Below are positions 1 to 64,000 of a DNA stretch of 64,000 nucleotides, one piece after another; positions within the stretch are counted from its first letter, which is position 1; the number at the start of each line of letters is the position of its first letter. The stretch comes from Rhodothermales bacterium. Its GTDB lineage: Bacteria > Bacteroidota > Rhodothermia > Rhodothermales > Bin80. A model generated the notes under the pieces. The model worked only from the letters and a program-made list of their open reading frames with translations. It had not been told where the DNA came from and made no database searches. The stretch lies in the NCBI GenBank assembly GCA_022822185.1, contig JAJECE010000050.1:62001-126000 (forward strand), in the 5' to 3' direction. The position numbers and the translations under genes were made by a program.

Positions 1-1263
1 CGTCAAGACACCGGCCGTCCAGGGATGACCTATTGGAGCATTCTTGTGCTGTTGCTTTTGAAGCAATCCATGAAAGCGACGTTTGATCTGGTGACCGAAT
101 TGTCCAATCAGCACAAAAACTTGCGGATTATGCTGCAAGTGGAAACCGAGTACAAGGATGAGTTGCGTTTCAAGCGGCAGACGATTACCCAAAATGTGGG
201 TTTGATCAGCGAAGCGAGTTGGCAGCAGATCAATGAGATCGTGGTGGAGATGGGCTACAACCTGATGGCCAATTCAAAGGCGACTCCCGAACAAGGGAGT
301 TGCGATTCGTATGTGGTGGAAACCAATGTTCGTTTTCCCACCGATGTTCGCCTGCTCCATGATGCCACATGGAAATTATTGCGGCGTTCGTACAAAGCCT
401 GGAAGGTCCTGGAGTTGAGGCAGGTCTGCAGTCTGAAGGGATGGCGACAACTCGCCCATCTGAGGAAATCCTTGTATGCGGCCTACCTGGTGGTGAGCAC
501 CACAAGGAAGTGCAGATCCAATCCGGATGCGGTTCTATCGTATCTAGATCTCTGCATGCTCCGCATCAACAAGTGTCTCATACAGTTGGAATGGATCCAG
601 AAGCGGTTTCCCGACTCGGAGTGGGTGCAGGAACTTCAAATCCTCTCCGAACAGGCCCTGAAACTTCATGATCAGGTTCGGCGACGTTTAGTGGAGGGTG
701 AGGATATCCCGAATGCGGAGAAGATTTACTCGTTACATGCCCCGCATACGCGCTGGATCCGCAAGGGGAAGTCTCGTCCGAAGGAGGTGGAATTGGGGGT
801 TCCGGTCACGATTTGTCAGAGTCCGCTCGGTCTGATTTTATGGTGGAAGATCATGTGGACGGAGGTGGATGTGGCCATCACCGAGGAGGTGGTACGAAAA
901 ATCCTGGACCGCTATCCGACGATCCACACGCTCAGTTTTGATCGTGGCTTCTCTTCGAAGGAGAATCTGGAAGCGATCCAGTCCCTGTTGCCGCATCCGA
1001 TCCTTCCAAAGAAGGGCCGTCTCAGCAAGGCGGATCGGGAACGCCAATCCACGCCGGAATTCAAGAAGGCACGCAAGCAGCATGTTCTGATTGAATCCCG
1101 GATTAACTGCTTGGAGCATCATGGCGGCGACCGGGTTCGCACCAAAGGCGGCAAGGATGGATTTGCGCGAACGGTGGGCGCAAGTATTGTTGCGACCAAT
1201 CTGTGTCAGATTGGAAGGTTCCTGATGGCGCAGGATCGGGAACAGTTGCGGAAGGCAGCGTAA
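1..1263 (+). mobile_element. Transposase (ISNCY-like DDE family), 5' end beyond the window edge
   Basis: Open frame from base 1 (RQDTGRPGMTYWSILVLLLLKQSMK...) with ISNCY-like VVETNVRFPTDVRLLHDA, LSFDRGFSS and VGASIVATNLCQIGRFL motifs. Confidence 0.8.
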
Positions 1264-1510
1264 GCGACTCCCCCCGCAATTCTTAAAATGCAGATCGGAC
1301 TCCATTGACCGGAGGGCCCGAGGTGTGTCCAATTGTAGTGAAAATGGGCGTACAGTCCCTTTTTCCTGCTCTCGAAGAGGCCAAATCTCCCGATTTTTAG
1401 ACTCACCAACCCACGCTGGACCGCAAATCGACAAAAATCATCGGAAAATTGAACCCGAAATCTGCCCCGGAAAATTCGTTCGTGAAAAAACACGTAGTTT
1501 TCAGCCTGAC

Positions 1511-2670
1511 ACTATTTATGCTGAACTCGGCACGCGCCTGCCCGTCACGGGCGGGGAATATGTGTTATCCGCCGTGCTTTCGGCCCGCTAGCCGGATTCA
1601 TCTTTGGATGGGCCCAGATCTTTATCATCCGGTCCAGCCCTCTGGCCGGTCTTTCGATGGTTGCCGTTGCCTACTTTGAGTTTTTTGTGGACCTGCTTCC
1701 CTGGCAGGAAACTGTGATGGCGCTCAGTATTATTGCCGCTCTCTGCTACCTGAATTACACCGGGATCCAGCGTGCCAAAATCTATCAGAATTTTTCAACC
1801 GTCGTGAAAGCGGGCGGTCTCCTGCTTTTGGTGATCATTGCGCTGATCGCCCTTCCAGGCAGCGAAAACAAACTTGGCGAGACAGCAGCCAGCCAAAGCA
1901 GACTTGGATTCACCGGGAGTATTGCCGACTCGTTACTTCTGGTTCTCTTCACCCTGATTGGATGGGAGCGCCTTGGTTACGCGGCGGGCGAGATGAAAAA
2001 CCCGAACCGATCCCTTCCCCGCGCACTGCTGATTGGATTTCTCATTGTATTCGTCCTTTACCTTGCCGTCAATATTGCCTATCACGGCATTGTAGGGCTG
2101 GAAGCCATTCGCGAAACCAACCGGGTTGGTGCTGACATGGCAACCATTCTGTTAGGCCCCATTGGGGCAGGTGCCTTTGCGATTCTGGTGATGATTTCAG
2201 CCACGGGAAGCGTGAATGGGACGATCATTGCTGCGCCCAGAGTTTACTATGCGATGGCAAAGGACGGCATTTTCTTTAAGTGGCTTAACTATATCCATCC
2301 CAAATACCGCACTCCTTCCCGCGCAATCCTGCTTCAGTGTGGCTGGGGTGCGGTCATTTTACTGGTCCGGGGATCTTTTGAAACGATTGTAACGGGGATG
2401 GTCTTTGTCATTCTGATCTTCTACGCCGTCACCACGATGGCATTGTTCGTACTTCGACACCAAAATGTAGGGGGTGAGCATACGATTTTCAAGATGCCGG
2501 GATACCCTGTGCTCCCCGCCCTTTACCTGCTCCTCCTGGTGGCATTAATTCTTGTTCGCGGTACGCTGGACTGGCAGCAGTCTCTGATTGACTTATCCTT
2601 TGTACTTTCGGGGCTTCCTGCCGCAGCCTACTTCTTCTGGCGGCGACGGACAGGTGCTGCCAGAGCGTAA
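1511..2670 (+). pseudogene. APC-family amino acid permease, 5'-truncated and frameshifted
   Basis: YAELGTRLPVTGGEYV (frame of ORF 1325..1591) continues after a 1-nt shift near 1565 as RRAFGPLAGFIFGWAQIFIIRSSPLAGLSMVAVAYF... (frame of ORF 1657..2670). The N-terminal TM segment is missing. Confidence 0.75.
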
Positions 2671-2748
2671 CTACGCCGAACCAATCAAAGAACATTGTGA
2701 TTTGATGTTCGCTAAAGCAACATTCCTGGAAATGTCCTCGCAGAGTAA

Positions 2749-3057
2749 TCAATTATCCGGCAGATCCCCGGAATCACTCGTTGAATTTTCGCAAAAATAG
2801 ATCGGGGCTGGTGTCCAATGGCAGACTATACTCGTAATTTTTGAAGATGCAAAGCTCAATGCAAATGCAACCCCTACGATCAGAATAGACCAGCGGATAA
2901 ACGTCTGTGTACTTTTATGAAATTTCCCGTACTCCTGACTGACTAAATTCCAGAGAGAATTGTTGGTCGTTGGATTGACGGTTTCCGGAGCGGGAAGACT
3001 GTCCACTTTATCTGGCCAATCAGCGGCGTCTTGCACCTCTACGGGATCAGAACTCAT
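2749..3057 (-). CDS. Small single-TM protein, candidate toxin partner of the Panacea gene
   Basis: 102 aa with hydrophobic segment FIRWSILIVGVAFALSFASS; start overlaps the end of the upstream gene. Confidence 0.55.
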   Translation of the reverse strand: MSSDPVEVQDAADWPDKVDSLPAPETVNPTTNNSLWNLVSQEYGKFHKSTQTFIRWSILIVGVAFALSFASSKITSIVCHWTPAPIYFCENSTSDSGDLPDN

Positions 3058-3768
3058 GCCTGCTGGTGCCTCTTCATCCGACTTCTGTAATAGGCATGAA
3101 TGATCGGATCAGGAATAGGTATGTTGGGCATACTGGAAGTAAGCCCCCATCTTTCCAGAACCCCCGGTTGGTGTCCCTGATAGCATTCATACCAGGGCGT
3201 TCCCACCTGATGCGTCAGCGTGATCAGTTGCCCTCCGCTATATCGTGTGTAATTCTCGTATACCCATTTTAGCCCTTTGACTACCTCTGGATGCTGTTTC
3301 TCGAATTCCACCAATTCGGAAGACCTAGTATCCCCGCGGCATCAAACCGGAATCGTAGTAACCATTGGATCGGACAATCTTTGCAAAAAAATCAAACACA
3401 TTGATCGGTTGATCGCCATAGGATTTTAGCATGTGATAGACCCCTACGACAACAGGCCCGTATTTCCAGGCCTGAATCTGGTTATTGCGATTATCAATGA
3501 GAGGTCTGCCGAAAACTCCCAGTATCCAGCCATGCGCAATATAGACCAGTTTATTGATCTGAAGTGGGGTTAAGGCTCTTCGATCATCCTTGAACGCAGA
3601 ATGCAACATATACAGCACCACCTGCCCCTCCGGTAAATAGGGGGCATGAATCATGCCGTTTTTGATCCCATTCGAACGAAGCGATGTGTCGGAATGCATA
3701 GAGATCTCATTCCCTGCCTGAGACCTAGATACTTGGGAGGATGAGGACTTCAGAGTCTCCCGTGCCAT
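3054..3768 (-). pseudogene. Panacea (DUF4065/SocA/GepA-like) antitoxin-type protein split by a frameshift
   Basis: ORF 3325..3768 (LYMLHSAFKDDRRALTPLQINKLVYIAHGWILGVFGRPLI...AWKYGPVVVGVYHMLK) plus ORF 3054..3314 (VVKGLKWVYENYTRYSGGQLITLTHQVGTPWYECY). Frames join if one base of the GGGG run near 3342 is removed. Confidence 0.75.
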
Positions 3769-3974
3769 TTTGTAGAAGTATTCGTACGCTTAGCGTAATA
3801 TACGCAAACCGTACGAATGTGTTCCAGATCTGACTCGTTAAGGGCCATATTCAATCCTGGGGAAGACCTTGATTAACGGAGGGACTGCACCATCATAGCG
3901 AATGAAACCCAAATCACGCATACTTCGTAAAGGGTTTGTTGCGGAGTATCCACTGATAAATCTTAGTTTTACCC

Positions 3975-6719
3975 ATGAAACACATCCTATTCACCCTTGT
4001 AGCCCTGCTGCTCACCGCGCCAAGCGTCTGGGCACAAGAAGAAACAACGATGCAAATACCCACGATCACATACGAAAAATTTCATCTGAGCAACGGACTG
4101 ACCGTCATTGTCCATGAAGATGACAAGGCCCCTCTGGTGGCCGTAAATCTCTGGTATCATGTCGGATCAAAAAATGAACCAGAGGGACAAAGCGGATTCG
4201 CGCATCTGTTTGAGCATCTGATGTTCAACGGTTCCGAGAATTTTAACGACGACTATTTCCAGGTGCTGGAACGACTTGGGGCAACCGACCTGAATGGCAC
4301 AACCAGCAGGGACCGCACCAACTATTTTCAGACGGTACCCAAAAATGCCGTGGATCTGGTGTTATGGATGGAATCGGATCGAATGGGACATCTCCTCGGT
4401 GCGATTGATCAGGCCAAACTTGACGAGCAGCGCGGAGTCGTACAGAATGAAAAACGTCAGGGCGAAAACGCCCCGTATGGCCAAGTCTTCAATCACATTA
4501 CAAAAGCAACCTACCCCGAAGGACATCCCTATGCCCACACCGTGATTGGATCCATGGATGATTTGAATGCTGCCGAACTGGAGGATGTACAGGAATGGTT
4601 CAATGCCTACTATGGCCCCAATAATGCCGTCATCTCCATTGCAGGAGATATCACCGTGAGTGAAGCGCGGACACTGACCGAAAAATATTTTGGGAATATC
4701 CCACCTGGACCTCCAGTATCGCAGTTTGATACATGGGTTGCAAAACGTACCGGTGAACAGCGTGAGAGCATGCAGGATCGTGTGCCGCAGGCACGGGTCT
4801 ACAAGGTCTGGAATGTCCCCGAGCGCTATACCAACGATTTTCACCTGCTGGATCTTGCTTCAAGCGTCCTGTCTAGTGGCAAGAACTCAAGATTCTACAA
4901 GCGCCTCGTTTATACCGACCAGATTGCAACCAATGCCAGCGCCTACCTCTATTCGGGCAGCATTGGCAGTCAGTTTATCATCGATGCAACCGCCCGCCCC
5001 GACGTGTCCCTTGAGGAGGTCGAAACAGCCCTTGATGAAGAATTGGCAACCTTTCTCACCGATGGGCCAACTCCCGAAGAACTCCGCCGGATCATAACAC
5101 AGGAGAAAGCGAGTTTTATTTACGGGATGGAACGGATTGGCGGCTTTGGTGGAAAGTCGGATATCCTGGCATCCTCCGAGATTTACGGAGGAAGTCCTGA
5201 CGCATATCTCCAATCATTCAAGGACAAAGATGCCGCGACTCCTGAGGATGTTCGGCAGGCAGCCGAAAGATGGCTCTCGGACGGCGTTTATGTGATGGAA
5301 GTCCATCCGTTCCCCGAACTTGCGGCAACCGCAGAAGCAGTGGACCGGTCAGCGCTACCGGAAACCGGCCCCGAACCGGATGTAAAATTCCCTGAATTGC
5401 ACCGGGCAACACTCAGTAACGGACTAGAGATTATTCTCGCAGAACGCAGTACAATCCCTTCGGTAAATCTTACCCTGATGCTTGATGCAGGCTACGCCTC
5501 GGATCAGGGAATCGCCCCGGGAACCGCCAGTATGGTGATGTCTATGCTGGATGAGGGCACCACCAGCCTCACCGCTCTGGAAATTAATGATCGTATCGCA
5601 AACCTGGGCGCAAACCTGAGCACCGGCACTGGACTAGATGGCTCATTTGTAAGTCTGGTCTCCCTGACCGCCAACCTGGAACCGAGCCTGGATCTCTTTG
5701 CAGATGTGATTCTTAACCCCTCCTTTACAGATTCGGAATTTGACCGGTTGAAAGGAGAACGACTTGCAGGCATTCAGAGGGAAAAAGTCAACCCGGTGCA
5801 GATGGCCCTGCGGGTCATGCCTGCACTCTATTACGGAACCGATCATGCCTACAGTAACCCGCTGACCGGCAGCGGCACCGAAGAATCGGTTACCAATATG
5901 ACTCGTGAGGATCTTCTAACCTATCACAGCACCTGGTTCAAGCCAAATAATGCGACTCTGATCGTTGTAGGAGATATTAACCTGGATGCCATTGTGCCAC
6001 TTCTGGAGGCCCGCTTAGGCGACTGGGAACCCGCAGAGGTCCCTGCAAAAAATATAGCTTCCGTTCAGAACGAAGGCGGTTCACGCGTCTATCTGATGAA
6101 CCGCCCTGAATCGCAGCAGTCCATTATTCTGGCCGGCCACCTTGCACCGCCCCGAAATACGCCGAACAATATCGGGATTGAGACAATGAATACCGTCCTC
6201 GGGGGCAACTTTGTTTCACGTATCAATATGAATCTGCGTGAAGATAAGGGTTGGTCCTACGGAGCAAGTTCCTTGCTGCTTGCAGCCCGCGGTCAGCGCC
6301 CCTTCCTGGTGTATGCTCCCGTACAAACGGACAAGACCAAGGAATCCATGATGGAGATCAAAGGCGAATTGGAAGGCATCCTCGGGGACAGCCCTGCAAC
6401 GGAAGAGGAGGTTCTGAAAGCACAGGAAAGCCAGACTCTGGCACTCCCGGGACTGTGGGAAACCAACGGATCCGTTGCAGGAAGTATCCAGAACCTTGTC
6501 CAGTATGATTTGCCGGAAAATTACTACGAAACGTATCCCGGCAAGGTACGTGCGCTGAATGTGAATACCATTGCATCCGCGGCCGAAGAAGTGCTGCAAC
6601 CCAGTGACATGATCTGGCTGATCGTCGGCGATTTAAAGGTCATTGAGTCCAGCGTTCGGGAATTGGGCTACGGCCCGGTAGTCCGACTGGATACGGAAGG
6701 AAACATTATCGACAACTGA
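3975..6719 (+). CDS. Secreted M16-family zinc peptidase (two M16 modules)
   Basis: 914 aa, signal peptide, inverted zinc motif HLFEH, R/Y motif in second half (NLREDKGWSYGA). Confidence 0.93.
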   Translation: MKHILFTLVALLLTAPSVWAQEETTMQIPTITYEKFHLSNGLTVIVHEDDKAPLVAVNLWYHVGSKNEPEGQSGFAHLFEHLMFNGSENFNDDYFQVLERLGATDLNGTTSRDRTNYFQTVPKNAVDLVLWMESDRMGHLLGAIDQAKLDEQRGVVQNEKRQGENAPYGQVFNHITKATYPEGHPYAHTVIGSMDDLNAAELEDVQEWFNAYYGPNNAVISIAGDITVSEARTLTEKYFGNIPPGPPVSQFDTWVAKRTGEQRESMQDRVPQARVYKVWNVPERYTNDFHLLDLASSVLSSGKNSRFYKRLVYTDQIATNASAYLYSGSIGSQFIIDATARPDVSLEEVETALDEELATFLTDGPTPEELRRIITQEKASFIYGMERIGGFGGKSDILASSEIYGGSPDAYLQSFKDKDAATPEDVRQAAERWLSDGVYVMEVHPFPELAATAEAVDRSALPETGPEPDVKFPELHRATLSNGLEIILAERSTIPSVNLTLMLDAGYASDQGIAPGTASMVMSMLDEGTTSLTALEINDRIANLGANLSTGTGLDGSFVSLVSLTANLEPSLDLFADVILNPSFTDSEFDRLKGERLAGIQREKVNPVQMALRVMPALYYGTDHAYSNPLTGSGTEESVTNMTREDLLTYHSTWFKPNNATLIVVGDINLDAIVPLLEARLGDWEPAEVPAKNIASVQNEGGSRVYLMNRPESQQSIILAGHLAPPRNTPNNIGIETMNTVLGGNFVSRINMNLREDKGWSYGASSLLLAARGQRPFLVYAPVQTDKTKESMMEIKGELEGILGDSPATEEEVLKAQESQTLALPGLWETNGSVAGSIQNLVQYDLPENYYETYPGKVRALNVNTIASAAEEVLQPSDMIWLIVGDLKVIESSVRELGYGPVVRLDTEGNIIDN

Positions 6720-6730
6720 CATCCAATCCG

Positions 6731-6755
6731 GGCCGGGGGCCCAAAGCCCTCGGCC
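6731..6755. terminator. GC-rich hairpin downstream of the M16 peptidase gene
   Basis: ggccgggggc-ccaaa-gccctcggcc, 10-bp stem with one mismatch; no strong U tract. Confidence 0.4.
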
Positions 6756-6888
6756 TGGAATCGTCCGACAATCATTCACCGGTGCTCCGCATCGTCAGTG
6801 CTCTGCAAGTTCATTAACTCCACTCTTCCTGTGTGTCTCACACGGCGATGACCGCAGCGATTACTCACCGCCCTTCTATCTCCGCCTC

Positions 6889-8124
6889 CTACTCACTTTC
6901 CTCAGACGAGGCCGATGCGCCGCTCAGCATTGCGGCAACATCAATGCCGGTTGATGCTTTGAGGCTTTCCAATAAAGCCGGCGTTGATCCAGCAATCTGA
7001 TTAAATACGGACGGAACCCCGGTCCCGTTGCCACTGTCAACGACCGTGAGTTTGTCAATTGAGAGATTGTCCACGGTCTGAACGACCTGTTTCAGGATAT
7101 CCGGCAACATCTGGATCAGAAATAACCGCTCGGCATTGGGGCCCGCCTCTTGCCAGAGTTTCAATTTCTGGCGTAGAACTTCCACTTCTGCCTGCCCATC
7201 TTCAAAGATCCGGGCGGCATTCCCTTTTGCAATTTCCTCTTTTGCCTGACGCTCTGCCTCCGCAGCCACAATTACCTCTGCCCGCTGTCTCTTCTCTGCG
7301 AGTTTGATCTCTTCCATTGCGAGCTGCTGCCGGGCCTGTGCGGCCGACACTTCGGCGGCAACATCAATCCGCGCCTCCTCTGCGGCACTTTTCGCCGACA
7401 GTTGCGCCTTCAGGATACGCAGATCATTTTCTGCCTGTTCAATGCTCTTGTCCGCATTCGTTTCTGCGAGTCTTGCCTGTTCGCGTTTCTCCGCTTCCGC
7501 AACACGCGCTGCGGCAATAATGTGTGCGGACTGCTGCCGCCCGATTGCATCCAGATAGCCTGCATCATCCTCAACACTCTGGATTTTCATGGTGTCAAGC
7601 TGCAGACCCAGATTACTTAAGTCAATATCGGCCTCGGCCAGAAGTTCTTTTGCAAATTTCAGACGATCCTCATTCACTTCTTCCGGTGTGAGCGTTGCCA
7701 GTACGCCCCGCAGATTCCCTTCCAGAGTTTCTTTTGCAATCATCTGAATTTCGTGTGGATCTTTCCCCAGAAGCCGCTCAACCGCGTTCGCGAGCTCCGC
7801 TTCATTGGAGGCAACTTTAACATTGGCAATCGCCCGCACCGTAAGCGGGATGCCTCCTTTCGAGTAAGCATTCTGAACCGTCAAATCTAGAGGGATGGTG
7901 TTCAGACGAATCCTTTCCACCTGCTCGATGATGGGAATCCTGAACCCGCGCCCTCCCTTGATGAACCGGTAGCCTACTTTGGTTCCATCTTCCATACGAC
8001 GCCTGCGCCCGCTGAAGATCAGGACCTCATTGGGTTGACAGATTTTTAAATTGGCTCGCACAATGCCAAACACCACGAAGATGGCCGTGACGAGCACTCC
8101 ACTAATAACAATGATGGCTTCCAT
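6889..8124 (-). CDS. Flotillin-like SPFH domain protein
   Basis: 411 aa, N-terminal TM, SPFH domain, Ala/Glu-rich coiled coil. Confidence 0.9.
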   Translation of the reverse strand: MEAIIVISGVLVTAIFVVFGIVRANLKICQPNEVLIFSGRRRRMEDGTKVGYRFIKGGRGFRIPIIEQVERIRLNTIPLDLTVQNAYSKGGIPLTVRAIANVKVASNEAELANAVERLLGKDPHEIQMIAKETLEGNLRGVLATLTPEEVNEDRLKFAKELLAEADIDLSNLGLQLDTMKIQSVEDDAGYLDAIGRQQSAHIIAAARVAEAEKREQARLAETNADKSIEQAENDLRILKAQLSAKSAAEEARIDVAAEVSAAQARQQLAMEEIKLAEKRQRAEVIVAAEAERQAKEEIAKGNAARIFEDGQAEVEVLRQKLKLWQEAGPNAERLFLIQMLPDILKQVVQTVDNLSIDKLTVVDSGNGTGVPSVFNQIAGSTPALLESLKASTGIDVAAMLSGASASSEESE

Positions 8125-8394
8125 TTTGATTTTTTATGAATAACAGTGGACACCTTCCATGCCGCTAACAGAAAACTGCAATCCAGTTCTATACGAGAAT
8201 GGAAACTACACCCTTAATATAGAACAGGGAATTTTTAGTTCGTCTCCGCAGCTGCGACCGCATGTGCCGTAATAAGAATACAGAATCCTGGGGAATTTTT
8301 TCCGAATTGAAGAGGAATGGAGATTGCTCTATGCGATAGCACCGCCTGTCTTGAACACATCCCCCATCCACAATAGATTACAACTTTGAAAATG

Positions 8395-8937
8395 CTATGT
8401 TTTCAATACCTCCGCCACCGCTCCCTCCATACGGACGACAACCACCTCCTCGCCTTGCTCAAAGACATCTTCGGCACCTTCAAATCCACGCGCTTTGAAT
8501 TGCATACGCTGCCCTTTCGCCACCAGAACGATTTTTCCCACATCCGAGCGCCCGAATGGAATAATCACCTCGGCCGTCCGACCCGTAAGATCCGAAGCCG
8601 TAACCTCGCTGGAAACATGTGCATATCCGATCCGCTTGATCAGATAACTCCCGCCGGTTCCAACCGTTAAACCAACAGTCAGGGACACAAACAGTCGTAC
8701 GATCTCATGTACATTCGCAAGGGATAACAGTACCCCGCACATGCCAAAGAATGCCGCGAACAGGAATATTGTACGTACCGAAAACAGATCAACCCAACCC
8801 GCCCCTACATCCGAATCCACATCCAGATCTGTCTCCATGTCCAGATCCGAATCCATATCCGAGTCGCCTCCACCGATCATGGAAAGCACAACAAATACTC
8901 CACCGACAATGAGGCTGATCCAATATAATGCGTCCAT
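8395..8937 (-). CDS. NfeD-like membrane protein with C-terminal OB-fold
   Basis: 180 aa, TM segments, DLTGRTAEVIIPFGRSDVGKIVLVAKGQRMQFKARG; encoded on the same strand as flotillin. Confidence 0.75.
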   Translation of the reverse strand: MDALYWISLIVGGVFVVLSMIGGGDSDMDSDLDMETDLDVDSDVGAGWVDLFSVRTIFLFAAFFGMCGVLLSLANVHEIVRLFVSLTVGLTVGTGGSYLIKRIGYAHVSSEVTASDLTGRTAEVIIPFGRSDVGKIVLVAKGQRMQFKARGFEGAEDVFEQGEEVVVVRMEGAVAEVLKT

Positions 8938-9080
8938 TCCAGATCATGTGCAGGGTTCATCCCTACAACCGAGTAGCACGCCAAGGGATCCCATTACTCC
9001 CACCTTTCTTGATCTATTATTCGATCTGCCCCGCTGTAGGCAGGAACGCATGCACTCCAAAAGCCCCTATTGCTGCAAAA

Positions 9081-9119
9081 AGCCGAGGTATCTGGAAAAA
9101 CAATCCAGATACCCCGGCT
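9081..9119 (-). terminator. Rho-independent terminator for the amtB-glnB operon
   Basis: agccgaggtatctgga-aaaacaa-tccagataccccggct, 16-bp stem with one mismatch, followed by TTTTT on the minus strand. Confidence 0.8.
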
Positions 9120-9359
9120 GAATATGGCCGATTCGGGGGAACCAAAACAGGCACTCCAAGGCAGCGCACCGAATGAGTTATCGGACGTTTCGGTATTCGT
9201 GCCTACCGGCATTTCACAACGCCTGAGATGGCTCCGAACCCGTCCTATCGCGATTGGCTTTCTGGCCGGTTTGCTTCTTTTGAAACAGAACAGCCACAGG
9301 CATGCAGAGGGAGATCCCAGGCTTTTTCTGCATGATACCGTGCATGATTGTTCTCCCGG

Positions 9360-9710
9360 TTAACGTACAGGAGTCACCGCAGCCATATCCTCTTCTCTGG
9401 TGCGAACACGAATCACGCGCTCAACCGGTAAGACGAAAATCTTACCGTCACCGACATTGCCGGTAAAGGCGCTTTTACAGATTGCATCCACAGCGATGTC
9501 AACAAAATCATCAGAGATACCGATGTCAATCATGATCTTGTCCTGTAATTCCATTTTTGCGGTCGTCCCGCGATACGTTCCAACCACTTCAACCTCACCG
9601 CCATGTCCGCGCACATTCGATACGGTGAGTCCAGTAATATCTGCTGCATAGAGAGCACGAAGTACATCCGACAGAGTTGAGGGTCGGACAATTGCTTTTA
9701 CGAGTTTCAT
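9360..9710 (-). CDS. glnB: P-II nitrogen regulatory protein
   Basis: 116 aa; FVDIAVDAICKSAFTGNVGDGKIFVLPVERVIRVRT signature; downstream of amtB. Confidence 0.92.
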   Translation of the reverse strand: MKLVKAIVRPSTLSDVLRALYAADITGLTVSNVRGHGGEVEVVGTYRGTTAKMELQDKIMIDIGISDDFVDIAVDAICKSAFTGNVGDGKIFVLPVERVIRVRTREEDMAAVTPVR

Positions 9711-9724
9711 TTTGATTGATTTTA

Positions 9725-11158
9725 TTAACTGCCGTTTTTGATACCGTTGACGCGGGCAGGGGCCTCCAGTTCATTCAACAGAACCGCCCCTTCTCCTGTC
9801 GCATAGGCTTCTTCTCCATGTGCGACAAGATCCATTCCCAGGCCTTCATCGGACGATTCCGCCCGCAAACCACCGGTCACCATCCCAAGCACTTTCAATA
9901 TACCAAAGGTCAAGCCGCCGCTATACACCGCAACTGCGCCAATTGATAATGCCTGGATTCCCAACTGCCCAAATTCGCCGCTGAAAAACAAGCCCCCATC
10001 CTCTGTGAACAAAGGTGAAGCCAGCATTCCGGTCAACAGCGCCCCCATGATTCCTCCCATACCGTGCGCCGCAAACACATCCAGCGAGTCATCCAGGCTG
10101 GTTCTTGTACGCCATTTGATGATGAAATAACTCGGAATTACCGCAACTGCACCTAAGATGATCGCCCCGCCAGGGCTCACAAAGCCTGCGGCCGGTGTAA
10201 TGGCCACCAGCCCCACCACAATCCCGGTCGCAATCCCGACTGCAGTGACCTTCCCTGTCGTAAACTGATCCAGAAGCGTCCAGACAAAGACCCCTGCTGC
10301 CGGAGCAAGGAGGGTATTTACAAGCGCCAGTGCAGCAATCCCATCTGCTGCGAGCGCACTCCCGCCATTAAATCCAAACCACCCAAACCAGAGAATTCCA
10401 GCTCCCAGAAGCACAAAGGGTACATTGTGCGGAAGAAGGGCCTCCCGGCCATAATCTTTTCGCGGCCCCAGCACCAGTGCAGCAACCACCGCGGCAACTC
10501 CTGCGTTAACATGAACCACTGCACCACCGGCAAAGTCTAACGCGCCGAGTTCCCCAAGCCAGCCGCCTCCCCATACCCAGTGGCATACCGGTGCATACAC
10601 AATCAAGCCCCAGAGGCCAATGAAAATGACGTAAGGGATGAACTTCATCCGCTCCACGACTGCACCAGAAATAAGTGCGGCAGTAATGATGGCAAACGTT
10701 CCCTGAAATCCCATGAACAGAAGATCCGGGATGCTGCCATTCGGATCCAGCCCGACACCTGTCAGGAAAGACATCGAAAAATCACCCATCCAGGCACTCC
10801 CCTCCCCAAAGGCAATGGAATACCCGGCAATGGCCCATAGCGTGCCGGAAACCCCCAGCGCGACAAAACTCATCATCATGGTGTTGAGGGCATTCTTGGA
10901 ACGGACAAGTCCCCCATAAAAGAATGCCAGCCCAGGGGTCATCAGCAATACAAGCGCCGTGGAAATCAGTAACCACGACGTATCTGCGCCGCTGATCGCA
11001 GGGACAGCTTCCGCTTCCTGAGCGAACGCTGAAAGAGGCATTAGCAGACCCAATCCTGCTAATGTGCAAAGCATTTTATTAAGCATTGAAACCAAATTTA
11101 TTAAGGAATAAAGAAGTTGAAACCTTAATAAATTAGGAAAAAGAATTGAAAAATCCAA
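9725..11158 (-). CDS. amtB: Ammonium transporter
   Basis: 477 aa Amt/MEP family; GLAFFYGGLVRSKNALNTMMMSF, GFNGGSALAADG, AAHGMGGIMGALLTG. Confidence 0.95.
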   Translation of the reverse strand: MDFSILFPNLLRFQLLYSLINLVSMLNKMLCTLAGLGLLMPLSAFAQEAEAVPAISGADTSWLLISTALVLLMTPGLAFFYGGLVRSKNALNTMMMSFVALGVSGTLWAIAGYSIAFGEGSAWMGDFSMSFLTGVGLDPNGSIPDLLFMGFQGTFAIITAALISGAVVERMKFIPYVIFIGLWGLIVYAPVCHWVWGGGWLGELGALDFAGGAVVHVNAGVAAVVAALVLGPRKDYGREALLPHNVPFVLLGAGILWFGWFGFNGGSALAADGIAALALVNTLLAPAAGVFVWTLLDQFTTGKVTAVGIATGIVVGLVAITPAAGFVSPGGAIILGAVAVIPSYFIIKWRTRTSLDDSLDVFAAHGMGGIMGALLTGMLASPLFTEDGGLFFSGEFGQLGIQALSIGAVAVYSGGLTFGILKVLGMVTGGLRAESSDEGLGMDLVAHGEEAYATGEGAVLLNELEAPARVNGIKNGS

Positions 11159-11448
11159 ATAATTAAGGATTTTTATCCTTTTTTCTGAATACTTTCAGCA
11201 AAAACCTTGTGTTTGCGGGTCACAGGCATCTCCACGGGTTTTGATTTTTGTCTGATGAACTGGGGAACGTTCCGCCTTCCAGGTCGGAGACATGCCCCTC
11301 CCAGGCACCGCCATCCGGCCTCTGGCACTACACCCAGTTGCACGGATCGAATTACTTCCGTGCAAAGGAGCCCCCTGCCACAACCGGTACTTACGGATCA
11401 CGGCAGGGGGGCGCACGGATCGGGGGATTCCGTCAAGGGAACATCACC

Positions 11449-12642
11449 CTAATCGGAATTCATAATAAAGAGGGGAGCATCCTGGAGATCCTTGAAATTA
11501 GGACGGAGCCGCTCCACATTGTAGAATTTTTCTATATCCACCACCTTATGCGGACCGTTGATCACCTCCATTGAAATATTCCCGTACACGCCGTTGCGGA
11601 TATTCACCAAACGCCCGGAGGTACCTTTCAGAATTAAATCCAGCGCTAAATTACCGTATGCCATCGGTACAACTGAATCCAGAGCGTCCGGGGCACCACA
11701 GCGCACCAGATAACCCAGTCTCTGGTTCACCACATTGATCCGCTTTCCCTGATTGTATTCGGGAGAACGCTGCTTCAGTTCTTCGCCAACCCGATTCCCA
11801 ATTCCCCCCAGTTTTGCATGTCCATACTGATCTTTTTCAGCCCCTAGGAAAGACATCCTGTCATCCCCCTTGATCTTTGCCCCCTCAGAAACCAGCACCA
11901 CCGAATAGCGGCTGGGATGTCGATTGCGATCATAGACCATAAGACTTGTTAACTGATCCATATCAAAATCCGTCTCTGGAATCACGCAGCGATCCGCTGC
12001 ACCCGCCATGGCAGGCAACAATGCGGAATACCCTGCGTAGCGGCCAAATACTTCAATGACCAGAAAACGCTCATGCGAGCCGGCAGAGGTCCGCAGTGTG
12101 TTGGTTAACTCAATCGTCCGGGTCACGCAGGTCCCGAACCCGATACAGTAATCCGTACCGGGCACATCATTGTCCATGGTTTTGGGGATGGCAACGACCT
12201 TTACACCTTCTTTGTGTAAGCGGTAACCATAGCTAAGCGTGTCATCTCCCCCGATGGGGATGAGATAGTCAATCCCTAGGTACTCAATATTGGAGAGCAC
12301 GGCAGAGGTGACATCATTAATCTCGTCTTTGAACTGATTGCGCAGATGCACGGGTAAGGTGCTCTTCGGCAAGTGGCTTGGCCGAGTACGTGAACTGTGC
12401 AAGAAGGTCCCCCCTGTACGTGCCGCAGCATTCACAGTGGGTTCGTTGAGTTCTTCCACACTTGCCGAATTGTCCGCCTCGGGATCCTGTACAAGATCCA
12501 CCAGTCCTGCCCAGCCTCGCTTGATGCCGAGCACTTTATATCCTTCACGCAGTGCGCGAACTGTAACCGCACGGATTGCCGGATTCAGCCCCGGCACATC
12601 CCCTCCCCCCGTAAGAATTCCGATTGTACCTTTGTAAGCCAT
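11449..12642 (-). CDS. 6-phosphofructokinase (predicted PPi-type)
   Basis: 397 aa; TGGGDVPGLN, IPIGGDDTLS, IPKTMDNDVPGTD motifs. Confidence 0.92.
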   Translation of the reverse strand: MAYKGTIGILTGGGDVPGLNPAIRAVTVRALREGYKVLGIKRGWAGLVDLVQDPEADNSASVEELNEPTVNAAARTGGTFLHSSRTRPSHLPKSTLPVHLRNQFKDEINDVTSAVLSNIEYLGIDYLIPIGGDDTLSYGYRLHKEGVKVVAIPKTMDNDVPGTDYCIGFGTCVTRTIELTNTLRTSAGSHERFLVIEVFGRYAGYSALLPAMAGAADRCVIPETDFDMDQLTSLMVYDRNRHPSRYSVVLVSEGAKIKGDDRMSFLGAEKDQYGHAKLGGIGNRVGEELKQRSPEYNQGKRINVVNQRLGYLVRCGAPDALDSVVPMAYGNLALDLILKGTSGRLVNIRNGVYGNISMEVINGPHKVVDIEKFYNVERLRPNFKDLQDAPLFIMNSD

Positions 12643-12814
12643 GATGAATTTCGATTTGGTGAGTGAATTTCTCCGAAAATTACGACATAGCCAGCAATCG
12701 GTTACACTGTTTACAAAATGATAATCTTGGCAAATTCGTTTTTCTCACAAGTTCGGGAAGATTTTCCCGGATGAATCGTCTAAATGGTCGAAGTATCTGA
12801 ATATTTGCCAAGCC

Positions 12815-13237
12815 ATGCGTCCTGTATCGTACTTTCCGTGTTGTATTCTATTTCTAAGCGGACTGCTTTTCATCCAGAACAGTTTTGCCCAGCAGGGCCC
12901 CCGCGGTCAGCGCGGCAACGTTCTGGAAGTGCAGGCCTCCATCATGGATACCCTGATTTCCATCCTTGACCTCACCGAAGAGCAATTGCCGGCAGTTCAC
13001 GCAATCCTGCAGGCCCGGACCGACTCTTTGATGACACTTCGGCCGGAATCTGGCAGGGGGCGCGGACAGTTTGAGGCCATCCGGGCCAAACGCCAAGCTA
13101 TTGATCAGGAAACCGAAACCGCACTTGCAGCACTTCTGACCCCCGAGCAAATGACCTCGTACCGAACATTTATGGATCATCAGTTCAGAGCACGAAGACA
13201 GCAGATGCGACGCTGGAATCAACAGAACCTTCTATGA
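12815..13237 (+). CDS. Small secreted Spy/CpxP-like protein
   Basis: 140 aa; signal peptide, DLTEEQLPAVHAILQARTDSL, LLTPEQMTSYRTFMDHQFRARRQQ. Confidence 0.55.
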   Translation: MRPVSYFPCCILFLSGLLFIQNSFAQQGPRGQRGNVLEVQASIMDTLISILDLTEEQLPAVHAILQARTDSLMTLRPESGRGRGQFEAIRAKRQAIDQETETALAALLTPEQMTSYRTFMDHQFRARRQQMRRWNQQNLL

Positions 13238-13343
13238 TTCCCGGCAATGGATCACGGATCAGGACATGTTACCGCTAAAAAGATGATCCCTAAGACGGTC
13301 ATGCCCCGTAATAACGTGAACTGTAGCGCTGATCTGTGAAAAA

Positions 13344-13910
13344 GTGAACCCCATTCCTTCGGATGAAATCCTGCTTGATCGTGCACGAAACGGAGATCAG
13401 AATGCATTTCGAGAGATCTTGGAACGGCATCAACCTGCCGTGGCACGTACCGTTGCGGGGATGTTGGGTAATCCATCTGAAGTGGATGATGTGGTGCAAG
13501 TGGTCTTCATCCGATTTTATAAGGCAATGGACCGATTTCGCGGAGATGCTTCCTGCAGTACATACCTCACAAGGATTGCAATTAATGCATCCCTTGATGT
13601 TCTTCGACGAAGAAAAAAACTCCGTTCACGATTTATCAGCCGGGATAATGCAGACAAAGCGCTGTCCGAACCGGGGGCTGATGATCCCGAATCAGAACGT
13701 TTTGACCAGATAAAACTCATTAACTCCGCGATGAATCAACTCAAACCCAAGCACCGCGCTGTCGTTGTACTTCGGCTGATTGATGGCTGCTCGGTCATTG
13801 AGACGGCTGAACTACTCGGGATTGCCCAGGGAACCGTAATGTCCAGACTGAGCCGTGCAACTGCGCATCTGCGCCAGATTCTAGGCCCGATCCTTGAAAA
13901 AGAACGTTAG
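13344..13910 (+). CDS. ECF-type RNA polymerase sigma factor
   Basis: 188 aa; sigma region 2 (EVDDVVQVVFIRFYKAMDRFRGDA) and region 4 (LKPKHRAVVVLRLIDGCSVIETAELLGIAQGTVMSRLSRA). Confidence 0.93.
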   Translation: MNPIPSDEILLDRARNGDQNAFREILERHQPAVARTVAGMLGNPSEVDDVVQVVFIRFYKAMDRFRGDASCSTYLTRIAINASLDVLRRRKKLRSRFISRDNADKALSEPGADDPESERFDQIKLINSAMNQLKPKHRAVVVLRLIDGCSVIETAELLGIAQGTVMSRLSRATAHLRQILGPILEKER

Positions 13911-13940
13911 CATAAAAAACCCCATTGAATCAGATTTATC

Positions 13941-14285
13941 ATGACACCCTTAGGAGATTCCCGTTTGCCGTCCCTGCTCCAGGAAGCGGCACAAATGAAT
14001 GCCGACTCTGGCATGAAGCCTTTCCTCGCTGACCGAATTATGCGGAGAGTGCGGAGTATCCATTCTCGGGAAGAGCAGTTTTTTCAAGCAATTTGGCTCG
14101 TGTTCAAGCCGGTTATCCTTGCAAGTGCACTCTTTATTCTGGGGGTTCTGTCTTATAATGCACTGGTCAGCCGCAACTATGAGATCCGGCCCACAACAAC
14201 AGAGATGGTCTTTGGACTGCAGCCTCTGACCCTTACAACTGCCTACTCTGCAGATTTAGATGAACTATCGTCAACAATTCCATGA
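13941..14285 (+). CDS. Single-TM protein, putative anti-sigma partner
   Basis: 114 aa, one TM (PVILASALFILGVLSYNAL), directly downstream of the ECF sigma gene. Confidence 0.5.
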   Translation: MTPLGDSRLPSLLQEAAQMNADSGMKPFLADRIMRRVRSIHSREEQFFQAIWLVFKPVILASALFILGVLSYNALVSRNYEIRPTTTEMVFGLQPLTLTTAYSADLDELSSTIP

Positions 14286-14722
14286 GTACCCGTGTTAAAT
14301 CGCTGATCCTCCTTGGATGTACCCTGATCGCTGGAATTGCCATTGGCATTCTGGGAACCGGTGCATGGCAACATCGCCGAAATGTTACATTATCGGAAAC
14401 ACGAGTTCAAGGTGGCCTTACCCGCCATATTGAACGAATCATTCACTTTGAAAATGAAGACCAGCGCAGTGAAGTCCGAGCCATTGTACACCGTGCGGAA
14501 CAATCCTTTATGCAGCAGCGCCGAAGCATGTCTGACAGCCTAGCCGTTCACCGCCAGATTCTGGTTGCGGATCTGCAGCAGGCGCTCACACCCGAGCAGT
14601 GGCAGCAACTTGAAATCTGGCTGGATCGAAAACCGCGGTATCGAAAAAAACACCGTGGGCGTTCATCTGGACAGTACCGCTCATCTCGGAACGATTCTTC
14701 AAATCATAAACCCGCTTATTAG
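14282..14722 (+). CDS. Periplasmic Spy/heavy-metal-sensor-like protein
   Basis: 146 aa; N-terminal TM, LQQALTPEQWQQLEIWL; overlaps previous gene by 4 nt. Confidence 0.55.
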   Translation: MSTRVKSLILLGCTLIAGIAIGILGTGAWQHRRNVTLSETRVQGGLTRHIERIIHFENEDQRSEVRAIVHRAEQSFMQQRRSMSDSLAVHRQILVADLQQALTPEQWQQLEIWLDRKPRYRKKHRGRSSGQYRSSRNDSSNHKPAY

Positions 14723-14732
14723 TCTATCTCTG

Positions 14733-15995
14733 ATGCGACTCTCTATTATCGTAACCGCAATCGTGATTACCGGTGCCTCTTTGTGGTATTTCAATCGGGG
14801 ATCCGCCGAGCCTGTCAGCCCCTATCGGTTCGTAACTCTGGAAGAAGGAGACCTTGAAGCCGTTGTGGCAAGTACCGGTGCACTGGATGCGGTAACCACG
14901 GTCCAGGTCGGCACTCAGGTTTCCGGAATTATTGCCAGTATTTATGTTGACTTCAACGACCGTGTACGTGCGGGACAGGTGATTGCCCGGATTGACACCA
15001 CACTCCTGTGGAGTGCAGTACGTGATGCAGAGTCCAATCTGGAACGTAATCAGGCACAACTCCGACAGGCCCAGCGGGAACTCGAGCGGCTAGTCCCCCT
15101 GTTTGAGCAACAGTTCGTGACCGACATCGACTACTCGCGGGCGCAATACGACCTTGACATTGCCGAGGCCGCAACCAAAAGCGCGGAAATCAGCCTGGAC
15201 CGTGCCCGCCAAAATCTGAGTTATGCGACGATTATTGCTCCGATTTCCGGGACGGTCATTGAACGGAATGTGGATGTTGGCCAGACGGTCGCAGCGAGTT
15301 TTTCTGCACCGCAGCTATTCCTGATTGCGGACGACCTCTCCCATATGGAAATCCTTGCCTCGGTAGATGAGAGTGATATTGGGCAGATCCAGGAGGGACA
15401 ATCTGCCCGATTTACCGTGCAGGCCTATCCTGAAGAAACCTTCACCGGACTGGTCCGACAGGTGCGCCTTCAGTCAACCGTTGAGGAAAATGTGGTGAAT
15501 TACACCGTTGTCGTTGATGTTGAAAATCCTGATGGACGTCTTTTGCCCGGCATGACCGCCACCGTTGATTTTTTAATTGAATCGGCGACGAATGTGCTCA
15601 AGCTCCCCAATGCTGCACTGCGTTTTCGGGCAACTCCGCAAATGTTTGAGGTAATCCGTGCACGCAGGGAAGCCGCGGGAAGCACGCCTGGAGGAAATGC
15701 AAACCAAGGCAGCGGGGGCCGATCTGGCAATGGTGGCACATGGAGCGGCGGCGGAGCAGGCGGCTTCGGCGGCAGAGCAAATAACTTTGCTATGATCTGG
15801 TATCTAGATGAAAATAACGAGCTGACGGTCATTCCGGCGCAAACCGGCATCACCGATGGGCAGATGACGGAAGTAACCAGTTCACGCCTTCAACCTGGCC
15901 TGCAGATCATTGCGGGAGTCACCCAACAGGATGATGAAGACTCAAATAACCCATTTCAGCGCACCCAGAGACGTTTTCGTCCAGGAGGATTTTAG
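14733..15995 (+). CDS. macA: MacA-like periplasmic adaptor (membrane fusion protein)
   Basis: Start inferred at the ATG for MRLSIIVTAIVITG; VQVGTQVSGIIASIYVDFNDRVRAGQVIARID, APISGTVIERNVDVGQTVAAS. Confidence 0.88.
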   Translation: MRLSIIVTAIVITGASLWYFNRGSAEPVSPYRFVTLEEGDLEAVVASTGALDAVTTVQVGTQVSGIIASIYVDFNDRVRAGQVIARIDTTLLWSAVRDAESNLERNQAQLRQAQRELERLVPLFEQQFVTDIDYSRAQYDLDIAEAATKSAEISLDRARQNLSYATIIAPISGTVIERNVDVGQTVAASFSAPQLFLIADDLSHMEILASVDESDIGQIQEGQSARFTVQAYPEETFTGLVRQVRLQSTVEENVVNYTVVVDVENPDGRLLPGMTATVDFLIESATNVLKLPNAALRFRATPQMFEVIRARREAAGSTPGGNANQGSGGRSGNGGTWSGGGAGGFGGRANNFAMIWYLDENNELTVIPAQTGITDGQMTEVTSSRLQPGLQIIAGVTQQDDEDSNNPFQRTQRRFRPGGF

Positions 15996-16000
15996 TCTAC

Positions 16001-16726
16001 ATGGAACGCGAACCAGTGATGCAAACACAGGGATTGACCAAGGTTTATACCATGGGCAAGACCGAGGTACATGCTCTCCAGGGGGTTGACCTAACCGTCG
16101 AACGAGGGGAGATGATTGCCATTGTAGGAGCTTCCGGCTCAGGGAAGTCCACCTTGATGAATATTATTGGCTGCCTGGATTATCCTACATCAGGAACCTA
16201 CTTTCTGGATGATGTGCATGTAGAAAACCTGTCCCGCAACCAGTTGGCCGATATTCGCAACCGTAAGATTGGCTTTGTATTCCAGGGGTTTAATCTACTT
16301 GCCCGAACGACTGCCCTTGAAAATGTTGAATTACCGCTACTCTATGACCGGTCCCGGCGTAAACTTCAAATCCGAAAAGCAGCCCGGGAAGCGCTCGAAC
16401 GGGTTGGGCTTGGTGACCGTATGGACCATGAACCGAATGAACTCTCCGGCGGCCAGCAGCAGCGTGTCGCCATTGCACGTGCTCTGGTGACGAATCCATC
16501 CATCCTGCTGGCAGATGAGCCGACTGGAAATCTGGACAGTCAGACCTCCATCGAAGTTCTTACGCTTTTCCAGGAACTTCACGATCAGGGCATGACGGTC
16601 CTGCTCATCACGCACGAGTCCGATGTGGCAAATTGTACGCAACGTATCATTGAGTTGCGGGATGGGAAGATCATTCAGGATCAGCACATTCAGGCGGTCA
16701 AAGCTCAGGAGATGGCTGTCGCATAG
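16001..16726 (+). CDS. MacB-type ABC transporter ATP-binding protein
   Basis: 241 aa; Walker [10 protein letters not shown], signature [15 protein letters not shown], Walker [13 protein letters not shown]. Confidence 0.95.
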
Positions 16727-16759
16727 ACACTGAACCAGCATTTAGATCGAACGAAATCC

Positions 16760-17977
16760 ATGAAAGCTTCAAGACTCATCAAGGTCGCCTCTGCAAGCAT
16801 CTTGAAAAACAAAATGCGCACCCTCCTGACCATGTTGGGAATCGTGATTGGGGTTGGTGCGGTCATTGTGATGGTGGCCATCGGACAGGGTGCACAGTCA
16901 CAGATCCAGGAGCAAATCAATACACTGGGAACCAATATGATCGTCATCACCCCGGGAGCCAGCAGCCAGGGCGGGGTGAGCCGGGGGGCACAAAGTTATA
17001 ATCGTCTCACGGTCAAAGATTTTGAGAAAATTAAACGGGAGAGCCTGATCGTGTCTGCGGTATCCCCGGTGGTGTTTAGTCGAACGCAGGTGATTGGAGG
17101 TCAGGGAAACTGGCGTACGACCATTAACGGGGTCTCTACCGATTACCAGATCATTCGGAACTGGGATCTCAAGTATGGCCGGTTCTTTGATCAAAGTGAA
17201 CAGCGCCAGATGCGGCGGGTTATCGTGCTAGGACATACGGTAGCTGAAAACCTCTTTCCCGGAGAAGATCCGGTCGGACTGACCGTGCAGGTACGGAACG
17301 TTCCCGTACAGATCATTGGCGTTCTTGAGCCGAAGGGGCAAACCGCCAGTGGTACGGATCAGGACGATGTGATTTTTGCTCCCCACACAACCGTTCAGAC
17401 ACGGCTCAGTGGATGGAGTCGGATATTTCAGATTTTAGCGAGTACGCCTTCGTCGCGTGACATCCCCGCCGCACAGGAGGAAATTCGGGCCATTATGCGA
17501 GAGTCTCACGGCTTGGCAGAGTTTGCCGATGATGACTTTACGGTACGCAACCAGAATGATCTCGCTGCCGCGGAACAGGGAACCACCGAAGTCATGACCA
17601 TGCTGCTGGCTGCAATTGCCTCCATCTCCCTCCTCGTTGGGGGAATTGGAATCATGAATATTATGCTCGTATCGGTGACCGAGCGTACGCGAGAGATCGG
17701 GATCCGTATGGCGATTGGTGCTCGCGGACGGGATGTGCTGACTCAATTCCTGGTTGAGAGCATCGTTATGAGCGTATTGGGGGGCGCAATCGGGGTCGGG
17801 CTTGGGTTTGCGGGCTCCAGTATATTGAGCCAACTGACGGGTTGGAACACGGTCACCTCACCCGCCACCATCATGATTGCGCTGGCATTCTCTGCAGGTG
17901 TCGGGATTTTCTTCGGCTTTTACCCTGCACGTAAAGCCTCCGCACTGAACCCAATTGAGGCACTCCGCCACGAATAA
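16760..17977 (+). CDS. MacB-type ABC transporter permease (FtsX domain)
   Basis: 405 aa; MRTLLTMLGIVIGVGAVIVMVAIGQGA and C-terminal NIMLVSVTERTREIGIRMAIGAR. Confidence 0.93.
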   Translation: MKASRLIKVASASILKNKMRTLLTMLGIVIGVGAVIVMVAIGQGAQSQIQEQINTLGTNMIVITPGASSQGGVSRGAQSYNRLTVKDFEKIKRESLIVSAVSPVVFSRTQVIGGQGNWRTTINGVSTDYQIIRNWDLKYGRFFDQSEQRQMRRVIVLGHTVAENLFPGEDPVGLTVQVRNVPVQIIGVLEPKGQTASGTDQDDVIFAPHTTVQTRLSGWSRIFQILASTPSSRDIPAAQEEIRAIMRESHGLAEFADDDFTVRNQNDLAAAEQGTTEVMTMLLAAIASISLLVGGIGIMNIMLVSVTERTREIGIRMAIGARGRDVLTQFLVESIVMSVLGGAIGVGLGFAGSSILSQLTGWNTVTSPATIMIALAFSAGVGIFFGFYPARKASALNPIEALRHE

Positions 17978-18202
17978 ACGCGTCACCTCCCCTTGTTCTA
18001 TCTCAAGGAGAGCGATTCATTACACCCGGACGCAACCCCCCAGAGTGACAGGGAGAGTCTCTCATGTACGGGAGAAGACCCCAAAAGCAAAAAAAGACTG
18101 CGGTGGAGGGCAGATATTGCACCCCCAACGCAGGCACTACGGAAGATTGAACCGTTCGTTTCCCGAATCGGATAAAGCACCCATCGGGAGACCTTCTGTC
18201 CT

Positions 18203-18388
18203 TTAACCCGACTTTCTACTGTTCCTTTCCTCCTGCACTTCCTTGCGGATCACATTGGCAAGATTCCGCAAGTCCAACATAGCTCTGCGAATACGTGCAC
18301 CCGCAGCATCTACATTTTTGTCGTGGAACTTATTGAAATCAGACTCAAGGTCATCAACAATTGACTTAAGTTCACTGTATCTGCTCAT
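18203..18388 (-). CDS. Histone H1-like (Hc1-type) small protein
   Basis: 61 aa from MSRYSELKSIVDDLESDFNKFHDKNVDAAGARIRRAMLDLRNLANVIRKEVQEERNS. Confidence 0.75.
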   Translation of the reverse strand: MSRYSELKSIVDDLESDFNKFHDKNVDAAGARIRRAMLDLRNLANVIRKEVQEERNSRKSG

Positions 18389-18771
18389 TGTAATTTGCTT
18401 GCTAAGCGTTTGGTTGTAAAAGTTTGTGTGATTAGGATTGAGTACCCGAATAAGACCAGTCAATTTAGACTGGCCCATTCAAAATTCCCGTTGAAACCGC
18501 CAATATACACAATTTGTTCAGATATACGGTGCAATTTCGAGTATTTATCTCTTATTTTTGCGTCTCTGCCATAAATTCAGCGCGAAATCGGGGAAATTTC
18601 CACTGAAACAAGCGCCCGAGGGAATGCAATCCACAGTTGGCATGCATCTTTACGAGGATGTAGCACTCAGGTATGACAGATGCATGGTGTCATTTACAAC
18701 GGAACGCCCGCGCTTCCTGGGGGATTCTCCAATCTCACTAGCTGCATTGGGCGCTTCCTATGCCTTTTTCA

Positions 18772-19979
18772 TTACCTGCTTGATTTTCGCTGATTGCATT
18801 TGCTGCAGAGTACCTGACAGTTTTCTATCACGGTACGCCCCCTTTTACCCAGGGTTCAATGTGATCCGCCTGAGCATCCTCCCAGGGCATCTCATCTTCC
18901 TGTGGATCAATGCATGCAAAATCGTGGAGCGGTTGTATCTGATACGCACACAATTTGCCCTGCTGTTGCCAGACTGTCTCCCGCGTTTCCTCATCAAAAA
19001 ATCTCGGTTCGAGGATCTGCGGATTCCTCTCCCCTTCTAGGATATATTGGTAGATCTGTCCTTTCTTTTTGAGTTCGGGGTAGTCTAGCATCTCCTGTGC
19101 ACGCGCATGTGTGTGCTCGGTATCATACTGCTGCTCTCTGTAGTTTGCATAGCGCATCCCCCAGTTGGGCTGCCCCATGATAGTACGCAGTCTGCTCGCA
19201 TCTGATTTTTTTTTGCGTTGAGCAGATGCCACATTAAAAAGAGAAGCAACCCATGTATGTACCTGCAGATAGTAGTCCCAGAGATCTTCGGCATTCTCTC
19301 TGTTACGCTTACACTGCATATAGGTGAGTATCTCCCTGTCATCCTTCGTCCCCAAACGCCAACGCAGAATCCGTTCAAGGTGCTGCTGGCGTTTTCTCTG
19401 ACCATCCAGTAGGTCATTGCACAGAATCGTCTGTCCGGCTGTTGTTGATGAGAAGTATGTTTTTGCTGAAGCGACCCAGGGACCGTCGCAAAGAGCATTC
19501 CGCACTTCCTGATTGGTTAGCTCCGCCGCCCCCTTATTGATGATCTTGAACCACATCATGTAATCGTCTCCCGATCCCTCCTCGCAAAAACACACCAGGA
19601 TTGCATAATCCATGAAGCGTGCATGCATTTTGTCATTGACCTCAACCTGATCATAGATGTATGACTCTCCGTCTAGATCAACTGCAAAGGCACTGTCTTT
19701 GACAAAGTCGCAAATTGTTCGGAGGCGCTGCTGCCCGTCAAGTACGCTGTAAAAACCGGGGGTCTCTTCGGCGAAATATATCAAGTTGATCGGATGTCCG
19801 CGATACACTGACTGGATCAGAGGAACCTGCCATTTGGCATCCCCTGATCGGATGTGCTCACGCTGGCAGGAGGGCGTAATGTTCAACTTTTCGCCTCAAC
19901 CGATTACGCTGTCGTCCTCTCGAACCTGATAGCCGTCAACGATCTCACTGATCTTGATCTGCTCTACATGTATTTTCAT
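18772..19979 (-). pseudogene. DUF262 domain plus HNH nuclease (GmrSD-like), with an in-frame TGA near the N-terminus and a C-terminal frameshift
   Basis: Reconstructed: MKIHVEQIKISEIVDGYQVREDDSVIG*GEKLNITPSCQRE...FYSVLDGQQRLRTICDF...ADHIEPWVKGG(frameshift)TVIENCQVLCSKCNQRKSSR. Confidence 0.8.
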
Positions 19980-19983
19980 TGAT

Positions 19984-20976
19984 CTATCTTTTGTGACGGA
20001 TTAAGATACGGGCGTATTTCTTCTTTCCGTTTATGTAGGGGTACCCAAAATTAAACTCCGTGATCTTGGTGGTGGCCATCTGCCCCAATATCTCGAATTG
20101 TTCCGGGTTGTACTTATCCAGGAAGGTAATTGGCACCCCCATCGCACCATCGTAGTCACGCGGGATTTCGACGGTCTTACGCATCTCAATGGCATTATAG
20201 TTATCGTAGTGCGGATACTCCTCAAGGCTGTAGTCTTTGTACAGCACCATTTTTCTGTTGCGCTTCGCATGAGGAAGATTCGTAAACCAGATGCTTTGTG
20301 ATCTTCCCTTAACAGTGCCGTCAACTATCTTGTAAGCACTGCCTTCTTTTCTGGTTGCGATTAATTCATCAGCATAATTCTGGGGTACATCAAATAGGAG
20401 GTCTCTGCTCATGGGCGTATTCCCCACCCACAATCTACCGTCTCTAATCAGCGGAAATATCTCTTTATAGGTAATGGCATTTTTGTTGCCAATAATCAGA
20501 AATTGCTTCTCATGCCTCATTAGTTGGGCAACATACCCGCGAAAGAGTGAGAACGGTGGGTTCGTGCATACGATGTCGAACTGCTTTAGCAGTTCAATAC
20601 ATTCCGCACTCCTGAAGTCCCCGTCTCCCCGCAGCAGGGTCACATCAATTTCGTGCCGGTCTGCTCGTTTGTTGCCATCGCGATCACCTGTGTACTCCAT
20701 CATAACCGCCCGCTCAGAGTTATGCTGACTGAACAGATCCATGTTCTGGTTTTTATAGCATGTGTCGATGAGCCTCTTCAGCCCTAACGACTCGAAATTA
20801 TCACTGAAGTACTTCCAGAAATTGGATACCCGTAGATCATCACAGTTGCAGTAGACCGTCTTGCCCGTGAAGTGATCTCGGTAGTGTCTGACTTCGTTTT
20901 CGATGTCCCTGCGCTGCGTATAGAACTCATCATTCTTTGCCCGCTTCGCAGCGTTGACGTTTTGGTTCTGTGCCAT
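19984..20976 (-). CDS. EcoRI-type adenine-specific DNA methyltransferase
   Basis: 330 aa; AKNDEFYTQ, FDIVCTNPPFSLFRGYVAQLM (NPPF motif IV), EcoRI-methylase-like overall; ends 4 nt before the DUF262 start. Confidence 0.88.
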   Translation of the reverse strand: MAQNQNVNAAKRAKNDEFYTQRRDIENEVRHYRDHFTGKTVYCNCDDLRVSNFWKYFSDNFESLGLKRLIDTCYKNQNMDLFSQHNSERAVMMEYTGDRDGNKRADRHEIDVTLLRGDGDFRSAECIELLKQFDIVCTNPPFSLFRGYVAQLMRHEKQFLIIGNKNAITYKEIFPLIRDGRLWVGNTPMSRDLLFDVPQNYADELIATRKEGSAYKIVDGTVKGRSQSIWFTNLPHAKRNRKMVLYKDYSLEEYPHYDNYNAIEMRKTVEIPRDYDGAMGVPITFLDKYNPEQFEILGQMATTKITEFNFGYPYINGKKKYARILIRHKR

Positions 20977-21428
20977 CCTACTTGGTAATCACTCACATAC
21001 GTGCAACTTATTCAGCCCCTCGGTCAGCCGATTATAGATCAGACGTTTGCCTGTAAATCCCATGACCGTCTGCTTCATTTGATCCTGTGTGTGTTCAGAC
21101 TCCGAACGTTGTGTCGGCCTGCGAACTCATATCCATTTGTAAAGATCCCAATAATCCTCATTCGTTCAACCCGTTTACCGCATATATCACCGGACCTGCA
21201 TATGCATCCCTGCTCACAAATACCACACCGAATTTGAGAAGCATATTCCACTGCTAAGTCAGACCTGTACCGGTTTCCATGCTTTCACCATCCTAACATG
21301 CACTTGCCTCTGCGTAGAGACCTATTCCGGCTGTGATCTGGGCCGTTACTTCCAAGCCTTCACGGATCTGGCAGGCTGATGTAGCGATGTCACGCGCTTC
21401 AATCTCTGCATCCATTACCAGAATATTG

Positions 21429-21457
21429 CGATGTCAGTTGAGTCTGCTGACATCGCT
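21429..21457. repeat. Perfect inverted repeat (10 bp arms, 9 nt loop)
   Basis: gcgatgtcag-ttgagtctg-ctgacatcgc. Confidence 0.6.
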
Positions 21458-21562
21458 GAAGATCTGCGTTCCCGTCTTTGCCAGAACAAGATGTTAGATA
21501 CCCTCCGGCTTCATCTACAATTGACGCTGACCTTATTCAGTATTTGACACGAGACAACTTGT

Positions 21563-22234
21563 TCAGGTCAGGGTAAAGACAAAGGTCAGAGATGTGATGA
21601 CATTGACGGGAACTCCCTTGAGTTGACCAGGCAGAAACCGTGCAAATTGAACGGCCCGCAGAACTTCTTCATCGCATCCCGCTCCCAGCCCCCGGATCAC
21701 TGTCGGGAAGCGGACATGTCCATCTTTATCAATGATGAAGGCTACGGTCACCTGTCCCTCAAGGCTTGCCCGCCTCGCCCGTTCTGGATATCGAATTTCT
21801 TTGACCAGACTTTCCATGTTGCCGAGTAGGATTGGGATCTGATCTAGAAAGTCAGATAAATCCGGCAGGTTGTCGTATCCGCGAAAAGCGACCGGCATCG
21901 TCATTTCTATACGGGATGGCTGCAATCCAGCACGACGGGTGGAGAATCGACTATATCGGATGGACTGAATCGCTTTCTGTTTTATCATCTCGTCTGATCC
22001 CTGAGTAACAACAGGGTTCACGATCTGTCCGGTCTGATCCACAATAAAGGATACGAACACATGCTGATTCTCTGCTCCATTGTGAGGGATTAGAGGGGGC
22101 CCCTTGATCATGCTGAGAAACTCTGAAGGCTTCCTGTTGATTTGATCTACTTCCTGTAATGTCGCCTTAGGTGTGACACATGCGCTGAAACCTAGGCCAA
22201 GGAAGATGGCAAACAGTACGGTGATGCGGGTCAT
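21563..22234 (-). CDS. Lipoprotein with two TonB C-terminal-like domains
   Basis: 223 aa; lipobox GFSAC; YPERARRASLEGQVTVAFIIDKDGHVRFPTVIRGLGAGCDEEVLRAVQFARFLPG. Confidence 0.75.
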   Translation of the reverse strand: MTRITVLFAIFLGLGFSACVTPKATLQEVDQINRKPSEFLSMIKGPPLIPHNGAENQHVFVSFIVDQTGQIVNPVVTQGSDEMIKQKAIQSIRYSRFSTRRAGLQPSRIEMTMPVAFRGYDNLPDLSDFLDQIPILLGNMESLVKEIRYPERARRASLEGQVTVAFIIDKDGHVRFPTVIRGLGAGCDEEVLRAVQFARFLPGQLKGVPVNVITSLTFVFTLT

Positions 22235-22579
22235 GATAGTCTCCAGATACGCCCACCTTGGTGGGCTGGTTTAGGTCATGAGCGATTAATTTTAACACTC
22301 TCTTAACATTGAAGTAACAATAAGATAATACATTTTGTCCAATATTGCAAGAAAAGCCGATCATGGGTACTTCTTCCACGCTGAATCGATGAGGATCGGG
22401 CAGGAACACAGGGATGGCGTTCCAGGAAATGACCGTGTACAGCTACGCTCCTGACGAAGGGGTCATCAAGGGCGATGTCCGGGAGGAGATGCCGGTCTCA
22501 CAAATCCGAGATCAACCCGTCCAGTGTTGATACACGCGAATGATTTCTGGAGGAATGGAGGCGATTCAGTATAGCTTTC

Positions 22580-22960
22580 CTACCACAATCGACATTTTCA
22601 TTCTCCCGTTCACGGCGCGGCTATCTTGGTGACCGGGAGTGCATCTTACCTATTTGGTGATGAGCCGGATTACGTCCGCATTGCAATGCCGATCCGTACC
22701 CCGATAAAAGGATCACGCACATTCCCATTCTGATCTGTAACGAACTGTATGATGATTCGCCTGATTACATTGCAACACGCGCTATGGTCTAGATTCTGCA
22801 ATAGTACGTCAGGTTCCACAGTCAAGTCTGACGGCCTATCAATCACCTCATACACTTCGGGTAATTCACCCGTATTCAATGGAGACAGGACGGATTGAGA
22901 TGTGCAGCCGGCACACACAACAGCGAAGACAGGAAATAATAGAATTTCCCTTTCGTAATG
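22580..22960 (-). pseudogene. Decayed TonB-CTD lipoprotein copy
   Basis: Lipobox-like LLFPVFAVVCAGC, then VIRRIIIQFVTDQNGNVRDP, loss of frame, and a remnant of the C-terminal repeat near 22590-22640. Confidence 0.55.
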
Positions 22961-23128
22961 CAGTCAGCAGTTCTAATTTGAACTCCATTGAACCGTATCC
23001 GCTGATTCCAGGATCCTCCTGCACAGACAGAATTCTCTCTAATCCGAACGACTGGTTCAGGTATACGGGACACTTGGTTCAGGAATCATTGCAGATCTAT
23101 GTCGAGAGGTCATTGCGTGGATGAGACA

Positions 23129-23518
23129 TCATTGAAATGCGACAGGAAGAGTAAATTTCACCTTTACCAGCTCTCCGTTTAGCCGTCCTGGAATAAACTT
23201 GGCATGTTCTCGAACAACCCGGATTGCTTCCGCATCACAGGCAGGACCAAGGCCTTCAGGAACAGAGGGGGCAAGCACATTTCCATTTTCGTCCACGGTA
23301 AAATACACATCCACACGCCTCCACATCTTCGGGGAGTTCTCACGACACGCACGATGATTGACATGCTCTTGCAATCCGGCAATCCCTCCAATCAGTTGTG
23401 GCATTTGGCCACCGGGAGTGGAAACCGTCTCGGAAGGTAAAAACTCTGTTAAGGGTTGAGGTGTGCCGCAGGCGCTCACGCCAACGAGGAGCAGGAGTCG
23501 CAGGAGAGTACGGGGCAT
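23129..23518 (-). CDS. TonB-CTD lipoprotein paralogue
   Basis: 129 aa; lipobox GVSAC; MPQLIGGIAGLQEHV...VYFTVDENGNVLAPSVPEGLGPACDAEAIRVVREHAKFIPGRLNGELVKVKFTLPVAF. Confidence 0.75.
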   Translation of the reverse strand: MPRTLLRLLLLVGVSACGTPQPLTEFLPSETVSTPGGQMPQLIGGIAGLQEHVNHRACRENSPKMWRRVDVYFTVDENGNVLAPSVPEGLGPACDAEAIRVVREHAKFIPGRLNGELVKVKFTLPVAFQ

Positions 23519-23691
23519 GATCTACGATACATTCTATGGTCACTGTCGCTAAACAAATATAATGCCCGACCTCAAAAAAAAACAACTCCGTGCAAATCTC
23601 TCCTGCCCAAGGACACCATGATTTACGAACGGCCCCATCTGTGCTGACCAGTATTCTTTTGACCGGGATATGCTCCGGTTAAGGATCAAAA

Positions 23692-23728
23692 GATATGCCC
23701 TGCACCTCAAACAGGCACAGGGCATATC
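23692..23728 (-). terminator. Hairpin terminator candidate in the TonB-CTD array
   Basis: gatatgccctg...cagggcatatc, 11-bp perfect arms. Confidence 0.5.
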
Positions 23729-23746
23729 CATTGGACGGGGGAGGAT

Positions 23747-24127
23747 TCAAGTCAATTTGAACGTGATTGGAAGTGTCATCTTCACATTTACGGCACGGCC
23801 ATCCTGACGACCGGGTGTGAATTTTGCATGCTCATTCAGGACTCTGATTGCCTCTTCATCACACCCCCCGCCGAGGCCCTGTACAATGGAAGCATCACGC
23901 ACATTTCCCTTTACGTCTACAACAAACTCTACAATAACTTTTCCCTCAATGCCCGCCATACGGGCGATCTCAGGGTACGTCGCATTTGTCAGCAGACTAT
24001 TTATGCCTCCAATGAGTTCAGGCATCTGCTCAACCGTTTCAAAAATTTCAGAGTCATCAACCGATTCAGACGTACTGCAGGCACTGACACTAATGAGAAT
24101 GAAGAAAAATAACAGGGTACGGATCAT
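23747..24127 (-). CDS. TonB-CTD lipoprotein paralogue
   Basis: 126 aa; lipobox SVSAC; EQMPELIGGINSLLTNATYPEIARMAGIEGKVIVEFVVDVKGNVRDASIVQGLGGGCDEEAIRVLNEHAKFTPG. Confidence 0.8.
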   Translation of the reverse strand: MIRTLLFFFILISVSACSTSESVDDSEIFETVEQMPELIGGINSLLTNATYPEIARMAGIEGKVIVEFVVDVKGNVRDASIVQGLGGGCDEEAIRVLNEHAKFTPGRQDGRAVNVKMTLPITFKLT

Positions 24128-24373
24128 GGAAGTAGATTTCTATAGTTGGATTTCAATGACCACCAAAGCGAAGTTCAAGGTCATCATGACTAAATCTCTT
24201 GCCTGCCATGACAGATCGCTCAATCCTCTGGACGAGAGATCTCAACGATACAACCACCGACCTATGCACATCACACAGGGGGCTTTCCGGCAGGAAAGGG
24301 CTGCTGAAAGGGGTAAAAAATATTCTCTGCATCTTCGACAGGAACAGGACAGATCTGTGGCAATGATGGTCAC

Positions 24374-24754
24374 TCAACTCAACTTGAATATGACCGGAAG
24401 TGAGAATTTCACTTTTACCGGGTGCCCATCTTGTCGACCGGGAACGAATTTTGCGTGTTCCTTCAGGACTCTGATTGCCTCTTCATCACAGCCGGAACCA
24501 ATGCCGCGCACTACGGAAGGATCGTACACAGTGCCATTTTCATCCACAATAAACTGTACAATCACTCGGCCTTCCACCTTCATTCTGCGAGCAATCTCAG
24601 GATATCTTACCTTGGCCTGCAGCCCTGCAAAGCCTCCAATCAATGCAGGCATCTGCTCAACCATTTCAAAGGCTTCAGAATCATCAACCGACTCTGACAT
24701 ACTGCAGGCACTGACACCAATGAAGATGAAGAAAACTAACAAAATGCGGATCAT
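24374..24754 (-). CDS. TonB-CTD lipoprotein paralogue
   Basis: 126 aa; lipobox GVSAC; EQMPALIGGFAGLQAKVRYPEIARRMKVEGRVIVQFIVDENGTVYDPSVVRGIGSGCDEEAIRVLKEHAKFVPG. Confidence 0.8.
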   Translation of the reverse strand: MIRILLVFFIFIGVSACSMSESVDDSEAFEMVEQMPALIGGFAGLQAKVRYPEIARRMKVEGRVIVQFIVDENGTVYDPSVVRGIGSGCDEEAIRVLKEHAKFVPGRQDGHPVKVKFSLPVIFKLS

Positions 24755-24940
24755 GGAAATAGATTTCTATAGTCTGGGTTTAAATGACCGTCAAAACGAA
24801 GTTCAAGGTCATTACGAATAAATGTCCTTCCATGACGGGTTGCTCAATTCCCTGAGCGATATCACAACAGTACCATCACCGAACCTATGCGCACACGAGA
24901 ACTGTCCTTCTGGCAGAAAAGGATTTCTGTCATGGGCCAA

Positions 24941-24979
24941 AAAAATGCCCTGAATCTTAGGAAGGTGCAGGGCATTTTT
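24941..24979 (-). terminator. Intrinsic terminator downstream of the full-length tonB
   Basis: aaaaatgccctg...cagggcattttt, 12-bp perfect arms with flanking A/T tracts. Confidence 0.8.
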
Positions 24980-24995
24980 CTTGAAAAGTAACGGA

Positions 24996-25661
24996 TTAAC
25001 GCAACTTGAACTGAATTGGAAGCGAGAATTTTACTTTCACCGGGCGACCACGCTGCCGTCCAGGAATGAACTTGGCATGCTCGGTAATGACTCGGATTGC
25101 TTCCTGATCGCAACCACCCCCAATACCGCGCACAACCGTAGGTTCGCTCACATCACCGTTTTCATCAACGATAAACTGCACAATCACGCGACCTTCCACA
25201 TTCGCCTTACGTGCGATTTCAGGATATCTTGCTTTAGACTGCAAGCCCGGAATTCCTCCAATCAATTCAGGCATCTGCTCAACAATCTCGAAGATTTCAG
25301 GCTCCTCAATCACCTCTTCTTCTTCCGGTGGAGGTGGCGGTGGCGGAACATTGATCGGCGCATCCAAGTCAAGCGAAGCATCAAGATCCAACTCGTCATC
25401 TTCCAGGATCTCGTCATTTGGGACTTCCACTGGAACAGGGGGACGCGGAGGTGGCGGCGGCTTTTGAATTTGCTCCGTCTGCAGGATTTCCTCCATTTGG
25501 ACAACTTCCTGCTGAACTTGCTCAATTTCCATCGCTTCCCCACGTTCTAGGTTTGCGTTGAACGCAAGAATGAGCAAGAGGAGTGAAGCGATCATTCCAA
25601 CCTGGACAAAGAAGCCGTAAGTTCGTTTTAGATCGGCTGCTGGAGCCTTACGTAATGCCAT
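24996..25661 (-). CDS. tonB: Energy transducer TonB (full length)
   Basis: 221 aa; N-terminal TM (VGMIASLLLLILAFNANL), Pro-rich/acidic linker (KPPPPPRPPVPVEVP), TonB C-terminal domain. Confidence 0.9.
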   Translation of the reverse strand: MALRKAPAADLKRTYGFFVQVGMIASLLLLILAFNANLERGEAMEIEQVQQEVVQMEEILQTEQIQKPPPPPRPPVPVEVPNDEILEDDELDLDASLDLDAPINVPPPPPPPEEEEVIEEPEIFEIVEQMPELIGGIPGLQSKARYPEIARKANVEGRVIVQFIVDENGDVSEPTVVRGIGGGCDQEAIRVITEHAKFIPGRQRGRPVKVKFSLPIQFKLR

Positions 25662-25762
25662 GATTCAGCGGGGTTTGTAACTAATTAAAAACACGTTGAT
25701 AAATATACACAACGAACATCACATGCTCCTACATTGATAAAAAGCATCTGGTTCCCCAGAAA

Positions 25763-27361
25763 TTATTTTTTCCTCAACGAGGTCAATGCAGTGACGATAC
25801 CGTCAATCATATCTCCAGCAATCATCGTGCCAGAATGATTTTTAAGCGAGTACTGGTCTGCGGCTAGTCCCCCGATATGAGACGCGCAGATGGCCGCCGT
25901 TGATCTTGCGCAGCCTTGTGCAAGGAGTCCACCACACAGGCCCGCCAACACATCCCCTGTCCCTGCAGTGGCAAGAGCAGGATTTCCTGTTCCGCACACG
26001 AAGGCCGAATCCTGCGAGCGGCCGATTACCGTTGGATGCCCTTTAAGCACAAGTGTGCAGTTCCATTTGGATGACCACTGACACGCTGCGTCAAGAGGAT
26101 CAAATTTCCCGAACTCCGGGGCCACACGATTGAATTCACCCGAGTGAGGAGTAAATATCCAGTTTCTTTTCCGCGCAGAGGTCAACAACAGTACGGCAGC
26201 GGGGAGCGCATCCGCATCCACGACAACCGGCAGCTCCGAAGATCGAAGGATGGATTGCACGAAATCCTGCGTGTTCGGATGTCTGCCTAAACCAGGCCCA
26301 ATGACCAATGCATCCGCTTTCGCAAGCCATGGCTGGAGTACATTCATAGCAGCATCCGCAGCAATGCCCCCCTCCGGGCTTTCGGGCAGGCCGATTGCCG
26401 GGACTTCGGTCATAGCCGTTGCCAGAATGCTCTGTATACTTTCTGGTACAGCACAGGCAACATAGCCCGCACCGACACGTGCCGCCGCGCGTGCCGTCAG
26501 CGTGGGAGCCCCGGAAAACCCCGGGGATCCTCCAATCACCAGAACCATCCCTGCAGTATACTTATGTGCCTGTAAATCCCGATCTGGCATACAAGACGAG
26601 ATGACTGAATCGGTTGTAAGCCAGTGAATTGGGAGAGATGGTTCCCGGAGGATTGCAGACAGGGGGATTCCAATATGGACCAGTTCGATACGGCCCGAAT
26701 ACTTCGGCCCTTGCCCGAACAGCAATCCCGGCTTGTATGCACTGAACGTGACCGTCAGGTCAGCCTGCACGGCGCTTCCAAGCGGGGTCCCCGTATCGGC
26801 ATGCAGCCCCGAGGGCAGATCCAGCGCAACCACAGGTGCATTCATTGTATTCAATGCGTCCGCCAAATTCAGGACATCTCCCTGCAGTGGCCGATTCAGC
26901 CCCACGCCAAACAGAGCATCAACGTACAGGTCCGCCGGTGGAAGTGGTTGCCCCGTATAACCTTCAATCTTCAGTCGGTGTGATTGATCAAGTTCATTCA
27001 GCTTTTGGAGGAAATGCCAATTCTGTTTTGCTTCGGGTGTAGAGGGCGGTTTCAGAACCATCACACAAACCGATGCCCCGCGGTTATAGAGTGTCCGCGC
27101 AGCCACATATCCATCCCCACCATTATTCCCGCTGCCGCAGCAGATGACAACCTTGCGTCCACACATAGCGCCATAGATGTTCTCAATGGCCAATGCCGCG
27201 CCTCTCCCCGCATTTTCCATGAGTGTGAATGCAGAAAACCCGAAGGACTCAATCGCTAATTGATCAAATTTTTGCTGCACACTGCCACGCAGGAGTGGGA
27301 GAAAACCTGTAACAAAAGGATCTGAATCAAGAGATGGGTTTTTCGTGATCTGGACTTGCAT
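25763..27361 (-). CDS. Bifunctional NAD(P)HX epimerase / ADP-dependent NAD(P)HX dehydratase
   Basis: 532 aa; YjeF N-domain (CGSGNNGGDGYVAARTL, DALFGVGLNRPL) and kinase-like domain (VIGGSPGFSGAPTLTARAAARVGAGYV, GTGNPALATAGTGDVLAG). Confidence 0.93.
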   Translation of the reverse strand: MQVQITKNPSLDSDPFVTGFLPLLRGSVQQKFDQLAIESFGFSAFTLMENAGRGAALAIENIYGAMCGRKVVICCGSGNNGGDGYVAARTLYNRGASVCVMVLKPPSTPEAKQNWHFLQKLNELDQSHRLKIEGYTGQPLPPADLYVDALFGVGLNRPLQGDVLNLADALNTMNAPVVALDLPSGLHADTGTPLGSAVQADLTVTFSAYKPGLLFGQGPKYSGRIELVHIGIPLSAILREPSLPIHWLTTDSVISSCMPDRDLQAHKYTAGMVLVIGGSPGFSGAPTLTARAAARVGAGYVACAVPESIQSILATAMTEVPAIGLPESPEGGIAADAAMNVLQPWLAKADALVIGPGLGRHPNTQDFVQSILRSSELPVVVDADALPAAVLLLTSARKRNWIFTPHSGEFNRVAPEFGKFDPLDAACQWSSKWNCTLVLKGHPTVIGRSQDSAFVCGTGNPALATAGTGDVLAGLCGGLLAQGCARSTAAICASHIGGLAADQYSLKNHSGTMIAGDMIDGIVTALTSLRKK

Positions 27362-27367
27362 AAGAAC

Positions 27368-29029
27368 TTACTGATCAGATGGAACGGGGAATTCTAGGAT
27401 AGATTGACCGATTTTAAGGGTTTCAGGCAGGGCAGTATCCCATCGGGGACGAATGGTCAGGGCTTCAGATGACCAGGTAATCGGCTCAACAGCCTGATAC
27501 GGATCAATCCAACCCCCATCCCAGCGGCCATTACGGTTTCGGTCAATAAATGCATGTAACTGATAGGTGTTTTCCGGGAGGTTATTGAAAAAGAAGGCAC
27601 CCTCTGAATCGGGCACATCTACGGCCAGAACATGGCCGTCCGAGTCCGTGAGTGTCACTAATACACTATCTCCGGCGGGAACCGTTACTCCACTTAAACT
27701 CCCTAGTGACCGAGGTCCAAGCCGCTCAAAAAACCGCACATGCATGCTGTCGGGCTGCTGTACCGCAACCCGGTAAATCTGAGCCGGATCATTCAGGGAC
27801 ATTAAGGAATAACGGATTCCGTTTGAAGTCTGGAGTTCATGATTTACCATCGTACCGGTGGAGTCCTGAACGCTGACCAAGCTATCCAGGCGATCTTCGT
27901 TAACGGGTTGATCAAACACAATTTGAGGGGTTTCCCAGGGGGGCAGTCTGTATGGATTCTCGTTACCCTCTGGAAAAAATCCTGCGAACGTTGGTTCCTC
28001 TGTGCGAATTCTTGCGGATCCCCTAAAATAAATCGTATCCAGATGCACCGTATTTCCGCTGGAGTCCTGTATGGCGGGATCAGGAAAGAGTGCATAGGTT
28101 TTTTCCTGAATCGGGTCTGTTACCAGATAGAGCAGGCGTGCATTTGACTCTGACTGATAACTGGAATGAACCATGATCGGGGCATGAATCACAGAGTCCC
28201 GAATGCTCCAGGGCTCGCCTGCCGGACTTTGCAGGGATACGCTTTCGCTGAAACGAATTTCTATAAGTTGATTGGCCGTTGCACGCACTCGTTCAATAAA
28301 CGGCCCCAGTGTGTCCACTTTTGTATACACCCAGTCTGCATACCGGCGACTTGTATCCGGCATTGCCCTGATCACTGGAACCGGCGGAACTGCAAACCAC
28401 TCTCCTGGATCCGGTTTCAGATTCCGGTTCAGATCCCGCAATCCAAGAACGAAAAAATCGGATTCCCGAACGTAGTCGAATGCAAATCGCCCTTCCGTAT
28501 CGGTTTGGGTTTGATAGGCCGGGCCTTGATCAATGGTCTCCTGTGACGAATAGGCGAGGACCAGCAGGCCGGCAACGGGCATCCCCTGGGCATGATCAAC
28601 AACGCGTCCACGTAACCGGCCCTGGTCAATCACCGGCCCGGTAGCGAATGCGAAGGAGATTGGACGTGTCAGCCGAACCCCGCGCCAGTCCCTGAATTCA
28701 TCATCAAGCGTAACCACATACGTAGTGGAGTCTCGCAGCGGCTCGGGCAGTCGCACCGTCACGGACCGTCGCCGCCATCTATACTCCAATCTCCCCTGCG
28801 GGGTCGGGACGATAGATAGAGCACTCGCAAAGGATCCCTCATTCACATATTCCGAAAAAACCAGCTTAAGTTCACTGGGAGAGACCTCTACCGATTCATG
28901 GGGAGGTTCGGTCGAGAGCAGGGCGGGTGGAATTTCGTCACGCGGACCACCGGTTGGGGGCCGGGGATCTGCGCAGCTGCAGACCAGCAGGACACTCAGT
29001 ATAGCAATCCGATTAGTCAGCACGATCAT
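27368..29029 (-). CDS. Lipoprotein with Ig-like (Big_5/SbsA-type) domain
   Basis: VCSCADPRPPTGGPRDEIPPALLSTEPPHESVEVSPSELKLVFSEYVNE; start taken at internal MIVLTNR. Confidence 0.8.
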   Translation of the reverse strand: MIVLTNRIAILSVLLVCSCADPRPPTGGPRDEIPPALLSTEPPHESVEVSPSELKLVFSEYVNEGSFASALSIVPTPQGRLEYRWRRRSVTVRLPEPLRDSTTYVVTLDDEFRDWRGVRLTRPISFAFATGPVIDQGRLRGRVVDHAQGMPVAGLLVLAYSSQETIDQGPAYQTQTDTEGRFAFDYVRESDFFVLGLRDLNRNLKPDPGEWFAVPPVPVIRAMPDTSRRYADWVYTKVDTLGPFIERVRATANQLIEIRFSESVSLQSPAGEPWSIRDSVIHAPIMVHSSYQSESNARLLYLVTDPIQEKTYALFPDPAIQDSSGNTVHLDTIYFRGSARIRTEEPTFAGFFPEGNENPYRLPPWETPQIVFDQPVNEDRLDSLVSVQDSTGTMVNHELQTSNGIRYSLMSLNDPAQIYRVAVQQPDSMHVRFFERLGPRSLGSLSGVTVPAGDSVLVTLTDSDGHVLAVDVPDSEGAFFFNNLPENTYQLHAFIDRNRNGRWDGGWIDPYQAVEPITWSSEALTIRPRWDTALPETLKIGQSILEFPVPSDQ

Positions 29030-29612
29030 TCCGCAAATTAAAGAAGAGGAATGCAGCGAGCCCCGTCGCAGCCGCAATGATCACCGGCTCAAAATGACGA
29101 CGAATCCAATGCTGTGGAGGGAGTTCGGCCTGGGTTTCAGGGTAGGCAGGCGATTCCAGTTCAGGAATCAGACTCTTTCGAATCTGGTCTGAAAACACCT
29201 GCTGACAGGTATTCTGAGACAAAATCTCGCCATTCAGCCCTAAATATGTGTAACGCAAGTTCAGTTCTGCTGAGCGGGATAGCGTTTTGCGCCCGGCACG
29301 CATATAGGAGATGGTCGCATTGAACACTTCCCAGGAAAGTAGAAAAGGCGGATCTTGGGTATTCAGCGAATCGGCAAAGAAGAGGATTTTGTCCTGCTTT
29401 TGCCAGCGACGAATCAGTGCACCGGTCATATAGGGGAGAGTGGCTGATGGAGACAGAGCCAGAGAATCTGCCTCCGCAGGGACGGATTCCAGGCATGAAA
29501 TACCAAGGTTTTCGAAGATTTGCATATTCGTCAGCAGTTCCTGCGCCGAAGAGGATGCGGACAGGCTAAGTCCCCCCCAGCCTGCAAACAAGAGCGCCAG
29601 AGTATACTTCAT
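29013..29612 (-). CDS. Conserved hypothetical with signal peptide and C-terminal TM
   Basis: 199 aa; overlaps neighbours on both sides. Confidence 0.6.
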   Translation of the reverse strand: MKYTLALLFAGWGGLSLSASSSAQELLTNMQIFENLGISCLESVPAEADSLALSPSATLPYMTGALIRRWQKQDKILFFADSLNTQDPPFLLSWEVFNATISYMRAGRKTLSRSAELNLRYTYLGLNGEILSQNTCQQVFSDQIRKSLIPELESPAYPETQAELPPQHWIRRHFEPVIIAAATGLAAFLFFNLRNDRAD

Positions 29613-30109
29613 GCTACATCCTTGTGTAATTCGGCAACTAGATGCCGGGCTTCGGGAAGGATCAGTTTTTCCATGGCCAACTCAACCGCCTTGGGGGATC
29701 CGGGGACTGCAAAAACAACCATACCCGCACATGTACCCGCAATCGCCCGGGAGAGCATCGCTCGGCTACCGACCTGTTCCCAGGAGAGTAAGCGAAAAAG
29801 TTCTCCGAACCCAGGCAATCTCTTGTCCAAAAGAGGATTGACTGTTTCAAATGTCTGATCTCGATGACTGATCCCGGTTCCTCCGCTCAAACAGATCACA
29901 TCGGTATATCCAGACTGGGCATGAATGGTCTCCCGTATGATGTCCGGTTCATCAGGAATAATACACTGCGAGGCAATTATGTGTCCACTTTCCTGAATAA
30001 ATCCGGCCATACATGCTCCGCTCTTATCGGTGGCTTTTGTCCGTGTATCACTTACCGTTATGAGTGCAAATCGCAGTTTCGCAGGTGCACCTGATTCATG
30101 TATGCTCAT
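29609..30109 (-). CDS. moaB: MoaB/Mog-type molybdopterin biosynthesis protein
   Basis: 166 aa; CLSGGTGISHRDQTFETV, GSRAMLSRAIAGTCAGMVVFAVPGSPKAVELA. Confidence 0.88.
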   Translation of the reverse strand: MSIHESGAPAKLRFALITVSDTRTKATDKSGACMAGFIQESGHIIASQCIIPDEPDIIRETIHAQSGYTDVICLSGGTGISHRDQTFETVNPLLDKRLPGFGELFRLLSWEQVGSRAMLSRAIAGTCAGMVVFAVPGSPKAVELAMEKLILPEARHLVAELHKDVA

Positions 30110-30348
30110 CTCTGCTCCTCCGGCGACTCACCAAACCAGCGGGGAGGGTCATATCCATGCTTTGCCCACGGATGACATCGCAGAACGCGCCATATCGCCA
30201 GTATAATCCCTTTCGGCACTCCATACTTGTTTATGGCCTGAATTGCATAATTTGAGCACGAAGGCGTATACCGACATGCATTATGGAGATGCGGTGACAA
30301 TAGCAGTTGATATGCGCGTATGGGTAACGTAAAAAGTCGCCGTACCAT
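30106..30348 (-). CDS. yidD: Membrane protein insertion efficiency factor
   Basis: 80 aa; [57 protein letters not shown]. Confidence 0.93.
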
Positions 30349-30420
30349 GTTTTGTTCGTACCTTATCCGTCAATCTTACATTTCTATTGTATAAAGGTCC
30401 CTCACAACGACAGTATCATC

Positions 30421-30759
30421 ATGAGTGAACTTACCATCGCAAAGATAACGGATGTCGCATTCAATCAGGATGGACTTGTGCCTGTAATTGCGCAGGAAGC
30501 CACCACATTAGAAGTTCTAATGATGGCGTACATGAACAAGTCGACTCTGGAGCAGACACTGAGGACGAAAACCATGACCTATTGGAGCCGCTCACGACAG
30601 TGTGTATGGGTGAAGGGAGAAACCAGCGGACACTTCCAAATCGTTCGGTCTGCAAAATTGGATTGTGATGGCGATGCGTTACTCTTTATGGTGGATCAGC
30701 AGGGCAGTGGCGCATGCCATACGGGAGCCCGAACCTGCTTCTATCAAGATTTAACGTGA
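30421..30759 (+). CDS. hisI: Phosphoribosyl-AMP cyclohydrolase
   Basis: [51 protein letters not shown]. Confidence 0.92.
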
Positions 30760-30861
30760 TGGGGCTTCAGGTGAAGATACAGACCCAAAATTCGAATGCA
30801 CAGGTACGATCCTACGATGGTTCTGTGCTGCACAGTTTCGCACCGTCCATCTGATCGTTGA

Positions 30862-31617
30862 ATGGATTCAATGGGTTTCTGGAATCACTCATTTTGGCTT
30901 GCATGTGCAATTTTGATGGCAGGATGCCTGATTAAAAACCAGATGCCCGAACCGGACTGGATGGTGGACCAGGCAGATGTGTTAGATGTCGAAGATGAGC
31001 ATGCCCTGATGAATCTCCTTTCGGATTTCTACGACAGTACATCCGTTACACTCGCCGGTCTTACACTGGCATCTCTGCAGGGGAAATCTATAGAATCGTA
31101 TGCGGCATCGATGTACGCATACTGGGAATTAGGTTCCGCCGAAACGCATAATGGAATCCTGGTGACACTTCTGGAATATGAGCGCCTGGTACATATTACA
31201 GTGGGCAGTGGCATGTCGCAGCAGTTACCCGTTCATGTACGTGATTCAATTCAGGTGGCAATGGCGCAACGGTTCGGTCTGGAAGACTACTATGGTGGCT
31301 TTGAACTGGGTTTTGAGCTGCTCATGCGCCGTGCCAGTGCGGTACCGTGGAGGATCGCATATACAAGCATTTTTGATGCCGAACGTGACTCGCTCCACAA
31401 TATGGATCAGATTCTTTCCACCGAAGGTGTCATTACGGGTTTTGAAGAGGATTTGGTTTTGATTACGGACTCCGATGGAAAAGAAATCCAACTGATGATT
31501 CCCACAGAAGCCCCCATTCTCTCTATAGAGGATGTGATCGGATTCACCGGGCGCATTGTGGAAATTCAACCGATGCGGATTCAAGCGCTGAATCTGGATG
31601 TTGATTACACCTTCTAG
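30862..31617 (+). CDS. TPM-domain (TLP18.3/Psb32/MOLO-1) lipoprotein-like protein
   Basis: 251 aa; VDQADVLDVEDEHALMNLLSDFYDSTSVTLAGLTLASLQG...HNGILVTLLEYERLVHITVGSGM. Confidence 0.7.
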   Translation: MDSMGFWNHSFWLACAILMAGCLIKNQMPEPDWMVDQADVLDVEDEHALMNLLSDFYDSTSVTLAGLTLASLQGKSIESYAASMYAYWELGSAETHNGILVTLLEYERLVHITVGSGMSQQLPVHVRDSIQVAMAQRFGLEDYYGGFELGFELLMRRASAVPWRIAYTSIFDAERDSLHNMDQILSTEGVITGFEEDLVLITDSDGKEIQLMIPTEAPILSIEDVIGFTGRIVEIQPMRIQALNLDVDYTF

Positions 31618-31740
31618 TCTTGGGACTTCGCTTCAGATGGATCAATCCTGTGTACGTATCGGGGAATTGGTATGCCGACCCAGCGTGTTACCTCGAATAC
31701 CTCCAATCAATGAACATAATCTTCAAACTTTCCAGCGACG

Positions 31741-32793
31741 ATGAATCGACGTAAATTTTCTCAGCGTACTGCCCAGGCAGTGGCATCAATATTTTTTCCC
31801 GTGAATATCCTCAGTAAACGACCTGTGCCCAATGAATTGATCGGTCACGGAGACTACCGCTATCGTGTACATCGAACATGGGGGAATCTGGATCCAAAGG
31901 CGATACCCATTAATAACTGCCACGAGATGGTACAGGATCGTTCTGGGCGGCTGTTCATGATCGGAGATGAATTGCGCAACAATATCCTGATCTACAATAC
32001 CTCAGGGAGGCTTCTTGATACTTGGGGGACGGATTATCCCTTTGGGCACGGATTAACCATTTGGGATGAAGGTGACGAAGAATTTCTGTTCATTTGCGAC
32101 AACGGGTTCAATGGGAATCCGCAGGTGGTCAAGACCACACTGGCTGGAGAAGTGGTTTTGAGATTACCGCATCCCAGCGCGTTGGGGGTGTACGGGGAGT
32201 CCGACACCTATCATCCTACAGAAACAGCGATTGCTCCGAACGGAGATATCTATGTAGCCGACGGATACGGATCCCAGTGGATTCTCCAGTTTAATTCCAA
32301 AGGAGAATATATCCGCAAGTTTGGAGGGAGAGGAGATGAAGATCACCAGTTTCAAACGGCGCACGGTGTATGTGTGGATCCTCGAAATCCAGAGATGCCC
32401 TCACTGCTGTGTACAAGTCGAGGACATAATGCCTTCAAGAGGTTCTCATTGGATGGAGACTATCTTTCCACGATTTTCCTGCCGGGTGCCTATGTATGCC
32501 GCGCAGTCATCCATGGGGAAATGATGTATTCGGGCGTATGCTGGTCTCGGCTTCGCTATCTGAACCAAACCCCTGATTCCGGTTTTGTCACGATCCTGAA
32601 TAAAGATGATCGTGTCGTATCCAATCCAGGGGGAACCCCGCCGATCTATGAGAACGGGGAATTGCAACTCATGCTGCAGCATGAACCGGTCTTCAATCAT
32701 TGTCACGATGTATGTGTGGATCAGGACGAGAACCTGTATGTTTGCCAATGGAACGCAGGAAAAACCTATCCCATCAAACTGGAACGGATTTAG
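31741..32793 (+). CDS. NHL/6-bladed beta-propeller protein
   Basis: 350 aa; repeated GDIYVADGYGSQWILQFNSKGEYIRKFGGRGDEDHQFQTAHGVCVDP-type blades. Confidence 0.78.
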   Translation: MNRRKFSQRTAQAVASIFFPVNILSKRPVPNELIGHGDYRYRVHRTWGNLDPKAIPINNCHEMVQDRSGRLFMIGDELRNNILIYNTSGRLLDTWGTDYPFGHGLTIWDEGDEEFLFICDNGFNGNPQVVKTTLAGEVVLRLPHPSALGVYGESDTYHPTETAIAPNGDIYVADGYGSQWILQFNSKGEYIRKFGGRGDEDHQFQTAHGVCVDPRNPEMPSLLCTSRGHNAFKRFSLDGDYLSTIFLPGAYVCRAVIHGEMMYSGVCWSRLRYLNQTPDSGFVTILNKDDRVVSNPGGTPPIYENGELQLMLQHEPVFNHCHDVCVDQDENLYVCQWNAGKTYPIKLERI

Positions 32794-33315
32794 CCTGTTT
32801 TGACAAATATTTCTATGATCCGTGGACGGTTCATGTTAATGCGCGTTCACGGAATCGCAGCATCCATGGAATGAACGATCATGTCCCATTACTGATCAAG
32901 TATGATTGTGCTGGAAAAATTTGTGGGGATTGTATCCCTAACCGTATCATAAGGAGATACCGTGAATTGGACTCAAGAATTGGGAACTACTGGAACGAAC
33001 GCTGCTCACCATGCGGTTATCTGCTTCCTAAATGCTAATGGCAGATTATGAGCCATGGACAGACCAACCCTGACACCCGCCCATTGTGGACGCAGAGGAG
33101 TTAACAAAGCGCACAGGGGGAACGTTTGCAGGCTAAAAAGCCCCCGTCGTGTGGTTTCGCAGAAAACAGGAAAATGCAGTATCTTTATAGACACTGATTG
33201 TAATCCAGACACATTGTGCAGTCATATCAACCCTGAAGACTAAGGTTGAGAAGCCCGGACAGCACGTTATTTTGACACCAGACCACAAATCTATGTCTTT
33301 GTTGTACCCACAATC

Positions 33316-36300
33316 ATGAGATTCAAGTTCGCGGCTATTGCTGGATTCGTTGTTCTGCTATTGACACTTACGGCTACCCTGCTACAGAAAGGAGAGATTT
33401 CAGAGTCTGATTCTTCAGAGACTTTGCACCACGAAGATACCTCTCCCTCAAAAGGGGATCCTGATCGCTTTTTCAAATACCACCGTGATATTAGAACCCC
33501 CATAGATGGCACAGAGGAGTATTCAGCAGGATATCAGATCAGGGAATTCCAGAAAGCGCTTGCAATGGCGAAAACCCCCGGGATCAAACTGGACTGGAGT
33601 GAACGGGGACCGGGAAATGTCGGTGGACGGACGCGGGCGCTTCTTGTAGATCCAGAGGATCCAAATATGCATACATGGTATGCAGGATCTGTGTCCGGCG
33701 GACTGTGGAAGACGACAGACGGGGGAGAAAACTGGGTGTCTCTGACGGACCATTTACCAAATCTGTCCGTCTCAGCCCTGGCCATGGTAGAAAGCAATCC
33801 CAATATTATCTACATGGGGACTGGCGAAAGTATGGCACAAGCCGGTTCGGTCGCAGGATATGGTATTTTCAAGTCATCTGACAAAGGTGAGACCTGGACA
33901 CAACTGGCTTCAACCGCAGATCGTGATCAGTTCAGATATGTGAACCGGCTAGCCGTAGATCCTTCAAATCCAGATGTGGTGCTGGCAGCCACCAATTACG
34001 GGATTTTCCGATCCACCGACGGTGGATCGAGTTGGGAACAGACCTCACAGGAAAGGGTCGTACAGGATTTACGAGCACAACCGGACAATTTCAACCGGCA
34101 GATTGCGTCTGCTAGACAAAGCGGGGAAATCCTGGTTTCAGATGATGCAGGGCAAACCTGGGAGTTTGCCTGGATTAACCATATCGACGAAATGCGCAGA
34201 ACCGAATTGGCGTATTCGCCCTCGCATCCAAACATCGCATATGCCTCTGTAGACGGAGCCGTTGAAGCACAACTCTATCGGAGTGATGACGGTGGTTTGA
34301 ATTGGTGGCCAACATCAGAAACAACGGACTGGAGTGGGTGGATGGGTGGACAGGGATGGTTTGATAATTCGATTGCAGTACATCCTTACGATCCGAACAT
34401 TGTGTTCGTTGGTGGAATTGAACTGTTTCGTCTTGTACTGTCTGGTGAAAAAATACCTGGAGACCCATTGCCGGGCAGGCTGAATGATGGAGGCACGGAT
34501 TCGTGGCTCGAATTTCGGAATATTGATGGGGAGGCGTTTGACGGCAGAGCCTATTCCGGAAGATTCCGGTCACTCGACACCGAAGAGGAGGATTTTACCA
34601 ACATCGAAATAAGGTTCGGCCAAGGTTCGCAAAAAGCCCACCGTTTCTGGGTTTCCAAAACCGCGGGCAGATATGGCAATGGAGGCCCCGAGGTTCCCTT
34701 CTTTCGCTACATGTTTGCCGATTATGTTGATATTCCTTTTCAGGTATGGGATGTGGACAATAACCGTCAGCTTATGGTTTCTTTTCGTGATCAGGCGGAG
34801 GATGGCAAATTCAATCTGATTGAATACTATCGCAGCGAAGATCTGGAGACCCGTGATTTGCAGAGTTATGAATTCATTTTTATTCATAAATACGATTACA
34901 GTGATGCTGCTCCTGATTCCCGTATCGCCCAAAATGGGGGCGTTGACAAAGGGATGGTTTATGGTCTGTTACCGGTTCTGGCATCCGGCGCTGCATGGAC
35001 TCCGGATCACCTGCCAAATCAGACGGTCACACTAGAATTCATCTATAACAGTTATTCCTATGTTCGATCCTTAGATGAGGAAATTGATCCAAGGAGGACG
35101 GTGCATGTGGACCATCATGGTATCTATCCATTACCAATTAATGAAGCTGAAAACAAATTCTGGATCCTGAATGTAAATGACGGGGGAGTTGCCGTATCCA
35201 AAGACAACGGCAAAACCTTTCGTGAGACGGACAGAGCCCACTCCGGTTATAATACTTCGCAGGTTTATGGTGTAGCAAAGGCACCGGGAATATCCGATTA
35301 TGTCACAGGCCTGCAAGATAATGGGAGTTGGAGATCGGGTGCCGCACCGACCAGTGGAAGTGGATGGAAATTCCTTCACAGTGGTGATGGTATTGAAACA
35401 GTCTGGCATCCCAGGGACAGCCGCAAAATCCTGATCACTGCACAAAGAGACCTCGTAGCCCGAACGACTGATGGCGGTGGAAGATGGGATCGAACGTCCC
35501 CCTTTGATGCCATAAATGGCATCTTTCTCACATCTATTGATAACAGTGATCGTGCTCCAGACGACGTATATCTGGTAAAGGCGGAGGGGGTTATGGTTTC
35601 GAGAGACTTCGGATTGACCTGGAATCTGACAGCAATTGAAGATTCGTGGAATTCCTGGGATGGATGTAAGGTTAGAGTTTCGCTTTCCAGATCAAATGTA
35701 GTATGGGCAGGCTGCGGACTGTATCCTTATCGGATGCTGCATGTTTCCAGAGACAGGGGCCAGTCCTTCAATCAAGCCGCCTTGCCCACAATGGACAATG
35801 CGCCTTGGGGTGAAATTTCCGGACTCGCAACGCATCCACTTGAAGATGGGACGGCATATGCACTCTTTTCCCTGCCATCTCAACCCAAGATTCTGGAGAC
35901 GAAGGATTACGGACAGACCTGGACGGATCTATCCGGTTTTTCGCCATCAGGAACCAGTATGAACGGATTCCCGAACGTCGCTGTGTATGACTTGATCATT
36001 ATGCCGCATGCACCGCATGTATTCTGGGCGGGCACAGAGATTGGTCTCTTTGTGTCAAATAATCATGGTGCTCAGTGGAATTATGCGGATAACGGTTTAC
36101 CTGCTGCATCTGTGTGGAGAATGAAGATTCGGGATGATGAACTCATTGTCGGCACGCATGGGCGCGGTGTATGGACGCTGCCTCTATCGGAAATTGACAT
36201 TTACACATCCACGGAAGAATTAGCTTCCGAATTGCCGTCTGAATTTAGCCTGAGCCAGAACTATCCGAATCCATTTAATGCGTCAACGAATATAGAATTT

Positions 36301-36504
36301 TCCATATCTCACGATTCACATGTCCGTCTTGCTGTTTTTGATGTGACCGGACGGAAGGTGTCGGATTTAACGGACCGGGTTTATGCGCCTGGGATACACA
36401 GATTACAATGGAATGCCAATGCTTATTCCAGTGGCATATACATCTACCGGATGGAGTTGGACGGCAGTATGGTTCACACGCGCAGAATGACCCTTCAGAA
36501 GTAA
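33316..36504 (+). CDS. Secreted BNR/VPS10-like beta-propeller protein with C-terminal sorting domain
   Basis: 1062 aa; repeated SxDGGxxW motifs; C-terminal SLSQNYPNPFNASTNIEFSI...RMTLQK. Confidence 0.85.
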   Translation: MRFKFAAIAGFVVLLLTLTATLLQKGEISESDSSETLHHEDTSPSKGDPDRFFKYHRDIRTPIDGTEEYSAGYQIREFQKALAMAKTPGIKLDWSERGPGNVGGRTRALLVDPEDPNMHTWYAGSVSGGLWKTTDGGENWVSLTDHLPNLSVSALAMVESNPNIIYMGTGESMAQAGSVAGYGIFKSSDKGETWTQLASTADRDQFRYVNRLAVDPSNPDVVLAATNYGIFRSTDGGSSWEQTSQERVVQDLRAQPDNFNRQIASARQSGEILVSDDAGQTWEFAWINHIDEMRRTELAYSPSHPNIAYASVDGAVEAQLYRSDDGGLNWWPTSETTDWSGWMGGQGWFDNSIAVHPYDPNIVFVGGIELFRLVLSGEKIPGDPLPGRLNDGGTDSWLEFRNIDGEAFDGRAYSGRFRSLDTEEEDFTNIEIRFGQGSQKAHRFWVSKTAGRYGNGGPEVPFFRYMFADYVDIPFQVWDVDNNRQLMVSFRDQAEDGKFNLIEYYRSEDLETRDLQSYEFIFIHKYDYSDAAPDSRIAQNGGVDKGMVYGLLPVLASGAAWTPDHLPNQTVTLEFIYNSYSYVRSLDEEIDPRRTVHVDHHGIYPLPINEAENKFWILNVNDGGVAVSKDNGKTFRETDRAHSGYNTSQVYGVAKAPGISDYVTGLQDNGSWRSGAAPTSGSGWKFLHSGDGIETVWHPRDSRKILITAQRDLVARTTDGGGRWDRTSPFDAINGIFLTSIDNSDRAPDDVYLVKAEGVMVSRDFGLTWNLTAIEDSWNSWDGCKVRVSLSRSNVVWAGCGLYPYRMLHVSRDRGQSFNQAALPTMDNAPWGEISGLATHPLEDGTAYALFSLPSQPKILETKDYGQTWTDLSGFSPSGTSMNGFPNVAVYDLIIMPHAPHVFWAGTEIGLFVSNNHGAQWNYADNGLPAASVWRMKIRDDELIVGTHGRGVWTLPLSEIDIYTSTEELASELPSEFSLSQNYPNPFNASTNIEFSISHDSHVRLAVFDVTGRKVSDLTDRVYAPGIHRLQWNANAYSSGIYIYRMELDGSMVHTRRMTLQK

Positions 36505-36742
36505 TTCATGGGCGGAGACTGCGTGTAGAGTGAGGATGCCCAATCGGGAGGGAGTCTGGTGGCGGGGATAGTGTTTGTACACGACTTGCAGGTGAGGATC
36601 CTGATGACCATATCGGATCTATTCAATAATCTATGATTACTTCGCACTTGATTGTCCAAAAGTAAGTGACACCGAGCAGCAAGACCGACTGTGGCAATGT
36701 ATTTGTACGTTCATGGACTTTGCTGCGAAAATTGACCGTTGA

Positions 36743-38419
36743 CTACGGCATAGAGGTGCAAGACCGTGAATCGTGATCGTGTTGTAATCCAGATGTTACG
36801 CCGCTCTGGTATGAGACTTTTTCAAATACCACCTTTCGATTGCGCGTGCTGTTCGCCTCAAAATGTGTGATGGTTTGATGGTCAGGATTGGCAAAAAATC
36901 GGATTACCGGCATGAACCATGAATTACTGGTGAAGACATGTTCAAGTGTACTTGAAAACTCAAAGCTCCTGCCCCGAGGACCGGTTGCAATCAGTTGATC
37001 ATCCTGAATATGCATCCGGTAGGACACGCCGAGTTCCCTGCTGTGATAGCATCCTTCAATTGGGGCAAGGTTCAGTTCTTGGGGTAATGGGACACGCTTG
37101 GCCGCAAGCTCACCTGTGAAGGCTTGCACAATCTGATCCAGTGTGTCACGTGAGAAAGCGACCGTCAAATTGAGTGCTGGAACGTACAGAGAATCTGTCC
37201 CGATTGACTGGACCGGCACGCCCGGAGTCGGAGGCAGGTAAGCGAAAAGTGATGGACCATTCACGGAAAGTCGTAAAATGTGCGCTTCACCAAAGTCATA
37301 GATTCCCTCATAATCACTTGGCATCTGATCAAAATTCAAGGGAACTGGAGGCATTTCCGGTGGCCCCATGAACGCTCCCAGATAATGTTCTGCGACACGT
37401 TCGGCCATCATGGTGGCATTCAGAGATGCATGGTTGCCGAGTATAATGACCGTGAACTCATGATCGGGAATCCGCAGAATGACCGTCCGAAAACCAGCCC
37501 ATCCGCCCGAATGGGAATGTGTCTTCAATCCTCGGTATACCCCTCTGACCAGTCCAAAGCCATAGGGAATGACCGTACTATCGCCGAGATGGCCCTGTAA
37601 ATTCATCATCGCATGCACCGCAGGAGTCCCCAGACTCGGTTCCTCAAAGTTTCGGACCCATTTGAGCAGGTCGTCGGTTGTTGCATGCAGTGAACTGGAT
37701 CCAGTGGCCATCAGACCGTTCCCGACACGATGAAAACGCCCCGTCTGCAGGCGGTAGCTGGTTACGCGTCCAGATACAATCTCTTCATGATCATCCTGAA
37801 AAAATGTATGGGTCATGCCGAGCGGGGAAAAGATTCTGTCCTCCATGAATGATCGGAAAGACTGCCCGCTGACACGCTCAATAATCAGGGCTAGAAGCGT
37901 ATATCCTGTATTTGAATAACTGAATTTTGTCCCTGGGACAAAATTCAGGGTTTGCTGGTGCATCACAAAGGAGCGGATTTCCTCCATAGAGATCATATCC
38001 TCCATCTCACGCCCGGATAGGCCGAGCATGCCCGGCCAGTCTCTAAGCCCACTGGTATGATAGATCAGGTTTTGGACTGTAATTGTGCGGCCAAAATCCG
38101 GCAGTTCCGGCAGATAGGTCCGCACATCTTCATCCAGTGCAATCTTTCCTTCGTCAATCAGCATTGCAATTGCGAATGCACAGAATTGTTTGGACACCGA
38201 GGCAACATCAAAGACACTGGCGGAGGTAACAGGAACATTGTGTTCCAGATTGGCCATCCCATACCCCTTATGATGAATGACTTCTCCCCGGTACAGCACG
38301 GCAACCATGGCACCGGGGCTTTTACTGGAGTCCCAGGGGCGGAAGATTCTGTCTACCTGTCCATAGACCGGGACCGTCATTACTGTGATCAACCATAGAA
38401 GGAGGAGCCGGTACATCAT
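36743..38419 (-). CDS. Beta-lactamase-type serine hydrolase
   Basis: 558 aa; SVSKQF (SxxK), YSNTGY (YxN), HSGGWAGFRT. Confidence 0.88.
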   Translation of the reverse strand: MMYRLLLLWLITVMTVPVYGQVDRIFRPWDSSKSPGAMVAVLYRGEVIHHKGYGMANLEHNVPVTSASVFDVASVSKQFCAFAIAMLIDEGKIALDEDVRTYLPELPDFGRTITVQNLIYHTSGLRDWPGMLGLSGREMEDMISMEEIRSFVMHQQTLNFVPGTKFSYSNTGYTLLALIIERVSGQSFRSFMEDRIFSPLGMTHTFFQDDHEEIVSGRVTSYRLQTGRFHRVGNGLMATGSSSLHATTDDLLKWVRNFEEPSLGTPAVHAMMNLQGHLGDSTVIPYGFGLVRGVYRGLKTHSHSGGWAGFRTVILRIPDHEFTVIILGNHASLNATMMAERVAEHYLGAFMGPPEMPPVPLNFDQMPSDYEGIYDFGEAHILRLSVNGPSLFAYLPPTPGVPVQSIGTDSLYVPALNLTVAFSRDTLDQIVQAFTGELAAKRVPLPQELNLAPIEGCYHSRELGVSYRMHIQDDQLIATGPRGRSFEFSSTLEHVFTSNSWFMPVIRFFANPDHQTITHFEANSTRNRKVVFEKVSYQSGVTSGLQHDHDSRSCTSMP

Positions 38420-39738
38420 TACTTTATCTTCTCAAACCAGACATTCTGCGAACGTCCGGAACTGATATGAACTCCGGTCAGGCGGTCATCTTCCCGTTTG
38501 AACTCAAAGGAATTCATGTACCATGTATCACTGGAAAAGGAGTCCCGTCCTGTTCGGGATAGTGTCGCCAATTCACCTCGTCGGGAACGCACACGAAGGG
38601 TATCCGACCTGATGGAGATATAAATTGTGCTTCCGAGTTCCCTGCTGTGATAGGTCCCCTCGTACGCGCCCAGATTTTTTTCTTCAATGAAGAAAGCGGC
38701 GATCTTCTGTGCCATATTTGACGGATTAAATTCCTCCAGATTGCCAAGCACGGCAATACCTAGGTCATATTCAGGAAATCGTCCTGCCCAGGTGCGGTAT
38801 CCCCGGTGTGAGCCGCTATGACCAATGGACCGTGTCCCCCGAAACCATCCATGACTGATCCCGAATGCATAGGTGAGCGTGTCCCCATCGGAGAGAATTC
38901 CGCGGGAATGGACTAGATCACGCGTCTCAACGCCGCCGACATCGCCCCGCTTCAGTGCAATGAGCCATCGCCCCAGATCCAGCGCTGTCGTATAGAGCCC
39001 GCTGGCACCGACACTGGAATAATTCACACGCTGCGCTTTATATCCATCGGAGGCAGTGATATATCCGGAGGCGACATTTTCAATCATCTGCCCCCGTTCT
39101 GAACGAAACTGTGAACGGGTCATTCCAAGCGGACGGAAGAGATTCTCGTGCATCCAGTCACGGAAGGACTGTCCGCTTACGCGTGTGATGATTTCTGCTA
39201 TCAGCGTATAGCCGGAGTTGCTATACATATATCGTTCTCCGGGATCAAAATTCAGATCCTTTTGCTGATAAATGAGTCGCAAAATATCATCTTTGGTGAT
39301 TACATCGTCCATTCGGTATCCCGCCAATGCCAGGAGGCTGAACTCGTCGCGCAGTCCGCTGGTGTGATGCACTAAATGCCGAATGGTCATCGGATACTGA
39401 AAGTTTGGAAGTTCCGGTATGTAGTCGGTGACCGGGTCATCCAGTGAAATCTTTCCCTGATTCGCAAGGAGTGCAATTCCGTAAGCGGTGAACTGCTTTG
39501 ACACGCTTGCGGCCATGAAGACGGTATTGGGGGTAACCGGGATATCATGCTCTAGGTCAGCAATCCCATATCCCTTGGCAAATTGGACGCTATCGCCGCG
39601 CACAATGGCAACGGCGGCACCGGGCGTATCTATCTGATCCATCAAAGCGAACAGGGAATCCATGTGCGCCTCCAGTGACTGACCGAATGTGGGCCAGGCG
39701 AACATAAGCAGGCATGGAGTTAAAATCTTGCGTAACAT
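38419..39738 (-). CDS. Beta-lactamase-type serine hydrolase, paralogue
   Basis: 439 aa; SVSKQF, YSNSGY, HSGSHRGYRT; abuts the preceding paralogue. Confidence 0.88.
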   Translation of the reverse strand: MLRKILTPCLLMFAWPTFGQSLEAHMDSLFALMDQIDTPGAAVAIVRGDSVQFAKGYGIADLEHDIPVTPNTVFMAASVSKQFTAYGIALLANQGKISLDDPVTDYIPELPNFQYPMTIRHLVHHTSGLRDEFSLLALAGYRMDDVITKDDILRLIYQQKDLNFDPGERYMYSNSGYTLIAEIITRVSGQSFRDWMHENLFRPLGMTRSQFRSERGQMIENVASGYITASDGYKAQRVNYSSVGASGLYTTALDLGRWLIALKRGDVGGVETRDLVHSRGILSDGDTLTYAFGISHGWFRGTRSIGHSGSHRGYRTWAGRFPEYDLGIAVLGNLEEFNPSNMAQKIAAFFIEEKNLGAYEGTYHSRELGSTIYISIRSDTLRVRSRRGELATLSRTGRDSFSSDTWYMNSFEFKREDDRLTGVHISSGRSQNVWFEKIK

Positions 39739-39927
39739 GGGAATGCAAAAATCACAATTTAATCATTGATAGTGAAGTTTCAAAGTTCAGTATCTGGAGA
39801 CGGCCCCAAGCGATGAGCACAGTGAGCAAGAACGATGCTACAGGGGTACGTTTGGTATACATGCCAAAAATATGTATTTTCGGATCATACAACTCTTTTC
39901 TTAACATGGACAAATCAATCGCTTATC

Positions 39928-41928
39928 ATGCCAACAGTTGACAGCATTCTCGTTAACATAGCCGCCGAGAAGCTCATTCTTCCGGAATTTCAACGCGGAT
40001 ATGTTTGGAAGCGGAGGCAAGTACGAGATTTCTTTGACTCACTGTACCGGAAACATCCAGTAGGAAGTCTTCTCACATGGACCACTAAACGAGATGACGT
40101 TCATGTAGATCTATTATTGGATGGGCAGCAGAGAGTAACTTCGCTCTATGGTGTGATTAAAGGCAGTCCCCCTAATTTCTTCTCTGGAGACGAAAAGGCA
40201 TTCAAAGGCCTCTATTTCCACGCTATAGAAGAAAGGTTTGAATTTTATCAACCAATCAAAATGAAAGGTGATCCATTCTGGTTTGACGTGACAAAGGTCA
40301 TGAAAGCAGGACCTGGTGGGATAGAAAACATCATACTTGAACAATGCGCAACTAATTTTGACTCGCCCGAAACTACTTCACAGTTGAAATTGCAGATTAA
40401 AATTGGACACCGCCTAAACCGTTTGCTTGATTTACGAGAAAAGGATTTCCATATTGACGAAGTTATAGCCAAGGAAGGTGAATCTGATGAAGTCGTTGAT
40501 ATTTTTAACCGCTTGAATAGTGCAGGCACCCGATTATCAACGGGTGATTTGGCACTGGCGAAAATTTCTGCAAAATGGCCGAACGCAAGAGAAGCAATGC
40601 GCAAAAATGTCAGAAAATGGAAAAAACAGGGCTTCTACTTCACACTGGATTGGCTTTTGAGATGTGTCAATGCGGCCGTACATGGAGAGGCAGCTTTCCG
40701 ACACTTGCACACCACCCCACGAGATACATTCGAAAATGGACTTAAAAAGACTGTTGTGCATGTGGATGAGGCACTGAACCAGATTGCAGTTAAGCTGGGA
40801 CTAGATCACGACCGAGTACTGTTTGCCAAATATGCGATTCCCGTTATCGTTCGGCATTTGGAATTGCACGAAGCTAAATTCCTGGACCAGAAAGAGTGGA
40901 ACTTGCTGCTCTACTGGTACTTGAGGGCGGGAATGCATGGACGCTTTTCCGGGAGTACCGAAACAAAAATCAAGCGAACTTTGGAAAAGATTGACGGCAC
41001 ACCAAAAGGGATAGAACGGCTGCTTGCAGAGATTGGGACGACCTGGGGGCGTCCTCAAATTATTCCCGCTGACTTTGACTCCTGGTCAATCGGGGCCTAC
41101 TCCTATCCGATACTCTACTGGATGACGAGAATGGGCGGGGCCAGAGATTTTTGTACCGGAATTCAACTTAAGACCGGGCTACTGGGGAAGGGGGCAAAAT
41201 TGCAGGTTCATCATATCTTCCCCAAAGCGGTACTTTATAAAGCAGGATACCCGCGGCCCCAAGTGAATGCAGTTGGAAACTTCTGCTTCCTTACCGCGAA
41301 TTGCAATCAATGGATCAGCGCTGCTGCACCGGCCGAACCCTCCAGATTTGTGAAAGGGAGTCATGATGATGACCTTCGCCGCATGGGTACAGAAGGATAC
41401 TTCCCCTGGGTTCAAGAGCATCACCCGGAAGTACTGGAATCTCAGTGGATTCCGATGGATGCGGAGTTGTGGAAGGTTGAGAATTACCCTGATTTTCTAG
41501 AGGCGCGACGTCAACTGCTGGCAGACGCTGCAAACAGGTATTTAACGGAACTCAGTCCTGAACATTCCCAAAATAAAGATACTGCCTATGGGCAACGCAG
41601 TGGAATTGCACCGTCCAAACCTGATTCCCATATTTCCAGTGTCGACGAAGAGGAGGAATTGAAAAATCTTCAAACATGGATGGCATCCCACGGACTGCCG
41701 GCCGGTGAATTCGGCTATGACTTGGCGGGCGAGTCTGAAACTGGTAATCGTGTAATCATCGACTTGGCCTGGCCGAATGGGATTCAAGAGGGGCAGGGAC
41801 GGCCTGTGGCACTGCTTCTGAATGAGCCCGCTGAAACCTATCAGATCGTCAACCAGACCGGCTATGACTGTTACATTGATGTTGGCACCTTTAAGCAGTA
41901 CGTGAGAGACACAATCATTGGAGAATGA
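39928..41928 (+). CDS. DUF262 (GmrS-type) plus HNH-type nuclease domain protein
   Basis: MPTVDSILVNIAAEKLILPEFQRGYVWKRRQVRDFFDSLYRKHPVGSLL...LLLDGQQRVTSLYGV; VHHIFPKAVLYKAGYPRPQVNAVGNFCFLTANCNQWI. Confidence 0.85.
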   Translation: MPTVDSILVNIAAEKLILPEFQRGYVWKRRQVRDFFDSLYRKHPVGSLLTWTTKRDDVHVDLLLDGQQRVTSLYGVIKGSPPNFFSGDEKAFKGLYFHAIEERFEFYQPIKMKGDPFWFDVTKVMKAGPGGIENIILEQCATNFDSPETTSQLKLQIKIGHRLNRLLDLREKDFHIDEVIAKEGESDEVVDIFNRLNSAGTRLSTGDLALAKISAKWPNAREAMRKNVRKWKKQGFYFTLDWLLRCVNAAVHGEAAFRHLHTTPRDTFENGLKKTVVHVDEALNQIAVKLGLDHDRVLFAKYAIPVIVRHLELHEAKFLDQKEWNLLLYWYLRAGMHGRFSGSTETKIKRTLEKIDGTPKGIERLLAEIGTTWGRPQIIPADFDSWSIGAYSYPILYWMTRMGGARDFCTGIQLKTGLLGKGAKLQVHHIFPKAVLYKAGYPRPQVNAVGNFCFLTANCNQWISAAAPAEPSRFVKGSHDDDLRRMGTEGYFPWVQEHHPEVLESQWIPMDAELWKVENYPDFLEARRQLLADAANRYLTELSPEHSQNKDTAYGQRSGIAPSKPDSHISSVDEEEELKNLQTWMASHGLPAGEFGYDLAGESETGNRVIIDLAWPNGIQEGQGRPVALLLNEPAETYQIVNQTGYDCYIDVGTFKQYVRDTIIGE

Positions 41929-42392
41929 GTTTCTGCCTGATCCGGGGATTGCAATCCATGAACCCCTGCTCCCGAATTGATACGCAACGCAAAACCGGGA
42001 TCATCAAATACAGATACTGAAACTGCACAGTGTAAAATGTTGGATCAGTATTTCACTGCAACTGTAATGGGGCGGTATTCCCCTCCCCTATTTGGTGTCT
42101 GTACGAATATAAGCCCAAATAAAATGCATGGACTGACAGGAAAATTCATCAGGGAATGATGGAGTGCACTGGTTAACGCATTTTGAATTTGCCGAGTCGG
42201 ATTGGGCCTGCCGGGTTGTCTGCTAAATTCTAAGTCGTGTCGGGTTTATATTATGAGAACGGAAACCAACAGAAATGCCGGGTTCCTAGAAACCATTTTT
42301 CGCTCTTCAGCCGAAAACCCTGAATTCTTGCAGTTACGTGAGAAAGTGCTATTATTCAGGTGGACATGCAAACGATCACTTAGTTCAATATC

Positions 42393-43313
42393 ATGAAAAC
42401 TCAAGATTCAGCCCGCTGGGTGTTTATCTGTCTATTCCTGATTGGAATTATCCTTCCTACCTGTGTAGAGGCACAAGAACAGAAGCCCCTCCGGATTATT
42501 GCCTTCGGAGGACATCCAGATGACTGCGAGGTACGCGCGGCCGGCGTTGCTTCCATGTGGGCCGCAATGGGACACAAAGTGAAATTCGTCTCCGTCACGA
42601 ATGGAGATATCGGACATTACGCAATGGCAGGCGGCCCACTTGCCCTTACACGAAAGGCCGAGATTGAAGACTGCCGGGACATCCTGGGGATAGAAGAGAC
42701 CGTCATGCTTGATAACCATGACGGAGAACTCATGCCTACGCTGGAGAACCGCAAGATTATTGCTCGACTGATTCGGGACTGGCAAGCCGATATCGTCCTG
42801 GGGCCGCGCTCAAATGATTATCACCCTGACCACCGGTATACGGCAATACTGGTTCAGGATGCCGCATTCATGGTAACCGTTCCCTTTTTTACACCTACGA
42901 CTCCGCGTGTAGAAAAAAATCCGGTATTCCTGTACTACTACGATCATTTTCAACGGCCCTATCCCTTTGAACCGGATATTGCCGTGGATATTGGTCCGGT
43001 CGGAGACCAGAAGTATGGTTGTATGGCTGCACTCAGGAGTCAGTTTTCCGACTGGAATGCATGGCTTGCCGGGTACCACGATCAGGTTCCTCAAGAAGAG
43101 GAGGCCCGCAAGGCCTGGATTCGGGAACGCTTTCAGGCCCGGGATGCACATGTGGCAGACACCTACAGAGATTTACTCATACAGTATTATGGAGAGGAAC
43201 GTGGACGGGCGATTGAATTTGCAGAAGCCTTTGAGATCTCGGAATACGGGAGTCAGCCAACATCAGAGCAACTGAGAGCACTATTCCCGTTTTTTGATGA
43301 ACGGCCAGAATAG
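42393..43313 (+). CDS. Secreted PIG-L/LmbE-type deacetylase
   Basis: 306 aa; signal peptide, AFGGHPDDCEVRAAG, PRSNDYHPDHRY. Confidence 0.88.
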   Translation: MKTQDSARWVFICLFLIGIILPTCVEAQEQKPLRIIAFGGHPDDCEVRAAGVASMWAAMGHKVKFVSVTNGDIGHYAMAGGPLALTRKAEIEDCRDILGIEETVMLDNHDGELMPTLENRKIIARLIRDWQADIVLGPRSNDYHPDHRYTAILVQDAAFMVTVPFFTPTTPRVEKNPVFLYYYDHFQRPYPFEPDIAVDIGPVGDQKYGCMAALRSQFSDWNAWLAGYHDQVPQEEEARKAWIRERFQARDAHVADTYRDLLIQYYGEERGRAIEFAEAFEISEYGSQPTSEQLRALFPFFDERPE

Positions 43314-43466
43314 GAGGTGACTCAACAACAACCCCCGTTCATAGGATGCTTCCGGGGAGTACAGGATTAGCCAACCGCACTATCGCTGCGATCAGATGCC
43401 TCCACTGATCCACGATTGCACCTCAATTCAACGGTAATCCCATCAAAGTAAAATGCGGGAATTAGA

Positions 43467-44252
43467 TTGATCATGCAGTTACAGGGAAAAACATTTATCA
43501 TTACAGGATCTGCAGGAGGCATTGGACGCGCCATTGCCCATGCGTGTATTCAAGAGGGCGCACAGGTTCTTCTGGTAGACCGGAATGAAACTGGGCTGCA
43601 TGAGTCGCAGAGAATTTTAGGTGAGCACAGTAAGATCCATGTTGACGACCTACTGGATCCGGAATCTGCACCCCGTATTGTTAATTCAGCACTCAGTCAG
43701 TACGGAGCATTGGATGGGGTCGTGAATAATGCTGCACTCCTGACAAGATCAACAATTAAAACGACGACCCCCGATCTTTTTGACCGTGTCGTGAACGTCA
43801 ATGCAAAGGCCCCACTCCTATTGATTCAGGCTGGATTAGAGTACTTAACCCAACGTAAAGGAAGTATCGTAAATATCGGATCCATCAATGCACACTGCGG
43901 AGAAGAACCACTTCTGGCTTACAGCATGTCCAAGGGGGCATTAATGACCATGACCCGCAATCTTGGCAACAGTCTTCATATGCAATACGGTGTTCGAGTA
44001 AACCAGATTAATCCTGGATGGGTGCTGACCGAAAATGAATACCAGATCAAGATTAACGATGGACTGCCCGAGGATTGGCCAAATCGTATACCACATGATG
44101 TGGCCCCGTCTGGCGCACTGATTACACCTGAGACGATTGCCGCCGCCGCGGTTTATTGGCTGAGTGATCGTTCCCGTCCCATCAGTGGGACGGTAATTGA
44201 TATGGAACAGTATCCAGTTATCGGGCGATACCCGGTGAAGGAAGTCGCATAG
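43467..44252 (+). CDS. Short-chain dehydrogenase/reductase
   Basis: 261 aa; TGSAGGIGRAIA, NNAA, YSMSKGAL. Confidence 0.92.
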   Translation: MIMQLQGKTFIITGSAGGIGRAIAHACIQEGAQVLLVDRNETGLHESQRILGEHSKIHVDDLLDPESAPRIVNSALSQYGALDGVVNNAALLTRSTIKTTTPDLFDRVVNVNAKAPLLLIQAGLEYLTQRKGSIVNIGSINAHCGEEPLLAYSMSKGALMTMTRNLGNSLHMQYGVRVNQINPGWVLTENEYQIKINDGLPEDWPNRIPHDVAPSGALITPETIAAAAVYWLSDRSRPISGTVIDMEQYPVIGRYPVKEVA

Positions 44253-44344
44253 TATTGTGCTGCATCTTACAGATTCGGGATCGTCTTTGCTTTGGAGCCT
44301 GATTACATGAATTTTTGAGCTCAAATAGGTTTGGGAAATCTCAT

Positions 44345-45175
44345 ATGGAGACAGGATCGGATTCATTGAAGATTGCGCTGATCAGTGAGGTTTTCAGCGC
44401 AGAAGAGGCGCTGATTGCATGTCTGCAGGAAGCACATAAGCAAGGAGCAGATTTGGCCGTCCTGCCCGAATTGCCACTCAATGAATGGTCTCCAGCTACC
44501 AGACAGGCAAGAACTGAAGATGCCGAAACTCCAGGTGGCTGGCGGGAAACTGTGCAGCGTAATGCCGCCCGGAGAATAGGGATTGCCGTACTGGGAGGTG
44601 TGATCCGTGTCATGCATGATGGTCACCGCATAAACCTTGCAATGCTCATTGATGCACACGGAGATATCGTAGGCACATCAGAAAAACACGTTCTGCCTGA
44701 CGAAGAGGGATTCTGGGAATGTGACCACTATGAACCCACGGATAATCCTCCGCGCGTCATTGAATGTATGGGTACAAAGTTCGGGGTCCAGATTTGCTCG
44801 GATGCCAATCGGCCTACCGCGGCACAGCTGCTTGCAGCGCAGGGGGTACAGGTGATTCTGGCCCCGCGTGCAACCAGTCCATCTTCATGGAACCGATGGC
44901 ATCTGGCTTACCGGGCAATGGCACTTACCGCCTCCGCCTGGGTGATGTCCGTGGGCCGCCCCCGACCGGAGTTCGGTGTTGAGATGGGAGGTCCATCTCT
45001 GGTTGTGGATCCAATGGGAGAGGTGGTTTTGGAGACCATGGAGCGCATTTCGACTGTGGAGATTGATTGGCGTGCGGTCAAAGATGCCCGTCAATCGTAT
45101 CCCGGCTACCTTGCATGGCCGGCCAAGGCATATGTGGCGGGCTGGCAGGAAATTTTCAACAACCAACAAAAATGA
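44345..45175 (+). CDS. Carbon-nitrogen hydrolase (nitrilase superfamily)
   Basis: AVLPELPL (Glu), EKHVLPDEEGF (Lys), GVQICSDANRP (Cys). Confidence 0.85.
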   Translation: METGSDSLKIALISEVFSAEEALIACLQEAHKQGADLAVLPELPLNEWSPATRQARTEDAETPGGWRETVQRNAARRIGIAVLGGVIRVMHDGHRINLAMLIDAHGDIVGTSEKHVLPDEEGFWECDHYEPTDNPPRVIECMGTKFGVQICSDANRPTAAQLLAAQGVQVILAPRATSPSSWNRWHLAYRAMALTASAWVMSVGRPRPEFGVEMGGPSLVVDPMGEVVLETMERISTVEIDWRAVKDARQSYPGYLAWPAKAYVAGWQEIFNNQQK

Positions 45176-45350
45176 TGACGGACATGAACTGTCTAGCGTC
45201 AGCAAAACTTCCTGCGTTAAAATTTGTGCCGAAAAAGATTTGCTTTCATTGGTGAGCAGTAGCCGGCCTGGGAAGTGGATCCAGTGACTCTTTAGGTCCA
45301 TCGGCGGTCAGACTGAACAATGATTCTGTGCCCGGCGAATCGGATAGTCC

Positions 45351-45953
45351 TCAATTTACCTTGTGGAACAGCTTATCCACGATGTGGGTCGGCTCGCCGA
45401 TATATCTCTGAAAATATATACGTTCCACTCTGCGGTTACAGTCGTGAGCCAGGATATGTTTGCAGTTCAAATTTGATGCAGAGAAGATGCTTTGCATGCG
45501 GCCGGGAAACCGTCCTTTATTACCTCTTGGAGCGTCAATAAACACTACATCCCAGAAAGTTTCAAGAACAGCCCGGGGTAAGGATAACTGGAGTTTTTCG
45601 GGTTGGTCAATAATCCGCCTCCACTGCCTTCGCTTGGTCGTATAAGTTATTTCTTCCACCACAATGGTCGGATTTTGGGATTTTACCTTTTGAATCCAAT
45701 ACGTGCTGTCTTCCAGAAATAGCGTCTGTCCGCCAGAATTAATATCCATCCAGTAGGGGGAGTCATAGCCGATACCAAAGACGAGAATATTCCCGGGAGC
45801 GTGCAAGTCAATCAGATTGCCGATATATTGATATTCTCCGAGAGAGCAGTTCCCGGGATTGGAATCTACCAATTTTTGAAAATCAACATCCATGCCTCTG
45901 CTCATTACCGTTGTTGTCTGTAAAATGATATTGGGCGCAGTCATTATGGTCAA
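45351..45953 (-). CDS. DUF579-like (plant IRX15/GXM-type) putative polysaccharide methyltransferase
   Basis: 200 aa; GNILVFGIGYDSPYWMDINSGGQTLFLEDSTYWI...FWDVVFIDAPRGNKGRFPGRMQSIFSAS...ILAHDCNRRVERIY. Confidence 0.65.
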   Translation of the reverse strand: MTIMTAPNIILQTTTVMSRGMDVDFQKLVDSNPGNCSLGEYQYIGNLIDLHAPGNILVFGIGYDSPYWMDINSGGQTLFLEDSTYWIQKVKSQNPTIVVEEITYTTKRRQWRRIIDQPEKLQLSLPRAVLETFWDVVFIDAPRGNKGRFPGRMQSIFSASNLNCKHILAHDCNRRVERIYFQRYIGEPTHIVDKLFHKVN

Positions 45954-46154
45954 ACTTGCGGGCCCTGTTTACTCCTGCGGGTAGGATGATTTTAATTGAC
46001 CGCAATGGTCATTAATCGAAACATGAACAGGGATCTTCCATTTCCACATGCATACTTCAAGTAGAAAGCGTTTTCCCGAACTTAATCCATGGACATCGTA
46101 CATCTCGAAAGGGTCGTAGTCGGGGCCCGTTACGCCAGTATTCCTGCAAAGTTA

Positions 46155-46178
46155 GGGAATTATATCCATGAGTCACAA
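46155..46178. repeat. Terminal inverted repeat of the TnpB element, arm 1
   Basis: gggaattatatccatgagtcacaa; matches the reverse complement of 47557-47580 with one mismatch. Confidence 0.8.
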
Positions 46179-46200
46179 CTCTCATGGTCTTTTTGGTGTT

Positions 46201-47490
46201 TCATCGCCCGTTGCCTGTCATTGCAGGCTTGCACTCCGCAATGACAGGTCTTACATAGGCTCCACAACCCGTTCGGTACAATTCGTGCCAGGATGCCATC
46301 CCCGACGCCCGGATATTTACGGACGCATTCGTGTCCGCATTCGCCTGGTACCCGCACGCCAGACATAGAAACTCGGACTGCTTTTGCCGATTCTTTGCGT
46401 TCACATAGGAACACTTGCTACATGTCTGCGATGTATAATGCGGGGGTACCTTGATCACCACGCCTCGCTCCCGCAGGAACTGCTCCAGTATCGCCCATCC
46501 TGTTCCCAGTATTGAGCGGTTCAGTCCTGCTTTCTGCTTCACGTTCCTGCCCGGCTTCTCGACCGTTCCTTTCGCGCTTGCGGTCATACCCTTGGTTTTC
46601 AGGTCTTCCAGGATTACAAGCGTAGAGATTTCGGTGAGCGATAAGGCAATATGACGCAAGTCATTCCTTCGGATGTTCTTGATCTTGCGTTCGTGGCGTG
46701 CAATGGTTTTCTTTAGTTTCCTCCAGGAATAACTTCCTTTCTGTTTTTTCGATAATCGACGTTGAAGCTTCTGAATGCGCTTTTCAATACCCGATGTGTC
46801 GGTCAGATAGAAGATCCTTCCCGCACTGTCCGCAACCTGCCCGCAATTGCGGTCGACCCCAATGCCAATGCCGTCCGCGTATTGTAGGGTCGCGTCCACT
46901 TCATAGACGACCGTCATATACCAGTTCCCGTTTTCTTCAAAGATGCGAGCCGTCTTGGGTACGGGGTTTGTGTAGCGGTTCACTCGATAAAATCGCAGCA
47001 TCTTCATATGCATTCCCCGCTTTAGCCGAACGTATTCATTCGTTGAAAATATCTTCCCCCCTGACACAGCTACGCTGAAGCTTTTTTTCGCCTTGCCCCT
47101 TTTCTTGAACCTGGGCAGCCCCCGCTTTTTCTTGAAGAACTGCTTGTAGGCATCCGCCAGATCCTTCAGTCCAGTGCGAGTCGCGTTTACGGGATACTCT
47201 CTTAGCCAAGGTGCGACCGTATCCTTGTGTACTTTATACCACTTGTAGAAATCAAACTGAGAGGTCTGGGATTGCCCGGTTTCCGCATAATCGTCTTTGG
47301 CTTTCGCCAGCGCCGCATTCCAGAGATACCGGTTGACACCCGCCAGTTTATTCAGAAACCGGCAGGTCTTTTTGTCGCCTCGCAGACGAAAGCGGATCGT
47401 CACATGCTGCCGTGTCCTTGAACCAGCGGGGGACTTTGTCTTACAATCTTTAATGGGCATAGCATCAAGCGGATGATGTTGTGTAGACAA
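46201..47490 (-). CDS. tnpB: TnpB RNA-guided endonuclease
   Basis: 429 aa; RuvC-like GIGVDRN / LVILEDL / ADTNAS and zinc ribbon CSKCSYVNAKNRQKQSEFLCLACGY. Confidence 0.92.
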   Translation of the reverse strand: MSTQHHPLDAMPIKDCKTKSPAGSRTRQHVTIRFRLRGDKKTCRFLNKLAGVNRYLWNAALAKAKDDYAETGQSQTSQFDFYKWYKVHKDTVAPWLREYPVNATRTGLKDLADAYKQFFKKKRGLPRFKKRGKAKKSFSVAVSGGKIFSTNEYVRLKRGMHMKMLRFYRVNRYTNPVPKTARIFEENGNWYMTVVYEVDATLQYADGIGIGVDRNCGQVADSAGRIFYLTDTSGIEKRIQKLQRRLSKKQKGSYSWRKLKKTIARHERKIKNIRRNDLRHIALSLTEISTLVILEDLKTKGMTASAKGTVEKPGRNVKQKAGLNRSILGTGWAILEQFLRERGVVIKVPPHYTSQTCSKCSYVNAKNRQKQSEFLCLACGYQANADTNASVNIRASGMASWHELYRTGCGAYVRPVIAECKPAMTGNGR

Positions 47491-47556
47491 TCAGGGAGGC
47501 ACTATCCTTTCCGATTGTATCCATTTTATCCACCTGAATGGGAAAGGTTCCCCTCA

Positions 47557-47580
47557 TTGTGACTTATGGATATAATTCCC
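47557..47580. repeat. Terminal inverted repeat of the TnpB element, arm 2
   Basis: ttgtgacttatggatataattccc. Confidence 0.8.
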
Positions 47581-47611
47581 ATTTGTATCGGTAAAGGAAC
47601 AGAAAGATACT

Positions 47612-49189
47612 TCACGGGAGCGCAGGTTCCACCATCACCACTTCTTCCCGGCTTACCGCAACCTCGCCAAGTGGAGTCCCACGTACCTTACGAACATATT
47701 TCCTGGGGGTTACGATGACCGGAGCAATGCTGCTGGTGCGTGCCTTGCTGTGCCAGGCCGCAATCGCCGCCGCCTGTTCAATCAGGTGGCGGCTTGGCTG
47801 CGCATCACGTTTCGGAAGCCGCAATACCGCGTGGGCACCGCTTACTCCACGCGCATGAAGCCACAAATCGTAGGGGCGGGCATGCCGAAGCGTAAGCATC
47901 TCACTTTCTTTTGCATTACGCCCGACCCATAATTCATACGGAGGCGCAAGAGCATAGCGACGGAATGGCCGCCCAGGTGATCCCGGCTTCGTGCGACCCT
48001 TCTGAAATGCTTGCAACTCCTTATAGGTCTTCGCCTTTTCCAGTTCCGTCAGGTCTCTTTTCAATGAGAGCACTTTCTCTTCGACCTGCCTGATGAGTAT
48101 ATCCAGATGGGTCCGGGATGTGCGTGCCTTTCGGGCTTTTAAATAATAGCGCTCGGCATTCTGCAGCGAGTTTAATGCCGGATCCAGAGACACCGTGACC
48201 TTTGTTCCCGGATGAAATACATCCGGCAGTTCCACACGGGAATTGCCGGCGGACAGCGGTGGCGAAGCCATCAGAATATGCCCGATCCGTTCGTATTCAT
48301 CTGCGCGTGAGGGGGTTGAGCGTTCCATACGCATTCGCTTTGCCGAGCGCTCGGCCTTGTCTAGCATCCGCACGAGGTTTTTCCGCAGCGGCTCATACCG
48401 GGCCCGGTAGGCTCTCTCGGAGAGTACGCGCTGTGCATAGGTGCGCAGCGCATCATCCACATCATCATATTTCTGCACCTCCGCGTCCATTCGCCCGGCA
48501 AGAGGAATCAGAGAAAGTGCAGGCGGGTTCTGATATACATACAATGCATCCCGGGTATTCAATAATTGCAGGTGCAATGCCTGTGCCGCTTCATAGACTG
48601 CAGCGGGGTTCGGTGGATCTGTCCCTTCGCAGGGCTTCAGCACTTCTCGGGCCTGATCTCGATTGAAGCGTACATAGATGCGCTGCAGTGCTTTGATTCG
48701 GTTCTCTGCCACCGGATTCCATTTAGCGGTAAACTCGGTCAGACTCTGAGGCTCCGGTGCCGCGCGTGCCGGCGGGAACTCCACCGGACCACCTTTACGA
48801 AATGCTTCCTGTACATGTCCGCTTTCATTTCCTAGAAGCACATTCGCCCGACTCCCGTACAGATGCGCCTGCAGTTGAAGCCCACCCGTAAACGCCAGAA
48901 TCAGAATTCGATCCCCCTCGGAAACACGCACGCCTGTAACGGACTGCTGCCGCAGTGTACGAAAAAGAGATTTTGCATTACGCCGGGGGCGACCAGCATC
49001 CTTGCGTCGAAATGCGCCAACGATGGGTGCATGCGTCAGAAACGAGATCGCTGTGGTTTCTGCGTGGTGCTCCAGTGCAATAATGAGTTCCCCAGGTGCA
49101 TGGCACCATGCATCCGTGAACGCAGCACCCAGAATGGATTGATCCCAGATACGGGCAAGCCTGTGCAGAATATAGTAATTGTTGAGCAT
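47612..49189 (-). CDS. NFACT/RqcH-family RNA-binding protein
   Basis: 525 aa; N-terminal NFACT-N, coiled coil, NFACT-R (YELWVGRNAKESEMLTLRHARPYDLWLHARGVSGAHAVLR). Confidence 0.85.
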   Translation of the reverse strand: MLNNYYILHRLARIWDQSILGAAFTDAWCHAPGELIIALEHHAETTAISFLTHAPIVGAFRRKDAGRPRRNAKSLFRTLRQQSVTGVRVSEGDRILILAFTGGLQLQAHLYGSRANVLLGNESGHVQEAFRKGGPVEFPPARAAPEPQSLTEFTAKWNPVAENRIKALQRIYVRFNRDQAREVLKPCEGTDPPNPAAVYEAAQALHLQLLNTRDALYVYQNPPALSLIPLAGRMDAEVQKYDDVDDALRTYAQRVLSERAYRARYEPLRKNLVRMLDKAERSAKRMRMERSTPSRADEYERIGHILMASPPLSAGNSRVELPDVFHPGTKVTVSLDPALNSLQNAERYYLKARKARTSRTHLDILIRQVEEKVLSLKRDLTELEKAKTYKELQAFQKGRTKPGSPGRPFRRYALAPPYELWVGRNAKESEMLTLRHARPYDLWLHARGVSGAHAVLRLPKRDAQPSRHLIEQAAAIAAWHSKARTSSIAPVIVTPRKYVRKVRGTPLGEVAVSREEVVMVEPALP

Positions 49190-49409
49190 TCCCGGAAAGA
49201 TAATGCGTAACCGACCATTTCATGCGAAAGAGTTGATGGTTAGTACCGGATCACCGATTCCTGCCGCGGCGACCTTTCCAGTGGACGCATCATTTGAACG
49301 ACATTAAAGCTTGGATGCACAATCACTGTCTGATCTTTCCCAATTGCTGACTATACTGGAACAACGATCAGAGGATCAGGTATAACGCGCTCACTCCCCA
49401 AAACGCCTG

Positions 49410-50972
49410 ATGAGAAAGATCTGTCACTTCGTATTGATTGCCGTCTTATCCTCCCAGTCCGTCTGGGCACAGTCGTCTCATTCAAGTATTCGTGGATCCC
49501 GCGTAGCGTGCGTAAATAAGATGGCCTCTGATCATGCGTGCAGGGATATTGACCTCCTAGCCCGCCTGTCTAGAGTGGATATGGAGGCGCAGGAAATTCT
49601 GCTCAACGATATCTGGGGTTGGACCGATCCTGAGACAAAACGTGAATATGCCCTCGTAGGCACCGCGAAGTTTGTGGCTTTCGTAGATGTGACGGATCCC
49701 GTCAATCCCATCTACCTTGGAAAACTTCCAGGTCATGATTCGCAGGTTCCCATCATTTGGCGGGATATGAAGGTCTACAACAACCACATGTATGTGACCG
49801 TTGACGGGGGTAACAATGGAATGCAGGTTTTTGATCTTCGTCAACTGCGCGACGTTGTGGGGACTCCCCGGGATTTTAAGGAAACTGCACATTACGATGG
49901 AATTCTAACAGCACATAATTTGGCGATCAACGAAGAGACCGGCTACGCCTACATTACCGCTTATCGCCTTTCACGCTCAGATGAGGGTGTAAAAGACACC
50001 TGTAATGGCGCGGGACTGCACATCGTGGACATTCGAGATCCAGGCAATCCGACGTATGCAGGCTGCTTTGCAGATCACAACACCGGTTATGCAGGAAGCG
50101 GGTACTCCCATGATGCGCAGTGTGTGATTTACCGCGGCCCGGATGCAAACTATCAGGGCCGGGAAATCTGTATCGGATCGAATGAAAACCACATCAGTAT
50201 TGCTGACGTGACGGATAAGGCAAATCCTGTGTCTGTAGGAATTGCAACATATCCCAACGTGGGATATGCGCATCAGGGCTGGCTGACCAGCGATCAGGAT
50301 TACTTCATCATGAATGACGAGACTGACGAAGGAAACCCGGATATCACGAACACGAGGATGATTATCTGGGATCTGCAGGACATTGAAGATCCAGTCTACC
50401 ATTCTGCATTTTATTTTTCCTCTACTGGCGCGGACCACAACCTTTATGTGCACGGGGATTATGTGTTTGCGGCCAACTACACAGAGGGACTCCGCATTGT
50501 GGATATTTCAGATATTAATGAGCCCCGGGAGATTGCATTCTTCGACACGCATCCAGAGCGTAGCACTGGTCTTGACGGAGCCTGGAGTTCCTATCGATTT
50601 CCCGGGAGCGGTACGACCATCGTCGGGAGCCACCCGCATGGACTGATGATTTTGGATCCGCGCTCGGTCACCGTCGCCACACATACCGAAACATCCGTCA
50701 CAATTCCAGAGGCTTTCTCGCTGTCGCCCGCGTACCCAAACCCGTTCAATCCTGTAACCTCCACCATACTCTCGCTGCCTGAGCAGGCCGAGGTTCGTGC
50801 AGATGTTCTGGATTTGCTTGGACGTTCTGTTGAAGTCCTGGAGGACGGTGTCCTGTCTGCCGGGGAGCATACGCTCACCTTTGATGCCAGCCAACTCCCG
50901 AGTGGCACCTATTATATTCGTGTCCAAACCGACGGATATTTGACCGGTACCCGGGCTATTCTGGTCAAGTAA
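49410..50972 (+). CDS. Secreted choice-of-anchor-B-type LVIVD repeat protein with C-terminal sorting domain
   Basis: 520 aa; repeated VDVTDPVNPIYLG-type units; C-terminal SLSPAYPNPFNPVTSTILSL...RAILVK. Confidence 0.82.
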   Translation: MRKICHFVLIAVLSSQSVWAQSSHSSIRGSRVACVNKMASDHACRDIDLLARLSRVDMEAQEILLNDIWGWTDPETKREYALVGTAKFVAFVDVTDPVNPIYLGKLPGHDSQVPIIWRDMKVYNNHMYVTVDGGNNGMQVFDLRQLRDVVGTPRDFKETAHYDGILTAHNLAINEETGYAYITAYRLSRSDEGVKDTCNGAGLHIVDIRDPGNPTYAGCFADHNTGYAGSGYSHDAQCVIYRGPDANYQGREICIGSNENHISIADVTDKANPVSVGIATYPNVGYAHQGWLTSDQDYFIMNDETDEGNPDITNTRMIIWDLQDIEDPVYHSAFYFSSTGADHNLYVHGDYVFAANYTEGLRIVDISDINEPREIAFFDTHPERSTGLDGAWSSYRFPGSGTTIVGSHPHGLMILDPRSVTVATHTETSVTIPEAFSLSPAYPNPFNPVTSTILSLPEQAEVRADVLDLLGRSVEVLEDGVLSAGEHTLTFDASQLPSGTYYIRVQTDGYLTGTRAILVK

Positions 50973-51576
50973 GAAATTTCAGGACGGCAAAGCCTCCTAT
51001 CAGCAGTACGGTGAAGGCGACTGCAAGCCAGTTAAAGTAGCGATCAATAAAGGCCTGTACAGGCTCACCAAATCGCCAGATTAAACCGCTGACAAGCATG
51101 AACCGGGCCGTTCGACTGGTCGCAGAGGCCAGCAGGAATAGCGGAAAAGAAATCCCGAAAGCGCCCGCGCTGATGGTGAACAGTTTGTAGGGTACCGGTG
51201 TGAATCCGGCAGTGAAAATAATTGCAAAGCCCCACTCTTCAAATCTTTGCCCCAAATCCGTATAGACTGCCTCGTTGAATCCAGGCACGTTGTGAAAGAA
51301 GAACTGTGCAAGGGGCGTGAATCCATCCGCAGCGATCCATGCATAATGGCCGAGCATATAGCCTACTGCGCCTCCACATAAGGAGCCGACGCTGCAGATC
51401 AGTCCAAAGTACAATGCTTTTTTTTGCCGTCCCAGTGCAAGTGCAATCAGGAGCACATCCGGGGGGACTGGAAAGAAAATTGACTCACAGACCGCCAACA
51501 CAAACAGCGACAATGCTCCATAGGGGGTTTGCGCCCAGCTGAGTACCCAGTTATATAACTGCCGAATCCAGTGCAA
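50965..51576 (-). CDS. YqaA/DedA-like VTT-domain membrane protein
   Basis: 203 aa; AVCESIFFPVPPDVLLIALALGRQKKALYFGLICSVGSLCGGAVGYMLG. Confidence 0.85.
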   Translation of the reverse strand: MHWIRQLYNWVLSWAQTPYGALSLFVLAVCESIFFPVPPDVLLIALALGRQKKALYFGLICSVGSLCGGAVGYMLGHYAWIAADGFTPLAQFFFHNVPGFNEAVYTDLGQRFEEWGFAIIFTAGFTPVPYKLFTISAGAFGISFPLFLLASATSRTARFMLVSGLIWRFGEPVQAFIDRYFNWLAVAFTVLLIGGFAVLKFLT

Positions 51577-51578
51577 GA

Positions 51579-52991
51579 CTAACTGTGCTCGTCAATGCAC
51601 TCCCGAAAGAGTGGATGGTGATAGACCTCAGTCGGACATTGTTCGATGAATACATCCACATAAGTAGGGTCCAAAGTGAAGGATTCGCGGAGTGCATCCA
51701 GGCACGGCTCAATCTGTCCCAGCATAAATAGAACACCGGAATAATGATACCAGGTCGCTGCATACTTCGGTTGCAGGTGAAGGGCATGCTCATAGGCCGT
51801 ACAGGCTTCCTGAAGTTTTTTGTTGATCGAAAGCGCGGACGCATACCGCATCCATACATGATGACTCTGCGGTTCCAGTTCGGTCATTTTTTTGAAGGAT
51901 CTCAGGGCTTTTCTCGTATAGCCCGCCCGCATTTCCGCATCGGCTTTACTGTACCAGTACTCGGAACTTCCCGGATTCAGTTCCGCCGCCCGTGTGTGCG
52001 CTTTCGCGGCTAACCGATACCTCTTTTGAAGCATATACTCCCGCCCCAAACCATTCCAGACTTCCGGCAGGTTCGGGTCCAATCGGGAGGCCTTTTCATA
52101 GAGGCGAATACTGGCTTGGTGATCTCCCCGTTCGGCCATGACCAGTGCCATATTGCAATAGGCCGGCGCATCCTCCCCCTTGCGTGTGATCACTTCTTGA
52201 TAACAGGCCAGCGCCTCATCATAACGCTCAATAATAGAGAGGATATTCCCCCGGTTATAATATGCGGGGACAAAATCGGGATCGATATCCAAGGTTAAAT
52301 CATAGCAGCGAAGTGCATCTTCCATGCGTCCCATTCTGGCGAGTACCACGGCTTTATTGAACCAGGCCTCACAGGAATACGGATCCAGATCAATCTGATG
52401 GTCATACGCGTCCAGACATCCCGTAAGGTCTCCCAGAATATCGTAGCAGTACCCAAGTTCAAACCAGGCTTCGGGGTGTTCTGGATTTCTCTCAATACAG
52501 GTTTCCAGAGCCGCCGCTGCATCGGAAAAATTTTCTGCCTGAATCATTGCATACCCGATATAGAAATGAGCATCATCATTGAGCGGATCTACACGGATTG
52601 CATCGTAAAAATAATTCATGGCATCCTGATGATGCCCCATCATGTTCAGCGTGATCCCTAAATTCAGAAGTACCTCACTGTCCGCTGGATTCAGACTCAG
52701 TGATTTCTCGAATGCCTGCTGCGCATCTTCCAGATGTCCCAGGTTGCCCATCAGGATCCCACGTCTCAACCATGTGTACGAGCAGAACGGCTGTCTTGCC
52801 AGAATCTTGTCTATGACGGTGAGGGAGTCTTCGATTCGTCCGGTCTCGAAATAATGCAGTGCAATGTCCTCCAGCGAACTCACGTCAAAATACGCCTCTG
52901 GCCCCCCGCGCTCAAAGGCATGAATCAGCGCATGAAGGTCCTCTTCATCAAACGGATCATCATCCCCGTAGCTAAAATCAAATGTACTCAT
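51579..52991 (-). CDS. Tetratricopeptide repeat protein
   Basis: 470 aa; at least ten TPR units. Confidence 0.92.
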   Translation of the reverse strand: MSTFDFSYGDDDPFDEEDLHALIHAFERGGPEAYFDVSSLEDIALHYFETGRIEDSLTVIDKILARQPFCSYTWLRRGILMGNLGHLEDAQQAFEKSLSLNPADSEVLLNLGITLNMMGHHQDAMNYFYDAIRVDPLNDDAHFYIGYAMIQAENFSDAAAALETCIERNPEHPEAWFELGYCYDILGDLTGCLDAYDHQIDLDPYSCEAWFNKAVVLARMGRMEDALRCYDLTLDIDPDFVPAYYNRGNILSIIERYDEALACYQEVITRKGEDAPAYCNMALVMAERGDHQASIRLYEKASRLDPNLPEVWNGLGREYMLQKRYRLAAKAHTRAAELNPGSSEYWYSKADAEMRAGYTRKALRSFKKMTELEPQSHHVWMRYASALSINKKLQEACTAYEHALHLQPKYAATWYHYSGVLFMLGQIEPCLDALRESFTLDPTYVDVFIEQCPTEVYHHPLFRECIDEHS

Positions 52992-53157
52992 TGAACTAGT
53001 CTTATGGCCCCCTCTAAATTACGTCAATATCTTCGAAACGTCAAAATTTTGGGCGTATTTGAGGTCCAAAGTTTTTTTATTCTGGTAATTCTTAAACATT
53101 TAAGTCGGAACCCCCCAGAGTCCCCGGTGTAGACGGGTATGATCAAGCCGTAGTACG

Positions 53158-53646
53158 TTGGCAAAACTCTCTCAAATCCAGCAAGAGGAAGTCCGGGACC
53201 ACTTCCGGTCATTCCTGAAGCAGCGCGGTCTTCGGGAGACCAGGGAGCGCCTTACTGTGCTTGATGCCATATACGAGGTCACGGGGCATATTGATGCGGA
53301 TGCACTGCACCTTCGCCTGCAACAGCAGAAGCATTCAATCAGCCGTGCAACTGTCTACAATACACTCAGCCTTCTGTTGGAGTGTGATCTGGTGGTGCGC
53401 CACCAGTTTGGTAATTCACAGGCCAAATATGAGTCCTCTTATCTTTTTCGGCAGCATGATCATCTTATTTGTCTGGACTGTCAGGAGATCATGGAATTTT
53501 GTGACCCCCGTATTCAGAATATCCAGGAGATGGTTGCCGATGTCTATGCATTTGAGATCAAGCGGCACGCGCTCAATCTCTATGGTCACTGTCAGCGGCC
53601 CGATTGTGCGAACCGCCGCACATCCCAGCCTGATACAGCGACTTAA
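53158..53646 (+). CDS. fur: Fur-family transcriptional regulator
   Basis: 162 aa (TTG start); ISRATVYNTLSLLLECDLV, HDHLICLDCQEIMEFCDP. Confidence 0.92.
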   Translation: MAKLSQIQQEEVRDHFRSFLKQRGLRETRERLTVLDAIYEVTGHIDADALHLRLQQQKHSISRATVYNTLSLLLECDLVVRHQFGNSQAKYESSYLFRQHDHLICLDCQEIMEFCDPRIQNIQEMVADVYAFEIKRHALNLYGHCQRPDCANRRTSQPDTAT

Positions 53647-53859
53647 TCCATAAACCCGTTGTCCACCTCTGAACACTTCCGGCAGAATTGGAGACTTGTC
53701 ATCGGTGGGTGGACGATTTCGTTCAGGATCATTGCATGATTGGGGTGTTCATCCCACAAGAAACGTGCGATATGTTGAAGGATACCCGCAGATCCTGGAG
53801 CGTATTTCTTTGAAGAGGCTCTGAAATGAAAGGGAATGTCGAGTAGCCGGGGCGATTTT

Positions 53860-54510
53860 TCATGAGTTTGTGTTTATGATAGAACTCCATATATCTTGCG
53901 GCAGCGGGAGTCCGCGGTTGAGCCAGTTTTGAATCTGTTTCAGGCCTGCAACTTGATAAATGGGGATCTCTCTTTTTGCTGACTTATTTCCAACCTCACT
54001 ACTCTGTTTGGAATTACGCGCAAGTACGAGTATCTGGGGGGTAGCATTCACACCTTGGATGTTCATTGAGTAGATACTTGCTCCTGTTCCATGCCATTTT
54101 CGTCCTGTCATTACTTCGTCGAAATAGCCGAATTTCTTCAAATGAGTAATGCCTTCCGCGGTTATCCAGTCAACCGACACACCAATTACACTGAAGGCCC
54201 AGCCTTGATCATAAGCTTTGCGTTGCAGTTTCAGTTTAGCCTCTTCAATCAAATCCGGCAGGGAACGGTCATTGCTGTATCCGCAGGTTGACGATCCAAT
54301 AAACACCATCACAAGTTCCTTATCAGGAATTGTTCCATAGGACGGGACATATCTGGGGTATACGCCCTCGCTGTGCCAACGAAGTTCTATGGTAGGAATA
54401 AAATGGAATCTTCCACTGAAGCCTAAAACAAATGAGGCAGAGATCAAGATGATTGCAGACACCCTCCACCAGAGGCTACCTACTCCGATAATGTTAGACT
54501 TTATTCTCAT
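53860..54510 (-). CDS. Membrane-anchored thioredoxin-like protein
   Basis: 216 aa; N-terminal TM; VMVFIGSSTCGYSNDRSLPDLIEEAKLKLQRKAYDQGWAFSVIGVSVDW. Confidence 0.55.
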   Translation of the reverse strand: MRIKSNIIGVGSLWWRVSAIILISASFVLGFSGRFHFIPTIELRWHSEGVYPRYVPSYGTIPDKELVMVFIGSSTCGYSNDRSLPDLIEEAKLKLQRKAYDQGWAFSVIGVSVDWITAEGITHLKKFGYFDEVMTGRKWHGTGASIYSMNIQGVNATPQILVLARNSKQSSEVGNKSAKREIPIYQVAGLKQIQNWLNRGLPLPQDIWSSIINTNS

Positions 54511-54533
54511 TACAGTTTATCTAGCCTCAAGGC

Positions 54534-55763
54534 CTATTGGGATTTGTGGATCCGAATCTGAGGAAACCCTAAACTTTCTGTTGTAGTGAAGCGATAGTTC
54601 CCGTCTATCCCCCTTAATATCTCTCCAATTCTTGGGCCTGCCGCTCCCAGATAGATACCGAGTCCAGTTTGTGCATGGACTCTGAACGCGTGGCTGTCCG
54701 AAATTTCTTTCGGTCCGAATGAAAACCGTGAGGGTTTTTCGAGGAAGGCATAAACCACATAGAAATACTCCCCATCAGAGAATAATGCCAAAAACATGGA
54801 TCCATCAACTTCGTGATTCACTGCAATGTATGTTTTCCCATCCCTCCGGTACTGTTTATATCCAACGGAGCGATAATCTGGAAAAGTAACCTGCCAAAGT
54901 ATTTCACCCTGATCTGAATAGCCAGTCATTGCAGGAATGTGATTTGCGACTAATGCAACGGTTTGATGCTCAGAGTTACAGGCAATGAAGGTGTCGTGTG
55001 CAAAAGACTGCACAGGAAATGGATCTTCGTGGCTATACGCTTCTCCAAAAGACGTAACCCATGTACCATCTAGCATGTACTTGTGAACTATCTTCCTTTC
55101 AGCGGGGGTCTTCATGCTATAATCGATGAGGTAGTAGTGTCCATTCATTGCACACATTCTACCATTCATGCTTGAATATTCCGGCCACTGGGTCGCCGCA
55201 AGTACGAATGATGAATCCTTACGTTCGAAAACATGATTTATGAGTTGATCAGCAATCATGACTTGATTACGATCAGGGAAAATGGTCATGCCAAGAGGGC
55301 TATCAAGTTCTCCTGGCCCAGTTCCTGAAGAACCGACATTTGCTATCCAGTCCCCCTTGTAATCATAAGCCCGAACTTCCTTATGGATGATATCGAAATA
55401 ATAAATCGTCCCGTTACCATCGATCTTTAAATCCCAGACAAACCCGAGCATTTGAGAATAATCTCCCTCATTGACTCCAATCTCTACCACATCCGATGAA
55501 TCCCATTTCCAGAAATCGGCACCGTCCACTTCGTGTCGCAATTCAAAGCGGGAATCCGAAGAAACAGGAATATTCTCTTTGGTAGGATGGATCACGACCT
55601 GAGACGATGCTGATGTATGAAGCGAAAAAAGCAGAACGGCAAAAAATATGCAACGGCCCTTGCAGGGAAAGGAGAAAATGGTGTTATGCAGAACTTCTGG
55701 AAAAAGCTTCATCAGATCAATCATGTTTGAATAAATGCCCCCAATCTGGTTAGTCAACCACAA
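54534..55763 (-). CDS. Secreted 6-bladed beta-propeller protein
   Basis: 409 aa; signal-like FFAVLLFSLHTSASS; GFVWDLKIDGNGTIYYFDIIHKEVRAYDYKGDWIANVGSSGTGPGELDSPLGMTI. Confidence 0.72.
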   Translation of the reverse strand: MWLTNQIGGIYSNMIDLMKLFPEVLHNTIFSFPCKGRCIFFAVLLFSLHTSASSQVVIHPTKENIPVSSDSRFELRHEVDGADFWKWDSSDVVEIGVNEGDYSQMLGFVWDLKIDGNGTIYYFDIIHKEVRAYDYKGDWIANVGSSGTGPGELDSPLGMTIFPDRNQVMIADQLINHVFERKDSSFVLAATQWPEYSSMNGRMCAMNGHYYLIDYSMKTPAERKIVHKYMLDGTWVTSFGEAYSHEDPFPVQSFAHDTFIACNSEHQTVALVANHIPAMTGYSDQGEILWQVTFPDYRSVGYKQYRRDGKTYIAVNHEVDGSMFLALFSDGEYFYVVYAFLEKPSRFSFGPKEISDSHAFRVHAQTGLGIYLGAAGPRIGEILRGIDGNYRFTTTESLGFPQIRIHKSQ

Positions 55764-55895
55764 TTCCCAAAATCAAGGTCTCAGGTTATGCAGGTCAAAT
55801 CGCTTGATTCTCCTGCACGAAAGTGTTTTTGCAAAGTATCTACAGGGAGTACAGAGATGTACTTCCTGCGATACGGAAGGTCATCAAGGGCTCTC

Positions 55896-56111
55896 TCAAT
55901 TCATCTCACAACTATAGGTTCTGCACCCCCCGCCTGTTTTGTCACAGCCGGTATTGGCATTCGGATTATCTGAGCACAAGCCCAACCCCCCGACTTTATT
56001 GCAGACATCGTTCTCGCAGAATTCAAACTCAACGGTGGCCGTTGCTTGATCAAGCCACATGCCACCGGTATAGGCTAGGAACGATAAAACGAGCACTACA
56101 ATTGCACGCAC
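55896..56111 (-). CDS. Small secreted Cys-rich peptide
   Basis: 71 aa (GTG start); signal-like VRAIVVLVLSFLAYTGG, then EFCENDVCNKVGGLGLCSDNPNANTGCDKTGGGCRTYSCEMN (6 Cys). Confidence 0.6.
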   Translation of the reverse strand: MRAIVVLVLSFLAYTGGMWLDQATATVEFEFCENDVCNKVGGLGLCSDNPNANTGCDKTGGGCRTYSCEMN

Positions 56112-56189
56112 GGACCAAAATTAATTCTGTTTGTCATGATTTGCTGATTTTAGCGTTGAAGAAATAGAGTCAAATTCAGAGACGGTGTC

Positions 56190-56366
56190 TTAGCGGCGTA
56201 CCACACCGCCGCAACCGCAATTTCCTTCAAGGCTCTTGCAACTGCTACAGACACAGAATTCTAAATGACCAACACGAACATTGAAGCCCTGCGAAGAGCA
56301 TCTGGCTGTTTCACAGCCGCCGGATCGCAACCCAGAAATACAATGTTCTGTCTTAAGATACAACAT
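56190..56366 (-). CDS. Second small Cys-rich peptide, below the ORF-track size cutoff
   Basis: 58 aa: MLYLKTEHCISGLRSGGCETARCSSQGFNVRVGHLEFCVCSSCKSLEGNCGCGGVVRR (8 Cys). Confidence 0.45.
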   Translation of the reverse strand: MLYLKTEHCISGLRSGGCETARCSSQGFNVRVGHLEFCVCSSCKSLEGNCGCGGVVRR

Positions 56367-57144
56367 TCTTTAGAAAGATACAGCATCCGTCTTGATTTTT
56401 ATTTTCTGAACTACGTTCGAGGTGCTGTGAGTTCTTTTCGGGGATGTGTCGTTTTCAGCGGGGTTGCAGACAGGCACAACTGAAATCACGTAAATATCTG
56501 CACTCACGAACTTACAGCAAACGCCTCCCTTCCACCTTAAGAGAATGCAACTGCTCAAGGATTCCATATAGAGTCAGGTTGGTACTACTCGAATGTACCT
56601 GATCTGATGACCGAGTACACCTCATCCGCGCCTGCGAGGCCCAGTTCGGCACCCGTCCAGACTGAAACGCGGCTGGAGATCAAGCGCAGGCCTCTGCAGG
56701 ATAGAGCAGGCCTTCAGCCTGTGGATAAAGTTCAGAAAAAATCTGAGCAACGCTTTTCGGGTTGGTTTTTGGAGATTAAACTGCTCAAAATAGCCATAGA
56801 AGAGAGATTTTTCGCTCTTCAGAGTCTCAAAAAGGACGCAAAACAGATGATTTGGCCATCTATGACACGCAGGTGTGCTGTCTGGCTCAGTGATCATATT
56901 TTATTCACGGGCTGCTGGCCATCCTCAATTGGAGTCCGTCAAGGCCGCTCAACAAATCAAGCATCATCGTTTCGCCGTTTGGACCGAACACTGGATTCCT
57001 CTCGGTCTATTCATCGGCCGTGAACAGAGTCATCCTGCGCGGGCATGCATTGCCAAACCGCCTGCTGCGGAACCACATTTCGGTGATTTGCATGGCCAGA
57101 CTCAAGCCGGGAGAAGTTCGGATCTCCTGAACCTGCGGGAGTGC

Positions 57145-58410
57145 TTATTCCTCAAATTTCCGGAACGCAACCGAAGTATTGTGGCCGCCAAATCCAAATG
57201 CATTCGAAACCGCCACATTGACCGGACGCTTTTGCGGCGTATTGAACGTATAATTCAGATCGCACTCCGGGTCCGGATGCACAAAATTGATGGTCGGGGG
57301 CACGCAGTCATTGCGAATGGCCTGAATCGTTGCAATAGCCTCCACCGCCCCCGCCGCTCCCAGCAAATGACCGGTCATGCTCTTGGTCGAGGAGAGATTC
57401 ATCCGGTAGGCATGACTGCCGAAGACATTCTTGACAGACTTCGTTTCTGCAATGTCTCCCAGTGGTGTGGAGGTGCCGTGCATGTTGAGATAATCCACCT
57501 CCTCCGGTGCCAGATGCGCATCTGCCAGCATATTCCGCATAGCCAGCGTTGCCCCGCTTCCCTCGGGGTCAGGAGCCGTAATATGGTTTGCGTCTGCACT
57601 CATGCCGATACCGATAATTTCGGCATAGATTTGTGCTTCACGTGCCTGTGCATGCTCCAGGGACTCAATCACCAGCACACCTGCCCCCTCTCCCAGCACG
57701 AACCCGTCGCGGGTCTTGTCAAACGGGCGACTAGCGGTTGCCGGATCCTCGTTTCGGGTGGAGAGTGCGCGCAGTGCATTGAAGCCCCCGATCCCCAGTT
57801 CGCTGACCGCGGCCTCGGTCCCGCCGCACAGCGCAGCATCAATCATCCCCCGCTGCATCATCATGTAGACATCACTGATGTTGTTGTTCCCCGTCGCACA
57901 GGCACTCACCACACAGTAGTTCGGCCCGCGAAACTTATAGCGGATGGAGATGTGACCACTCACGATATCCGGGATCAGCTTGGGAATAAAGAACGGCGAA
58001 ATGCGGCGCGGGCCCTTGCCCAGATAGGCGGAGGTCTGTTCCAGGAACACCTGAATCCCGCCGATCCCGCTCCCGATGATGACCGCCACCCGGTCCCGTT
58101 CATCCTGAGACATACGCTCGGGCGCAAGCCCTGAATCTTCAACGGCCTGGACCGCTGCAACCACGGCATACTGCGCGAACGGATCCATTTTGCGGGCTTC
58201 ACGGCGGTCAAAATGATCCATCGGATCAAATCCCTTCAACTCGCAGGCAAACTTGGTTGCGAAGCGCTCCGTATCAAAGTGGGTAATGGGGGCGGCCCCA
58301 CTCCTGCCCTTCATCAGCCCATCCCAGAATTCATCCAGAGAGTGCCCCAGGGGCGTGAGCATCCCCATTCCCGTGACAACAACGCGGCGCGGCTTGTCTT
58401 GAATCGCCAT
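57145..58410 (-). CDS. fabF: 3-oxoacyl-[ACP] synthase II
   Basis: 421 aa; VSACATGNNNISDVYMMM active site, NMHGTSTPLGD, KSMTGHLLGAAGAVEA. Confidence 0.96.
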   Translation of the reverse strand: MAIQDKPRRVVVTGMGMLTPLGHSLDEFWDGLMKGRSGAAPITHFDTERFATKFACELKGFDPMDHFDRREARKMDPFAQYAVVAAVQAVEDSGLAPERMSQDERDRVAVIIGSGIGGIQVFLEQTSAYLGKGPRRISPFFIPKLIPDIVSGHISIRYKFRGPNYCVVSACATGNNNISDVYMMMQRGMIDAALCGGTEAAVSELGIGGFNALRALSTRNEDPATASRPFDKTRDGFVLGEGAGVLVIESLEHAQAREAQIYAEIIGIGMSADANHITAPDPEGSGATLAMRNMLADAHLAPEEVDYLNMHGTSTPLGDIAETKSVKNVFGSHAYRMNLSSTKSMTGHLLGAAGAVEAIATIQAIRNDCVPPTINFVHPDPECDLNYTFNTPQKRPVNVAVSNAFGFGGHNTSVAFRKFEE

Positions 58411-58434
58411 GCCTCTAGGCTTCTAAAAGAAGAG

Positions 58435-58671
58435 TTATCCGCTCTTTTTCGTGAGATACTCTATGGCATCTCCAACGGTGGCAATCTTTTCAGCATCCTC
58501 ATCCGGGATACTAATGTCGAATTCTTTCTCGAATTCCATGATCAATTCAACCGTGTCAAGCGAATCCGCCCCTAAATCATCCGAGAAAGAAGCCTCGGGG
58601 GTAATTCCATCCTCGGCAACCCCCAACTGATCCACCACAATTGCCTTGACCTTATCTGCAAGTTCTGACAT
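58435..58671 (-). CDS. acpP: Acyl carrier protein
   Basis: 78 aa; [18 protein letters not shown]. Confidence 0.97.
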
Positions 58672-58853
58672 AATTATCTGATTAGTAGCTTATTTGAAGA
58701 AACCGCAGCGATTATTCGCGCGGCAAAGGACAACTAAATTACGGCAAATTCATACAACTTTCCCTAAAGTGCCTGAATTTCACCGTAAACAGGGGAGTTG
58801 AACCAACAAGAACCGCAACCGGTTCAATGCCCCTGTTTGATTCTATTTAGCTT

Positions 58854-60056
58854 ATGTCCAATTACTTATTCACATCTGAGTCTGTGTCGGAGGGACACCC
58901 TGATAAGGTTGCCGATCAGATTTCAGACGCAATCCTGGATGCATACTTAGCCCAGGACCCCGACAGCCGCGTGGCCGTTGAGACGATGGTGACCACCGAT
59001 ATTGTGATCCTCGCCGGAGAGGTTCGATCGAAAGCTGACATTTACTATGAATCCATCGTCCGTGGGGTCGTCCGGGATATCGGTTATATATACCCTGATC
59101 TTCGTTTTTGTGCAGATACCCTTAAGGTAATTAATCTTGTTCACGATCAGAGTGGTGATATTGCTCAGGGAGTGGACGCGGATGCTTCTAGCGGGAAACC
59201 TCAGGGGGCCGGCGATCAGGGGATGATGTTCGGGTTTGCCTGTAAGGAGGTTGAAGAAGACGGCCAGGGGAATTCGGTGCTGATGCCCATGCCGCTCTAC
59301 TATGCACATGGACTGGTGAGAGAATTGGCACGCATTCGAAAGAATGAATCCATCATGCCCTATCTGCGCCCGGATTCCAAAAGCCAGGTCACCGTTGAGT
59401 ATGGCCAGACCGGGCGAACCCCCAAAAGAATTGACACTATCGTGATTGCAACCCAGCATGATGCAGGCGTAGAGCGGGATCAGATCAAACAGGATCTGAA
59501 CGATCATCTTCTGCCGCGTGTGATTGCTGACGATCTGCGGGATGGCGAAACCAAACTTATCGTGAACAAGACCGGCCAGTTTATTGCGGGCGGCCCGCAC
59601 GCCGATGCGGGACTCACCGGACGCAAAATCATTGTGGACACGTACGGCGGCCGGGGAGCACACGGCGGCGGTGCCTTCAGTGGCAAAGATCCCTCGAAAG
59701 TTGATCGATCTGCTGCCTATGCCGCACGGCATGTCGCCAAGAATCTGGTGGCCGCCGATCTAGCCGATATGGTCGAAATTCAATTTGCCTATGTCATTGG
59801 CAGAGCGGATCCCGTATCCATCTTTGTTGACTCGTTCGGTACGGCCAAACATGGGTTATGTGATCATGATCTGTCCAAAATCGTAGAAAGCACATTTGAT
59901 CTGAGACCCGAGGGCATCATCAATCACCTCGGACTCAAAAAACCAATCTATCAGCAGACTGCTGCTTATGGCCATTTCGGGCGCATTCACCTCCCCTGGG
60001 AGCAATTAGATGCCGTAGAAAAATTGCAGAGATATGCAGGGTTGCATTCAGGCTAA
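58854..60056 (+). CDS. metK: S-adenosylmethionine synthetase
   Basis: 400 aa; TSESVSEGHPDKVADQISDAILD, GAGDQGMMFG, GGGAFSGKDPSKVDRSAAYAAR. Confidence 0.97.
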   Translation: MSNYLFTSESVSEGHPDKVADQISDAILDAYLAQDPDSRVAVETMVTTDIVILAGEVRSKADIYYESIVRGVVRDIGYIYPDLRFCADTLKVINLVHDQSGDIAQGVDADASSGKPQGAGDQGMMFGFACKEVEEDGQGNSVLMPMPLYYAHGLVRELARIRKNESIMPYLRPDSKSQVTVEYGQTGRTPKRIDTIVIATQHDAGVERDQIKQDLNDHLLPRVIADDLRDGETKLIVNKTGQFIAGGPHADAGLTGRKIIVDTYGGRGAHGGGAFSGKDPSKVDRSAAYAARHVAKNLVAADLADMVEIQFAYVIGRADPVSIFVDSFGTAKHGLCDHDLSKIVESTFDLRPEGIINHLGLKKPIYQQTAAYGHFGRIHLPWEQLDAVEKLQRYAGLHSG

Positions 60057-60072
60057 TGACTAAATATTCTGC

Positions 60073-63000
60073 ATGATACGCTCATCCATCACCACACTGC
60101 TGACCTTGTTTTGTGTGGTGACAACTGTTGCGCAGGATCATCGTCTGGAAGCCGTCCAGTCACTTCCAGAGGCTTCCCGCAGTTTGGTTGCGGAGTTGAA
60201 TATCTGGACGGACTTTTCCACAACCCAGACAGCAAACGGGCGGATTGATAACGAACTGGGCATCCTGCGGGCCGCCTACCGACTAAGTCTGGATATGACT
60301 CCAGAGTCCACGCTGGAGGCTACTGTAAGGTCATGGCTCACACGGGATGGGGAGGACTTCGGGATTGGTGCGCCGGAGGCGCTGCAGCTGGTGCAGGAAA
60401 AAGAGACCTATGGAGCCCATCACCTGACCTTTCAACAGACGCTGGCCGGTGTTCCGGTTTACGGCCGTTATGTACATGTAAATCTGAACCGGGCCGGATT
60501 GCCCGTGATGGCCATCAGCGGCTACGCCCCTCATCTGGAACGCGTGGATGCATTTCATTCTGTACCTGCGCTCAGCGCAGCACAGGCCGAATCTCTGGCA
60601 CAGCGTGCCGTCTCCAGAGATGGAGCAACCTCAACCCCTGCTGAACTTCTGGTCCTGCCCGGCCAGCCGCCGCGGCTGGTCTGGCGGACGGTTGCATGGC
60701 CGGACGATACCCCGGAAGAATGGGAAGTTCTCCTGGATGCCAATACCGGAGAGTTGATCCAATTACTGGATCAGCGCGTGCACTCGCACGCTCACCCGGA
60801 TCCGCCCCCTTCTAAAGTAGATGGGGAGGGGCAGGTATGGCTGTATGATCCGCTGACCGCCTCCGGCGCGTCCTATGGAGGCGACTATGTCGACAACAAT
60901 GATAAGAATAACGCAGCACTGTCTGCTCTGCTTCAGACCGTTACACTTCAAGATATTGAACGGGGCGGCGATGGAGACTACCGGCTGCGTGGACCGTGGG
61001 TGAGAATTACCGGTGAGGATGCGCCCGTAGAGAGTGATCCGACGGACTTTAAGTATACACGGGATAATCCGAATTTTGAGGCGGTTATGGTGTACTACTA
61101 TATTGATATGAGCGAGCGTTATATCCAGTCTCTGGATGTAGGAAGATCTCCACCGTCCCGCCCGATATCCGCAGATCCCTATGCATTTTCGCAGGATAAT
61201 TCCTATTACCTTCCGTCAAGGAGATCCCTGCACTTTGGATATGGCGGCGTGGACGATGCCGAGGATGCCGGCGTGATCCTGCACGAGTACGGCCATGCCA
61301 TCATGCATCATCATCTTGGATTTAGTACACGTCCATTACAGGAATGGGGAGTTCTTGGTGAGGGGTTTGGCGATTATTGGGCGGTCTCTTACCGCCGGGA
61401 TCTTATGGATCGTGGACTGGTTCCTGCAAGAGACTGGAAGCAGGTCTTCCCCTGGGATGGCGTTGCCTGGGGAGGGCGCCGCGTCGACGGGAATCATGAC
61501 TACGATGTGATCCAGCGGGACTGCAGAGGCACATGCAATATCTATACCTACGGACGAACCTGGGCGAGCCTGATGATGAAACTGTGGGAACGAATTGGCC
61601 GTGAGAATGCGGACCGTCTGCATCTGGCCGGGTTTTCATATCTGGAGCCCAGTAATTTCAAGCTTCCCGACATGGTTGAAGCAATCATAATGGCCGACGA
61701 AGCACTGAATAACGGACAATATACTGCCGACATTTATGACATCTTTGAACCCAAAGGATTTATTGAGTCCCCGGATGGGATTCCCGCCATTACCCACACT
61801 CCCCCGGATTGGCATATGGATCTCACGCTTCCCCTGAAACTTGAGGCGGATATTGAAGCGGCCGAGTTTTCGATTACCAGCGCGGATCTCCATTACCGCC
61901 TGGATTCGGGAGAGTTTGAAATAAAAGCATTAACGCACGAGGGGGGCACCAAATGGAGCACCGAACTCATGTTTCCTGCATCGGCCGCGCTTCTGGAGTA
62001 CTATTTTCGGGCTTCAACGGAAGTGGCAGCGGTGACCCAGCCGCGATCCGCGCCTGAAGACCTCTGGTCCGTACGTTTAGGTCCGGATACCCAGGCCCCA
62101 GCGATCACCTACACGCCTGTAATGCATGTAGTGCCGGAGGAAGTTCGGGACCCGCTCTCCATCCAGGTAACCGATGATAATGCCGTGTCCCGGGTTACAC
62201 TTGCCTATACGATCCATGACCCAAGGCAGGAAAGAACGACTTCCGGCACGCTTGAATTGCAGCGCTCAGGTAGCAGCACCTATACCCTGAAGATGCCATT
62301 TCCTGATGTTCCTGAAAGTGCCTTGCCGGGGGTATGGGTAGAGTATCGAATTATAGCATATGATGTTGCAGATCCGCCAAACAGGGCAGTATTTCCATCT
62401 TTGGAAGCACCGCAGTTGCGACTGGATGTGATCCCCGGCCCTGAGCAGCTTGGCGTATGGAATCCTGAAGATTGGCCAAATTTGGGCGATGGCGAGTGGG
62501 CCCCCAGAGAGGATGGGTTCGGATATGATGGGATGCTCTGGGTGACGGTGCCTGATGGGCCGTATAGTGACAAACCCGCGCAGAGTGTACTCTCTTTCCC
62601 CGAGGTCAATGTGGCCGGACACCCTGATGCGCATCTGGAATTCTGGCACTGGCATGACTTTGAGCACTCGAATGTTCCCAGGCCAGGAGAGGCGGGCGGT
62701 ATTCTTTATGATGGCGGACAGATTCAGTTTTCAACGGATGGCGGGCAGTCCTGGAGCGTTGCTAAGCCGCAGTGGGGCTATAACGGGGACATTGAATCCA
62801 CGCTCTCGAATCCGCTGTCGGGGACCCGTGCCTTCGGAGGGTCCAGTTTTGGCTGGCGCCGGGTCCGTGTACCTCTGCCGGATGCACCTGCAGGTGCTTA
62901 CCGCTTTGAAGTCCATACACGGCTTGCGTTTGGAACTGGAACCGGGAACTCAAATGCCACCACGGACAATTATGCAGGATGGGCCGTTCGGGATATACGT

Positions 63001-64000
63001 GTATTTACCGATCCGCCGGTGGAGACAACCCCGCCTGTGGTCCACCGTGCTCCGCTTGCGCACCAGTTTATCCCTCCCGGTAAAACAACAAGCACCATGC
63101 AGGTCGCTGCATCCGACGATACGGGGATTGAATCGGTTCGTCTTTATCTATACAGATCCGATCAGGTACAACTGCCGTTTCTGGGAGATTATCGGCTCAA
63201 TCCGCTGTGGACGAACCCGGACTGGTTCCGTGCATCCATTCCCATACCGGATCTTCCGCCGGGTGCAGAGTTGGGCTACTACATCATGGTCCGAGACTTT
63301 GACAGTAATCTTCGCATTCTTGGCGAAGAGCCACCAGGAGAACTTCTTAAACTGTATGCCCCTTCTCGTACCCCGCAAACGGCATTGACCAATGGCCGCC
63401 TTAACGGTACATGGACGGATTCCGAAGAGGGTTATCTTGCGCGAACCAACACGTCTGAACGGCAATCGTCCCTCGTATTGGCACCCGCCTATTTTGCGGA
63501 TCGTCCAGCACGAACGATGCTGCGCCTGCGTCACGCCTATCAGCTGAGTGAAGAAAGCCTGGGGCAGATAAGCGTAACCGAGGATGGTGGCGGAACATGG
63601 AATGCGTTGGTAGCCGGCATCGGTTATTCTGACATACACCAGTCGGGCACAGATATATTTTTCGGGAATTCTCCCGAAGTCGTTGAGTCCTGGTTTGATC
63701 TTACATCCCTGCAGCAGCCCTATCAGTTGCGTCTGGATTTAATTCGGGGGAGACAGCAGAGAGCAGATGGGTTCTGGCAGATTTTCAGTGCAGAGTACTA
63801 CCACTTAGAACGAGATACACCGGCGATTCCTTCTCCTGAAGATCTTGTACTCTATCCAAACTTCCCGAATCCATTCACCGGCGAGACGACCATTAATTAT
63901 ATCCTCCCGGAAGCCGCAGATGTGCGGATTACGGTCTATAATCTTCTGGGGCAGAATATCCGGAATGTGACGGACCGGAGGCATGAGGCGGGAGGGTATG
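60073..64000 (+). CDS. Large secreted gluzincin metallopeptidase (FTP/M36-like) with C-terminal sorting domain, truncated by the window end
   Basis: Frame appears open from ATG 60073 to the edge: MIRSSITTLLTLFCVVTTVAQ..., VILHEYGHAIMHHHLG...GEGFGDYWA, C-terminal DLVLYPNFPNPFTGETTINYIL. Not in the ORF track because no stop lies in the window. Confidence 0.85.
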   Translation, partial: MIRSSITTLLTLFCVVTTVAQDHRLEAVQSLPEASRSLVAELNIWTDFSTTQTANGRIDNELGILRAAYRLSLDMTPESTLEATVRSWLTRDGEDFGIGAPEALQLVQEKETYGAHHLTFQQTLAGVPVYGRYVHVNLNRAGLPVMAISGYAPHLERVDAFHSVPALSAAQAESLAQRAVSRDGATSTPAELLVLPGQPPRLVWRTVAWPDDTPEEWEVLLDANTGELIQLLDQRVHSHAHPDPPPSKVDGEGQVWLYDPLTASGASYGGDYVDNNDKNNAALSALLQTVTLQDIERGGDGDYRLRGPWVRITGEDAPVESDPTDFKYTRDNPNFEAVMVYYYIDMSERYIQSLDVGRSPPSRPISADPYAFSQDNSYYLPSRRSLHFGYGGVDDAEDAGVILHEYGHAIMHHHLGFSTRPLQEWGVLGEGFGDYWAVSYRRDLMDRGLVPARDWKQVFPWDGVAWGGRRVDGNHDYDVIQRDCRGTCNIYTYGRTWASLMMKLWERIGRENADRLHLAGFSYLEPSNFKLPDMVEAIIMADEALNNGQYTADIYDIFEPKGFIESPDGIPAITHTPPDWHMDLTLPLKLEADIEAAEFSITSADLHYRLDSGEFEIKALTHEGGTKWSTELMFPASAALLEYYFRASTEVAAVTQPRSAPEDLWSVRLGPDTQAPAITYTPVMHVVPEEVRDPLSIQVTDDNAVSRVTLAYTIHDPRQERTTSGTLELQRSGSSTYTLKMPFPDVPESALPGVWVEYRIIAYDVADPPNRAVFPSLEAPQLRLDVIPGPEQLGVWNPEDWPNLGDGEWAPREDGFGYDGMLWVTVPDGPYSDKPAQSVLSFPEVNVAGHPDAHLEFWHWHDFEHSNVPRPGEAGGILYDGGQIQFSTDGGQSWSVAKPQWGYNGDIESTLSNPLSGTRAFGGSSFGWRRVRVPLPDAPAGAYRFEVHTRLAFGTGTGNSNATTDNYAGWAVRDIRVFTDPPVETTPPVVHRAPLAHQFIPPGKTTSTMQVAASDDTGIESVRLYLYRSDQVQLPFLGDYRLNPLWTNPDWFRASIPIPDLPPGAELGYYIMVRDFDSNLRILGEEPPGELLKLYAPSRTPQTALTNGRLNGTWTDSEEGYLARTNTSERQSSLVLAPAYFADRPARTMLRLRHAYQLSEESLGQISVTEDGGGTWNALVAGIGYSDIHQSGTDIFFGNSPEVVESWFDLTSLQQPYQLRLDLIRGRQQRADGFWQIFSAEYYHLERDTPAIPSPEDLVLYPNFPNPFTGETTINYILPEAADVRITVYNLLGQNIRNVTDRRHEAGGY

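Follow-up and report, generated by a model that had tools for sequence, protein, structure and literature searches.

A conserved, unannotated cassette encoding an exported cysteine-rich peptide, a β-propeller and a thioredoxin-like protein, carried in several copies by a Rhodothermales genome

Among described systems, the closest to the locus reported here is the Bacteroidales-type NVEALA/propeller pair, in which a gene for a short exported cysteine-containing peptide lies directly upstream of a gene for a secreted six-bladed β-propeller, with tandem copies. NVEALA peptides have been regarded as resembling natural products, and in the literature searched we found no functional study of NVEALA/propeller pairs. 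A second point of comparison is the mau cluster, which encodes the TTQ light chain MauA, the propeller MauB and the thioredoxin-like MauD. For the individual proteins, the relevant relatives or analogues are the DUF5128 (PF17170) propellers and BF0058 from B. fragilis (PDB 4raa), the membrane-anchored thioredoxin-fold proteins ResA, TlpA and DsbE, and the CXXS isomerases ERp44 and AGR2, which are eukaryotic ER proteins whose single active-site cysteine can be joined to secreted clients in mixed disulfides (PMC12384036). CXXS isomerases isomerise without net oxidation or reduction, and hold their clients longer (PMC12384036). Our search of the literature on NVEALA, propeller plus thioredoxin operons and Rhodothermales Cys-rich peptides returned nothing on the cassette described below.

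The first finding of this analysis is that a conserved cassette without annotation, encoding a peptide, a propeller and a thioredoxin-like (Trx-like) protein, is present once in the window—the whole 64,000-nucleotide stretch of Rhodothermales DNA that was analysed—and several times in the genome. Four minus-strand ORFs are present between positions 53860 and 56366, as originally noted (Table 1). They had been read as one cluster with two tiny Cys-rich peptides; three of them (pepB, the propeller gene and the Trx-like gene) are a real unit, and the fourth, pepA, does not stand as a gene. It has a DNA match only in G003, a close relative (Rhodothermales MAG, JAJECV01), at 96% identity versus 95% for the adjoining non-coding DNA and 98.7% for the ketoacyl synthase gene beside it. 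No relatives were seen outside G003, there is no Pfam or NCBIfam match, and the dN/dS of 0.37 comes from seven substitutions, too few to be informative. We therefore dropped pepA, whose conservation is no better than that of neighbouring DNA, and take the EFC..C motif proposed to be common to both peptides as a coincidence. The fur-family gene is kept in G003 only as part of a shared syntenic block, and so no functional link to the cassette is claimed.

Table 1. Features of the cassette and its surroundings (window coordinates)
Feature	Position	Strand	Description
fur-family gene	53158-53646	+	One flank of the cluster, convergent to the cassette
Trx-like gene	53860..54510	-	216 aa, membrane-anchored
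Propeller gene	54534..55763	-	409-aa open frame, exported
Propeller C262 codon	54978..54980	-	Cys in 48/48 family propellers
Propeller C204 codon	55152..55154	-	Cys in 48/48 family propellers; 409-aa frame numbering
pepB	55896..56111	-	71 aa from GTG, 6 Cys in mature part
pepB ancestral start remnant	56112..56137	-	Compared with G003 and with paralogues starting MTNSIKYW / MTTRLKYW
pepA	56190..56366	-	58-aa ORF; outside the cassette, without support as a gene
fabF-type ketoacyl synthase gene	57145-58410	-	Other flank of the cluster

The prediction that peptide, propeller and Trx-like protein belong together is borne out by their conservation as a cassette that diversifies as a unit. This unit is found on one strand at more than 30 Rhodothermales loci and in Gemmatimonadota MAGs. 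At 36 loci collected around peptide matches, the order is in most cases peptide, propeller and Trx-like gene on one strand, with several gene overlaps. Because loci chosen by the peptide would make the argument circular, contigs were also searched with the Trx-like protein only, which gave 21 loci: a propeller adjoins the Trx-like gene in 20 of them (the other, L113, ends at a contig edge), and a peptide is present in most. This search yielded the Gemmatimonadota loci (L123, L126, L127, L129 and L130). In Fodinibius salsisoli (L128), the peptide profile has no match and a 6-Cys ORF follows the propeller. When loci picked by either peptide or Trx-like protein are considered, 43 of 62 propellers of at least 300 aa have a peptide upstream and 44 a Trx-like gene downstream, with 33 having both. 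Distances between the three proteins correlate across 22 complete cassettes (Mantel r of 0.75 for peptide-propeller, 0.89 for propeller-Trx and 0.73 for peptide-Trx), which is partly a consequence of joint inheritance because the sequences are related. No other gene family recurs beside the cassette across unrelated loci. Gene numbers are also matched in the g9 genomes, where four loci (L102, L104, L105 and L107) have two peptides, two propellers and one Trx-like gene and L103 has the order peptide-propeller-peptide-propeller-Trx, which suggests that one peptide pairs with one propeller. Two peptides accompany a single propeller at L111 and L121, and a recognisable peptide is absent at the family propellers of L165, L166 and L167. 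Neither the peptide nor the Trx-like protein has a family match in the libraries covered by the search, yet the unit occurs in at least two phyla, with up to six copies per genome.

The 71-aa product of pepB has the six cysteines and the signal-like N terminus originally attributed to it. A search that included 40 relatives identified paralogues in its own genome (E 3e-16 on C116 and 2e-12 on C102) and homologues in the relatives with E values down to 1e-29, and the peptide profile has matches in 10 of the 17 genomes of the GTDB family as well as in other families of the order. The distribution is patchy, with 0 to 6 copies per genome. In the consensus, a signal-like helix (R..VxxxLaxxAYxGGxxl) and an A-x-A-like stretch (e.g., ATA-TVE) precede a mature part with the pattern CENDxC...GxC...GC...CxTYxC, and the six cysteines, the signal peptide and the CENDxC core are retained across families and phyla. 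Since the helix and the A-x-A-like stretch stand ahead of the cysteine core, cleavage would leave a mature peptide of some 45 residues containing all six cysteines. Two further copies of the cassette, L078 (G000:C102) and L081 (G003:C103), have stop codons or frameshifts in the peptide, propeller or Trx-like gene, which points to birth and death of cassette copies within the genus.

The prediction of a secreted six-bladed propeller agrees with an AlphaFold2 (AF2) model showing an all-β, NHL/DUF4221-like fold (pLDDT 89); its number of blades was deduced from how the strands are ordered and from the NHL and DUF4221 propellers that it matches in the PDB. The best PDB match is 4raa, and the others include 3s9j, likewise an exported propeller from Bacteroides, and NHL domains. 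The reading frame contains ATG starts at 55724 and 55712, and the window protein has a non-lipoprotein signal; a lipobox cysteine is found in about 75% of the family. It scores 12.7 bits against PF17170, below the cut-off of 22.9, and PF17170 matches 13 of 19 family propellers (best 4.8e-16). The predicted fold, the secretion signal and a GxGPGE motif are common to the window propeller and DUF5128/BF0058. A difference is that its subfamily has two invariant cysteines throughout, C204 and C262. DSSP of the AF2 model places the two cysteines on the first strands of neighbouring blades, C262 in the blade after that of C204, which suggests that close to the channel they may form a disulfide or a site with paired thiols.

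The predicted N-terminally anchored thioredoxin-like protein is also supported by modelling, since its AF2 model shows a thioredoxin-type fold (pLDDT 83) with one N-terminal helix at about residues 10-31. Its PDB matches are ResA, TlpA and DsbE, with low TM scores (0.3-0.5; Foldseek E 8e-5), and it shares with these proteins the fold, the membrane anchor and a cis-Pro, the latter in a TPQ motif conserved in the family. Unlike them, it lacks a CxxC redox site: the window protein has a single active-site cysteine, Cys76 (codon 54285-54283), within CGYS. Cys76 is present in all 21 homologues; the motif is CxxS or CxxA in 20 of them, the exception being the CNYC of Fodinibius L128. None of the 21 has a Pfam match, and the family profile has no match among PDB sequences. 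The original prediction that this protein handles the peptide's thiols needs to be changed accordingly in its chemistry: with CxxS in place of CxxC, a role as oxidant or reductant is unlikely, and an isomerase or holdase acting on disulfides of the peptide and/or the propeller is more plausible. The parallel with ERp44 and AGR2 is one of functional analogy between a bacterial protein and proteins of the eukaryotic ER.

Comparison with NVEALA loci shows both similarities and differences. In G262 and G366, two genomes of the window's GTDB phylum that we infer to be Bacteroidales from their NVEALA matches, almost all PF14055 peptides stand directly before DUF5128/TolB-like propellers. Signal peptidase I and a Trx-like lipoprotein (GCTSC) are also encoded in some of the regions; in two instances the lipoprotein carries a DUF1573-like part, as a fusion or an extension. 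Both systems have tandem copies and place the gene for a short exported cysteine-containing peptide immediately ahead of one for a secreted six-bladed propeller, and profile comparison shows their propellers to be related (probability 97.6%). However, neither pepB, nor 16 of its relatives, nor the window's genome (0 matches) gives a match to PF14055; the (A)NVEALA leader motif is absent, the peptides having the consensus AYxGGxLLxxATATxE in this region; and the two peptide profiles align with an hhalign probability of 9.6%. NVEALA membership of pepB is thus rejected on the basis of both Pfam and profile comparison. The cassette also has CxxS rather than GCTSC in its Trx-like protein; the two Trx-like profiles align with a probability of 2.8%, over a segment that is the active-site strand, and we do not claim common descent. 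The suggestion of a distant NVEALA equivalent consequently holds as an analogy of gene arrangement and fails as family membership, the cassette appearing to work like an NVEALA locus without being one. As an independent counterpart of NVEALA/propeller pairs, it offers sharper testable residues—six cysteines in the peptide, two in the propeller and one in the Trx-like protein—through which the meaning of the peptide-propeller pairing becomes directly testable. A separate observation in the NVEALA/propeller arrays is that a signal peptidase I-like gene lies near the Trx-like lipoprotein at L223 (G262) and L226 (G366), which suggests dedicated processing of NVEALA leaders.

The reading that we favour, with confidence evenly balanced between acceptance and doubt, is that the cassette makes an exported, disulfide-bonded peptide-propeller complex, with the CxxS protein as isomerase or holdase. 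The peptide gene would yield a secreted mature peptide of ~45 aa, probably with three disulfides formed by its six cysteines. The six-bladed propeller with its two invariant cysteines would be secreted or lipid-anchored, and the Trx-like protein would be single-span, with its Trx fold and CxxS site facing the periplasm. The peptide may be a dedicated partner that docks on the propeller outside the inner membrane, while the CxxS protein, which alone could not complete an oxidation/reduction cycle, would set the disulfides of one or both partners. The output is most likely a surface binding or recognition module. Points against this reading are the unequal numbers of peptides and propellers at L111 and L121, the family propellers with no recognisable peptide, and, at the window locus, a pepB that has lost its ancestral start and gives no sign of purifying selection when compared with G003.

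A different, though unlikely, explanation is that the peptide is a secreted effector—a signal, a pheromone or an antagonistic factor—and the propeller its cognate receptor or an immunity or surface-binding protein, with copies diversifying by birth and death. The peptide is indeed a small exported Cys-rich product with a patchy, multi-copy distribution, and 75% of the propellers have a lipoprotein signal. Rates of evolution in the window point the same way: between the window and G003, dN/dS is 1.17 for pepB (1.26 for the mature part), with all six cysteines kept despite many replacements, versus 0.33 for the propeller and 0.25 for the Trx-like protein. However, purifying selection acts on three other pairs of orthologous peptides (dN/dS of 0.14, 0.16 and 0.18), so that the ratio near 1 originally named as a sign against the short ORFs is seen for the window copy and not for these pairs. 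Moreover, genes for exporters, proteases or toxin domains are not a recurrent feature of the cassette's surroundings, and a ratio near 1 combined with a damaged start fits decay too.

That damaged start bears on another alternative, which we regard as improbable: function would reside in the propeller and the Trx-like protein, and the peptide would be a small ORF acting as regulator or leader or, at the window locus, a remnant in decay. The window pepB has no in-frame ATG. Relatives begin with MTNxIKFWSVR; in the window, the ATG at 56137 is followed by a missing base that causes a frameshift relative to the paralogues, and in G003 the ancestral ATG is mutated to ACA, which leaves only the GTG at 56111 in both. 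The frameshift may be an assembly error in the MAG. With no in-frame ATG and a dN/dS of about 1.2, the window copy may, judging from these sequence features, be either decaying or diversifying, next to a propeller and a Trx-like protein that are both constrained. Against a dispensable peptide stand the retention of the six cysteines, the signal peptide and the CENDxC core over families and phyla, the purifying selection on other peptides, and the correlation of peptide with propeller distances.

It is more doubtful still that the cassette encodes a methylamine-dehydrogenase-type enzyme, mau-like without being mau, with the peptide corresponding to MauA, the propeller to MauB and the Trx-like protein to MauD. 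Both systems bring together a small disulfide-rich subunit, a propeller and a Trx-like protein encoded in close proximity. However, there is no match to any Mau family and no MauE/MauG-like gene recurs beside the cassette, whose propeller most resembles NHL domains with six blades, not seven, whose peptides lack the conserved Trp pair that would serve as cofactor residues, and whose Trx-like protein has CxxS rather than CxxC. Finally, the RiPP-like reading included in the original prediction, in which the peptide is a RiPP or natural product precursor, we consider scarcely credible: the short precursor-like ORF with its variable core and the view taken of NVEALA peptides speak for it, but unrelated cassette loci have no further gene in common, be it for a modification enzyme, a protease-transporter or anything else, and a product with this cysteine pattern and a signal peptide is well suited to simple oxidative folding.

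The association of propellers with Cys-rich peptides extends beyond the family. When all propeller matches in six genomes were taken as the starting point and scored for an upstream exported Cys-rich peptide, one was found for 16/25 family propellers and 11/49 generic propellers versus 1/65 control genes (p 4e-8 for all versus control, p 3.6e-4 for generic versus control), and the peptide of the lone positive control gene belongs to a neighbouring cassette. These counts refute the possibility, raised with the original prediction, that propellers are never accompanied by such peptides. The peptides next to generic propellers show no sequence relationship to the CENDxC peptides and have no meaningful NCBIfam match. 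A family Trx-like gene lies beside 15/25 family propellers versus 0/75 controls, and CxxC Trx genes follow 2/51 generic propellers versus 0/75 controls, which is not significant (p 0.16). At two loci, L173 (G000:C22) and L202 (G006:C18), one or more unrelated Cys-rich peptides, a generic propeller and a membrane-anchored CPYC Thioredoxin_2-like protein are encoded in cassette order, apparently a non-homologous version of the cassette. A propeller is followed by a DsbA-like membrane thioredoxin at L210 (G003:C114) and L182 (G011). At L210 the propeller is again a generic one and has a Cys-rich peptide of 75 aa ahead of it; the orthologous G000 locus L175 is without a recognisable peptide. We tentatively propose, with less conviction than for the complex itself, that a class of exported two-part complexes common to Rhodothermales, Gemmatimonadota and Bacteroidales might have gone unrecognised, each complex being made of a six-bladed propeller and a dedicated disulfide-rich micro-subunit and often equipped with its own membrane Trx maturase; the peptide and Trx families would have been replaced several times independently while the three roles persisted. 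The variants that we cite for such replacement are CENDxC with CxxS in the window cassette, the CPYC protein of L173 and L202, and the DsbA-like protein of L210.

A further observation comes from G018, a one-contig genome, in which several propellers (L184) are directly preceded by exported Cys-rich ORFs that are short and differ in sequence.
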